Below, one piece after another: positions 1 through 64,000 of a DNA stretch of 64,000 nucleotides (position 1 is its first letter; the number at the start of each line of letters is the position of its first letter). The DNA lies in the NCBI GenBank assembly GCA_023101725.1, contig JALJCO010003102.1, positions 62,001 to 126,000 on the forward strand, in the 5' to 3' direction. The notes beneath the pieces are model-generated. The model saw only the letters and a program-made list of their open reading frames with translations. It had not been told where the DNA came from and searched no databases. Position numbers and translations under genes: made by a program. Source of the DNA: Atherinomorus stipes (lineage: Eukaryota; Chordata; Actinopteri; Atheriniformes; Atherinidae).

Positions 1-360
1 GTTGTTTTGTTTTGTTTTGGTTTTGTTGGCGCAGCAGCAGTTAGCAGTCCGTTAGCTTTATTTGTTTACAGTAAGTGGTGCACGGGGGATCACGTGGGGG
101 ATGGAGAGCAGGGAGGGACAGAGACGAGACATAAAGGCATCGCTTCGTTCTTTCTATAAATTGCAAACTACCATTTCCTGCCTTTCGGTGCGAGTGGCAG
201 GAGTTGGTCAGAGTTTTTATAGAACTGCAGCTCTCACAGAGGTCTGTCTTTTTTCCTTCCTTTTTACAAATACATAATGTATTGACTACTGTCAGGATGG
301 AAGGACCATTTCACCCAGTATAACAAAAAGTGTTTCTGAGCAGGATTACCAACTGTGGCT
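1..360. repeat. TTAA-type MITE, partial (copy 1, right part)
   Basis: This dispersed repeat matches 27330-27676 along its whole length. Shared blocks include the GTTTT-rich start, the AGTGGTGCAC stretch, CTGCAGCTCTCACAGAGGTC, ACTACTGTCAG.ATGGAAGGACC and the end GGATTACCAACTSTGGC. The left part lies outside the window. The right end is flanked by TTAA (361-364). I infer a nonautonomous DNA transposon with piggyBac-like TTAA target preference; no coding capacity is evident. Confidence 0.7.
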
Positions 361-364
361 TTAA

Positions 365-1481
365 AGGAGCCCTATCATGAAAAATAGACATTTACCGTAT
401 GAGCTTTGACCACATTAGCGTGCTATTAGCTCATAAAACCTTCAAGTGATTATTTTTCTTCATTCCATTCATTTGAGTAATCTTTTTGAATCTATAGGAA
501 TATTCAGTCCAAGTTCCAGCCTCCTGCAAACGGTTGTCTTAGAAATACCTTCGTGTTTATTATTTCACCAATCATGAAGTGGCAAAGACGGGTGTGCATC
601 ACAGCAAGACACATCCTAACCTTCAAGCTTCCTAACCTATCCACTCTTTCTGAGGAGGAAGCCAACAGCCTGCTGGAAGACTCTCTGAGACAGGCAGCCA
701 TCAGCAAACAGAAATTTGCTCCGGAGTTCAGAAGAAACGCTTCTCTTTCTTTTAACTCTAGACAACAGCAAGTTGGAAAAGATGTTGTTGCGTTCGGCAT
801 GGGAGTTTATTTTTTGCACCAAAAGCCGATCACCAGAAGTGGTTAGATTTTGACTTCAGGAGCAGAAAAAATCCTCAACTTTCCTGACTGTATCATGAAT
901 CTCGGGCAGTAAAGTGTTTTTTTTCTCAGGGAATACTTCTGAAACCTGACACAGTTCCCACAATAAAAACACCTCATGGAAAGACGGACACCAGAGGGGA
1001 GTAGCTCGCTAACCGTTAGCCTATGACTTGTTAGCTAGTGTACTTACTTGTCAGGGGTCTCTGTGGTACTGCATGTAGGCCTACTTTAAACACCATTTCA
1101 GACTCTGGGTTGAGCGCATAAAGCTCCGTAACAGGGTGATCCATTTTATTTGACCAATTGGAGTCCGATAATCCATCAGTGTTTACAGACAACCATCCAT
1201 GTGAGTTAGTGGGTTGGTGTTAAAACAAAATCTGTTACCCTTCAGAATCTGTGACTGTTCCGTGGTGACGTCATTAAATGGCCATAAAACATCTCGAGAT
1301 TGGTTAAGAGCTTTTATGGTTCAGTGCAGTCATCCGTTTTACTTCTATGTTGGAAATTAGACATATAAAAAGATATAACACCAAATTTGTTATCTATAGT
1401 GGCAAGGAGAACATATCTAGCTTATACTGTATTTACCTGCAGTTGGCTAATGGAATGTTTGAAAAGCAGGATACAGCTCCT
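365..1481. repeat. TTAA-bounded DNA element, about 1.1 kb
   Basis: The ends form short inverted repeats: AAGGAGCCCTATCATG on the left, and GGATACAGCTCCTT on the right, whose reverse complement is AAGGAGCTGTATCC. TTAA flanks both ends (361-364 and 1482-1485). The left TTAA is shared with the neighbouring element that ends at 360. A coding-looking plus-strand stretch (about 553-846, 97 codons, rich in E, S and R) lies inside; I do not recognise its product and it may be a captured or decayed gene fragment. The TTAA boundary suggests piggyBac-type mobilisation, which is inference. Confidence 0.55.
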
Positions 1482-1516
1482 TTAAAATGTCTGCTCATCT
1501 ACCTTTCCCTTTCGGG

Positions 1517-1717
1517 CAGGTGGCCAAGTCCAGTCTTGGTGAGCCGCTATCCTGCAACTTTTAGATGCATCCCTTCTCCAACACACCTGGATTACCTCAT
1601 GTGCATGTCATTTAGCTCTGCAGAGGCCTGGTAACGAGCCATCCGGTGTGTTGAAGAAGGAATGCATCTAAAAGTTGCAGGATAGTGGCTCTCGCAGTCT
1701 GGACTTGGCCACCCCTG
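1517..1717. repeat. hAT-like palindromic MITE (copy A)
   Basis: Long inverted repeats run inward from CAGGTGGCCAAGTCCAG (left) and CTGGACTTGGCCACCCCTG (right); both arms contain the TGCAACTTTTAGATGCAT block. The core carries ACACACCTG and its partner GGTGTGTTG. The flanking 8-mers CTTTCGGG and CTTTAGTG match at 6 of 8 positions, consistent with an aged hAT 8-bp target duplication. Related copies lie at 12470, 18019 and 51320. This family looks like one that is abundant in teleost genomes. Confidence 0.8.
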
Positions 1718-3889
1718 CTTTAGTGTGTGACATACTGAGGGATGGTGATGAAACAACCTCAGTAGATAAACTGATAAATAATACCCAGGTTTCCTCAGCT
1801 CATTTCCTTTGATTGACTCAAGCTCACACTTAAAGGGAAATGAACCTGGGCAGGAGTGACAAGCCTATTTTATGTAATGCATTGTGGGCTTCTTAGGACC
1901 TCATATTTGTGCTTGCTGTCTGAAAAAAGCCACCATCCTCTTTCGTAGGAGTAGTTAATGAAGTGTGTTTCTGGGCTCTGTTGGCAGTTTGACAAAATCT
2001 CCGAGTGGGGCCATCCTTTTCCCATCCCCAGGAAAGCCAGGGCAGGGCGATGGCAATGAATTAGATTTTTCTTTCTGTCAGGGACAGACACGTGGAAGCA
2101 GCCTCCCTTTATTTTGTGGCTGTTGAAACAATTTCGATTTTTCCTTCTAACTAAAGCTCTAAAGCATCAAGTTATTTCTCACTTTCATAATTCAGGCAAA
2201 CAATTATGGCATTTAAATTTGACAATTACATAGTCTTTGTTTTAGCTACTTCACATGTCTATCGGAGCTTTTTTTTAGTAGAAATCGGTAATGAAATAAA
2301 AAAATTCAAGATGTATGTTGGTTCATCAAAACAATGGTGCAGCCTAAATAATTTTCCTTTGATTATTTTCTTTCCTGTGCTATTCTTGTAAGATTTTATA
2401 TACTTATAAAACCAGTTTGGTTTCTACATCTAACAAGACACAGAATCTATACTCTGCCCATGATAGATTCTGCCACGAGCTCCTGTGATAATATACTGTA
2501 GGTTTTGATACAGGCTACATTAGCCAAGATATGTATATCTTCACAAGTCTTTTGCACTTGTAATGCAAAACAAGTGACTTTTTTTTTTATTAATCCAGGA
2601 AGAGAAAAGAAATTAGACATCTGAAACGTCAAGCTAGCCCAAAGGTGGCTAAGTCTGTTTGTCTTGAAATACTTTTGAGAAGACACCTCAGCCAAGATGT
2701 ATTTGAACAATTTCTTTCTTTCTGTTATCTCAGCTCTACTTTGCAACACACTTTTGGGTGTTCCTTTAAAAAATAAAATCTCTATATGCAGAAACCAGTA
2801 AAGCAGTGAATATGCATGTATCAAACATGTTCAAGCTTGCAAAGTAAATTTCCATGATATCATTCAATCTTTGCAACTACACAAACTGTGCTGCGAAGCT
2901 AAACAACCACTTAAACATTAGTTGATGAGCTGTGCACTCTGCTGTCAAATAAACCAGATAAAAATTGCTCTTTGCTGACCATATGGCTAATCTACTTTGC
3001 ACCTCTGGTCCTACGTAATGCTCCATTTGTTTGTAATAAATTATCATGAGCTCACAAAATGAACCCTCAGCAGTCAGTTGGAGAGATATTGCACTGTGCC
3101 AGAAATTCTGTAAAGCACTCGGAACGTTCCAAGTTAAACCAACTGGGATTTCCCATTGGTTGCTATAGCTGGTGAGAGTATCAACCTTTTAAACATGTCA
3201 CAAACTCTATAATGCAATTACAGCATCAATTATATTTATTTTTACTGAATAATCTCAATTTTGTGTAGGCTGAAAAGAGGATTGTAAAGTTAAGCAGGCT
3301 AAAGGAATGTATTAAGTTTTATTGCACTGATGACAAAAAACGGCATTTTACAAAATGATAAGAATTCTTTTATTAATCAGTTTGTTATGAGGGTAATAAA
3401 GTCATGATAAACTATCCCAATACTGTTTTGAAAAAGAGAAAATTAAGGGAAAGTTGTTGTGGTTTGAGGTGTTGCTTGCAAATATAAAGAACACATCAGA
3501 GGATATTCCAGGTTGCACTCTATCACCTAAATGCACATTTTTCTAGTGTCTAACGGGCTTGTCGAGATACTGAATACGGATTTGCACTTTTGTTAAAAAG
3601 GGTGTTCAGTTCTTCCTGAGCCAGTTTCATGGTCTTACTTGCAGTGGAGAATCTAACAGTCTTAGCTGAACTGTTTCTAGTGCCTGTGTAAAAGTCCAGG
3701 ATCAAGTAAAAGTTACTCTGCTCAAAGTTTATGTGCACTACATGAAAAAAAGAAAAAAATGGTGTCCATGAAAAGGGAAAAGACGCAGTAGTTGAGCTCT
3801 TGCGTATTTATATAATAACTGTCAAACAGTTGCAGTTCAGATTCACATTCACTTAATTGCCGTTGCAACAAGCACAACAACAATGAAAG
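1718..3889. other. unique AT-rich intergenic sequence
   Basis: No exon, RNA gene or classifiable repeat was recognised. The short ORFs here have no family resemblance and their lengths fit chance. Confidence 0.5.
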
Positions 3890-4545
3890 GCGCAGGCCTT
3901 TCAGTGCTTTTGAAAAAAAAATACTACAAAAATACTAAAAATAAATAGTATATAAACACTAAAACACAATAAAAAATATATATATAAATAAAAAAAAATC
4001 AAAACTGTAACAAAACAACTCTGACATATAAAAAAGAAAAGGTGGGTGCTAAAATGATATTGTGATCTCCATATGTTTCCTGGGGTGGATATTGTGCAGG
4101 TTATGCATTGCACAGATTAAAGTAAAGGGGTATTTATGGCCCTGACAACAGTTGGAAAGAAGCTGTTTTTCTGTCTGGTTGTACTGGTTTTGATGGCCCT
4201 GCACCGTCTGCCTGATGGCAGTAGCTTGAACAGGAGGTGGCCCGGGTGGAAGGACTCCTTCACGATGGCATTGGATGTCCTGAGGCAGAAGGAGCCATGA
4301 AGGTCCTCCAGTGTGGGTTGAGGGCACCCAATGACCTTCTCAGCCATTTTGGTCACCCTCTGGAGCTGTTTGCCACTGTGCAGCTGGCAAACCACGCATC
4401 GAGGCAGTAGGTGAAAATACTCTCCGTGGTGGAGCGGTAAAAAGACACAAGCATTCTCTGGCTGATGCTCTTCCTGAGGATTTTCAGGAGGTGGAGTCTT
4501 TTTTGTGTAATGTTTTTGTGCAATGTTGGTGCATTCATGCTTTAG
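3890..4545 (-). mobile_element. 5'-truncated L2-like LINE, 3' end of ORF2
   Basis: Read on the minus strand, 4538 to about 4117 encodes the C-terminal tail of a non-LTR retrotransposon ORF2. It has a segment around SFYRSTTESIFTYC, then a region ending in LFKLLPSGRR and NSFFPTVVRAIN, which is the pattern at the end of L2/CR1-group fish LINE polyproteins. A frameshift separates the first part (4353-4538) from the second (4117-4395). The reverse transcriptase catalytic domain is absent, so this is a dead-on-arrival copy. The A/T-rich 3' tail (reverse complement of about 3905-4045) follows. The family is known from its proteins; the exact clade is inferred. Confidence 0.8.
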
Positions 4546-5589
4546 GCTGCTCTACCAACAAAAAATTTAAAAGCAAATTCTAATAACACAAAATACATGA
4601 TTGCAACCATGCACCATCTGAAACCCTATCCTCAATAAACTGCATGAGCACAATACTCATTAAGCTCTTATCATCTTAAGGTTTGCTCAGTGAAGCATGC
4701 TGTCAGTGTTACAATCCTCTAATTTCTTCAAAGATTTTTGCATTCATCCATTGTTCTCAAAGATTGTGTAATAACCCACTCAGGCAGCGAGCTCTGCTCC
4801 AGCATACTGCATCTCAGCTGCTCTCCTCTGAAAATCTACTTGATCTAATGGTTTAATGAAGTGAACGACAAGAAATCTTTAAGCACAAGAACAATAGAGT
4901 GCAGTGGCCATTAATCACTCATTCTGAGCGTGTCTGCCTGGTCATTCCCCTTATCACAGCACTGCAGTCACGCCACTGCCACAGCACCATATTTAAGTCA
5001 CAGTGGCAGCACACCCCTTTGAACACACTGTTTAGAACATCTTTAGGATGTGATACACTTTACATTTTAATCAATAATTCATCAAAACAGCTTTAAATGT
5101 CAATGTTTGAGGAGACACGACAATTACTGAAGGAGCTTGTTATCCAACAAGCTGTAAACAAGTAAGTAATTCATGTAAATAAAGACAAACCAGTAAAGCT
5201 TTAGATCATAACATAGAAGTACGGTATGTAAGTGGGGTTATAACAGTGTTTTTTCTGTTGAAATGTTTTGTGCTGAAACATTGGCCAACTGTAGAGTATC
5301 TCTATGACCAGAGGACAGTAAAAACATCAAGTCAGATCTAAGATCACAAGGAATATAAGTCATAGCCTCAGCAGCCGCTTCCATATCCTGCTCTCTGAAG
5401 GAAATATGCTGCCCCCGTATTAACAAACAGGGTCAGGGTCAGCTTCATACCCTCTACTATTATATCTCTCAGCAAGCATAAACCCCTCAACTCAGTTGCT
5501 ACCTTTGAAGCAGACAGTTGTGCTGACAATCCTATGTAGGCAAACGTAAGTCATGTCTGCACGCACAGACATAACAGTCCACTTGCACA
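4546..5589. other. unique intergenic sequence
   Basis: AT-rich sequence with no gene or repeat recognised on either strand. Confidence 0.5.
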
Positions 5590-5762
5590 CACATTCATGG
5601 ATCTTTAGAGGGAATTTCTCTTCTTCTAATCTTGTCTTGTAAAATCCAATTTAATATGGTGGTTTTTATGTTATCTATTTATTGCCTTGTCTTTTAGCAT
5701 GGTACTGACCCGAACAAAATGAATTTCCCCTCATGGACAATGAAGAACATCTATCTATCATG
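5590..5762 (+). repeat. possible LINE 3' tail fragment
   Basis: The block AATGAATTTCCCCTCATGG followed by ACAATGAAGAACATCTATC resembles the conserved 3' end of fish LINEs, which finishes in a short (ATCT)n-like tail. Only the terminal piece is visible and the left boundary is a guess. Confidence 0.4.
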
Positions 5763-7944
5763 GCAAATTAAGGCAAGAAAGAACATAAATTGCATTGTTA
5801 AGATCTTTTGGCATCACATGCCAACAGCACAGTTTTAACGCATTTACATATTTTACTCTGTAGGAAGGCTGGAAGACTATGCAACTGAAAGAAAGACTTT
5901 CCCTCCTTAAATGTTTGCAAGATGGCAGAATGCACTCAATTATGTTGCTCAAGTAAGTACATTCACACAACCATAGACATTATCTACCAGACAGAAAACT
6001 GGAAGCGTTTTCTTTTTCAAGAGCAGTTGTAGTGAGAACAGGCAGAACAACGATTGATAATATAGTTTAACTTGACTTCTATCTGTAAGATTTTTTTAAA
6101 AAAGAAGAAAATCTGTTCATGTCTGTCTTTCTTTTTGAAGCTGTTTTGTTATTTTGGTTTTTCTGTTTTCAGCAAGAAGCCCCCTTTTGAAGGCAAAAGC
6201 ACTGACAATCCCTAATGATAAGGCAATGAAGCTGCCATAAAGTGCTGGGATAACAATTTGTGATCAGCAGGTGTGTCAACATTCTCATCTTATCAGGCCA
6301 TTTCACACCAGCTTGCACTCCAATGAATATTATTTCATATTATCATATGCTTTGCAGATGCTGGTCAATGATATGTCTGCTCCTGACTAACTCCCTTCCC
6401 AGTAAACACAGAGTTTATGAACCAAGTTTATCTGTTGTATAAAACTTAAAGTTCAGTAAAGGATGCAATGCATTGAGACTGAACTGTGTCCTTAAAGATG
6501 CTGGCATTGTCTGAACAAATTTAGATCTTTTAATAGTTCCATAATCAGATATTAAAACACAGTAGAGAAAAATCCCTAATGATGCATTATGTGCAAAAGG
6601 AATCTAGTTTGGTTTTGAATGGACATTCATTGATAATGCAATTTGCTTCTGCCTCAAGTCTTGGAGTTCCATTCATAAATGGGCTCAATAAATTCCTCAG
6701 TGGCTGCACTTGATAAAAACAAGATATGAAAAATAAGAAATGAGGCTGCATGTGTCAGTGAGGATTAATTTCCATTTGCTGATATGACCAAGGTCGAGGT
6801 TTGGCTGAATACCTTTGAGAATTCTTTTTCAGATCCATTATTCATCAGAAATGTGCAAGAATCCAACACATGTGGGGTTACTTATTGCAAGCAAACAGTT
6901 TTGATTGTCCTCAAGGCAACAAAGACAGAGGATTTCATGACATGTCCAGATAAGAATTGATGAAGACCTTGCAGAGGAAAATAAACCTTTGGTCTAAAAT
7001 GACTACAGGAGGAATGTATTGCATAAGAAGATCTTTTCTGATCAACTGGTCCAATCTTTCAGGAAGGATTTCACAAACTGCTGGAAGCTATTGGACTCTG
7101 TGCTCTGGCATGCAATGAAAATACAGAGATATTGAACTGACTGTTGGTGAGTAACAGGGAAAAATAGAACAAAGCATCCCTGACAAACCCAGGTATGTAT
7201 AAAAAGCAGAGAAAAAGACTGATGAAATGCTAGCTATAGAAAAAGTGATAACTTACAGAAACATACTGTAGAGTCATTAAGAGTGGCTTCTTTGTTGCAC
7301 ATTCAAACCTGAATTAAGAAATGATCGCCATCGGTGTACAAATTATGCAAGTGACCTGATTTCTGGCACTAACAATATAGTTAAATGGTACAATTCTACA
7401 CAAGCTTAGAGTATCTTAGATATGCAAGATGCTTAAGATTTTGTAGTGCAACAGCTGAATTGGCCTCTGTGAATGCTGACAAAGTGGTGGTGTCTCACAC
7501 TGAACCTGGTGAGTAGGGCACTTACCCAAAGCACATTTTTTAACCTTTGAACGCTATTGTGTAGCTTGCTGTTGTATTTTGAGAATATTTACGACTTGTT
7601 AAGCCCTTGCCTGTACATCTGTAACAAAAGTCTAAGTCTGGAAGGATGCAGTTTGAGACCAAGTGTGGGTTTCCTATATCTCTGCACCTAATCAGATTTT
7701 TGAATGAGAAAATTATGGTCATTACAGCTGCAGCTCAACTGTGAAATAAGTTAGCAAATAGCAATCTTTGCACATACTATATGTTGCAGATGTATTTACA
7801 GGACTTTCCCTGTAAATACAAAGTTGCTTAAGCCATTTTCTTTAAATAGGCTTTTTTCAAGCTTGTATTTGTAGCTTTAAAGACCAATGGGCAAACTCTG
7901 CGGGAAAAGTGTGAAACCAGGGGTGAAGTTTTTAATTGTAATTC
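5763..7944. other. unique intergenic sequence
   Basis: No coding exon, RNA gene or defined repeat was recognised. Parts such as 6640-7000 are less simple in composition and could hold conserved noncoding sequence, but this cannot be judged from one genome. Confidence 0.45.
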
Positions 7945-8530
7945 TTTCTTGATCCACTAGGGGCTGGCTCCAGAACAGAGCAAATCCCCATAGACCTCCA
8001 TGTTAAAAAGACCAACTTCACAGCAGAAATGAACATGTTTACAGCCTGGTTCAAAAAAGTCATTTTAGGTTTAATAGGTCAAGTTTACTTCATGTCAACT
8101 GTGAGGGGGTGAATTTTTTTTATATCACTCATCCGTTTAGATGTTATTTAATCTTGAAATTACGCATAATTAGGAGCGTGTTCTTTTAAATTGACATCCG
8201 GCAGATCGGAAGCCGGCCTGCTTCTGATCTTCCGCATGTGTTTGCTGTGTTTCTTTTTGAAAGAGTAATGTCTTATACGCGTCATAGCCATGAGTAAACA
8301 GATTTTCTTATTCATAAGCCAGAGGTGAGACAGCTCGGGGTTGAGTGTACAATATCACTCAGCTCCAACTGGAGATCTGCCGCTCTTTCAAACAAGTGGT
8401 TTAATTATAAAGATTTATTTACATCTGTTTTAGTGAAAAAGGACACTTTTTTCAGTGACTTTTACAATGAGGTGAGTAAAAAATCCATTAAGTTGCGAAG
8501 TGGAATTTTGAGTTTGCATTTACTGTAAAA
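7945..8530. repeat. dispersed repeat, long copy
   Basis: It starts near CCACTAGGGGCTGGCTCCAG and includes AATCCCCATAGACCTCCATG and ACTGTGAGGGGGTGAATT, blocks I associate with a widespread teleost repeat. The second half (8262-8530) is repeated at 13598-13870 with about 90% identity by eye, for example GAGTAATGTCTTATAC and CAACTGGAGATCTGCCGCTC. Class and exact boundaries are unknown. Confidence 0.65.
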
Positions 8531-8559
8531 AGTCTTTTTTTTCTTTAGTGCTTCCAGTG

Positions 8560-8776
8560 CCTACTGGCAAGAATTACTTTGAGATGAAAATCATTATTAC
8601 ACATTTTATATCAAGAACAACTTCTGAGAACAACACACAATTGTCTCAGTCTGTATTTTCATATTTTGTACTATTGTATTTTTATTCCATCCACATACTG
8701 ACGACCATGACGACTTAATTTCCCTTTGGAGATAAATAAAGTTAACTATCTGCCTGCCTGTCTGCCTGCCTGTCTA
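8560..8776 (+). repeat. LINE 3' end fragment with short tandem tail
   Basis: ATTTCCCTTTGGAGATAAAT followed by AAAGTTAACTAT and a CTGC/CTGT tetranucleotide tail (8741-8775) matches the usual 3' terminus of fish L2/Rex-type LINEs. The upstream limit is uncertain and no coding part is present. Confidence 0.5.
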
Positions 8777-8829
8777 TCTCTTCCCACAAACCTGGCTCTA
8801 TTTATGACCCTAATGACCTCATCTCTGCT

Positions 8830-9729
8830 ATACTATATTGCGAAAAGTATTTGCTCACCTGTCTCGGCTCACATATGAGCTTGATTGACACCCCTTTTTC
8901 CCTTTTTCGGGTTCAATATTACGTTGGTCCACTTTTGCAGCTACAGTAGAACAGCTTCAACTCTTCTGGGAAGGCTGTCCACAAAGTTTAGGAGTGTGTT
9001 TATAGGAATTTTTGACCATTTTTCCAGAAGCGTATTTGTGAGGTCACACACTGATGCTGGACGAGAAGGCCTGGCTCTCAGTCTCCGCTCTAATTCATCC
9101 CAAAGGTGTTATGTGGGTTTGAGAGGTTAGGACTCTGTGCAGGCCAGTCAAGTTCCTCCACACAGGACTCTGCCATCCATGTCTTTATGGACCTGCTTTG
9201 TGCACTGGTGCACGGTCATGTTGGAAGAGCAAGGGGCCAGCTCCAAACTGTTCCCACAATGATGGGAACATGGAATTGTCCAAAATGTCTTGGTTTTCTG
9301 AAGGATTCAGAGTTCTTTTCAATTGAACTAAGGGGCCTAAAAAACAACCCCACACCATAATTCCCCCTCCACCAAACTTTACACTTGGCACAATGCAGTC
9401 AGATAACCATTGTCCTGGCAAACGCCAAACCCAGATTCATCCATCAGATTGCCAGATGGAGAAACACGATTCATCACTCCAGACAACGCGCTTCCACTGC
9501 TCTAGAGGAAATTTCATGACTGGATGTGTTGGACAGGTGGAATCCTATCACAGTTCCACACTGGAATTCACTGAACTCCGGAGAGCAAAACATTTTTTCA
9601 CAAGTGTTTGTAAAAACAGTCTGCATACCTAGGTGCTTCATTTTATACACCTGTGGCCATGGAAGTGATTGGAACACCTGATTCCCATAATTTGGATTGG
9701 TGAGCAAATACTTTTGGCAATATAGTGTA
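8830..9729 (-). mobile_element. Tc1/mariner transposon fossil with internal deletion
   Basis: The termini match each other: CTATATTGCGAAAAGTATTT on the left, and on the right AAATACTTTTGGCAATATAG, its near reverse complement, next to TA. Minus-strand translation of the right-end-distal part gives a Tc1-type transposase segment with GGGGIMVWGCF and [12 protein letters not shown], the region around the second catalytic Asp. Compared with the copy at 29757, about 325 bp of the middle is missing at roughly 9505 (junction near CTCTAGAGGAAATTTC), removing the mid-transposase. Stops and frameshifts make it non-functional. Expected full length is about 1.2-1.3 kb. Confidence 0.9.
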
Positions 9730-11711
9730 TTTTAGTCATTATTCCCCACAACACATATAATCAGGTTTATCTTACTTTGCTGTGAGAAACATTGTCTCTG
9801 TTTCCTTCTTGTCATGTTTTGTGTTGGACCTGCAACTTCAGAGCTCTTTGTTTAATGAATAAATGTCACTGTATTTCCTTCATATTCCCGGTTCTTTTCT
9901 TCACAGTAACAATTTAGCAATGAATAAAGGTGGTTGAAATTCAAATTAAACAAATCTGCAACACAGGGGTAAAAAAGCATGTTTGTTCAACTTATTCCAT
10001 ACTGTGGAAATATGTTGATAGTGTGAGCAATAAAATACAAACACCGAGGGGAAAAAAGATAGAAAAAAGATTAAAAATCCATTGATTCAGTAATCCCTAG
10101 ATCTTGTGTCAATAAGGAGTGAGGCAATTTGTTCCAGGCTGTTTGGTCAGGCTTTGAAATCTAGGTTTTAATCAGATTTTTGGCATGTTAATGCTTTTCT
10201 CATGCATCTTCAGTAGGGTCATTATGTAAGAGTCAATACAATCAGTAAACTCATTCAAGCTGGACATGTGACCAGCTCTTTGCGATTCACACTTCAATGT
10301 TTCATTAATTCCTCTGGAATGAAATTCAGAATCACAGTGTCCCTATTCTGCTCCCCTAATCTAATAACCGTAATGATACAGATTTCTAAATTCAATCAGC
10401 TTTAATCTAGGGGGATATAGATGCCTTCAAAAGGGAGAGAAAATGGTCCCAGCTGGTAAGCGGTGAAACTCTTATGAAAAATGTAGCTACTTTACTGTGA
10501 TAAGGACTTCCATGTGGAGGATACATTTGCTAAGAGATGATGTGACTTCTGAGTAAAAATGGCTTTATGCATTAAGCCTCTTTTTTTTTATTGATTCAGA
10601 CTGTTTTGTGGCTCAGATATGATGTTGGAAAGCCTCTGGATTGTTGATATCAGGCAAATCTATAAAAATTACTTGAGAGTCACCGAGATCGTTTTGTTTA
10701 TTGGATCTTTGAACTCTAATATGTCACTTTTAGGGGGAATTAGAAAGAAATGTAATATATTAGATACAGATATGTTTTCTTTAGTACAGAATAAGAAATA
10801 AAAAAGAATGACTAGATGGTATGAGTCTTATCCCTGGTCTGATACGTTGAACTTTTATATTTGTACAGTAGCATCCTCAAAATGGACATATCAAATCCTG
10901 GCTCTACAGAGGTGCATTTTGCATATATAAGTATTCGGATAGAGAATAATTAAATCTTTATTTTTCCTAGATGTAATTAAATGTTGTGACCCTTATAAGT
11001 GCTCCGACTCTCCAAACAGAAAGCACGTCAGGAAGAGCATATTCAGATCACAATCTCATATCCATTTTCCATTTAATGAAAAACATAGAACTTAAAAACC
11101 TTAAAGTATAATTGTCCATATATAACTTATTGATTTAACATTAATAGTAACATTAATAACTGATTATAATTCAGCACTCCTTTCATTGATATTTCCTTGT
11201 CATGCATTTGACTAACTATACCAGGAAAGCAAGAGTCCCATGATCCACAAGAATAAAGTAGATCTAAAATGATGAGGTATCATAATGGATAAAGTCTAAT
11301 TGCTACCTGTAACACTAACAATGTCACAGGTAACAATTGTGACAGCTGGCACAAAAAATTCCAGCACCCTACAAGTGAAACAGCTGAATGCAGGCTTTTC
11401 TGATTATCCTTTATTGTAGCTGCACCCAACATCCGCCTACTGAGGTGCAATGAGACTTAAATCTCTCATGTGGGTGTGCAGTAGCTTTAAGTCACTTTTC
11501 CTTATTGTATGGCATGACCAGTGTCACAGTGAGTGTTTTCTTTTATATGAACAAAATAACATGGCCTGTCTCGTTGGGAAAGAACCAGTAGCATAATAGT
11601 GAGGAGTGCTTTGCTACAAAAGTATATAAGTTTTTTTTTTTTTTCTGTGAAATATCTGACTGAAATGCAAAATAATGGGTTATCTGCTCAACTCCACTAC
11701 TTCTTGAAGGA
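9730..11711. other. unique intergenic sequence
   Basis: AT-rich, with no gene or classifiable repeat seen. A poly-T run occurs at about 11630-11644. Confidence 0.45.
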
Positions 11712-11860
11712 AGCCAGCTCCTTTATTTCCTGTCTTTTATAACTGGACAAACTGATTAATCCAGGTGTGCCCAACCTCAGTAACAATGACGACAATGACC
11801 AGACACATCTGGATTAATCAGTTTGTCCAATAATGAAAGACAGGAAACAAAAGAGCTGGC
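11712..11860. repeat. small foldback MITE
   Basis: The two arms are near-perfect reverse complements: AGCCAGCTCCTTTATTTCCT, then GACAAACTGATTAATCCAG, on the left, mirrored by CTGGATTAATCAGTTTGTC and GAAAGACAGGAAACAAAAGA on the right. The loop is about 30 nt. It abuts the TTAA-bounded element beginning at 11865. Confidence 0.75.
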
Positions 11861-11864
11861 TTAA

Positions 11865-12434
11865 AGGCAGGGTGGATGATGTTTTCTAGGAGCATTTTTT
11901 AATATATTGCAAAGTCTTCCACCCCGATGCAGCCAATTAATGAAATATTTTGACACAAAAATTTTAAAAATAATCACCTGTGGAATGGACAGGACTCAAA
12001 AAAGCCCCATCCAATGAAATTGTAATGGCCCGTGCTTATTGATTGAATGATTATATGTCCATCCATCTCACAGTGCTCACGAACATAGCTGTTCGCTGCT
12101 CTTATCTATGCAGCTGTTTGCGCTTAAAATCCACGGAAAAAAAAACAAAAAAACAAACGTGGATCAAGTCACGGAGGTGTTTTTGTTTGCAGTGAGGATG
12201 TTTTACACTGCAGAAGAAGTTGGAGGTGAGGGAATTATCGCTTTTAGAAACGTGGTTCCTCTGCCTACTGGCAAGCTAACAAGCTAGCCACTCGGCTGTT
12301 CTCAGTTATCTTCGCCGACAACCATCGGCGCACACGTTCCTGTGCTCTGGAGACGTGATTTCGGGTGGGTGTATTTTTTTTTTTTTTAAATGTAGCTTGC
12401 TCAAACTGTTTTTCCACGATCCCCTACCCTGCCT
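11865..12434. repeat. TTAA-bounded MITE (relative of the 26409 element)
   Basis: TTAA occurs at 11861-11864 and 12435-12438, with terminal inverted repeat AGGCAGGGTGGATGAT (left) and CTACCCTGCCT (right). The right third, in reverse complement, aligns with the left third of the 26409-27676 element: shared AAACAGTTYRAGCAAG, GAGTGGMTAGCTTGTTAGCTT and GGAAYGTGYGCGCC blocks. No coding potential is seen. Confidence 0.7.
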
Positions 12435-12469
12435 TTAAGTTCAGGAAGTAGTGGAGTTGTGCATATAGC

Positions 12470-12671
12470 CAGGGGTGCAAACTCAACATTTGAATTTTGT
12501 CCTTTAACTCAAATTTTTAAGTTAAACATTTGACAGTGTACCTCATGTACATGTCATTCAGCTCCAGATTCCTGGTAACGAGCCATTCATTTGATTCAGG
12601 TGTGTTGGAGAAGGGATTCATCTAAAAGTTGCAGGACAGTAGCTGTTGAGGACCGGATGTGTGCAGCCTTG
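12470..12671. repeat. hAT-like MITE (copy B, degraded)
   Basis: It starts with CAGGGGTGCAA and ends with GGATGTGTGCAGCCTTG. It shares GTACATGTCATTCAGCTC, TGGTAACGAGCCATTCATTT and GTGTTGGAGAAGGGATTCAT with the copies at 1517 and 51320. The left arm has diverged. Confidence 0.75.
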
Positions 12672-13597
12672 CATGAACAGTACGGACCCACGTCACACGT
12701 GTGTGGCTTAATTCAAGTCTTGTGTTTGCCAAAGATTCTATATTTTTATTTTGCATGTTGTTTTTGAAATATTTCCTTTTGTTTTCAGCCTCATTGCAGA
12801 AGCAGGGCAATAAGCATGTGGTTTATGGGCTATAGGAAAGCTAATCAGCTTGATAACAGGCAGCTGTGCCTGTGGCCAAGCTGAATTACTTCAGCAATAA
12901 ACATGCAGTCAATTCTTAAACCACACCCCTCTGTCGCTGCTCAGTTCAGGCACACACTCATTTAAATTCTCTATTCATTTAATAGTTAATGACATATAAA
13001 ATATTCCAAAATTAATCAGAACAGGATGTGTTGGAAGATAACACATATTAAGGTGTTTGAATATATATTAAAAATGGTATTTTTATAAGAAAGCACAACT
13101 TTTTTAATCATTCAAAGGATCCTTTGTTCTTTCCCATATATCTGGTAGTTTTAGCAAACTGATAAAGTTTTGAAAAAATGACAGACCTGCAGACAGACTT
13201 ACTTTCACAGATCTACATGTTGAAAATGGGTGAAGCAGTTGTTATATAAACTCCAAGACAACAGTAGCCTATATAAAATCCTCTTTCTGTTAGTTTTCAC
13301 TAAGAATAACTGAGCAAATACTCAGCTCAACATCTCAACAGCGCAATCATATGGAGAGAAACAATGTGTGGACTGTAGATATATCCATCTTTACCAGTGG
13401 ATTACATTGAATTTGAAGATATTGGTTTCAAAGTCAGATATCTATAAAAGTAAATATCTGGAAAAATTGACTACAGAGCCTTTAAGATTAATGATTTATG
13501 TTTCTTTTCAGTTTCAATGGACAGCATAAATTCTTTACTATGGTGAGTTCATTTCTTTCAGGAAAATAGCGTACTTTATCTTTTTGAAACCTATATC
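12672..13597. other. unique intergenic sequence
   Basis: AT-rich; nothing recognised. Confidence 0.45.
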
Positions 13598-13870
13598 AAG
13601 AGTAATGTCTTATACAGGTTATAGCCATGAGTAAACAGATTTTCTTATTAAGCCAGAGGAAAGACAGCTCGGGATTGAGTGTACAATATCACTCAGCTCC
13701 AACTGGAGATCTGCCGCTCTTTCAAACAAGTGGTTTAACTATAAAGATTTATTTACATCTGTTTTAGTGAAAAAGGACACTTTTTTTCAGTGACTTATAC
13801 AATGAGGTGAGTAAAACATCCATTAAGTTGCGAAATGTAATTTTGAGTTTGCATTTACTGTACATTTACT
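13598..13870. repeat. dispersed repeat, short copy
   Basis: It aligns nearly end to end with 8262-8530, sharing GTGTACAATATCACTCAGCT and CAAACAAGTGGTTTAA. Both are in the same orientation, about 5.3 kb apart. This copy lacks the 5' half (CCACTAGGGGCTGG part) present at 7945. Confidence 0.75.
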
Positions 13871-16647
13871 TTTTTTTTTCTTTAGTCCTTCCTGTGAGTA
13901 CTTTTCAATTTGGAATAAAGTCCCAGCTGCCAGTAATCATATCATACTTTTGAGCTTGAATTTCCTTAAGTAGGACTTGCCTTTTATTTTGGTAGTATTA
14001 CTTCTTCTTTATTTTTTTCTTTATGGATGTTTCATGAACTCATCATGACACATTAAAACTTTTTTTTTTTTTTTTTGGGGGGGGGGGGGGGGGGACTTGA
14101 CAAGTTGAATAACTACAAAGAACAGCTGATCCAATATAGAATTATCCATTTTTCTGCCAAATTATCTGGCTGGTACTTCATGTGTTATGTCAATAACCTA
14201 CAGTAATGATGCAACCAGTGGATGACATGTAAATTCAGGTGATGATAAAATCCCCTGTTAGATAATCCTATTAGACAAATAAAAAGCCAGTCACTATACC
14301 AAATGCTTTTAAGTCCTATCTATTTATTTTGTGCAGAATCGTGGGCTCAGACGTCTACTTTGATATTGTCAAACACTTTTAAGGAAGGAGGATGCAGCCG
14401 AACGCATCACTGTATGCACTTTAACCGCAGTTTAAAGAGGCAACCTGCATCTCACACAAACCTTTTAACTTCTCCTCTTCCTCTCATTCATAAACAGTAA
14501 GAGGAACAGCTACAGATATTACTCCTGACATGTTTGGGGTTAAATGTTTGAAAAGGCATGGTGAGGATGAGATAAAGGTTTGTGATTGGGGAATACAGCG
14601 TTTTTTATGTAGGAGTGGGAATTTCTGTCATGTCACACGATGGCAAGAGCTCAGAGAAACATTGCCATCTCATCGTTTACAATCATGAACTGTGAAGTTG
14701 CGTTTTTTTACATAACGGATCGTACTGTAGCACATTTGACATTTTCTGGAGACCTAGAATTACCTGGAGTTTTCCAGCATGTTGACAAGCCTGCACTTAT
14801 TATGTTTGTTTGTACAGAGATCAGTTTTAAGGCCTAATCCTTCAAATCCCACCAACCAGACTAAATTACTGTTTTTCACTAATATAAAGTAAATTTAAGA
14901 ACCTGTAAAATGGCACGGATGAAGTACTGTATTAACAGTTTTCTTTTTCCACATAAAATTGTAGCTTTTCTTTTCCTCCATCTTTGGGTGTTTATAATGG
15001 TGGTCCACTCTGGTGTTTGGGGAGAAATATTCGATTTCTCACCTGGAGTTAGATGAGAGGATCAATATCAATTTCATGACTCATGCATTCAGTGGAAAGA
15101 CTAGACCAAGACTGTGCAGCTTAGCACCAAGAAAGGCAAATTGCTCAAGTCCCCAAATATAATAGCAGCTTTTGACAAAGATACGTAGCATCTAGTTTCT
15201 TCCATGAAATAGTTTGATCTGCATTGCAACATTTGGAAATGATTGTTCATGTAGTGTAAAGTACACGTGTTTTTATAGTTTGTCATGTCTTCCTCGGCAG
15301 ATTGAACACGTCTTTCATATGGGGACGATCATATTAGTAGAAAAAGCTATTTCTAAACTGCATGCAACATTTCTTGTGTCTGGATGCGGTGAGTCATGTT
15401 TTTTTTTTCATTCATTTATGTTAAAGGGGAGAAAGAGGAGGAGGAGGCAATAAAAACATGGCTTTTGCTTGTTGATGAATGTTTTAATGTTGGATTTTTA
15501 AGGTTATGAACAGAAACCTGCATCATCTTATCCCAGTTTGAACCTGGAAAGCTTGGACCTCCATTATTCTTAAATGCACTTCAGTATCTCTCTGCTCTCT
15601 TCAACCTGTCATCTTGTAACATGAGCAATGCTCTAACCTCAAAAACTTGATTTTTTTAAATTATTTTTTTTAATTCTTTGTAAACATTAGATTGTGAAGT
15701 ATGTGACCTTACTGAAAGACATAACCTGATTTGCTTTCTTTCTCAAGGCTGATTGAAAATGATGGGGTTGAATTTTTTCTTCACTAGAAAAATAAGCCAA
15801 GTGGTTCAGACCAGGTTTTTATACCACTACTGCAAAATCTTTCTGATTTTAAATGAACTGTATGATAAATGTTTAATTCTCAGGCTGATTAAAATAAGGA
15901 GTATATTTTAAATGTTTGCTAAGGTGTTCAAAGTAACAGAATTCATTAGTTTTTTACCAAAAACAAATATAACATCAAGCAATTATAAATTGTGCATAAG
16001 GTTTTTGTGGCAACAGTCGCCCTTAATCACAGCATCTTGCATAACTTTTCGAGCACACAGCAGAATGGCAGCAAAAAGGTGAATTAAGTGTGTTAAATGG
16101 AAAAAAAGATAGTTTTGATATTTTCAGATGAGATGCCCCATGACAAAAGTCTAATCTCCACACCGTGCTTGCCTTTTGCTCTGCTTTTGAGCGAGGTTGC
16201 TGATCACACGAGACGCACAAAGCAGCTTCTCACCACTGAATTGAAAGACTGATTGCACCTCAATTGCCCCTGACATGAGCCCATAGAAATTCTGGTGCAT
16301 TGCCTGCCCTGTGTGAATGAGACATGCATCAGATCTGCTTAGTTACTCTGTCAGAAAACGGGTTTACCAGTTTTGCCTCGGCTTATTTCTACCCCTAATC
16401 CTCGTGGTAAAGTCACACTACTCATGATGCTGATGATTAATCTACAACTATGCAATACAAAATAGAAGTTTTATTATTCATCTCTACTTTTGTTGTGTTC
16501 TTTTAAGTCATTCTACAACAAAATAGGATGGTTTTTGAGTTAAATATAAAAAGGAGACATCATCAATAGCCCATTATAGAGTTGAGCACAAAACACAGTA
16601 GTTATGTCTTTACAATATTTGTGTTATCTTTCACAAAATGTGCTTTT
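13871..16647. other. unique intergenic sequence with T/G homopolymer run
   Basis: No gene was found. A striking T run followed by a G run lies at about 14061-14094, which may be polymorphic or mis-assembled. The rest is AT-rich unique sequence. Confidence 0.45.
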
Positions 16648-16655
16648 AGCAGGCT

Positions 16656-17326
16656 AAGGATGCGCAATATAATCACTCCCCTATCAGTATTGGCCTATAT
16701 TGGCCTTAAAACTGAATATTAGACCTCGGCCACCGATATTTAACTGATATTTAACCGATCAGCCCACTGTTTCTAAAGTAAAAAAAAAAAAAAAAAACTC
16801 TTTTTCTTCTTGTTCTTTAAAAACGTCTTTTTAACAGACTTAAAAACTTCTAAAGATTATGGGTGGGAAAAATATAAATACACTGAAATATTGCGATATT
16901 TTCATATGCTAATATCATATTTATATTTGAAAATGCGTATCGATCAATTTTACTAACCAAATCTCACAATATTTCATCATTCTGTAACAAAATCTCGCAA
17001 AAATTCACAAAACATCACAAGATTTCGTAACAAAACAATGAAATCTATCGAGATTTTGTAAGTAAAATAGATCGATACCACATTTTTAAATCTCAACATG
17101 ATGTCAGCACATGAAAATATCACAATATTTTAGTGTATCGATATTTTTCCCACCCCTGTTTTTTAAAGTGTCGGAAATGGATAACAAAACTGCTATTTGC
17201 AATGACTCCTTTGTTTTCTTTTCTTTTTTTAACTTTAATATCGGTAGCAATATCGGTTATTGGCCACATGAGTTTTAAAATATCGGCATTTCGGACATCG
17301 GCGAAAATTCCAATATCATGCATCCT
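16656..17326. repeat. hAT-like MITE with 8-bp target duplication (outer element)
   Basis: The inverted termini are AGGATGCGCAATAT (left) and ATATCATGCATCCT (right). The exact 8-mer AGCAGGCT flanks both sides (16648-16655 and 17327-17334), as expected for a hAT target-site duplication. The body is full of ATATYGG/CCRATAT motifs, typical of a fish MITE type. A second MITE (16858-17158) sits inside it. Confidence 0.8.
16858..17158. repeat. hAT-like MITE nested inside another MITE
   Basis: The ends are GGGTGGGAAAAATAT near 16861 and ATATTTTTCCCACCCCTG at 17141-17158, an inverted pair. The inner arms carry CACTGAAATATTG and CAATATTTTAGTG. Position and end pairing show that it inserted into the 16656-17326 element. 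Confidence 0.75.
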
Positions 17327-17334
17327 AGCAGGCT

Positions 17335-18018
17335 ATTAAAAAGAAAAGAAGATTTTTTTCCATAACTTATGACAGGATAAGACAAGATCAGTACCTGCTG
17401 AAGTATCAACATAAAACCTTCAGGAAGGTTGCATGTTTGTGTGTTCGGCTCGCTAATCAGGCAGCATTTCTCCATATTTCTCTCTACTCTCAGTAAACGG
17501 CCTTCTCTTCCCCGTCCAAGCAGAGCTAATGACAGCAGTATACTGTGGGGGAGCCCCATTCTCCTAACTTTTGCTCCTGCCACAGAGCAGCTGTTTCATT
17601 CTTTAAGCTTTAAGTGCCTTGTTCAAGGACACCGTGCTGATGTACTGATCTACTGCTCCAGTTCATCACTCACATGCCCTGCTATTACACTTTTTCTCAT
17701 GGATTAATATAGCTCCAGGCTATTTCAGTGACCAGCAAGCATCTTATACCTTTAACCTACCACTATAAATTGCTCAATACACATTTAAAGGACTGTTAAT
17801 GTACTACAAAATCAACGTTCACAGTTATTGAGGGCATTCAGTAATAGAACTATGAGAACAATTTTCCATAGTGAAGGCTAACATTTCTAGAACAAGAATA
17901 AAATATGCCCCAAAATTAATGAACACAGAGTCATTAGAGGCTATTAATTTAAAGAGTGAGAATTTTATTTAATTTCTCTATTTATTTATTAACTTTGACA
18001 CTTCAAAATGCTTTAAGG
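17335..18018. other. unique intergenic sequence
   Basis: No exon or repeat recognised. Confidence 0.4.
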
Positions 18019-18689
18019 CTGGGATCTTAAAACTCCGGCCCTTGAGGGCCACTGTGCTGAAAGTTTTAGATGTTTCCTTGCTCCAGCACAATTGATTTAA
18101 AGACACACAACGTAACTTTTAGACCTTAAAAATCTGTGTTTCTGACTCGTTTTGATGGCACACCAACATTCATATGTGCATTTTTGTTACTGCCAAGCAA
18201 CGTCCTGAGGCTCATAAACTGCACTATGTAACACTGTATCCGGGGTGGGGCCGTGATGTTGCAGCCGACTATTGGTTGCGCACCGTGTCATTTACTAGCA
18301 AACGGATAGGAACCAGATATGAACACAGCAGGTGTTTTGAATGTGCATCATGTCAGATTCGGTCAAGAAACACAAGGAAACATTACCGAAGGAAGAGAGG
18401 AAAAGAAAGAGAGGAATGGACAGAACAAGAGTCGAGATAAGACTGTCTTTTACTGGCTGGAGTGAATCACAGTGAAGGTACGATGCAAGATGGATGATAG
18501 TTTAGCCATTGATAGGGGCGCATCATTGAGAAAACTGTTAAAAGTTCCGTTGTGTGTCTTTAAATTAAATGGATCTAATATCTAGTCAATTTCTGCAAAA
18601 TAAGTAATTAATTTGGCTCAGGTTTGTTGAAACAGGGAAACATCTAAAACGTGCAGGACTGTGAATCTTGTGGATCAGAGCTTGAGAGT
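18019..18689. repeat. degraded hAT-like MITE split by an insertion
   Basis: The left arm (CTCCGGCCCTTGAGGGCCAC, then AGTTTTAGATGTTTCCTTG) and right arm (CAGGGAAACATCTAAAACGT, then GCAGGACTGTG) are reverse complements and belong to the same broad family as the copies at 1517, 12470 and 51320. The palindrome is interrupted by a younger 459-bp element. Confidence 0.7.
18101..18559. repeat. TTAA-bounded MITE inserted in a hAT MITE
   Basis: Terminal inverted repeat AGACACACAACGTAACTTTT (left) pairs with AAAAGTTCCGTTGTGTGTCT (right), one mismatch over 20 bp. TTAA flanks both ends (18097-18100 and 18560-18563). Removing it restores the host MITE palindrome. The interior has an open stretch with a KR-rich tail but no recognisable transposase. 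Confidence 0.8.
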
Positions 18690-18959
18690 ACTGATTTAGC
18701 ATTATAGCCTAAATGAGCCCCTGGTCATCTGAGCAAACTTTAATATGAACTTCAAATATAAAAAGTACAACTTGAGAAATTACTCCTTCAGTGCCCCACA
18801 GGTAAATCTCAAAACTTCTAAAGTGAGAGCTTTTCTGCCATCATGCTCTTAATTTTTGGTACCACATATCTGAACAACCCAAGAGCTCCTTTAATTTAAC
18901 AAGTGAACATATAACCCACTTTCCTACACTGGACTACAATGTGTTAAGCAGTTCTGCTC

Positions 18960-19339
18960 TTTGCTTTAAGCTACCCCCTCTCTGAATGCGTCCTTGTTTT
19001 AATCAGGCATCCCAGTTCTACCAGCCGTTTCTCCAAAGTTGCTTGTACCGTAAAAGCCGGTGGATGGAAGCTTCTGCTCGCAGAGGCGCTGTCCAAGGTA
19101 CTGCATTCTGCCCCTCCCCGGTAGACATCACGGAGAGACACGTGATCCACGCTCTGTCTGTGGCTCCTGACAGTCGCTGGATAAGCTCAACAGGGAAACC
19201 AGATTGCACCTCCTCTTCCACGAAGATAACTGGATTTTCGCCCCGCGCGTCGCGCAAACTCCATCCGGGGGTCTTATTTTCACATCAGCTGTGTTTGTTT
19301 TAATATCGGGAAATACATTTGGAGGACGGAATATTTCAG
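18960..19339 (+). promoter_or_regulatory. nrxn1: putative nrxn1 alpha promoter and noncoding first exon
   Basis: CpG density rises here compared with all surrounding sequence, for example CCCCGCGCGTCGCGCAAAC and a CACGTG E-box at 19139-19144. A strong donor, CAG|GTAATT, ends the proposed exon at 19339. The next good acceptor downstream is at 20850, in front of the exon holding the neurexin start codon. No TATA box was recognised, so the transcription start is not defined. The exon assignment is an inference from splice signals and composition. Confidence 0.5.
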
Positions 19340-20850
19340 GTAATTTCTCCCCCTTTTTCTGCCACTAAGCCTGTGAGGTTTTTAGTGGAGTTGGTGTGAA
19401 AGTGGACCCGTCTCTCTCTCTCTCTCTCTCTGTGTCTCAGTTTCTCTCTGGCTGATGCTGTGATTCACTTTGAAGCAGATCTTGATGTGAGGGCTTTCGC
19501 TAAAGAGGATTGTCGGCACAGGCTCTTAGATAGCAACCCCGAAATATGGATAGAGTGGTTTTTAATGAGCGCAGTCTGCAGTGCTTTGTACGAATTCTTC
19601 TTTTTTGTTTCTTTTGTGGCAACTACTGAGGGTCCCGTAGAAGTGAAAGTGTTCGCGGAAAGGTAAAATGGTACATTGTTTCACAAAGGGAATCCTATAC
19701 TCGCATGAATGACTAATTGTGTAGACTCGGACATAATAAAAAAAAAGATAAATAAATAAAGAGCGCTCCTTTGTACAGCTGTCAGGCTAAGATGTAAAGT
19801 ATAGAGCATCTAAGATAATGAAAAATACGGATGTCTGAGCAAACAGCTAAATTCTCAGGATTATTTAATTTAATAGACAAATGTATGATTATCGTTTAAA
19901 CATTTCTTCATCTCATCTGCAGTTTACTGAGTTGTTTTAATCTGCATAAAGTGCAGAACCCAGGAAAAGCCGATCCGCAACCTTTGCATCCGTTCGACTA
20001 CCTTTTCTTTCTCCTTCCTTGAAATGCGAAATAATTGCAGCGGTTCTAAATTTGAGTTTTTGTCTTTTGTGTGTGTGTGTGTGTGTGAAACACATTTGGA
20101 AAGGAAGATTTCATCCAAACGCTCTGATGAAAAAAAAAAAACAATGACAAGGCAACTATGAGGCTAAAAAAACATATTCTGGGGTCTGCTTGAGACCCAA
20201 TGGCAGACTGATTTGTTCGTCTTGCACAAACCAACCATTGTGAATCAAATGACGCACTTTTTCACATGTGTAGTGTTTTGCTGAGGCAGCCAGCGATGCG
20301 CTGTTTAACGGGATTTTTCTTAAAATGCACAGAAATCGTAATATACTATTATCAAAAGTAATTACTCTTTCAAAACTGTAAATCAGCAGAATCCAATTTG
20401 TTTTCCTGTATTATAGTGTGCCTGTAAGTGTGTGTTATGAATTAAATTGAAAATTCTGCGGACCTGTTTTGCATTGCAAGTTTTCTTTCTTTTTTATTCC
20501 CCTCACTGGAGTTCAATTCATGCTATTTTTGGGGGGTGTTATTATGATATTACAGCGTTTTTGGCCAGTTCAGTGATACAGAAACAAAAGCCTATTTGGC
20601 CACTAAGATCAACTAATGTGTGATTGTCAAGTGCCGCTGCTTCCTGGAAAGCCCCAGTGATCGTAATCTAATGATACAGCTGTTTATTGTTACAAAGGCC
20701 TTTCTGGCTATGAGTGGCTGAGTAGCTGTGCTTCTGCATTAATCGCAGTATTAGTGTCATTCTCACAGATGATTAAGGGTTTGCTCATGATTTATTTGAA
20801 ATATACTGAAAGTGCTGATGTTATATTGAACCTTTTTTCCTTTTTCACAG
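19340..20850 (+). other. nrxn1: inferred 5' UTR intron of nrxn1
   Basis: It is bounded by GTAATT at 19340 and a long pyrimidine tract ending CCTTTTTCACAG at 20850. It contains (TC)n at 19411-19432 and (GT)n at about 20069-20087. No coding exon is visible. Confidence 0.5.
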
Positions 20851-21147
20851 AGAACACTGCGACGGAGGATTGTCTTGACAGAAAAAACTTGTTTTTTTAT
20901 TTTTTGTTTTTTCTTTCGCTGAACTCATCAGCCAACGTGGCTCCATATGGCATCTCCCCCCTTTTCTACCGAGGATGCAGGGTAAAAAGCCCTGAGCAAG
21001 TCATCCACTTACTCACCATAGAGTGTTGGGATCAAGATGAAGATTAAAGCTGCCATCCCAGCCCCTGTAAACCAGTACAAACACTAACTAGCATCTAGAA
21101 GGACTCTTCCATAATTGCATGACTCAAAAAGTGTGCACCCCGTGGAT

Positions 21148-21240
21148 ATGTGCATCTTTGTCACTTTAAGCCATGGCAGAGGGGACCTTTTGGCGGGAAC
21201 AATGACAGGTTTGTCTGGTGGCCTGGACAATATGAAGTAA
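21148..21240 (+). CDS. uORF of 30 codons in nrxn1 5' UTR
   Basis: The reading frame begins MCIFVTLSHGRG and ends NMK-stop, 244 nt upstream of the neurexin start codon. It overlaps the 10-codon uORF at 21173 in another frame. Its start context (GGATATGT) is weak. It is probably regulatory if used at all; there is no evidence of a conserved peptide. Confidence 0.3.
   Translation: MCIFVTLSHGRGDLLAGTMTGLSGGLDNMK
21173..21205 (+). CDS. short uORF with strong Kozak context
   Basis: The start GCCATGG is close to the ideal vertebrate Kozak context. The peptide is ten residues, MAEGTFWREQ, then TGA. It lies 279 nt before the neurexin start, leaving room for reinitiation. A repressive role is inferred. 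Confidence 0.4.
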   Translation: MAEGTFWREQ

Positions 21241-21484
21241 AGGTGTTTTTTTTCCCCACAAAACAAGTGCTAACTTAACCCACTGATATGGAAATCTGCA
21301 GCATTTAATCTCTTTTCCTACAATGCATCTGTTCACAGTCGTATGTCCAAGTAGACAGTCAGTTATATGCCAGTCTACTCTGTCACAGTCAACCAAATAC
21401 ACATTTTGCATAATCAAACATTTTTATAAACAAATTCAGACCCTGTAAGCCCTACCAACAGTCAGCAGAATTTGTAATCACACA

Positions 21485-22196
21485 ATGGTTGTTCAAAAGC
21501 CACACAGTGCCCATATCATATGGGTTGGGCTGCTCATTTGTTGCTTTGTAGAAATAAGCACTGGTCTAGAGTTTACAGGTGCTGAGGGGCAGTGGGCTAG
21601 GTTTCCAGTGTGGAATGCATGTTGCGAAAGTGAAATGAGCTTCAACATAAAAACAAAGAGTTCCCACGGGCTGTTAGTCTACTTCGACGATGAAGGATTT
21701 TGTGACTTTTTAGAACTTTTCATCCTGAATGGCAAACTCAACCTTCGTTTCTCAATCTTCTGCGCCGATCCTGCAACTGTCATAAGTGACACGGCGGTCA
21801 ACGACAGCCAATGGCACATGGTCATGATAAGGAGAAACTTTAAGAACACAACCCTTATGGTGGACAGTGAGATAAAGTGGGTGGAGGTGAAATCAAAAAG
21901 ACGAGACATGACTGTCTTCAGCCATTTGTTTGTTGGCGGAATACCACCAGAGCTGCAGTCCGTGGCGTTGCGCCTGACGTCGGCTGCGGTCAAGGATCAG
22001 CTGCCTTTCACTGGATGGATAACAGATATAAAGGTCAACAACACGGAGTCTGCGCTGATCAACAGTGACGGGGTTCTAATGGACCTCTGTGGTATGGCCA
22101 ACATGTGCTTAAACGGAGGAGTCTGCAGTTTAATTAACAACGAACCAACATGTGACTGCTCCCACACAGGCTTCCAAGGAAAGGACTGCAGTGAAG
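21485..22196 (+). CDS. nrxn1: neurexin-1 alpha, first coding exon (signal peptide, LNS1, EGF-A)
   Basis: Alpha-neurexin is a presynaptic single-pass adhesion receptor that binds neuroligins, LRRTMs and other partners across the synapse. This exon encodes residues 1-237 plus one nucleotide of the next codon. Residues 1-27 form a hydrophobic signal peptide (core [15 protein letters not shown]), with likely cleavage before LEFTG. Residues 28-200 are the LNS1 (laminin G-like) domain: [54 protein letters not shown] and PPEL are neurexin-1 signatures, distinguishing it from neurexins 2 and 3 as I recall them. Residues 202-235 are a six-cysteine EGF-like domain (C202, C208, C214, C223, C225, C235) ending GKDCSE. 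Predicted N-glycosylation sites are N106, N121 and N185. The exon ends in phase 1 at GAAG|GTAAGA; reading through the donor would add an unrelated tail to a stop near 22327. The ATG at 21485 is chosen because the signal peptide follows directly. The fish a/b paralogue is not resolved. Confidence 0.95.
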
Positions 22197-22495
22197 GTAA
22201 GACATGGATTCAGCCTACATTCAGCACAACGTGGCTTTTTCAGTCACCACGAACCAATCGAACAAAGTTAATTAGCTTCTTCAAATCACTATCAGCCCAA
22301 AATAATGCATTCCCTTCCTCTATTTAGCTGCTGTTTGTTATTTTAGTCTGACGATGTGTGTTATTGATCTGCAATACAGTTGTTTGTAAAGAGTGAATCT
22401 CCTGCAAGGCCTCATTAGCAAAACATTCTGGTGTTCTCCGTCCCCAAAGGTGTCCTCCATTCTTATCAAATAGGTCTGTGGGGATTGGTTGACCT

Positions 22496-22666
22496 ATGAA
22501 ACATCTCCAATGGCTTACATCAAAAGGAAGAGCAGGAAGAATGATCTACGAGTTAGACGGAGTAAACATGAGTGATATCATTGGGTTCACTCAGTGGGAC
22601 CGTTGTGATGGTAACGGAGAAGGCAAATACGCAAGAATGAGACTCGCAGATCAGTTAGAGGAATGA
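22496..22666 (+). other. unassigned 56-codon open frame just inside the intron
   Basis: The frame starts MKHLQWLTSKGRAGRM and ends MRLADQLEE-stop, 300 bp after the coding exon's donor. Its composition is more protein-like than that of the surrounding intron, but I recognise no family, and it has no fitting phase-1 acceptor. It may be chance, a conserved noncoding element, or an alternative 3' end. Confidence 0.15.
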
Positions 22667-25600
22667 CAGTGTTCACACAAATAAACTAATTCCTTATATT
22701 ATTTTGAGCCCTTTTATAGATTCCTGATCTATTATGTACATAAAACAATAAAAGAAAAACCATAATTGCAGTATGCATGACTTTTACCATGACAAAATTC
22801 TAAATCCAAAGGTAAAAGGTGCATGTTGCTCTTTCCGTATGATTAACCCCCTTTTTGCTGTCATATTGTCAAGAGGCCTTTTAGTTTGTGTTGCTTGTAA
22901 GGCAAACATGTCAGTATTCCAGGTCTTGGATGCAGTGCTTCCCACAGGTTGGCAGCTTGCTGCTGTGGTGGGGAGGAGTGGGTTGTTGGCTAAGGAAAAG
23001 GGTGAAGAGTGAAAATGTATTATGTGCTTTTTTAACGTCTCATTTCATCCTTCTTCAAATGGAACCGTAGTCTCATTTCAACACATATTAAGAAGATATG
23101 TAATTTATAATTGATAAAATGAACTCGGTCGGGTTATTTCTAGTGTTTCTAAGCACACAAATCTTTTCTTTCAAAGCTAATTAAAACAACATTGAATGAC
23201 TTTCCACTGTAGAGTAAAATATTCCTGCCTGATAGTCGTGTTATTGCCACACATATGAAAAACTGCATGCAGCACTGTACTGAGCAGGCTTTGCTTTCTT
23301 TCACAAGTCCTTCAGGTTTGATTCGTGCCAGTAGAGGACGAATGAGCATTTTGTTGAATAGCAACCTTGTGCACCGACAGTTAAAGATTGGTGCTGTTGC
23401 TCACTAATAAAGTTTTTATTGTTGGGCAGCTTTGAATATTTGTTTATTTAAACCGTCCCCAATCACTGAGAAATAACAAGCTACGTTGCCATGCAGCGTC
23501 AAGTCCTCATGAATAAATCCGGATGGAAAATGATCTGTTGTCTAAATATACTGTACTTGGAAATGTCACCCATGTGGTGGTATTGCTCTCTTTCTTGCCC
23601 TTTTCAAAAGCAGACTGTCAACAGTCTGTAATTACAAGTCTTTCAGAATCTAGTGCAGAGATCGTGTGCACCCTTCTGTCTTTTGTCTACTCGTTTACTT
23701 CTTGCATTATTGCTAATTACATTTCAGATCATAGTAGATTTTTTTTTTCAAGTTCATGAAAGCATCAGTTGAACAGAAAACATTTGTTTTGGGGACTTTT
23801 TGGAAAATGCTAAAGAGAAGCTACAATAAAGAACCCCTTTGATATTAATACTTCCCAATTTAATTCAATTTAAACTTCAGTGTTTTAGGTTAGGAACGCT
23901 TTGCAGCGTGTGGTTGTTCCACGTGCACATCACATTGTGTATTTGTGACTGCAGCTTATTTGTCCAAAAATTAGATGAGGAATGATCATTATTACACAAC
24001 TTTGGCTACTCATGAATTAACCAGTTGTTATTTAGTTGGTTAGTTTTTCTTCCATGTTTTCCTTTTTAAGAAGTTTATCTATTTTTATTATGGGAGTGTA
24101 ATGATTTGACTGATGAATTATTAGCAGTCATTGCTTTAAAAAGGTCTGTGTATCAAATGTATCATAATGATGCACAGAGTCATTACAGTGATGATAGGAA
24201 AGCGCCTAAAAACCTTTGAAAATATATTCACATGTTTTCATATATTTGGCAAACCTGGGCTAGTGAATGTGTGAACATCTTTAAATACCACTGTTGCCAA
24301 ATGTAAGTAGAGAAAGGACTTTTGTCTTCCTATAGCCTCTGTTCTGGCTGATGAAATTCAGAAAAAAACATATATTCTGTCACACTGAACAATAACCACC
24401 TTTACAAAAGTGGTGCATCATTATTAAGTTTTTTTTTTTTTTTTTTTGTCCATGAGAAACTTCTTTCTGACAGTGGTGCTGGTCATGGTTTAAACCAGTA
24501 TTTACACAATCAATAATACCACTTACCTGTTTAAAATGTTTGTGGCAAACATTTTGACCAACTTCGTATTCAGAGGACACGAGCTTCGTGATTAAATGAG
24601 TGCATCAGTTACTTGCTGAGTTTGAGCTGAGTTTATTGATTTTAAAAGGGATAGTGCATTTTAATGAACATAAAATGTAAATATGCAGGATTATAGCAAA
24701 GCTAATTTCCATCCTTGGACCCTTGACAACCCTTAACATTACATGATGTTTCATACAGAGAAGGTGGTGGACAGAAGGTCCTACCAGCTTTTATTCTAAC
24801 AGTATTGTCCTGATGCTGTTGATGAAAGAACTGAGACATATATTAAACAATAGCTTAGATACCCAAAACCATTTGTTACAAGATACTAAAAGTCCCACAG
24901 TTCTGTGAGGAACTGTTGAGTTTGGCTATGTGTTTTGCCTCTACACTTCACAAGCAGTCAAAACATTATTTTTTTTAAAAAAAGGAAATATTTCAAAGTT
25001 AAGTGAATATGGCATGGATCCGCCTACTGAAATGTAAAAAATGGAAACATTTGGTTTACGCATGGTCACATTATTCTGCTTGTATGCCTGTAAAACCAAA
25101 ACAAGAAACAGAAAGAAAAAGAAGAAAAGAAAAGCACCCTGCAAATTTCCTGTGCCCCATTTAGTGTAAGTAATTTTAGGCTGTGTAAAAAGATTTATTG
25201 CCATTTATTTTTTGTGTTAGCTAAACCACTGTTCATCAAGGCTGAACGTTTTGCAAGAACAACATAATGTGGTTGCTTGTGTTTTAATTTTTCACCATCC
25301 TGAGCTGCACTGAGGAGGTAAGCTGTTCTGTAGCAGGAAATAACTGCAAAAATGCATCAGACCATAACATTCAAGTAGTGAATAAAAGCAAGGGTTCTTG
25401 CCGAGACACTTATTAAATAAATGGCCCCATCCCATTTAGGAGTAAAAGCCAAATTTAATTACAAAGAGGGCAGAAGCTGTCCTCATCTTCGGCAAGTGTA
25501 CCTAATGTCTGCACATAGATTTGATCATAAAGTACATTGAAGTTTAAAACTTATCCTCCATTAAATCATTTAAAAGCTGTTGTATTACTTTGATCAGATG

Positions 25601-26408
25601 AAAGGATTATAGGATTTGCCACCAGACCTGTCAACTCTCCCCTGTCCAACCACATGCATGCACATTACATGACCTCTCACGCATGCACACACATACACAC
25701 ACATGTGCAAATCCCTTTGATCGGTTAAAACAATTATTTAAATGCACTGTTCTGTGGTCAGAAAGTTCCCAGAATCCGTCCCTTTGTTTCTCATTACAGA
25801 AATAACATAGACGCATTGCATAGCTCCATATTTTATCCTGATAAAATGGAATAATGTTGTTTATTTCATTGTACATTAGCTAACCACAAATCACAGGTGA
25901 GAAAGTAGGGCAGACCTCCACTAGGCCTGCACGGTGTTTTCTTTTGTCATTTTGTACTGATTCAGCGAGTAGCATGCAATGCTTGGACACAGGGTTTGCA
26001 CTTAAACCGCTTTAACTTTTTCTGGAAAGGTACCCAAATGACAATTAGACTCTTCACAAGACAAACATACCACTATATTTAACACTTTTGTGGCCTGCTA
26101 TGCTGTTTGGTAGAGCATTTTTTTCTGTGACTGATTCTATTTTTATTTAACCTTTTTCACAAGGAAGAAAAAAAAACAAAAAAAAAACATGAATAACAGA
26201 TTCTTATTTACAATGTTGGCGTGGCAAGTTCCAGGAAGTACTTGTAGAGCAGGGGAGGACAATTGTAAGTACATTTCAGCAACTGCTTAGAAATATAAAA
26301 GTGTTGTTAGATGGTCAGATTGTGGTTTTGAGATATACCAAAAGTATATACTATTTACTTTTATACCAAAAGTAAATGCACACATTGTGACTATTTCACT
26401 TTATATTA

Positions 26409-27676
26409 TGTAAGCTAGGGTTGGCAATCTTGGAAAAAAACAGTTCAAGCAAGATACATAAAAAAACAACAACAACAACAACAAAAAACACACACCACCT
26501 GAAACCACGCCTTCAGAGTGCAGGAATGTGCGCGCCAGAGCAGTTTGGCAAAGAAAACAGATAATAGCTGAGTGGATAGCTTGTTAGCTTCGCAAACAGC
26601 TGATGAACCACGTTTCTAAACGCCTAAAAGGACAGCTTTCTTTTTTCTTTCAACCTGGACCTTATTTCTTTGAGTTTATACGTGCATTTACTCACCAATA
26701 AAATTTCTGCATCACTTTTACTACTTTGGAAGATATTATGTTGAGTCGCTCTTTGGTGTACATCCTTATAATGGCAGAGACCATGCAGCCTCCATATAAG
26801 GAATTATCTGCAGCAAAACTCCTGGATTTTTGCCAATACTATAAGTAGAATGAATGACCGAAACACTGTTGAGCACTGTTGTCCTGCAAGTCCAGATTTA
26901 GCTTTCCGTTAGTTATCAGGGTGTTGTACACACTTTTCACAATGCGCTCACAAAAACAAAAAAAAAAAAAAAACACAATTTGCGAACTCTGAACTCACAG
27001 GACAATAGTAATCATTCCTTTGTTCATTCTACTTAAAGCATTGATGAAATGAAGGAGTTTTGCTGCATAATGCCTTATAGAGAGGCTGCAGTCTCTGCCA
27101 TGATACTGGATGTACACCGAAGGTCGACTCAACGTAATATCTTCCAAAGGAGTCAAAGTGATACAGGAATTTTACCAGTGAGTAAATACATAAATAAACT
27201 CCTAGAAATAAGGTCCAGGTTGAAAAAAAAAGAAAGTTATTCTTTAATCCACTCACCTCCAACTCCTTCTGTGGTGTAAAAGTCCACAATGCAAACGTCA
27301 ACGCCCCCAAGACTTAAAACTTATCTGTTTTCTTTATTTTTTTGGTTTGGTTTGGTTTTTTTCGGCGCACTAGCAGTTATCAGTTCGCTAGACATATATT
27401 TTTACAGTGAGTGGTGCACAGAGCGGTGCATATGGGGAGGGGGGAAAGGAGAAGGACAGAGATGAGACATAAAGGTGTCGATTGGTTCTTTCTATACGTT
27501 GTGAATGACCAATTCCTGCCTTTCGGTGCAGATGGCATTTTTACAGAACTGCAGCTCTCACAGAGGTCTAACTTTTCTCCTTCCTTTTTATGAATGCATG
27601 ATCTATTGACTACTGTCAGTATGGAAGGACCATTTCACTCAGTATAACAAACAGGATTACCAACTCTGGCTTTAAT
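26409..27676. repeat. TTAA-type composite MITE (copy 2, full)
   Basis: The ends are AGCTAGGGTTGGCAATCTTGG (left) and GGATTACCAACTCTGGC (right), an inverted pair, with TTAA on the right and a decayed version on the left. The right part (27330-27676) matches 1-360. The left part matches the reverse complement of 12260-12434. A separate foldback (26626-27250) occupies the middle, so the unit is probably a nested insertion. Confidence 0.65.
26626..27250. repeat. foldback MITE nested in the 26409 element
   Basis: The long arms mirror each other: CTTTCAACCTGGACCTTATT with AATAAGGTCCAGGTTG, GGAAGATATTATGTTGAGTC with GACTCAACGTAATATCTTCC, and CAGCAAAACTCC with GGAGTTTTGCTGCATAATGC. It is the same family as 57712-58298, sharing the GCATTATCTGC block and the AGGTCCAGRTTGAAAAA block. 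TTAA is retained on the right side only. Confidence 0.7.
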
Positions 27677-29756
27677 TGTAATCTCAATCATTTTTATAAA
27701 AAAAAACATTGATTCTCATCATTATTGTCCCTAAAAAAATTGAAAATGCAAAGCTTTTCTAATTTTCTGTAGAGTATTTCGTACCGTGAAGAATAAAGGG
27801 TTCAGCTGCTAATGCATGATAGCACACGACCGATAATAATTATGTCACACCTTTTTCAGATTTGAATCAGCTGTGAAAAAAACACACAATAACAAAATTA
27901 CTAACATTTTGTGCTTTACTGCTTTGTTAAGGAGGGAATTAACTGAAATAATATGTGCTATGATAACATGTTTTTACCCTCACTTTCAGCCTCTTTTTAT
28001 CTTTACTATCTTGGTCATAGTGGATATTTTCCCACAGGACCTTTAACCCTTTGAAATTTTCCCTAAGGAAAATAACAGAAAAAAGTTTCTTTACATTTTT
28101 TTCTTTTTCTTCTTCAAAAATAATAAAACTCAATGTTTTTTTTTTCCTTTTTTTAAATGGTTGAGATGACAGTTAATAATATAGCAAAAACAGTAAAATG
28201 GTAAAAATCTGTAAGACTTAGTTGTTAACAAAAAGTTACTTTTCGGATTAAATATCTAAACCAAGTGGTAGAGATGGCTCAGGTAACAAAATTCAGTCAC
28301 TTAATTATTTGCTTTACCAAACAGTTAAACAAACTGTTACAGAGTTAAAATAAAATCTGTTTTCATAATATACAAATTGAGGAGCATTCACTAAAAATCT
28401 TCCTGCAGGTAATATCTGTACTAGTTTATTGTACAATAGTACAGGACTGAAAAAAAAAATCATGTTTCCTGTGTTTATCAAATTAATTTCTATTAACTTT
28501 ATGTTCTGAGCAGTAAATTTTAATTTGGCCACAGAGTATCTAATTGGAACCGGCAGTGTCAGGTTTTTTTTTTTTTTTTTTTTTTTTAGCTGACAGGTTT
28601 AATTACAAGCTGCTGCTTGAATTTTACACATTCCGTTGGAAAAGGCTTTTTCGGTTAATCATTGGTCTGTTATATGTTTGTGATGTCTTTGGTTAATTAG
28701 ATCTGCATCACACAAACTTATTTTTAATCAGTCGTTATGGAATTACCCAATGAAACATCCTGCAAGTAATATTTGAAATATGATGACTCTTCCAACACCT
28801 TGATTAAATTAGAGGTTGCAATTTACGTCACAGTTTTGAGTCATCAGCTATAACAACACTTGATGAAAGCTTGTGTGGAATAAAGTGTGAATTTGTATTA
28901 ATATATCTTTTCTTAATTTGCTGTTATAGCAAATTTAAATTCATTTTGAAGTAGAGACCATGGTGAAGACTCATTTTGGCATCCTTTAAGTTGTTTATAT
29001 CCACAAACTCACAGAGGAAAACCTTGAAAAGCTGATGCAGTGTTAATCTGGTTTCTTTCTTTTAGGCTGATGGCGAACAGAAAACTGATTAGGGCTGATG
29101 AGAGCTGATGGCAGCCATAAAAGTCAAAGAAAAAGTGCATTAAAAGAGAGTGATGATTCTGAAACAAGACTAGATCAATAACACAAACGTCTGCTGTCTC
29201 AGATCTGCTGCATTTGGTTTACTGTTTCGCCAACTTACGACTCCAACTGTCAAGCTCTTAAGTAAACATGGTTCTCCTCATGTGTTGATTGGATAATCAG
29301 ATGACGGGAAAACGTGTAAAAGTTAAGTGAAGTTCAAATGCTCAGCATGTAAATGTCATAAACAATTACATGGTAGTCTTTATGTAAAAGAGAGAGATTG
29401 CTTCAACACACTGCAGTGATTATATACTGCCAGTTTAACTGTGGTAAAATACACTTTAACAAAGTGATTGTTCTTTTTAATTAACAAGGAGAATTAGTTT
29501 TTGTACCTGTTTTTGGGTTGTGTTTATAGCCATGTTGAACAGATATGGTTCTTTGAATGCTAGATCTGAGCAAGGCATCTTACTCGTGAGCTATTATTTT
29601 TCACTTTGCACACCACCAGCATGCACTGGCATTTTAAAGATGGGATGTCGCTCTCACATTTTACTCTCCCATTAGTGTGGAAATCTTGCATAAACTCTAA
29701 AGCATAAGCCTAATCAGTTAACATATTAAGAGTAGAATTGGCCTGTTGACAGGTAC

Positions 29757-30947
29757 CCGATGTTCCCAAAAGTATTCGCTGACCCTCTGTGACTCACAAA
29801 TGAGCTTGAATGACTTCCCATTCCCAATTCATAGGGTTCAATATGACGTTGGTCCACCTTTGCAGTTAGAACAGCTTCAACTCTTCTGGGAAGGCTGTCG
29901 ACAAGGTTTAGGAGTGTACGTGTTTATGGGAATTTTTGACCATTCTTCCAGAAGCGCATTTGTGAGGTCACACTGATGTTGGATGTGAAGGCCTGGCTCT
30001 CAGTCTCAGCTCTAATTCATCCCAAAAGTTATCTGTTGGGTTGAAGTCAGGACTCTGTGCATGCCAGTCAAGTTCCTCCACACCAGACTCTGGCATCCAT
30101 GTCTTTATGGACCTGCTTTGTGCACTGGTGCACAGTCATGTTGGAAGAGGAAGGGGCCAACTCCAAACTGTTCCCACAAAGTTGGGAGCATGGAATTGTC
30201 CAAAATGTCTTGGTATGCTGAAGCATTCAGAGTTGCTTTCACTGGAACTAAGGGGCCAAGCCCAGCTCCTGAAAAACAAACCCACACCATAATCCCCCTC
30301 CATCAAACCTCACACTTGGCACAAAGTACTGTTGTCTTGGCAACCGCCAAACTTGTCCATCAGATTGCCAGATGGAGAAACACACTTCCACTGTTCTACA
30401 GTCCAGTGGTGGCGTGCTTCACACCACTGCATCCCACACTTTGCACTGCACTTGGTGATGTATGGATGCAGCTGCTCCACCATGGAAACCCATTCCATGA
30501 AGCTCACTGCGCACTGTTCTTGAGCTGATCTGATGGCCACGTGAAGTTTGGAGGTCTGTAGTGATTGACTGTGGAAAGTTGGCGACCTCTTCGCACTACG
30601 TGCTTCAGCATCCCTGACCCTGCTCCATCAGTTTCCCTGGCTTACCACTTCATGGCTGAGTTGCTGTTGTTCCCAATCACTTCCATTTTCTTATAATACA
30701 GCTGACAGTTGACTGTGGAATATTTAGGAGCGAGGAAAATTCCCACTTGGATTTGTTGCACTGGTGACATCCTGTCACAGTTCCACGCTGGAATTCACTG
30801 AGCTCCTGAGAGCGACACATTCTTTCACAAATGTTTGTAAAAACAGTCTGGTGCTTGATTTTATACACCTGTGGCCATGGACATGATTGGAACGCCTGAT
30901 TCCCATCATATGGATGGGTGAGCAAATACTGTTGGCAAGATAGTGTA
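29757..30947 (-). mobile_element. Tc1/mariner transposon fossil, near full length
   Basis: It is about 1.19 kb, with ends TCCCAAAAGTATTCGCTGACC and GGTGAGCAAATACTGTTGGC. The minus strand carries decayed transposase pieces in order: the N-terminal helix-turn-helix region (30677-30925, with ELSEFQRGTVTG and IPQSTVSCIIRKW), the middle (30310-30540), and the DDE region (30105-30290, with MVWVCFSG and [13 protein letters not shown], the Asp kept and the usual Asn after it changed to Cys). Frameshifts and stops break it. It is the same family as the deleted copy at 8830. Confidence 0.9.
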
Positions 30948-31111
30948 TGTGGTGAATTTAGGTCAGTCTAACTGTTGAAAACCAACATAGTCACATCTTC
31001 ATCATTAAAATGTGTTGATGTTTGTGTTGGTTAATATTTAGAGTCCTGGTAGTCCTTCATTGAGGACTAGGAGTATGTAAGTGTTATAAAAGTAGTATTT
31101 TTAAGACACTA

Positions 31112-31670
31112 GCTGCATTTACATGGAGCAGTTTGATCCAATCGAACGCCAATCAGAATGAAAATGCGTCATGTAAACATGTCAGCTGATCCTGACCCTC
31201 GATCGGAAAGAATTCGAGGAGTGGTTCAAACCTTCTTATGATCTAATCAGCAAGAAAAAATTAACATGTAAACACTCATTCCGACCATTTCTGTGGTATG
31301 TTGTCTCTGCGAATGCTTGACCCACGTGGGGGTTGGGTGACATAGCAGATTCAGGGAGGACCGTGGAAGCAAAACAAAAAAGGACTGTAAAGGATGCAAC
31401 GTTTTTGTTAGAAACTGATAGAGTTAAGGATTACTGAGCATTCCAATGGTCAAAATATTATAGATTTAAAAAAAGAGAGAAAACCCCTCTTCTTCCGAAC
31501 TAGGAGCCATTGTGCATGTCAAAAGTATTACATGTATAAATCTGTCCATCAAGTAAATACAACTGATCAGATAATTTTTACCACTGTCCATGTAAACACG
31601 TCAGCTGGAAGGTCTGATCAGAAAGATTTCAATCAGATAGAGAATTATTTGTCCATGTAATTGCAGTTAC
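31112..31670. repeat. foldback MITE with GCATTTACATGG ends
   Basis: The left end GCTGCATTTACATGGAGCAG pairs with the right end TGTCCATGTAATTGCAGTTA. Inner matching blocks include CATGTAAACATGTCAGCTGA (left) and CATGTAAACACGTCAGCTGG (right). It resembles fish MITEs of PIF/Harbinger or hAT type; the class is not settled because the target duplication is unclear. Confidence 0.6.
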
Positions 31671-31904
31671 AGTCAGGTGTATAGAGAACTACATGCAGTT
31701 GTTGGTTATCCTTTATGGTGTGCCACTTGACAACATAAAAGTTTTGTAATCAGATGTTATGGAGCCTTTTTGTGAGCTCACATTGTGTTCTTTTTTTTAT
31801 CACATTAATAAAACATACATGGTCTAAATTTGCCATGAGTTATGAAAGCTAACAGGCTTTGTCATACGGCTGTTGGATAAAACTCACTCACTTCAAGAGA
31901 GAAT

Positions 31905-32045
31905 TTGGAAAATTAACCCAACATGCATGTCTTTGGATTGTAGGTGGAAGCAGAGACATCCTAGCATGCATGTATAGAAAGGCCTTGCCACCCCCTCTCC
32001 CTACCTGGAACTTTCATGCTGTGAGGTCACAGTGCAAACCATCAC
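31905..32045. repeat. old fragment of a common fish repeat
   Basis: GCATGTCTTTGGATTGTAGG followed by TGGAAGC matches a block seen in a very common teleost repeat (usual form CATGTCTTTGGACTGTGGGA). Boundaries are diffuse and the copy is heavily decayed. Confidence 0.4.
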
Positions 32046-33653
32046 ACCAAAAAATTGCTTTGTTGATTTTACAGAGAGATTGTTGTCGACAGATGTTCCT
32101 CTTTGTTTGTTTCCACTAGAATGAACAGATCAATTCACAGTTTGTTTTTGGCTTTGTGGGTCCCTCCATTCCTCAAAACCTAAGTGAAATTTGGTTGTCC
32201 ATTTGGAAAGGAAAGGATACGATGATAGTCTATGTTGATTTATGCCGATTACATTTGAATATTTGTATCAACTTTAAGCATACAGGAACCATGACACATG
32301 CATACCAATGTGCAAATATTATGCTTAGGGGAATTTATAATTAGTCAAAACAGCTAAAATAATCACTTTGTATTCTGATATGCATATGGAAAGGATACAG
32401 TATAAATATATGTTCAGCAGGAATATTGAGTTTAACATTTAAAAAGCATCTCTACACTGTAACTCCTCTGCCAAGGCGGAGCAGACGGATAAGGAAGATC
32501 CCATTAAGTTTCATTGCTGATCATGATCACTTTCTTTAAAATTGCAAGATGGAGCATTGGCTTTAGCAGACTCCGGTACTCGCTGCACGCTTCTCCAGAT
32601 TTGAGTTGATTTATATGTATAGCTCCATGTGAATATTTGATTTAAGAAGTCAGTATTCAAGAGCCTTCCTCTTGTTCGGTTTTGAATTAAACCACAGTGA
32701 GATATAGTGTATAAGGAGATGAATTCTTAATGTGAATGATCGCTCTCTTTCAAGCATGTCTGTTATCTTGTCACAAACCATGTGACTGAGCTGTATCTCT
32801 GAACGTGTCATTCTGTCCAGAGGCCTCCTGCAGCTTCGCTCAGACAAAAGCAGATTAATAGTATACTGCTGTCTCTGAGTCCAAAGACAGATATTGGGAT
32901 CAAAAGATTAGAGGGATTTTCATGGAGGATTTTTGCCTTGTTTAAATACATTTGCTCCAGACTGTCAAAGGGTGTTTGTGAAATTCTTTGACACCAAAGT
33001 CCTCCTTTAAAGCAATTCGCCCCATAGCACAAATGATCACATCGGAATATCCTTGTCTCACTCCCGCATAAACAAATAATTAAACTAAGCTTTAGTGCAG
33101 GTTAAGCTGGCATAGGGAGCTTATGATATATCATGAAATGCACCGGTCTTTAATTAATTGCGTGAAATTTCAGCCAATTCCTATAAATACATCTCATAAG
33201 ATCTAAAACAAAATTCTGGCCTTTAACCTTCTTTTCGTTTGTCCATCAGAGAACAAGCCTTCTCTCATGTTTTGCTGAAAATAGTTTTTAATTGATGTAG
33301 TTACTGGATGGTTTGGTCTCCTATAAACAAAAACACATTAAAGCTGTGCAAATCTTTAAATTCCAAACAGCAGATGATGTTTTCACTTTGAACCTGACTA
33401 ACCTTTGATGCTGCTGGTTTGGTGTTGGTCATTAGGGGTGGACTGAAATGCCTGAAACAAGCCATAAGAGCATTGCTATGATCTGAAAACTGTAAGCTAA
33501 TGACTGAGTAAAGACAAATCAGATTTTAGAGCTGATAGCTTTCATGACTTTGACGATTGTGCATTTCTATATGGGGAAAGATTGTTCAAATAAACTTAAA
33601 TTTAAAGGAGTGATTTTAATTTCCCTTGAGAATAATAAATGATATTTCCTTAA

Positions 33654-34203
33654 ATGTAGAGTCCGAAGTCCCTCCAGCGTTTCTGTTTGCAAACAACAGT
33701 ATTCAAACTTAGCGCTCCTCCCTCTCAGGCTGTATTTTGTTATATTACATCTCAGTTCTAGCTAGCCTATTCAACTTCAAGCTTCTCCTTCAGAGCTCAG
33801 AAGCGGGTACAAGCCAAACTATTATTACCCCTGGTTTTCCAAAGTGCATTATCTGAAGCTCTTACCTTTTCTTCGATGCATCCACAGTGTTTTCCTTATT
33901 TCTTTTTTTTTCCTTTGAGAGTTCGACTGACTAGTGTCTGCTCCAATCCAGAGCTTATTTCCACACGGCGTCATGCTCTTAGCTCTGTCATTGGCTGTCG
34001 ATATAAACAGAAATCTCCACCCAGAAATGTCCCGACCAGACCAAAACAATACAAAAGAGCGAATTACAGGCAGGGGGAGAGAGAGAGTTGTGTTCAAGTG
34101 CACCACGGCACAGCATTAGAGGCCCAAAGGCGGGGTTTGAGACGGATTTCACTTGCTGAAGTCTAACGTTTATTTTTCACGGGGGGAACTTCGGACTACA
34201 CCT
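33654..34203. repeat. TTAA-bounded element (copy 1 of the 61915 family)
   Basis: TTAA occurs at 33650-33653 and 34204-34207. Ends ATGTAGAGTCCGAAGTCCCT and AACTTCGGACTACACC form an inverted repeat. The right part, in reverse complement, aligns with the left part of 61915-62441, sharing TTTCTGGGTGGAGATTTCTG and TCTGTCATTGGCTG-type blocks. Confidence 0.7.
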
Positions 34204-36368
34204 TTAATATTTCATTTGCATTTAATTTAATTCAATTTATTTATTTTTAAATTTTTTTAAATACACCACTCCTCTTGAGTGGAAAATTCTTGATATACCC
34301 TCTAAATTCAATAAATGGATGGTTAAAGATCACCTACTGGTAATACAGATCAGGGGGTGCATTTTCAGGGGGAATTTTTATTTTACACTTCTGTCTTTTT
34401 GTCAGAGCTGAACAGGATGTGGCTTAATGTTAACAGTGCTTAGTGCTAAGCTGTATTTAATGCTCAGTGAGTTTTATTAATGTGATTTTTCCCCTTTCTT
34501 TTCTTTTTCTTTCTTTTTTTCCCCACGTAAAGCGAAGGAGTCACTCTTCAGATAGGGATTTGTCACATGTCAACAGTGGGACATGAAACCACGAGCTTCC
34601 TTAAATAACAGCTGTGCACATGCATTAGCATACAGTACACTGCTTCCATGTGCAAATGTGAGTCCCCTCATAACCAGTTGCAAATATGCTGAGCCTATAC
34701 CCACAAACTTGCAGTGTGCATTGATTTCTTAATTCCTCCACCATTCCTAATTCTCCTGCACCGCAAAAAAGATTGACTCCACATCTGTAATACTATCCTA
34801 GATATCGTCAATCCCGGGATTAAGGTTATTAGAACTTCTTTATAAGCTGTTCTGATTATCCTGTTGGATCATTCCAACCCATAAGATGTGAAAGAATGGC
34901 GAGGTCTTCGGCACATCTGCTCACACAATCCTCTCCGACTGGTCTGTATCTTTGGAAATATCTGGATCAGACTATAATGTCCACACGCCATCTGTCCCAG
35001 GATTCCCAGAATAGCAGCGTAATAAGAGTAATTAAATCACCGACATTAATGCAAGAAAGAGGTAAACTAAACATTGTCTTTCTCTGACATGTATGAGAAA
35101 GGAGAAAATTAAGAAAATGTCTACACATTAGTTATGTTTTGTTTATTAGCTTTCCTCAAAAACAAGCTAATTGACTGCTATTCACTTTTAAGCGGACTGT
35201 TGTACGATTTTAACTACACTGCTAAAATGACTAGCATAGACATTGGAAACAGGAGGAAAGAAATCAGACCTCTGCTAACAAGCATGTCTCAAACACATTC
35301 ATTAACTTCTTACCTCTTGTTTGCTTACAAATCAGAACATCAATCTTGTTTGCCTTTTGTGGACACTTATTTTCCCTTTTTTTCTGCGTTATCTATGCTG
35401 TCAGTGACTTACTGCGCTGAAATCACACATTCTTTGTCGTTTTCTCAGCTAACTGGATACTGCCCCACTTAGCAAGCCAAGTGCCAGTGGGGTATTTTTT
35501 TTTTTTTAACTGATAGAAAAGAAAATTGCTATGAAAATGTAAATGTGGTACCAATGACTGACTCAGTGTATGGAGAGAGCAAATTAGCTAGAGTATAATT
35601 ATCCACAGCTGTGGTAGCTATCAATTTCTATCAGAGTGGCTGGCCACTCAGTCTGTTTCCTCTCTTCACTGTCGCTGTTGCTTGAGGAGGATAATGGGGG
35701 GGGGGGGGGGGGTGCAATGGCACCAAGTCCTCTGGCTGATAGATGCATTAGGCTCAGGATGTGATACAAAAAAAATAACCTCTCACTTAAGCTCATTACT
35801 TTTGATTTGGTTGAAATTGCAATTTAACAGCAAATTAATCCTCTGGCAGCTCTCACCATTTCTATATGGCTTTTATATTTTCCTGTGAAATAACTGATGA
35901 GGTGGCATGTAGAGGACTTTCTGCGGCAGTGGTGAAAGATAGAGACGGATGCTGTTTAAGATGTTGATGAAAGGAGAGAGACGATTTACAAATAATTTTA
36001 AACCAAGTTGACAGTTTTACAAAGACATCTTAAACATTTTTTTTTGTCTTTCTTCTAAAAAATGTTGAGTTTGAATCTGAAGATATTATGTTGCCATCTG
36101 TTCCAGATATTTCCCAGCTCTTTATTAATGATTTAAACTGCTCATTCGGACAGTATGCAGGACAGTGTAGTTCCTGGGCATTTTCTTGTTAGATTGCTGT
36201 AACATTATGCGTAAAAGGTATTTTGGCATTTTATTGCTGAAATAAGCAAAGTTCTCTCTGAAATATAGAGTTTCTGGATGGCAGCCTGCTAGTTCAGCAT
36301 GATCAAGTTCTCTTTTCTTTATTTTTTAGCTTGAATAATATCCTAAACATGAAGGATTTTGTTTTTAA

Positions 36369-37097
36369 CTCACTGGCTGCCATTCACGTCTATAGACGTT
36401 AATTCAAATCTGAACGTTAACTGCCATTCACATCCATTCAGTGACAGACAGTGGCACGATTGATCAAAGACACGATCAAGAGATTGAACTACCTCGGCAA
36501 TGTGCGACAGCTGAAAGTAGGTCAAGCAGCAAGCCGAGTGACACGTTATTGGCGGGTGGTGTGAGTGAAGCAGAAGTTGATGGATGGAAGGAACAAGGGA
36601 AGGAGGGACACAAAGACAAATGTTTCTGTCAAACGTTGTGCTGTGAAACAAATTTGTTGTGGCTTATATAGCTAGTGAGTAATTATTTTGCCTCCAAAAC
36701 TCTTTTCTCAGTGTTATTTTTGTTGTTTCATATAAGTAAACAGCTATTCAGATGTTGGAGGTGTCACTAAAGTTAAAACTATTGGCATCAAAGTCACTTC
36801 CACTAGAAGCACATTGCTACAAAAAAGTTAGTTTTCGCAGCTTTTTGGTGAAAAGCAGGCATTTTTGCTGCAACCCCACGTGCCATGTACGACTGCTGAT
36901 TACTGAAAAACAGAAAAAGCTAGAAACATTTTTTTTTTTCTGATGAAAGAACAGAGTCTAAACTTTCCTTTGGTAGATTCGGTATTTGCTTAGGCATTGT
37001 ACACAATGTTCTGTGGCTCTCCAAAAATCAGTGAAAATGCTTAAAATTCTTGGCAATATGAAGCGCTCTGCTCTGAAAACGTCTGGCAGTCAATGAG
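36369..37097. repeat. TTAA-bounded MITE with ACTCATTGACTGCCA-type ends
   Basis: TTAA occurs at 36365-36368 and 37098-37101. The left end is CTCACTGGCTGCCATTCACG; the right end is CGTCTGGCAGTCAATGAG, whose reverse complement is CTCATTGACTGCCAGACG. I associate this terminal sequence with a repeat family common in fish. The interior has no recognisable transposase. Confidence 0.7.
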
Positions 37098-37322
37098 TTA
37101 AACTTCTGCTCCGCTTATTTCATAAAGAGATGAAGTCATAAAGAGATGGGATACAGTTTTAGATAGTCATTTGGTTGTTTCATTAAATTGTTGTAATTTT
37201 AAGCTAAACTGTAACAATATTCTTGTCTCTTTTTTGTTTCCATTTAAAACTAGTGGCTGGTTTTATGAATAATTTAAAAAGAAAAGCAATTTTACAGTTT
37301 CAACAAAGATTTTGCCATTTGA

Positions 37323-37327
<5 letters not shown>

Positions 37328-37359
<32 letters not shown>

Positions 37360-37374
37360 ATATATATATATATA
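37328..37374. repeat. (CT)n(GT)n(TA)n compound microsatellite
   Basis: This is a run of CT dinucleotides passing through GTGTGT into TA dinucleotides, within the nrxn1 intron. It is probably length-variable. Confidence 0.9.
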
Positions 37375-40300
37375 TAATCTTTTTGCACTTTGATTCAACT
37401 TCTGTGATAAAATGGTTTAAATAACTATCTATTTGAGTGGCAAAGAATTTGGTTTGGTCTGTTTTTTCGCGATTAAATGAATGGAGATTAACAGGCTTAA
37501 CCTTGAGTCATGTCAATTAGGCAATTAGTCACATCTTAATTGTGTGTGCTACTTAAATTCTCAACCGCAAGATTCGACCAATTTCACACATTCCCTTTAC
37601 GACTATTGCCACTCAAGCTTAGAATATGGTCTATAATCTAGTCAGGAGCTCAGGAGGGAGCTCTCCAAAAGCTGTAATAATAACTCATAAGATGTTATTA
37701 TGAGTATTACTGCTTGGACTGTATTAATTTGGGGAAACAAAAAGCCTCTGTGTGGCATTATGGCTCAAAAAGAGAGCCGTTTATGTTCAGGTGTTAAAGA
37801 CTTTTCTCTCTCTTATACAGTAGATTGAGCCACAACAATGTGTGTGGTGTCATTGCAGGGAAACACATTTCTGTGTTTTATTGAATATTCAAAATATTCA
37901 GATTTGATTTTCACTAATAAAACTTCAATTTTTATGTTTTCCAAAATGATATTTGGACCCGTCAATGAATGCAACATTGACACAGTAAGCTACTGTTGCA
38001 TCTATTTAAAATAAGATAAAAACTGAACAGCTTTTGTTCACAAGAGTTGGTTGCGTAATAATTCACGTGATACACATTTTGTTATATTACATCATTTAAT
38101 CACACTGGTAGTAAATTTCCATGTTTCACTGGTAATCAGGCCTTTTTTAATAACTTTGTCACATGCAGTACTTACAGAGCAGTCCACAAAATAAGCATCA
38201 TGCTGCAACCCAGAAGTAATAAATAATAACGGCAATAAAATATGGATGCTGAGGAATGTGAATAAAAGAATTAACAGAAAAAAAGAGACTGAAAAGAAAA
38301 AGCCTTTGTTTTAGAGCGATTCCGACATTATTCAGAGTATTCAAAATTATGTGTTTTGCTTTTTATGTCATAACAAGAATCAGCTTGACTCTGGGCCAGG
38401 AACAGGAGAGGTGCTTCTAGCTTATTTGTGAGGCATGCAGCTGAATCTGTAGCAAATATTGACCAATGTGCATATTCCAGAGCACAGGATTTTAAGATTT
38501 GTATGGGTTTAGAGTTTAGAGGAAGACTTTGGTGAATCACGACTGTGAATAAAGACTTCTTATGTTTTACATTTGCTCATGACCAAGTCGCCTGTGTTAA
38601 GTGGATAGAATCTAAATTAAGGATAAGTTACTTCCAACAAACACAAAGCAAAGCAGATATCAAGAGGAATAGACAACAAAAGGTTGTTCCGAGCAGACAG
38701 GATCTTGTAAAATCGTCAAATGGCAGAGAAAAATGCATTATATCTGTAGCTGGATGTTGTGTCTAGTGAATGTGACATGCTCCCTCGTATGAAATGTCAC
38801 CTAGAACCCCCCTGTTTGCGCACACCATGTCTCCTCAGCCAACTGCATCGACACTCACTGCAGGACAGACATGCAAGCACCTATGGCATTTCGTCCAGCT
38901 GGCTGATGGTATCTTGTATAGTCGACTGAGCACAGCGATAGTTTTTACGTCTGCTGTATTTTTGTCACTTTGGCTTTGAACAGTTGTCACCGTTTTGAGT
39001 TCACAGTCAGAGAGTCAAGATTGCGTGATGTGTCAGAATTACGTCTGCATGAGGCGAAGTAAAAAAAAAAAATCAATTTATAGATTCATCCTCTGTCCCT
39101 TGTTTTTTCTTTCTTTCTTTTTTTTTCCTCTCTTACTTTAGTTGCCACACACCAGATGTTTCATTCAGTAGGGCATCAACTTGAATAGTGATGTAATTAT
39201 ATTCCATGAGCCATACACTGCGTGCATGATCAACAGCATAAGACCATCAGAGATGCAGATCGCCTGATAGACAGTTGAGTGCATTTGAGTGTAGTGTTAC
39301 CAGCACAATAGCAGTGGGATCACTTTGTCAAGGGGATTAAATGGATTTACGACTCTGGATTAGAATGTAACCAGCTGGGTACTTTTGTGAAAGAAATGCG
39401 AGTGTGTCGGTGTGTGTGTATGTGTGTGTGTTTGAGAGAAAGCAAGAGAGAGAGGGTGATACAGGCCTTGTTTTAATGGTCGCTGTCAGGTGATACTGCT
39501 GCTAAGGGAAAGCTTCTTTTCCTGTGACCAAACCAAATGTGGCCCCTGAAGATTGCTTAAATTTCACCTCATGAGATTTATCAACATAACTGGACATAGT
39601 TTGCATAAATGTTTGCAGCATCATCCTCTATCAAATCCCACTCAGAGATCAGCTATTTTTCAGTAAATGCATCACAATCAAAAACTTTCTGTCCCTGTTC
39701 ATCCTCTTTTTTTTCTATTTCACCCTGTAGGGATTTCAAATTATGTGAGGAAAATGTGCTCAGATAAGATTCAATAGAAGAGCGCTAAATACTGCATGCC
39801 TCTAAAGTTTTACTTAAATAGCAGGAATGATTAATAATTGCTCCTCTAAATTGAGCTTTAATGTGTTGAGAGGAAGGGAATCACTATAACAGTTATTTAA
39901 TTGCTTAAATAACCATAAATACAACCAATAAATACAAACAATTGAAATGTATATATGTATATCTTTCGTAAATTGGAGAGATCATGGATTTTTTTTTTTT
40001 CAAACAAAGTTTCAATTTATTTGGGGTTTCTTTTACATTTCTCATTTGGTCTTTTTCCAACTGCTAGCGTCATGCTTGTCTTGTCAGAGTGCTTTTTTTC
40101 AACAGCGTGCTTCTCATCATCAAAGTTTTTGTGAACAATGTGCATGTTTGTGTGCTCTTTCACAATAGGACCTCGTTTATCTCACAGCCCTGTTTTAATT
40201 GGGAAGGACTCCCCACATGTACAGACATTTCCAACAAACTAAATTAAACGGTTCTACTTCACACTGGGTACAAACAAATTTCTGTCTTGAAGGGCTTGGA

Positions 40301-41846
40301 TAAATGAGGCACTACTGTGTTTATGATTTGTATTTATTAGTATGTAATTAAACATTTTACATGAAGAGTCCACCATTAGAAAACATCTGAACATGTAAAT
40401 CTCGCTAAATTTGGTGATGAAATTGGTGTTGTCATGTTACCAAAACAGTTATGAATCGCCTTATTGTTCACAAATGATTTGGACTGGTTTGTGCATGGTG
40501 CCTGATTTGGGATGGGAACCAGTGATTATGGTAAGTTCTGGGTCAAAATAAAATCTGGGCAAGAAACTATTGAAGAGGTAGGAGTTGACTTTTTGGTGGA
40601 AACTGGGCTTCTGTGCCTATCTGGTTGCATGCTTTTGTAACCAGGTGGATTTCAGGACCAATTTTCATGTGTGTAAATATAAACAGAAAATTGCATGCTG
40701 ATGTCTCCATGATTTAGTTCATCATTGTGAAATTACTAAATAATGTAATCTCATCATTTTTTTGCTTCTTTTTTAATTTTTTTCTTTTTTTACTGTATTT
40801 TTTGTATTTTCAATTATCATTTTAATATGTAAGCACTGACTTCTAGATAGAGTTGCTAACTGACCATATTTTCCCTTTCTATAGGCAGTGCATGTGGGGC
40901 ATTACACATTCTCATTTGATTATTTTTGCATGTTTCCAGTCACATTATTTTGTCAAACCGATTTATTTCCCCCACTGGTGGCATGATGGTTATCTCACCT
41001 GTTTGTTATTACTTTACCAACATGTAATTGTTATCGCTGTCTCCTTTTTTTTTTACTGTGACAAACTCCACATAGCAGCATTTTCACTTCCACATTCCAA
41101 TTCACCTTGATTGCCAGAATTATTCTTCAGGGCGGTTTCATTTGGGAAGCAATCTCCTTGTTCACTGATCTTTGGCTTCAGTGCGATGACCGAACCACCT
41201 GAACAGATTTCCAGTAACCTGAGACCCCACTTCCTGCTCTGAAACATTAGAGGTGTTACTTTATCGCAGCCAAATCGATTTTATTTAGCCTACTTTCTCT
41301 TGCAGGGCATTTCATCACATATAGACATTTTTCATTAAAGGAAAAATAGCAGATTTTATTGAGCTTGTTAAAGCAAACAGTTGTTGATACCAAAAGTTAG
41401 GAGTCAGTCATGTTTAGAGGAAAGTCAAATGAAAAAAAAAAGATTGAATAAACTTAACAGAATAGGGTAAGCCAGCCTCAAGATGTTGTTGTTTATCCCC
41501 TCACCATTTGACGCTTTGTAATCAACACTGGTCATTAAATCATTTAACTATGATGCCAGTTTTAAGACTTGATGATGTGCTTGTTTATTTGCTGGTATAT
41601 CTTATATTCAGAATGGCTCACTCCACTCTGTCCTGTATCCCAGGTCAGTGTACGACTAAAAAAGGGGGATAGCAACAAATTGACGGTCTGTGCATAAATC
41701 AGCATTTCCTCTACAGAGGTCACAATAGTTCACTTGCATGTGATGTTTAATGCCTTGCATGGTGAGGACATGCAATGGCCAGTACTAGTCTGCATGCTGC
41801 TTAATGAATATCTTCCCTCTCTCTCTTTGCCTGTTTGTGCTTCCAG

Positions 41847-41864
41847 AAGACAACTATAACGAAG
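41847..41864 (+). CDS. nrxn1: nrxn1 SS1 alternative exon, 18 nt
   Basis: AAGACAACTATAACGAAG sits between the acceptor TTTGTGCTTCCAG and the donor GTGGGT. Joined to the phase-1 G of the first coding exon it reads E-D-N-Y-N-E and leaves a phase-1 G. Mammalian neurexin-1 has EDNNVEG-like sequence at this point of SS1. The phase 1-1 structure allows clean skipping. The GTGGGT donor is weak, fitting regulated inclusion. The insert lies in the linker between EGF-A and LNS2 and is expected to modulate partner binding. Confidence 0.9.
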
Positions 41865-44547
41865 GTGGGTATTTTTTTAATCACCAGCATTAGCTTCAGC
41901 TAATTTTATATCTGCTGTTTATCTTGGCTAAGGCCTCTCTAACAAATGCAAGCAAATGGTTTATAATGGTTATGATATCGATGTAACTGGAGTGGTAAGT
42001 GTGACTAGTCAGATTTTCACTAGTTTTTGTTGGTTCCTTTGCCTTTTCTTTTTTGTCTTGTTTTATTCTATCTGGGGGGGTTTCCAAAATGGTCGTAATT
42101 ATCACAGCCGAAGCGTAAAAACTAATAAAAAAGATTTTAATTAAAACTCACAAATCCTAAAAAAGATTTTCTGATTATGAGTTCCTGTAATTAAGTGCTT
42201 ATTTTGATTGCCTGGCAAAAGAAATCTGCTCTTTTTCTTTTTTTATTCTGAAAGTTAGTACTAATACCAGACCAAGGCACACCCAAAAGGATATCCTTAA
42301 ATAACAATCACTTTTTAATTATTAGCTGATATGAACTGCAATTACTGAAGTGTTACAGTATAAAAAACAGCCACAATATTGTAGATTTTTAGTCATCCTC
42401 ATATCTATTCATACCCTTCTATTAATAATCGGCTAAATTTATAACAGTTATTCAAATAACAAGAAACTGAAACAAAAAAAACCTAAAAAATTAGAATTCA
42501 AATCATTATTCAATTAAATGCAATATTGATTTTTAATTTTAGTTCAAAATATTTTGTTTTTAAAAAGCAAACAAAACTGTTCCAGACAAATTAGAGCACC
42601 TTGCTCCTGAACAATGGCCAAAACATCTGTCAACAGGTGCAGAAGTTTGTTACAGTGCAGAAAACACTTGATTTGCCTTAAAGTGTTGCTCAACAAAAGC
42701 TTGGCTCAAGAGCCCCATCATGCTTGGTTACTTGTTTTATTTTTTTGTTCGTTTTTACTATTTCTGTTAAACTACAATTCAAAATCCATATAATGATTTT
42801 CATAAAATTTTTATGTTTTTTCTTTTTGTTTTTTTGTTTGTTTTTTTTCTATTTCAACTTAATTCACATTTTTTCCACCTTATTTAACGTGAGGGTGCAC
42901 TAATGATAATGAATAACCTCAAGAATATTTGGATCAATAAATGTAAAGTTTTAAATCCTCTGAATCCTACGATGTTTTTCCCAGTCATTTTCCGGAGTGC
43001 AGTTTTTGTTCAGGAGCTGACTACATGTAAGAGCAGCATTTTAGAGGCTCTCGTCTGGATGCAGAGACCAAGTGTGTAGCTGATGCGTGCTTTCCAAAAA
43101 AATACTACAAGCTTGTTTTCAGGTTCTTTACTTAGGTCTTGTAGATACCAAAAAAAAAGGTGATAAAAAATAAATCAAGAACTTTAAAGTCTCTTTATGA
43201 GTGCCTAGAAATAAGCACAGTCAAAGACTAGTGTGCTCCTTGGGCTCCACTGCAAAAGAAAGGAAGAAAGGAAACTTAAGCCTCATGCACAGCCCATTAG
43301 GCCCGAACCAATCAGAAGTCGGAGCCCAGAGCAGCCTTAATTGTTTTCAACTAAGCTTGCTAACATCCAGTACTGTCAAACTACATTTTACCAACATTAT
43401 TTAAAAAACTTTGTAATAAAGGTCAGACCCCTCAGTCACTTCTACCCAACATCCTTACAAAGTGCTAGCTCATTGTTATTCACGAGGCAGGCTCCTTTGC
43501 TAGCATTTAAGGGACATTGTGTAACTTTTGGCCACTATGGGCACGAACTTCCCACAGGCCACACAACTATCGCAAAATTGAACAGTCTCTATCTGAGTTT
43601 TGGAATTATGTTTGCAGACCACTTTTATCTGTTGATTGAAAATCATCGAGCCATAAAGCAAAAGCACTCCAGGTTACATAATCCAATGAGAGACGGATCC
43701 GCTCCTGCAAAGTTACAATGTCTGGTTTTTGAGGATGGCAATCCCTCAGAGCACCAACATGCATCAAGTGCTGTATATTGACCCCAGAAATAATCTGTTA
43801 TTACTTACATTAACAATAATATAATGTAATATTTTACTAATATTTGGGTCAAAAGTTACACAGCCTCCCTTTAAGATTCCATTTAAGCTAAATCATGTGC
43901 ACTTTGTTATTGTTATTGTCCAACATAAGACTACTAATGAACTATGTTTAAAATGAAGTGTCCTTTTTAACCATTTTATGGCTAAAACATCTTCAAACAA
44001 TTTACTATGATTAGCTTACCGACTAGCTAGTGCACAGACAGAGCAAAGGCAAACATGTTGTGTTTTCCAGCTCTCAGGTGCTCAAGGTGTTCAGTTATAT
44101 TTAAAGAATAAGGACATAACCGTCATGTCAATAAAACCGTGATGTTGATGTTGCACACATCAACAGGCTGGATGCTCGTTGTTGCTTAACTCTGAATAAA
44201 TGAATGGATGCAGTTAAACTGACATGAAGAAAGTGCACCGTGATCAGAGTACTTTACGGTGCCTGCTGGGATGACTACCTTAGAGATAAAAGGTCAACTT
44301 GAATTTAAGTTTCTGAGCAATGTGTAGTAAGTTGCTGATGGTGCATTACAACCTGCTTTGGTTGACTCAATGCTCATCTGGCTAACCCTGTCTGTGCATC
44401 CTCCTCTTCCTCTCCGCCCCACTTTCCCCTGATCCCAATGCTCCTCAAGTAACAGACATCTACTGTGAAAGAGATGCCTGTATGTCAGTGTCACAGTTTC
44501 CCATGATCCCTTGTTCTCTGCTGACTGTGCTCTTGTTTTCCTTTAAG
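41865..44547 (+). other. nrxn1: nrxn1 intron within SS1
   Basis: This 2.68-kb intron contains one TTAA-bounded MITE (43511-43870) and otherwise AT-rich unique sequence. Its acceptor is TTGTTTTCCTTTAAG. Confidence 0.85.
43511..43870. repeat. TTAA-bounded MITE in SS1 intron
   Basis: TTAA occurs at 43507-43510 and 43871-43874. Inverted ends are GGGACATTGTGTAACTTTTG and CAAAAGTTACACAGCCTCCC. The GTAACTTTT core of the end is shared with the 18101-18559 element, suggesting related families. A non-recognised open frame crosses it. Confidence 0.75.
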
Positions 44548-44577
44548 GTCTGGCACACCTGATGATGGGCGACCAAG
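44548..44577 (+). CDS. nrxn1: nrxn1 SS1 alternative exon, 30 nt
   Basis: The exon reads, with its phase-1 G, G-L-A-H-L-M-M-G-D-Q and leaves a phase-1 G. GLAHLMMGDQ is identical to the neurexin-1 SS1 peptide I know from mammals, which strongly supports both the gene and the paralogue call. The acceptor is TTTCCTTTAAG and the donor GTATGG. The 30-nt length and phase 1-1 arrangement are typical of regulated neuronal exons. Confidence 0.95.
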
Positions 44578-45294
44578 GTATGGGCTCTGTTCCTTTTTCC
44601 CGCCGTTCCTCTGTTGTTCCTCTTGCTCCCATTGTGCTGGAAATACATGTGCCTCTAACTCCCATGCAGGCTTGAAGCTTCAGATATGGCTGCTGTCAGT
44701 TCACTTATTTCAAATGACCTTGTTGATTTTCTGTCTCCAAGTGACTTTTTTTTCCATGTGACACTTCTTTCACTCTCATCTGCCTTTCGACTTCACGCTC
44801 TGCTAGATAGTCATGTCATTTCTGTCTTTATAAGCTTTTTTTTTTTCCATTTAAATTATTCATGTTTACTGTACTATTTTTCTTTTTGTGGGTGGTGGTT
44901 CAAGAAAAGGGACGCTTGCATTTACATTGTTTGGATGTAATGCATGGCGGTTGAAAATAGCTTAACGACTTTTGAAACTAATCCTCGTCTGTCCTCACTT
45001 CTGTAATGCATGCCGCGAACGTCTGCACAGGCAGTCTGTTCATTCCATCGTCATCTCATCATTTGGGAGGTACCGTGTATTGCCATTGTGCAGCAGAGCA
45101 GGGATGTGAGGCATAGTTGCTCCACTCCTCATTTTCTCTCTCATATTTGCACATATTTGTAGTTAACAAGCCTCTATCCTCTGTCATTAGTCCTCTAACT
45201 CTACCATGACACTTATTGGTGTCTCCTCTCCCTTTGTTCTCCCTTTTTGTCTGGAATCTGCTTTCTTCATGGAACATTTCACCAAATCTCATAG
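44578..45294 (+). other. nrxn1: nrxn1 intron within SS1
   Basis: A 717-nt intron, unusually short for this locus, rich in pyrimidines (many TCTT, CTCT and TGTC tracts), which could bind PTB- or SRRM4-type microexon regulators. No other exon seen. Confidence 0.8.
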
Positions 45295-45306
45295 GTAAAA
45301 GTAAAG
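45295..45306 (+). CDS. nrxn1: nrxn1 SS1 microexon, 12 nt
   Basis: GTAAAAGTAAAG lies between ...CATAG and GTATTA. With the phase-1 G it reads G-K-S-K and leaves a G, matching the GKSKG at the end of the mammalian neurexin-1 SS1 insert. It is a true microexon, phase 1-1. Oddly, its own first six bases, GTAAAA, resemble a donor, so the acceptor is followed directly by a possible donor (see findings). The acceptor pyrimidine tract is modest. Confidence 0.9.
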
Positions 45307-45742
45307 GTATTACCCTTTTTTATTTCTTTGAATTCACTGAACTGTGGCAGCGTTTGTGGCATTATATACTCATGCTGAATGATGTATATAAGGTCACTGG
45401 CATTTTTTATTTAATTTCTAAACAATTGAATAAAAGGTTTCAAAGGTAGGTGCTGCGCTCGCTTTGCATTCACATTTTTTTAACTGTTTCACCAGCTCTT
45501 CTCTGCTTGATGCATGGGAATTATAAATTAGACTGATATGGGTATATGAACACAATAATAGTTCCAGTGCACCACCAGCACCCCAGGGGTAACTACTCTT
45601 TTTGTTCAAATCATGGGCTTTGAGGTTGCGGGTGAGGCTTGATCATAGTGTTGTGGGCCTCCCATCCTGGCTGTGATCCTCACCTCTTCTCCCTGTGGGG
45701 TAAGTGGACTTCTGATCTTTCCCATTTGACTCTCCTCCTCAG

Positions 45743-45790
45743 GGCAGAGAGGGGAAGCTTGGCTTCTAAGGTCCCTACTGAGCATACAAG
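45743..45790 (+). CDS. nrxn1: candidate extra nrxn1 SS1 exon, 48 nt
   Basis: It is framed by the acceptor TGACTCTCCTCCTCAG and the donor CAAG|GTAAAA. It is open only in the neurexin phase: G then QRGEAWLLRSLLSIQ then G, phase 1-1, length divisible by three. Its other two frames contain stops. It lies 436 nt after the GKSK microexon. I know no mammalian counterpart, so it may be fish-specific or a false positive. Confidence 0.4.
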
Positions 45791-46094
45791 GTAAAACTTT
45801 GATTCTTTTATGTTGATTACTGCAGTAATGCTAAATTTAGCAGGTCTTGATTAGCTTACACTCGTGTTATGTGCATCAATTGCAATGTGTGTGAATGGTT
45901 AGTTTTACAACATTCAATCAGTTTGAATGGCTAATTAGAAAAGTGGCGATTGGATTTGCACAAGTCAAACATTTCATTTCAAATCTGAAATTAGATTTTA
46001 CTTGAATTTCTTTTATATTTACAATGTAATTAGTTTTAGTTTGGAGCAAAGTTCTTCACACAGCATGTTAAATGTTTTCTCTTATGTACTTGTG

Positions 46095-46118
46095 AAGCAT
46101 CATCTTAACAGGTAAGTC
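46095..46118 (+). promoter_or_regulatory. possible recursive splice site
   Basis: CATCTTAACAG|GTAAGTC places a 3' splice-site AG directly against a consensus donor (junction at 46112/46113). This is the arrangement used for recursive splicing in long vertebrate neuronal introns. The pyrimidine tract is short, so confidence is low. Confidence 0.3.
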
Positions 46119-47758
46119 TTCAAAGTGACTTATTGATTCTGATGTTTGAGGGATTATTTTATACTGTTGTATTCGTGGTATCAGGTTATTTGTTGCTATG
46201 AGTTGACTGGCCAATTTATGGTTTTCCACATTAGTGTGTTACATGTATGATTTGTTTGCTCTCAGGTTATTACACAAACTTTGACACACCCTGCACATGA
46301 GCAAGGCAGACATTATTCTGAATGTAGCCCCACTTCTCTTAATGCATCTTTTAGTTGTTTAGAGGAGGAGCACACATAGACATACACCATTAGAGTGTGT
46401 ATTTTCCTGCTAACAAAGGCGCTCTCTCCTTGCTGCCATGACAGCACTATTTCCTTGCTAATACCCATCCCTAAAATACTCTGACATTGACATTTCAGAC
46501 CGAGTTCTACTTAAATTGTTGTATGAACAGAACTGGGTGCACGCACCATCCAGTCTGTGCACAGATAAGAAAACCATAAATTGGCCTTAAAGCTGTGTGA
46601 CATATTGGACTACATGAATATCCTTCACACACATACAAACCTGCACACACATGCTATCATATCCTTTGAGGATGTTACACCAAATTAAACTGAGTTCCTG
46701 GAGATTTACCGTAACCACATTCACAAGCTGTTTTGCATCACCTTAAGCCTACTTTGATGCTAGAATTTATACATTGTGTTTTGCACACTTGCAAAAAAAA
46801 AAAAAAAAAAAAAAGAATCCATTTCTCCATCTTCCAAGGTAAGTGGGATTTTCCATAGTCTTACCTGTGCTCATGTCTCTGAAAGCAGATGCATACAACC
46901 AGGCTTTTTATCACAAACATATTGTACTGAAAACATTTTGTTTGTTTTATTTTTCATATTAATTGGAAACTAATCACTTTAAGTTGCTTCAAAACTGCAC
47001 ATTTTTTGGTGTTAAGTTGGGATAAATGTTTTTTTTTTTTTATGTTAAAAACTATAGTTTGGCAATTCTTATCCTGCAAGTGAAAATGCCTGTGCTGCAG
47101 TACATTGGCAATTGTGTGTAAACTAATACATGAATAAAACTGGTGTGATCAGGCGATACTGGCTCAGGTTATATAACCTGCTGTATGACACATATGTTAT
47201 AGCAGTGTTTGTTATTTACACTAGCTTACAGTACAAGTCAAATAATGCAATATCAGACACCTTTCAGACACTCTTGATGCTGACTGGTGGTTTTGGTCAA
47301 TGTTATGAGGCTTCGGTTTTCACTACTGAACCAAACACCCAGCTTGGATGTGGCAGAAGGAGAGCCACAGGGAGAGATTGAGATAATGCTGATGAAGCAC
47401 AAATCTGCCATACGTGGCCCATTGCTTCTAATTTGGGCCTTGGTAAGATATCCCCTGTGTTGTACAGTGTAAAAACCTGCTCAATCCAGTAATGTACTGT
47501 GTGGTCACAAACACATATCCCCAGATGAGTCTTAAAACAGAGAGTGAGGTGAAACAAAGCCTGTATTCACTGCTTTAAGCTTGTGAGAATATTGTGTATT
47601 ATGTTAGCTTCCCCCAAGGTCCTCCAGTGTCACGTTAGCCACTTGTATGGTTTATCCTCCGTTTGATGGCTAACTCTTTGTGGATGGGCTTGGATGTGTG
47701 TAGGCTGCTCTCAGTCTGTGTACCAACAGTGAATTCCTAAACCCTTGTTCCCATTCAG

Positions 47759-47779
47759 CTCTAGAGAACAGGGCATACA
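47759..47779 (+). CDS. nrxn1: candidate nrxn1 microexon, 21 nt
   Basis: The acceptor CCCTTGTTCCCATTCAG and donor ATACA|GTAAGT enclose 21 nt. In the neurexin phase they read A-L-E-N-R-A-Y, phase 1-1, no stop. The exon would change the first residue of the next exon from a G-starting to an A-starting codon. Small AT-rich tandem duplications follow directly (47780-47835). No mammalian match is known to me. Confidence 0.35.
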
Positions 47780-47835
47780 GTAAGTCATAATACCATATAA
47801 GTCATAATACCACTGGCATAATAATACCACTGGCG
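47780..47835. repeat. short imperfect tandem repeat
   Basis: AAGTCATAATACCA is repeated in tandem, followed by ATACCACTGGC twice. It sits immediately at the donor of the candidate 21-nt exon. Confidence 0.7.
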
Positions 47836-48477
47836 CACAAATCACTTGGGTATTTAATTGCTGTCATCACAATAAACTGCCACGTGCAGCTTAGGAGAAA
47901 CTACAGTCTGTGCCGACAGGCTTACAGGTACAACTGGGCTATTTCTAAATTAGTATATTTCCTAATGTAATTGCTTTGACTTTCCTAAAGATGGAAATTG
48001 TCCCTTTTCATCGTTCTGTGCATATTCCAGGGGATTTCTGTGAAGTATGCAAGTGAATCTGTTTTCTAGTTTGTTTGTGCATGATGTGCTCTATTTTACA
48101 TGTCAAATTAAATGGGTGTTTAGAATGCAGTTTTTCTTCTTGTTTATATTGTAGAAAGCTGACACATCAGAGGCTTTTAACTGGGTGTCCCAGATTTGTA
48201 AAGACTACAAATGTCTTCAAATGGTTGCTTCTCTATCACATATCCATGAGCTGACACAGAGAGTGATTTATCAAACATGACATTTTCACAGCCATTATAG
48301 GAGTTATTATAAATATTTATGATATGAATATTAGTCATGTTCTCACACGTATAAAAACTGGCAATGGTTTGTAGGCATTAACAGTAAATGCCTTTACAGT
48401 TGATGTGTGTCATGTCTGCATGACGCAGTTTCTTTAATGAATAAAACCAAAGCTGCATTATATAGAAACTATTCCAT

Positions 48478-48590
48478 CTTTGCATCCATCCATTCATCAT
48501 TATTCTACTTTAGGGTCAGGGAAACACTCTAGACTGATCACCAGTATATTTCTGGGCCAACAGAAAAACAAACAAATGAACAAGGAAACT
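48478..48590. repeat. decayed fragment of a common fish repeat
   Basis: It starts CATCCATCCATTCATCATTA and continues with TTTAGGGTCAGGGAAACACT, TAGACTGATCACCAGTATAT and GGGCCAACAGA. These correspond to blocks of a very common teleost repeat (CCATCCATTTTCT ... GTCGCCAGTCCATCGCAGGG ... CAACACAGA). Confidence 0.45.
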
Positions 48591-50802
48591 CTTTCATCAT
48601 TAATTTTTGCAATTAATTTGTTGGAATATTAGCATTAAATCAAGTATCAATCCGCATATGATGTCATATTGCTTGCCAGACAACTAATTTAGAAGCCACA
48701 TTATAAAAGCAGCTTATTTCCATTCTAGTGCCTCATCTAATCTAGTATTTGTGCCCTTAACCTTGAGGGAGCGATATCTTGTAAGGAGGTGTGCTGATGT
48801 TTGTACTTGTTATGGCGTGGTACAGTGATGGATGGTACTTAAAGCTGGGATTCAGCACAGCTCGCTGAGTAAATGACATTGGGGTGCGTTCAGGTTAGTG
48901 GAAAACTATGAAAGAGCTTCTCTTGAAATTCCTTGTGAAGATTAAGCTACTCATTTCCTTTAAGACAAAGATGCTTTATTGTCTTAATTTATACAAAGTT
49001 TGACTATTTCCTCAACAACAGTCATACAAGGGCAATTTACACAGATGGAAAAGATAAACGAAGGCTAGCACGATTAACAAAGATTTATTGTTGTACATTT
49101 ATAAAAGTATTTGAAATCATTTGAAGTAACTTGCTTGTAATTAAACATGTTGAAGCACATATAGATGTCATATGATCAGATATGGTTTGGATTCTTTAAG
49201 CCATTTGTTTCCAAAGTAAACTCCGCAGTAGCTTTTCTGTGAAAAGTGATCCAAATTTTTGATTTTTAGTCATTTTTTTATTACAAATCGAAACCTTTTA
49301 CTTACCTAATCTGTGATTTGAAGTGGTTCATTGTTGCAATGCGAGTCCTGACACATGCACCTTTCTCCATGTCATAGTTTTTATGTCTTATTGTCCAAAG
49401 ATATCACTCTGTTGCTTCATTAAAGCTACCCGAAAACTGAGCATCAAATAATGCAAAAATTCTCAGAACAAATACACATGTACAACTTGCAAATATTTGG
49501 AGTTTTTCTCAAAAACTGAAATTGAAACGTAAAAATGGAAGTGTAATTGTGACTAATTATGATAATTTAGTACTGGTATCTAAACATAACCAAATAATCA
49601 AATAAAATGATATCTAAAAGTTAAGTAAATTTAAATTTCAAATGAAGTAATATTCTGCATGGGAGTTTCCCCCCTTGGACCTACTCAAAGCATCAGGTCA
49701 TAACATAAATTAAAGTGTCAGTTTGCCTTGTACAGTAATTGCACATGGTGGACAACAGACATGTAATTAGTTGCTACCCAATTTTTTCAGCTCTATCTTC
49801 TAGTTTGTCCACTTTAACGATAATAAAAAAGAAAAAGGGAGAGCGGGAGAGAGAGAAAGAAAGAGAAATGTGGAAATAAAACAATTTTGACCATCTAACC
49901 CAGCTGGTCTAACACTGGTGAATGAAAACAATTATGATTACAAAACTATGATCATTTTAAACGGCATTCAGGATAAACTGTAGATTGTGGCTGAAAACAC
50001 AAGTACAATATCCCCAAAAAGAAACCCACTGCGCTACAACTGAATAAAGCAATAAAGATGACCTTGTTAGACAGCAAGATTCATGTGAGACATGTATGAT
50101 CACGGTCTGCTGGGAGTTCATCATGTCAGGCTTCAGCCTACGGTGTGTGATTCTAGCACTTTCGTACTGAATAGCATGTTATGCTGTGCTACGCTGGCAG
50201 CTGTGGGTTAGTTAGATGTAATGGCAGTCAACAATGATGGCTATTTGCTAGGTTAGCATGGATGCTGTGACTACATCATCTTTAGAAAAAGTGGAAACTT
50301 TGATCTTAAAAGAAAATGAAAGAAAAACAATCTTTTTTGTGTGAGAGAAATGTGTTTTTGCTCTTTTCCTGCCTCAGCAAGTGTCTGATGTTACCAACTG
50401 GCTCCACTCCATGCTCCGATCTGCTAGCTGAAGTTACACAATGATAGACGTGATAAACAGATGGTTACTCCAATCATCTGCCAAGTATTGTTTGAAAGCG
50501 CTTGCCCTTTTCCAAACACTTTCCAATAACAACTTCCCAGATGGTTCTGTGTAACAATCCGTCTGGCTTGTCAAGTTAGATATGGTCTTACTCTGGAATA
50601 AAACCAAAGTTTTTATTTATTTTGCTCCACCCCGGTGGAGTAAAAACCATTTGTGTCCACCAAGATAATTGGAATATTTATGTAAGAATTGATGAAGATG
50701 CTGATGGGCTCTTCTCATTTCTCCTCTTATTTTCTAATTGGCTGATAAGATAATGAGATTACAATTACAATTTTCAAAATGTGGCAACAGTGTAAGAGTC
50801 CA

Positions 50803-51304
50803 CACTGCAAAAACTGAAATGTACCTTGCACATTTTTCTAATTTCTACTCAAAATATCTCATCACACTCAAAATAAGACAAAATCACCTAAAGAGAAACA
50901 TTTCAGTTAGATATAGGAGCTTGTTTTAAGACAAACGCATCTTATTTCAAGAAATCTTAACAAGAACATTTCACTCATTCCATTGGCAGAGTTTTTTTTG
51001 CTAATTATAAGCAAAAGAATAATAATATTGGCCACTCTTGAAATGAATATTATTTATTTATTTATTTGTTTGTTTATTTATTTGTTTATTTTTGGCTTGT
51101 AATAAGCAAAATAATTCTGCCAATAGAACAAGGGAAATTTTCTTGATAAGATTTCTTGAAATAAGATGCATTTGTTTCAAAAGAAGTTCCTATATCTCCT
51201 TGAAATATCTTTCTTCAAGTGATTTTGTTTTATTTTGAGTGTGATGAGATTATTGACTAGAAATTAGAAAAAATATTCTTGGTACGATTTCAGTTTTTGC
51301 AGTG
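50803..51304. repeat. long foldback MITE, CACTGCAAAAACTG ends
   Basis: Arms run inward from CACTGCAAAAACTGAAAT and ATTTCAGTTTTTGCAGTG and remain complementary for about 200 bp (ATCTCATCACACTCAAAATA with TATTTTGAGTGTGATGAGAT; GCATCTTATTTCAAGAAATC with GATTTCTTGAAATAAGATGC). An ATTT/GTTT tetranucleotide run lies near the middle (51052-51092). The CACTGCAAAAA end is typical of a widespread fish hAT-type MITE; the target duplication is not clear. Confidence 0.85.
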
Positions 51305-51319
51305 CAGTAAACGTATGAG

Positions 51320-51537
51320 CAGGGGCGCACACATCCAGTCCTCAAGAGATACTGTCCTGCAACTTTTAGAGCACACATTCTCCAGCACATCTGAATCAAA
51401 TGAATCACCTCATGTACATGTCATTCAGCTCTGCAGCAGCCTGGTAACGAGCTGTTTATTTGATTCAGGTGTGTTGGAGAAGGGACACTAAAGGTTGCAG
51501 GGTAGTAGCTCCTGAGGAATGGATGTGTGCACCCCTG
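51320..51537. repeat. hAT-like MITE (copy C) with 8-bp target duplication
   Basis: Ends CAGGGGCGCACACATCCAGT and ATGGATGTGTGCACCCCTG. Flanking 8-mers CGTATGAG (51312-51319) and CGTATAAG (51538-51545) match at 7 of 8. It is the same family as the copies at 1517 and 12470, and is inserted only 15 bp after the foldback MITE that ends at 51304. Confidence 0.85.
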
Positions 51538-52275
51538 CGTATAAGCACAGGTAAGATAGAAGTACCACTTATCAACAAATGATTTGTAACAGTATTCTGC
51601 TTATTAAGAGTAATATGTTTGTCGCTTTGAGATGCGCAACAAGCACTTAAATTATGTGGAGCAGCGTGTCAGAATGTATCTCGTCAAAAAATTGCTTTTT
51701 TATCTGACGGGTAACAAAATACCATGGGGGGTGCTGAATCAGCGACAGATGTTGCTTTTGTATCTTCACATGAATCCTGGAAAACTGTCAGATTCCTTCA
51801 GCGCCGCCGACTCCTGCAGAGTTGTAGTTTTGAGGCTTTAACCCCAAACATTAAGTATGTCTGTGATAGGGATCTTTTCTGCTAACCTTTATGGCTCATA
51901 CTGTGGTCACAATCAAGAAAAGTAAGTTGTCTTTTAGTGAGATTAGGACTGAGTATTCATTGCTGAAGGTCCTCATTCACACCTCCACTGGAAGCCTCTT
52001 GCAGAGTTAATAACACATTACAGTAAGTGGTCATCCGCGGTCCAATTAGGTAAAATGTCAGAGTAAGTTCTGTGAGTGGCTGAGTCAGAATTTGCAACAA
52101 GGTTTGTCTGTTTGACCTGATAAAACCATCATCATTTCTGCTGTCTTCTGAAACAAAAAGACAAAATAACTAATATGAAGGCATAGAAATAAAGATGAAT
52201 TTTCACTATTAGAAGTCTAGTAAGGAATTTGAGTCAGGGCTCATGCAGGGGTACCTTTTTCTTTTAAAAAAAATA

Positions 52276-52298
52276 AATAAAAAAAGGGGGGGGGGGTG
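52276..52298. repeat. A-rich then G-run
   Basis: An AATAAATAAAAAAAGG run passes into a G homopolymer. Probable low-complexity or sequencing-difficult spot. Confidence 0.7.
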
Positions 52299-54560
52299 CA
52301 AATAGAAAGTGTATGCATGCTCAATTCTGGAAACGGCAAGATGTAAATATATTTCACCAAACATTCATTATTTTAGCTATAGTTTGGCATTTGAGCAAAA
52401 TTAGTAATTGTTTTTTTGTTCAAGTACTATACATTTATTTTGCAAAACTTTTTTTTTCTTTCCAACAGGGAATTTAGAAATCCAGACTTAGCCTATGTAT
52501 TAAAGAGAGTCACCACGCGGCTGCCTTTGAGTTTATTTACAATTTGTCTCTTGTTTTCAAAAGATATAAATACAGCACCATGTGACAATAGTTGCAAGAA
52601 GTGTTCCTGTCCACAGACACTAACCAATCAGGCGGCCATTCAGTGCTCCGATGGCTCTGCCTGTGAATCTGCCCATGCATTTACTCATCCGTTTGATGAC
52701 CTCACTTACTCGCAGAAGCAGTCTTACACGTCTGTGCCGCCTCATAGTTTGTCATGTTGAAACAACTTACTGAGAAATTGTAAAGATGAGTGAAAGTGTT
52801 TACAGCGGCATTACCTGGCAAGTGTCACACTCCTGCTCAGCTGCAGATTTGAAGTTTCAGCATGTTTTTTTTCCACATTATTTTTGATCTTTGCTAAGTG
52901 TCTTGGCTTTACCTTCATTTTTGTAGGCTTAAGCAAATAATCCAGCTCACTGACCCAATTTTCAAAGCTCATCTCTTTGCACAACAGTCAATAGAAAAGA
53001 AATGGGTTCTTTCCTGAAATACTTTATGAAATCCTTATCTGAAAAGTAAAGGGAAAAAAAATACAATTTTACAGTTTTATTACTGTCATTAGCTGCAGGC
53101 AACAGACATCCGAGGGCTGCTACTAAGATGGGTTATTGTTGCTTCCTGTAGAAAGAACTGGCTACAACACTTAAAGTGGCACATGTATGCGCATCCAGTC
53201 CAGAGTCCCACTGAAATTCTGTCAAAAGGAATTTCACACATATTTAGTCATGTTTCCTCACAACAATAGTGTGGAAGAACATGATTAATGATGAGCTGCA
53301 TGGGGGTGGTGGGGTTATGAAAAGCTGTTATTATAGTTAATTAGTAAGATATCAAAGGATTGCGCATGTAGGTGATGATCGTCTTTGATTAGCAATAAAC
53401 AGAACAGAATGCTACGAGAAATAGAACATTTTAAAAAAGATCTAACATGGGAAAAAGGAAATTCCAAATACTGTATATTGCACATGACGTGCTGGCCTTT
53501 TCCTTTTCAAATGTTGCAATGACTTTTTTTTTTGTCTTGCCTCTGAGTTTTTATGCCTGGTTGTTTATTCTAATTCCTGGACTTTACTGGGAAAAGAGCG
53601 AGATCAGAGCATCTCTACCTACAAAACACAACATCGGCATTGCAGCAGCACAGTTTAACAAATATGACAAATAATCAGATGGAAAAAAACATATTTTTTT
53701 TTCTCTCGTCTCTTTTTGAATAAAGTAGTGCTATTTGTTTACATTAAAACTGAACCAAAGAAGCTTTTTTTTTATCCTTGATATTGTAATAATAGTAAAC
53801 TGAAGAAAAGCAGCTCGCTACATAAATCACTAAAAACAAAAATATTTAGACAAAAGTCTGACACGATTGAAAAGTTGAGGTGTTGCAAGAGACGGAGAGA
53901 GCGATGTTGAAAAGATGGCCATGAATGGATCAGTGCTGTGTTTGTAGCTTGGCAACAACTAAGTTCATGATGTCTCATGCAGCATTGCCAGATAACATGT
54001 GACTGTTCTTTGTAGGCATCATGGACAAAAACTCTCAGTCAACAGTTCAGCATCCAGGGTGAGATGCTCTTTCTCAGTAACAGGATTATACCATCTGTTT
54101 TTAACAAGCACTTCATTCCCTTCCCCTTTACTTTTGTTCTGTCTGCAGCCTCTGTCTGCTTGCATAACTGTTGAGAGCCACACTAAGAAGCACTGGAGTC
54201 AGTTTTTGCATATTTTTTCGCGATAAAACATATTATTCTGCATTACAGATATCCCTAATGTATCATGACCGATGTTCCAAGTTTATCCATCTTATCTGTA
54301 AGGGATTTCCTATCCATGAGAACGACAGGGATGGAAAGGTTTAAACATCCTCCTTGCTCTCTTTTTTTTTACATCATGGACTTCTCTTCAATTCATCTGG
54401 ATTTGGAAACTTATTCTATGAGTTTACGGCTCTGTAAAGTTCAATAAACTCTCTCATAATGTAAACTACTTTCTTGCATGGTTACATACTGTATCCTTTA
54501 CTGTTTTTATTTGTTTTCACACACACACACACACAAAAAGCTGGAAACTGAAAGACTTAA

Positions 54561-55386
54561 AGGGACACATCATCCACAGAATGAAGTGCCTTCATTTTCT
54601 ACTCACCCTCATGCTGAGCAAGACGCTTGAGCACTTTAAGTGGTTTTGTTATCCGCCGACATTCATATAATGGGGTTCACTGGTGTCTGAAACAAAGGGG
54701 TCCATAAAAGTCCACAAAAACTTGGCAATAATTCTCCATACTGCTCGTCCAATGTAATCCAAGTGTCCTGAGTGGGTAGCGTCCATAACTTACTGGAAAC
54801 GACATCTTTAGTATATTTTTATAGCCTAAACAGTACTACATCGTACTTCTACTGTATATGCTCGTTCATGTGAGTTTGCGACACTACGGAAACCGTGGCA
54901 TTCAGCGCCTACTCTGCCAATAACGCAAGCGTAGAAGAAGAAATTTGCTGTTTACATTGTGCTAAGAGATGGGGACAAACACAAGAGGGGTTGGCTATTG
55001 ATTTAAAACAGAGAAAGAAAGAGAACCCACAATCTCATCTGCCGCAGCTTATGTGTTGTGAACTCGCATCGTAAAAGTAAAATGTAGTACTGTTTAGGCT
55101 ATAAAAATATACTAAATGATGTCGTTTCAAGTCAATTACGGACGCTACCCACTCAGGACACCTGGATTACATTGGACGAGCAGTATGGAGGAATAGTGCC
55201 AAGTTTTTGTGGACTTTTATGGACCTTTTTGTTCAGGCACTTGTGAACCCGACTATATGAATGTCGGCGGATAACGAAAACCTCCCCGAATCTCCGGTTG
55301 TATTTGAGATATTAAAAAAGTGCTCCAGAGTCTTGCTCAGGTGAGTAAAAAATGAATACACATCATTCTGTGGGTGCACTTTTCCT
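54561..55386. repeat. TTAA-bounded giant foldback MITE, 826 bp
   Basis: TTAA occurs at 54557-54560 and 55387-55390. Two arms of about 300 bp are reverse complements with few changes: CACAGAATGAAGTGCCTTCA with TGAATACACATCATTCTGTG, CCAAGTGTCCTGAGTGGGTA with TACCCACTCAGGACACCTGG, and ACTACATCGTACTTCTAC with GTAAAATGTAGTACTG. The central region (about 54860-55085) is unique. Such arms could fold into a long hairpin in nrxn1 pre-mRNA. Confidence 0.85.
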
Positions 55387-57711
55387 TTAATATCGCCAGA
55401 GGTACCGCAACAGGCTGCTGCTAGTGTGCCTTCGTTCATTTATTAAGGTCATTTTACATAAACTTTCATGGATGATCAAAATTGCAACAGAGATTTCAGC
55501 CTTGTTGGTAGCTATTTTGTGAATTCAGACCGTTGGCGTCAGTTGCATATCACAAATGTGACAAACACTGAAAGTATAAAGAGAATAAAGCACAGTTAAA
55601 AACGCACTTCGGTCTACGTTTGAAGTGGCATACTGTTGAACCTAACATCCGTCTTTTTCTCTGTGTTGACTTTATGCGTCTGATAAAGGCCTGTTTTCCT
55701 TGCTTGAAGTTAACTGTGCAAGTGTTTTCAACAAACACATTTTCTTTTTTGGCAATGAAATGGCCCCGTTTCCAGCTTACTTATGATATTAGCACTAATT
55801 TATCTCTTTTTATGCCTGCAGTAACCAGCTTATGCTTTACCCTGAGCCATCAGTGTTTGTTGAAACCAAGATAATTGCGGCTGATGGGTCGCAGTGGCAA
55901 TTTTCATTGCAACTGAGATTAGGAAACCAACTGCTTTCTCAATGCAGAGAAAAAAGGCCTGTAATTGCCTGGAGTGAGGTTTGTGTATCTTGACATGGAA
56001 GATTGGCAAGACTGCACTAAAGCTCCACAGATTAGTACATTACCACAGATTGCGCTCCTGCGAGAGAGAGGCAGGAAGACACAGAGATAGAGAGAGGGAC
56101 TTAAAGCAGACAGAGAGAGGCATTTAAAGACTGAACACAAGGAAATGGGCAGAGAAAAGCAGGGGAGCACTATGTGTAAAGAGTAAGCATGATGAAGTGG
56201 GATTATAAAGCAGAGGCATGTGATTGTAAAAGACACAGCAAGAAAATATAGTAATGAACAAATAAGACACTCAAAACGTTGCCTCAAGTTAACTGGAAAA
56301 CATTCTTCTTGAAGGAAATTTGTTTCTTTCTTTATTCAGAGCAAACATTTATTTTCATAGTCAGACCTTCCTGCCTGCCTGGTTTCCTGATAGACATGTT
56401 TTTGCTTCTTTGTGCCAGGCTCAGCTTCATCAGCAGCATCCTCAATTAAATAATATCTTCACATGAGCTGTCATAAAGATCATGTTCGTGAGGTTGGTGG
56501 ATTTCAACAACCTTTGTCTTCTTGTGTAGATCATCGGAGATAACAGATTCCATCAGCACACTCTGGTTTTCAGTACCTTTTCCAAAGAATATTTGTTTTA
56601 AAGATGACAAGCATATGATTCCCCCCACCTAAAGAAAGGGCGAGGGAGAATGTTGAATAAAAAGGTTGGATCAATAAGAACAAGGCTCATCTGGCTCCCC
56701 TGGTAGAGTGGAAGGAGATCTGCTCCAGCTCAATACTACTGATCGATGCCGGTGAGAGACTGCAGTGATGAAAAACTCCATTTCTTGGCCCGCAGAAGGA
56801 AGTGGATGAATTGCAGCAGAAAATAGATTAAAGGTAGATACCTATACCTCAGCTTTAGACTGTGAAATACATCCTTTGCATGTTGTTTTGTTTAGTTATA
56901 GTTCAGCTTTGAGGGAATGGTTTATGGCCCCCTTGCTGGCCCTTAGTGACGGAATGCTGCCAAGTGCTTTAATGATTAACTGTTTAACGTTTCAAATCTA
57001 ATTTATCTTTCCAATACATTACATATTACTTTATGAAATAAGGCTAAAAAAAAGATCACGTTTATGTAGTGCTGTATTTTACTGTCGTGCTGATTTATGT
57101 AGGTGATATGAGTTGAAGCCAGTGGCGTAGCCCCCTTCAGAGATTACTTCCCTCGAGCATTTATGCTTCATTCACTTTCTCTTATCACGCTCAGTCACTA
57201 ACTTGAAAATTTGTTTTTTTCTAGTTATGTTAAGAATGGATCAAGTGCATCTAGGTTATAATGTCATCAGTCATATAGATACATTACAGAAAGAAATGCA
57301 GCTTTAACAGTTTTGCCATTATGATGCATTATAGTAAGCTAAATCACATGGAAATCCCTAAAACTCTATTGTTTTGGAACAGCAACCCTTCAATAATACT
57401 TTAATCATTATTCATCCATATTGATTTGGAAGAGTCCTTTCAACCAGATGTAAATAAATTCAATCTGATCATTTGTTCATGCTTATAAATATTAAATTAA
57501 AATTAAGGATCATGGAAATTGCTCTATGTCATGTTCAAATAATTTCACAGAAAAATAAAATGGATGTAAATGGAAACACCAACATTCTTTTATTTTTATT
57601 TTATCACAGTTCATGCACTGTAAAAGCAATCCAAAACAGTTTGATGACTTTATAGAGTTATAGAAATAACTTTGTAAGGAAACCAGCAGATTACATGAAA
57701 TATTAAGTTAA

Positions 57712-58298
57712 AAGGGAAGTGTCATCTTTTTTTCAATCTGGACCTATTTTCCAGCATGAAATGCGTACATTTAACCACCCAGACAGTTTTGCTGTAATTG
57801 TGGAGATATTTAGATCCACTGGAGATCAGCATATGTCCAATATAACTGAAGTGATGCAGGCAACCACATGCAGCCTCTAAATAAGGCATTATCTGCCACA
57901 AACTCCTTCATTTCACCAATGATTTGTTACGAAACATTAGTCGGACCCTGAGTTATGTTTTGTGGTGATTCATCCTTATTTACAGACATTTTTACTGCGG
58001 CGGCTTTGATGACGTCACTGGTGTGACACCATAGCAAGTAAATGTCTGTATATAAGGACGAATCAAAAAGCCGTTTCAAGCTCACGGGGGGGGGGGGGGG
58101 GCTAATGTTTTGTAACGAAGCATTGGTGAAATGAAGCAGTTTGCGGCAGATATTGCCTTATTTAGAGGCTCCAGTGTATTGGACATACAGGAACTATCTC
58201 ACCTGAAGGAATTAAAGTTACACCAAAACTGTCTGGGTGAGTAAATGAACATGGTAGAAAATAGGTCCAGATTGAAAAAAAACAAAACAAAGTCCCCT
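57712..58298. repeat. TTAA-bounded foldback MITE, 587 bp
   Basis: TTAA occurs at 57708-57711 and 58299-58302. Arms: CAATCTGGACCTATTTTC with GAAAATAGGTCCAGATTG, CCACCCAGACAGTTTTG with AAAACTGTCTGGGTGAG, and CTCCTTCATTTCACCAATG with CATTGGTGAAATGAAG. A G homopolymer (58087-58102) lies in the loop half. It is the same family as 26626-27250. Confidence 0.85.
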
Positions 58299-60526
58299 TT
58301 AAGATTTAACTGCATCTTGCCTATTTAATTTTAACAGTATATTAATGTAGGATTAACAACGGTTTCATTCAATTTTAAAGTATATTCTCAAGGATGATTA
58401 CGTTTATTTAGCTACTTGTGCATTTTGTTTTAACAAAGCTCAATAAACAATATGAAAACCAACAACAGCTCAGAAGATTTAACTAACACCACTTGTTCCA
58501 TCATACAATATTACCTCCTTCACTGCTTTGAAACTATTTTTTGAAAAGCTTGGTATTTGATTCAAGTTTTTTCACTAGGTCATATCCGCCCTCTCAGTTC
58601 AAATTTTCCTCAGGAGGAGAGGACCACACATACCCATCAACATTAAAATGAAGAAACCCATCCATCAAGCAACTTGTTGCACTCCTCCTGGTGCAGAAGA
58701 CAAAGTATTATCTTGACAATCAAAATGATTTTATTTCAATGGTAAACAATCCACATTAAATGCTCATCTGGAAAATTTATGGACATGTAGTACAGTTATT
58801 TATCCTTATTATTAATTACAATGAGATACTGTTTACATGCACAATTAATTAATCATTTGCCATTTTGCAATAATCACTAACTTGCAAGTGTTTCACATAT
58901 AAATACTCACCTGGAAATAAGGGGAATATATGGATTTTATTTTAGTTGGAAATTACTTAAACCACTTCAAATAATATTTTATTTTGTTTTATTTTATGGC
59001 CCTCTAAATAGAAAAGTGAATGCCTTTTCAGTGATGCATAGCAAGGAAATGGTTATGCTCCGTGTGGGAAATTGAATAGTCCATTTCCAATCGAGTGTGC
59101 CCTAGAAAATCCATGGGGGTCAGTGGCAATTTGTCTCAGGAGGTCTACGCTGAGAGTCATTATGCTCAAGACCAACATGTCCTGAGGGACAGAGCCATTC
59201 TTTAGAGGGAAACTTGTATTTCCTTTTTGATTCACCAAATATTTCCCTTTTCTCCCTGTGCATTCTCTTGCAAAAAGGTGAGAGGATTTTTTTTTTTTTT
59301 TTTTTGTTTTGTCCAGAAAAGCAACGCATAAATTGCAAGTTGCAGCAGCATGATAATGTGTACAATGCCACACTTCACAGCCGAAGTAAAAGAGCTACTC
59401 ATTACAGTGGGCTCTCTTTCTGAGTACCTCTTCTTTGTTGAACAAATTGCTCATGTCTCTTGTTTAATTATTCGCAAAGTGCCATATCTACTCCTCTCCA
59501 CCGTGGTTCAGATTACAAGTGTCATGAATTTTAATGGGCAAACTGTGCGACTATCAATCATTATAGTTTGCTCATGTTTCAGCCAGTGGGAAGTGACTTT
59601 TAAGCAAATGTTTTCTGACAGATAAACCTGAGATCGCTGCCACGTGGCTCAATTTTTATTCATACTGTGTTTTAATTGAAAATTATGGCATTGGTGTCCC
59701 GTTACAAAGTCTTGTCATAACTTATAACATATTTCCATAACAGAAATTGTAACACAGACAGTGAGAGGTTTACGCTTAAAAACCATCTTGCCTTATCGGT
59801 CTGTTTGTCTCTAAAGCTGATCTAGAGAAACATTTTCACCTTGAGTGAAGTAAATTAATCTGCTTCTGTGCAAGTCATGTTTCCCCCACTCTCATTTCCT
59901 GCCTTGGCTTTGTTTTTTTCACCTGTATGATCCGCAGATTTAAAACACCAGCTTTGCCCACACATCCACAGAGAGAGACGGAGCATCTGAGATAAAATGA
60001 CCGCACTTGATCCATAGCAGCTTCGTGAATGAAGTCCCTGCTGTCGGTGCCTTGTTGTTTGGCTCGTGGATGACATTCACTGCAGCATCAAAATGGCAAC
60101 ACTATGACTATATCCATGTAATTGTTGTAGAAGGTAGTTGAGAGGAACATGATGAGACCTCGTAGAGCGGGATATCAGTGATTAAAGTGCTTGAAACTGG
60201 ATCCTAAAAATACCAGGAGTGTTGCTATTTTTAACTGTGGCTTTCTAGAACAAACATCAGGTATTTCCTTTGATGGTAAATGGCAAAGAATACAAAAGAA
60301 TAACTGCATAAGAAATGAACCCATAGAGTGTCATAGAAATGTGACCATTGACTATCTTATTTCTAGATGATGTAAAAAAGCTGTTTTCAAGGAAAGTGAA
60401 AAAGAAAAGGAATGAGTGAAGAGGAATCATTTTACATTACTGCAATAAGAAACAAAAGCCCTGGGGGGGAAATATGTTTAAGGCTTTAACATTCTGGCCT
60501 TTTAATGAACTTTGTTTTTTTGTTGT

Positions 60527-60546
60527 ATTATTATTATTATTATTAT

Positions 60547-60599
<53 letters not shown>

Positions 60600-60608
60600 G
60601 TTATTATT
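60527..60608. repeat. (TTA)n trinucleotide microsatellite
   Basis: An almost uninterrupted TTA/ATT run of roughly 26 units with one CATT interruption, in the nrxn1 intron. Confidence 0.95.
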
Positions 60609-60750
60609 GTGTTTTGTTGTGTTTGTGTTTTTTTTTCTTCTTCTCATTTGAACTTTGTTTCAATATTTACTTTAACAAATGCTAGCGAAACAAAAAGACA
60701 AGACAGCCACAGGTTCAGTTTTTAGGCCACAACACTCGCCTTTTGAAATA

Positions 60751-60821
60751 ACCTCAACTATAGTTGAGGTCATTCTGATGCCCTTTTGTGACTATAGTGA
60801 CTATAGTCACAAAAGGGCGTC
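60751..60821. repeat. two adjacent near-perfect palindromes
   Basis: ACCTCAACTATAGTTGAGGT (60751-60770) is a perfect 20-bp palindrome. Directly after it, GATGCCCTTTTGTGACTATA (G) and CTATAGTCACAAAAGGGCGT (C) form 21-bp arms with one mismatch around a 3-nt loop (60777-60821). Both share the CTATAG core. Confidence 0.9.
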
Positions 60822-61048
60822 AGATCTGCAACTTCTGTGGTTAAAAGCATTTGATATTGTGGCAAAGTCAATAGTTCAAGATTTTATAAATATATAACCC
60901 ACTTTTGAGTATGTACATGTCGCTACCTAGGTCCATAGGAATTGGGACAAATGGCACTATCCAGTGGACACAGGCATAAGTACTGTAGATGGTAATCCTT
61001 TAGTTTTTTTTTTTTTTAAGTTACTGGAACAATGTTCAATGGTTATTT

Positions 61049-61055
61049 ATATATA

Positions 61056-61086
<31 letters not shown>

Positions 61087-61224
61087 TTTTTATGTGTTTT
61101 GTTATATATATATAGTGTTATATATGTGTTATATATATATATGTGATATATATATATATATATATATGTTTATATGTATGTATGTGTGTTATATATATAT
61201 ATATATATATATGTTTTATGTATG

Positions 61225-61256
<32 letters not shown>

Positions 61257-61307
61257 ATACATACATATAAACAATATATATATATATATATATATGTTTA
61301 TATGTAT

Positions 61308-61350
<43 letters not shown>

Positions 61351-61358
61351 TATATGTA

Positions 61359-61402
<44 letters not shown>
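61049..61402. repeat. compound (TA)n / TATG microsatellite, about 350 bp
   Basis: Long TA tracts alternate with a recurring GTTTATATGTATGTATGTGT unit, giving a higher-order repeat. The apparent ORFs of I, Y and C residues here are artefacts of the repeat. Confidence 0.95.
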
Positions 61403-61403
<1 letters not shown>

Positions 61404-61914
61404 CCCATTTAACTAAAAAAAATTTATAAAAATGAGAAATAAAGAATTATCCTTTTAGAGGTTTCAATCCATAAATAATTCATTGTGGATCGAAAGTTCA
61501 AGTCAATAGGTCAGGGGGTAAAAGCCAAACAAAGGAAAATATTAGGAGGTGGCTCTCGTTGGTGTCGATCAGTGGGAATGACACACAGGGTCATCTGGAG
61601 GGTGTGGTGGAGCTCAACGTTCAACAGGGAGACTAATCAACTTCGTCATTTCTCCACATATCAATAACACCTGATCAAAACAAAGATTTCTACAGAAGCA
61701 TCCGACGGCTCTCCATCATCATCTTCTACCTTTTTCAAGTCCCACGGGGGAAACAGAAGTAGGGTTTAGTTCGCGCATTAGCAATGTTAAGCTACTGCTA
61801 GTGTATATTAGTTTAGTGCATGAGTTCTGGTTTTTACACAAATGAAAGTTCGTTTTTCAAAATAAAACCCACAGTGCTTACAGTCATTAAAGAAAAGAAA
61901 TGATTATCAGTTAA

Positions 61915-62441
61915 AGGTAGAGTTTGGAGTTTCCCCCTAAAAATAAACGTTGACTTGTGCAAGTGAAATCCTTTTCAATCTGCGCCTTTGGGCCTCCTTT
62001 TTCGTGCAGTGGTAAGTTTGTTTGCAATTCTCTCTCCCCCTGTCTGTAATTTGTCTTTTCCCTTTGTTTTGGTGTGTTTGGGACGTTTCTGGGTGGAGAT
62101 TTCTGTATATATCACTAGCCAATGACAGAGCTCAGGGCATGACGCTGTGTGGGAATAAGCTCATGATTGGAGAAAATGCCAGTCACTCAAACTATCAAAG
62201 AAAAAGAGGAAAAATGGCAGATGCAGCGAAGAAAAGGAAGTACTCCGTGGTGAAAAGAGATTTAGATAGTACAGGTTGGGTTGATATTGGTCTGGCTTTC
62301 ACCCGCTTCCGAGCTTTGAAGGAGAGGCTTGAAACTGAGTAGGCTGAAGAGCGAGGTGGCCATCAGCCCGAGGGGAGGGCTTGAATAGTTTGAATAGTGT
62401 TTACAAATAGAAATGGTGGGGGAACTCCAGGCTCTACCTTT
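61915..62441. repeat. TTAA-type element (copy 2 of the 33654 family)
   Basis: Left TTAA at 61911-61914, right one decayed to TTCA. Ends AGGTAGAGTTTGGAGTTTCC and GGAACTCCAGGCTCTACCT are an inverted pair. An internal open stretch (62214-62342) starts MADAAKKRKYSVVKRD and ends in a GLAFTRFRALKERLETE-like segment, a coding-like piece in the element (possibly transposase-derived); I cannot name the source gene. Confidence 0.7.
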
Positions 62442-64000
62442 CAGAACAAAAATGATTATTTAACCCATTTTCAGGCAGATTACAATTATTGTGTTTCCTT
62501 TTCTTCTAATTATTGGACAACACTCAGTCAAGTAATTTATAAAAATTGCAAAAAACCCAATTTAAAATCAATATTTGTCTGATTTTACAGCCTAAGAAAA
62601 ATTACAATATTATTATAAGTGTCCTGAGGACACAACATTGAAGTTCTTGCTTTTTACATCACCACTATTGCCAATACTGGGAGACTGGGACACATATCAA
62701 AAAAAGCTTTTTAAACTTCTAGATTAAGTGGAAATGCTGTTACCGTATCAATTCCTCCCTTAGTTTCTTGTTAATAGAACAACTATAATGCAGTTTAAAT
62801 GCCTTGCTGGTATAAAACGAGGATTATCATCCACATCTTCTTCCGTTCTCTTGTGGGATTTACACCTCTCATGAATTATAGATCTAACTAATTGCTTCAT
62901 TTATTTCTTTTGTGCCTCAATAATCTATCATGTTTCTTTCTGATCATTATCATTGTAATAGGTATGTTTTTTTTTTTCCAAGGCTCTATGAAATTTCCCT
63001 GAACAATTAAGCTCCATGAGAATTGATAATCTTATTAGAAAAAGCCTGTTTCTGCAGCGCCTCATGTAACTTGTAGCAAAAGATATGGTGATTCAAAGAA
63101 CCAAGTAAAATCAAAATATTTAAATAAAGATCTGGTTTTAGGTTATGAATAGCCAGTTATTCCTGTGGGGTATTTAGCCATAATTTCATACTGTATATTT
63201 TTAAAAGATAGGAGAGAAAAAAAAAGCTCCCATTCTCATTAGTGCTTGATAGACTCTGCCAGCTTTAGGGAACAACATCATGAAGTGTAAATAATCAGTA
63301 TTGCTCTCAGGTGGCCATGCTGATGCCATAATTCCCCGTTTGTGAGCTTTGGTGAAGGTCACCAGGGAGCTGTCAAAATGCCCACGTTCCCATGAATGTG
63401 CAAACCACAGCTCGCAGGAATTAAAGTGGCTATCTAAATTAAGCCAACCTGGATCATTAATTTTCATTTTTGTTCACAGTCAGCTTTTATTTATCATTGG
63501 CCTATACAATTTAGAGCTTGTGGGAATGGACCACGTTTTCATAAGGCAGGGAGGACATAACTCTGACTCAGAATAGCAACGTTGTTAGTCTTTTAAATTC
63601 ACTCTGACAACTTAAACAGCGTTTGTGGATGACATCATCTTCCACCACTGAGACTAACCAGAAACAAGCAGAGATAATGACTGAAATTACATTATTCCGC
63701 AAAACGGTACAATACTTGACGGACCGATTGTGTGTAACGAACATTTAATTTGACGTGAGTGCAGTGGATCTTGTACTGATGTTTATCATATTTGTGCTTT
63801 GATGTTGCATATCACTGTCTCTGACTCACTAAAAAAGGGTTTTTTGGCATTGTTAGGAAGTAGAGCGCTCACAAACAGCTGCAGCCAGAGTCTACTGGTT
63901 TACTGCAGCTTTTTGATCAAGGCTACAATGGGCACCATTTTACATATAAATAGAAGATATCAGACTGCATCGCAGAGGGAGAGTATGTCAGAGGGGGACC

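What the first reader, a model, noticed from the sequence alone, without database searches (positions are those of the whole stretch)
45743..45790. Possible unannotated 48-nt SS1 exon in fish neurexin-1
Strong pyrimidine-rich acceptor, GTAAAA donor, length divisible by three, phase 1-1, and open only in the frame that neurexin requires (QRGEAWLLRSLLSIQ). It sits 436 nt after the GKSK microexon. If real, the SS1 linker would gain a hydrophobic, leucine-rich insert that I do not know from mammals.
Basis: partly seen in the sequence, partly recalled or inferred. Interest (0 to 1): 0.75.

Follow-up and report, generated by a model that had tools for sequence, protein, structure and literature searches.

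The report
Conserved fish neurexin-1a linker exon
The 48-base stretch is a genuine coding exon that many bony fishes can splice into a flexible linker of the synapse protein neurexin-1a; genome annotation pipelines already list it in other fishes, but what it does is unknown.

Summary
The exon is real. Window 45743-45790 (+) lies in nrxn1a of a percomorph-like fish, between the EGF-A exon (21485-22196) and the first LNS2 exon, about 86 kb downstream. It adds GQRGEAWLLRSLLSIQ after the SS1 microexons EDNYNE, GLAHLMMGDQ and GKSK. Splice signals alone are suggestive, not decisive: of four in-frame candidates scoring as well on the + strand, three are SS1 exons, this one included, but the - strand also gives five by chance. 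Homology settles it. Of the 143 hits retrieved by two insert-containing queries, 142 carry the insert, in 46 acanthomorph and 6 salmonid species. One, P0117, is a spliced frame on contigs of at most 6,664 bases, so probably a transcript. Relatives are thus already annotated, mostly as predicted isoforms; the papers I searched do not describe it. I did not find it in this fish's nrxn1b SS1 interval or in 11 tetrapod neurexin-1 records spanning the linker. Skipping was not tested. A hinge-extending function is inferred.

The parts
45743..45790 (+). 48-nt coding exon, phase 1-1, peptide (G)QRGEAWLLRSLLSIQ, SS1 linker of nrxn1a
   Evidence: identical or near-identical insert at the same junction in 52 named species
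45725..45742 (+). polypyrimidine tract and CAG acceptor of the exon
45791..45796 (+). donor GTAAAA (moderate: A at +5)
45295..45306 (+). GKSK microexon (12 nt), optional in relatives' predicted isoforms
44548..44577 (+). GLAHLMMGDQ exon (30 nt)
   Evidence: lies in an 89-bp block 92% identical to nrxn1b
41847..41864 (+). EDNYNE microexon (18 nt) with tandem AG acceptors 3 nt apart
   Evidence: matches EEDNYNE/EDNYNE isoform pairs of other fishes
21485..22196 (+). exon 2: signal peptide, LNS1, EGF-A; ends in phase 1

Best explanation
45743-45790 is a genuine protein-coding SS1 exon of the fish nrxn1a gene. Shown: its position, phase, splice signals, cross-species conservation and presence in at least one spliced, transcript-like record of another fish. 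When included it lengthens the linker between EGF-A and LNS2 by 16 residues, directly after GKSK. Inferred: it most likely acts as a regulated hinge extension that changes the reach and orientation of the LNS1/EGF-A arm and adds a short exposed, conserved W-x-x-RSLL-x-I segment that could be a contact or processing site. Its optional use (skipping) is inferred from its exon geometry and from its optional neighbours; it was not observed here.
For: Gene identity: exon 2 matches neurexin-1alpha LNS1/EGF-A. The joined own exons are 94.9-96.6% identical to the 40 best of the 120 hits, 92.8% to Stigmatopora and about 91-92% to full-length salmonid rows. Insert at the same junction in 120 of the 120 listed hits (5,283 matched) and 22 of the 23 additional hits listed (7,999 scored), counted. 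52 named species, one row each: 8 of 16 positions invariant in 53 rows including this fish, mean identity 0.925. P0117: 1437-aa spliced neurexin-1a frame carrying the insert on contigs of at most 6,664 bases, while here the joined exons span over 165 kb. Neighbouring SS1 exons are optional in combination with the insert, e.g. O. niloticus with and without GKSK. PMC3084293 (passages seen) reports that a 19-residue mammalian SS1 insert at this junction is mobile and protease-susceptible, a fragment beginning DQGKS being recovered.
Against: No RNA reads from this species could be examined. Most hits are computer-predicted isoforms, and the hit lists were ranked by similarity to queries that contained the insert. 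No isoform of the same species lacking the insert was seen, so it could be constitutive in some fishes. The insert is less conserved than GLAHLMMGDQ (0.990), GKSK (0.994) and LNS2 (0.994) in the same rows. The structure model was poor (mean pLDDT 42.8; insert region about 22-27). The amphipathic-helix measure was no better than shuffles. Mouse Nrxn3 SS1 splicing had no effect in one rescue assay (PMC10063607, passage).
Confidence: 0.93

Rival explanations
1. Chance pseudo-exon in an intron: splice-like signals and an open frame by luck.
For: The - strand control gives 5 in-frame open candidates scoring as well; 42.7% of random 48-mers are open in the frame.
Against: On the + strand three of the four such candidates are SS1 exons, this one included. 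The exact peptide occurs at the exact junction in neurexin-1a proteins of many fishes, with 100% identity over 64 aa to Sphaeramia, Mugil, Oreochromis and Myripristis rows among others.
Confidence: 0.02
2. Real exon, but constitutively included in nrxn1a of these fishes, so a fixed linker extension and not a splice switch.
For: Every same-species isoform I saw in the lists carries it.
Against: The lists were conditioned on similarity to the insert, so skipping isoforms would rank lower. Neighbouring SS1 exons are optional, and the exon is 3n, phase 1-1, like a cassette.
Confidence: 0.2
3. Real exon whose peptide sequence is neutral filler: only linker length matters.
For: The linker is reported unstructured in a mammalian construct (PMC3084293, passages); other lineages show different extra SS1 residues (Pogona neurexin-2 P0153, Myotis neurexin-1 P0147).
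Against: 8 of 16 positions are invariant from salmonids to percomorphs, and mean identity (0.925) exceeds that of the neighbouring EDNYNE exon (0.764) and of LNS1 (0.891) in the same rows; these values are biased upward by the selection of hits.
Confidence: 0.3

Closest known systems
Mammalian neurexin-1 SS1 inserts (EDNNVE, GLAHLMMGDQ; GKSK recalled)
   Same: Same linker between EGF-A and LNS2; EDNNVE and GLAHLMMGDQ seen in mammal records. GKSK agrees with the DQGKS fragment of the mammalian construct and with the lizard record P0216. The fish has counterparts of all three.
   Different: The 48-nt exon is an additional one; no mammalian counterpart was seen among the records retrieved. The division of the mammalian inserts into exons is recalled.
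Predicted neurexin-1a isoforms of acanthomorph and salmonid fishes (databases)
   Same: Same exon; up to 100% identical insert and flanks.
   Different: Salmonid version has 17 residues, GRREGEGWLRRSLLSIP.
Extra SS1 residues in other predicted neurexins (Pogona neurexin-2 P0153; Myotis neurexin-1 P0147; Oncorhynchus neurexin-3a P0167)
   Same: Extra residues in the same linker.
   Different: Different sequences, single predicted records, not followed up.

Membership tests
Neurexin SS1 exon | Lies between the EGF-A exon and the first LNS2 exon, in gene orientation | tested here: met
   exon 2 21485-22196, LNS2 exon at 131595-131896 in extended coordinates
Neurexin SS1 exon | Length a multiple of three, phase 1-1, open in frame | tested here: met
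Neurexin SS1 exon | Usable splice sites | tested here: met
   acceptor 8.5, donor 1.6 on simple recalled matrices, within the range of the gene's other mapped exons; consensus only, not function
Neurexin SS1 exon | Present in spliced products | tested here: met
   insert in 142 of the 143 hits retrieved, mostly predictions; P0117 on contigs of at most 6,664 bases. Not in RNA of this species.
Neurexin SS1 exon | Alternatively included (cassette) | tested here: inconclusive
   neighbouring SS1 exons optional; no same-species record without this exon was retrieved, because the searches favoured records that have it
Neurexin SS1 exon | Orthologue of a known mammalian SS1 exon | tested here: not met
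   human-flanked chimera query listed no tetrapod among its 120 best of 7,999 scored; 11 of 11 tetrapod neurexin-1 records that span the linker go from GLAHLMMGDQ or EGF-A straight to GKEEY
Exon shared with the nrxn1b ohnolog | Homologous exon in the nrxn1b SS1 interval of this genome | tested here: not met
   19,871 bases of C3170 searched: GLAHLMIGDQ exon found, no GKSK or AKSK motif. Best match to the 16-aa insert 25 against 28 in the antisense control; to the 9-aa core 22 against 20, the same as chance matches in the window (22) and without a splice donor directly after it

The most novel reading that the evidence does not exclude
A euteleost-specific SS1 exon of nrxn1a, absent from nrxn1b and tetrapods, adds a sequence-constrained ligand-contact or cleavage segment (W-x-x-RSLL-x-I) to the EGF-A/LNS2 hinge. 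It would give fish neurexin-1a an interaction or processing mode that mammalian neurexins lack and divide labour between the two nrxn1 copies.
Probability: 0.2. Interest if true: 0.55.

Novelty: new member of a known kind. Interest (0 to 1): 0.33.

Why it matters
A 2026 review says that studies on the NRXN1 SS1 variant 'remain limited' (PMC13212319, passage seen). A conserved extra SS1 exon in fishes, Nile tilapia, rainbow trout and stickleback among them, offers a natural test of what this linker does. It also warns that fish and mammal neurexin-1 isoforms are not equivalent at this site. It is an addition to a known splice site, not a new kind of system.

Tried and rejected
Pseudo-exon counting: informative as a control; it cannot decide. 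AlphaFold2 on the Takifugu row P0105 with a 40-row alignment: poor model, so no structural claim is made. The helix over the insert (model residues 242-250) has very low confidence, and no fold search was run. Hydrophobic moment: 47% of shuffles as good (36% for the salmonid version), so the amphipathic-helix idea was dropped. Own-genome DNA search with 248 bases around the exon: one match, itself, so no sign of a repeat. Search of nrxn1b for the exon: none found. Pattern search for paralogous copies across the whole genome: not completed. Rfam scan of the window: 0 matches. Papers: eight searches. Listings were seen for these; passages only of PMC6856630, PMC3084293, PMC12665717, PMC10063607, PMC13212319 and PMC12871855. 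PMC12626420 was searched for nrxn with no occurrence in the main text held. Nothing I saw describes this exon, but the library lacks most subscription papers, including older zebrafish neurexin gene papers that I only recall. The first hit (Phoxinus P0121) looked like an otophysan with the insert but lacks it. Otherwise Otophysi, herrings, eels, gar and sharks were not tested for it.

Full report
What is there. The window is G000:C1615:62001-126000 of a 1.18-Gb genome. It holds the 5' part of an alpha-neurexin gene on the + strand. Exon 2 (21485-22196) encodes signal peptide, LNS1 and EGF-A and matches neurexin-1alpha structures. The rest of the gene lies downstream; I fetched 200 kb and mapped 12 further exons, with one more LNS6 match left unmapped. 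The joined own protein is 94.9-96.6% identical to the 40 best of the 120 hits and about 91-92% to full-length salmonid rows. The same genome has five further alpha-neurexin exon 2 copies at 42-55% identity, and three weaker matches; C3170 (55%) is taken here as nrxn1b.

The candidate. 45743-45790 is 48 nt, phase 1-1, with acceptor CTCTCCTCCTCAG and donor AAG|GTAAAA, 436 nt after GKSK. The SS1 exons and the LNS2 exon use the same phase, so GLAHLMMGDQ-GKSK-GQRGEAWLLRSLLSIQ-GKEEYVATFKG reads through without a stop. By combined splice score four in-frame open candidates on the + strand reach this level: EDNYNE, GLAHLMMGDQ, this exon and one of 9 nt. The - strand, where no such exon is expected, gives five.

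What decides it. A protein search with the region around the insert matched 5,283 of 5,300 candidates; the best 120 were listed, and 120 of 120 carry the insert at this junction. A second search with human-like flanks scored 7,999 candidates and listed 120, of which 23 were new; 22 of these carry it, the exception being Phoxinus P0121. A third search, for short records, gave 74 proteins. Three carry the insert: Takifugu P0105 with both junctions, Cyprinodon P0211, which ends at the insert, and Pleuronectes P0215, in which the insert is followed by non-neurexin sequence. Of the 71 without it most do not span the linker; 23 of the 74 run from EGF-A into LNS2, and of these only P0105 has the insert. 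One row per named species (52: 6 salmonids, 46 acanthomorphs, the grouping being recalled except for the three looked up) gave 8 of 16 invariant positions in 53 rows including this fish, and mean identity to this fish of 0.925. The same rows gave EDNYNE exon 0.764, LNS1 0.891, EGF-A 0.903, GLAHLMMGDQ 0.990, GKSK 0.994, LNS2 0.994. The 52 were picked from the 143 hits, leaving out P0121 (no insert), unnamed P0117 and further isoforms of the same species. These lists favour records with the insert, so the conservation is biased upward, and the lack of skipping isoforms in them means nothing. Salmonids have GRREGEGWLRRSLLSIP, one residue longer. Salmonidae and Acanthomorphata both belong to Euteleosteomorpha, so the exon is at least as old as that split, unless gained twice.

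Transcript evidence. P0117 is a 1437-aa neurexin-1a frame reaching the C-terminus, with EEDNYTE, GLAHLMMGDQ and the insert but no GKSK, on contigs of at most 6,664 bases. In this fish the exons mapped span from 21485 to 187011, so such a contig must be a spliced transcript or a retrocopy; I infer a transcript. The source label 'lgn' I take to be assembled public reads (recalled, not from a call). Most other listed records are predicted isoforms.

Where it was not found. In the nrxn1b SS1 interval of this genome (C3170, 19,871 bases) there is a GLAHLMIGDQ exon, and an 89-bp block at 92% identity to window 44500-44588. There is no GKSK or AKSK motif. The best match to the 16-aa insert scores 25 against 28 in the antisense control. 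The best match to the 9-aa core scores 22 against 20, which equals chance matches in the window and is not directly followed by a donor. Eleven tetrapod neurexin-1 records that span the linker pass from GLAHLMMGDQ or EGF-A straight to GKEEY. No tetrapod appeared in the 120 best of the human-flanked query. Only the 7,999 candidates sharing most words were scored there, so this is good but not full evidence of absence. Other fish lineages were hardly reached.

How it probably works. Seen in passages of PMC3084293: a 19-residue SS1 insert between EGF1 and LNS2 is thought to give high mobility, and a degradation fragment begins DQGKS. The fish exon extends that linker right after GKSK. The least daring reading is a longer hinge for the LNS1/EGF-A arm. 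The invariant Trp and RSLL suggest that more than length is selected. Whether the segment folds or binds is unknown: the structure model was poor, and an amphipathic helix is not better than shuffles. In mouse Nrxn3, SS1 splicing had no effect in one rescue assay (PMC10063607, passage), which warns against expecting a strong phenotype.

Verdict. A real, conserved coding exon of nrxn1a, already present in predicted annotations of many fishes and not described in the papers I could search. It is an extra member of a known splice site; its regulation and function are open.

Noticed in passing
   Followed up: yes
window 44500-44588: GLAHLMMGDQ exon plus 48 bp of upstream intron is 92% identical to the nrxn1b copy, a strongly conserved intronic flank.
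   Followed up: partly
window 45791 to extended coordinate 131594: The intron after the exon is about 86 kb long.
   Followed up: no
P0153, P0147, P0167: Other predicted neurexins carry different extra SS1 residues (Pogona neurexin-2, Myotis neurexin-1, Oncorhynchus neurexin-3a); SS1 may gain lineage-specific exons repeatedly.
   Followed up: no
P0113: A neurexin-1a record labelled both Oreochromis niloticus and Mustela putorius, which looks like a mislabelled or contaminated entry.
   Followed up: no
window 30677-30967 (-): Open frame containing NIPQSTVSCIIRKWK, which looks like a Tc1-type transposase remnant (recalled resemblance, not tested).
   Followed up: no
window 61044-61402: Long TA dinucleotide repeat, and a TAT repeat at 60526-60608.
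   Followed up: no
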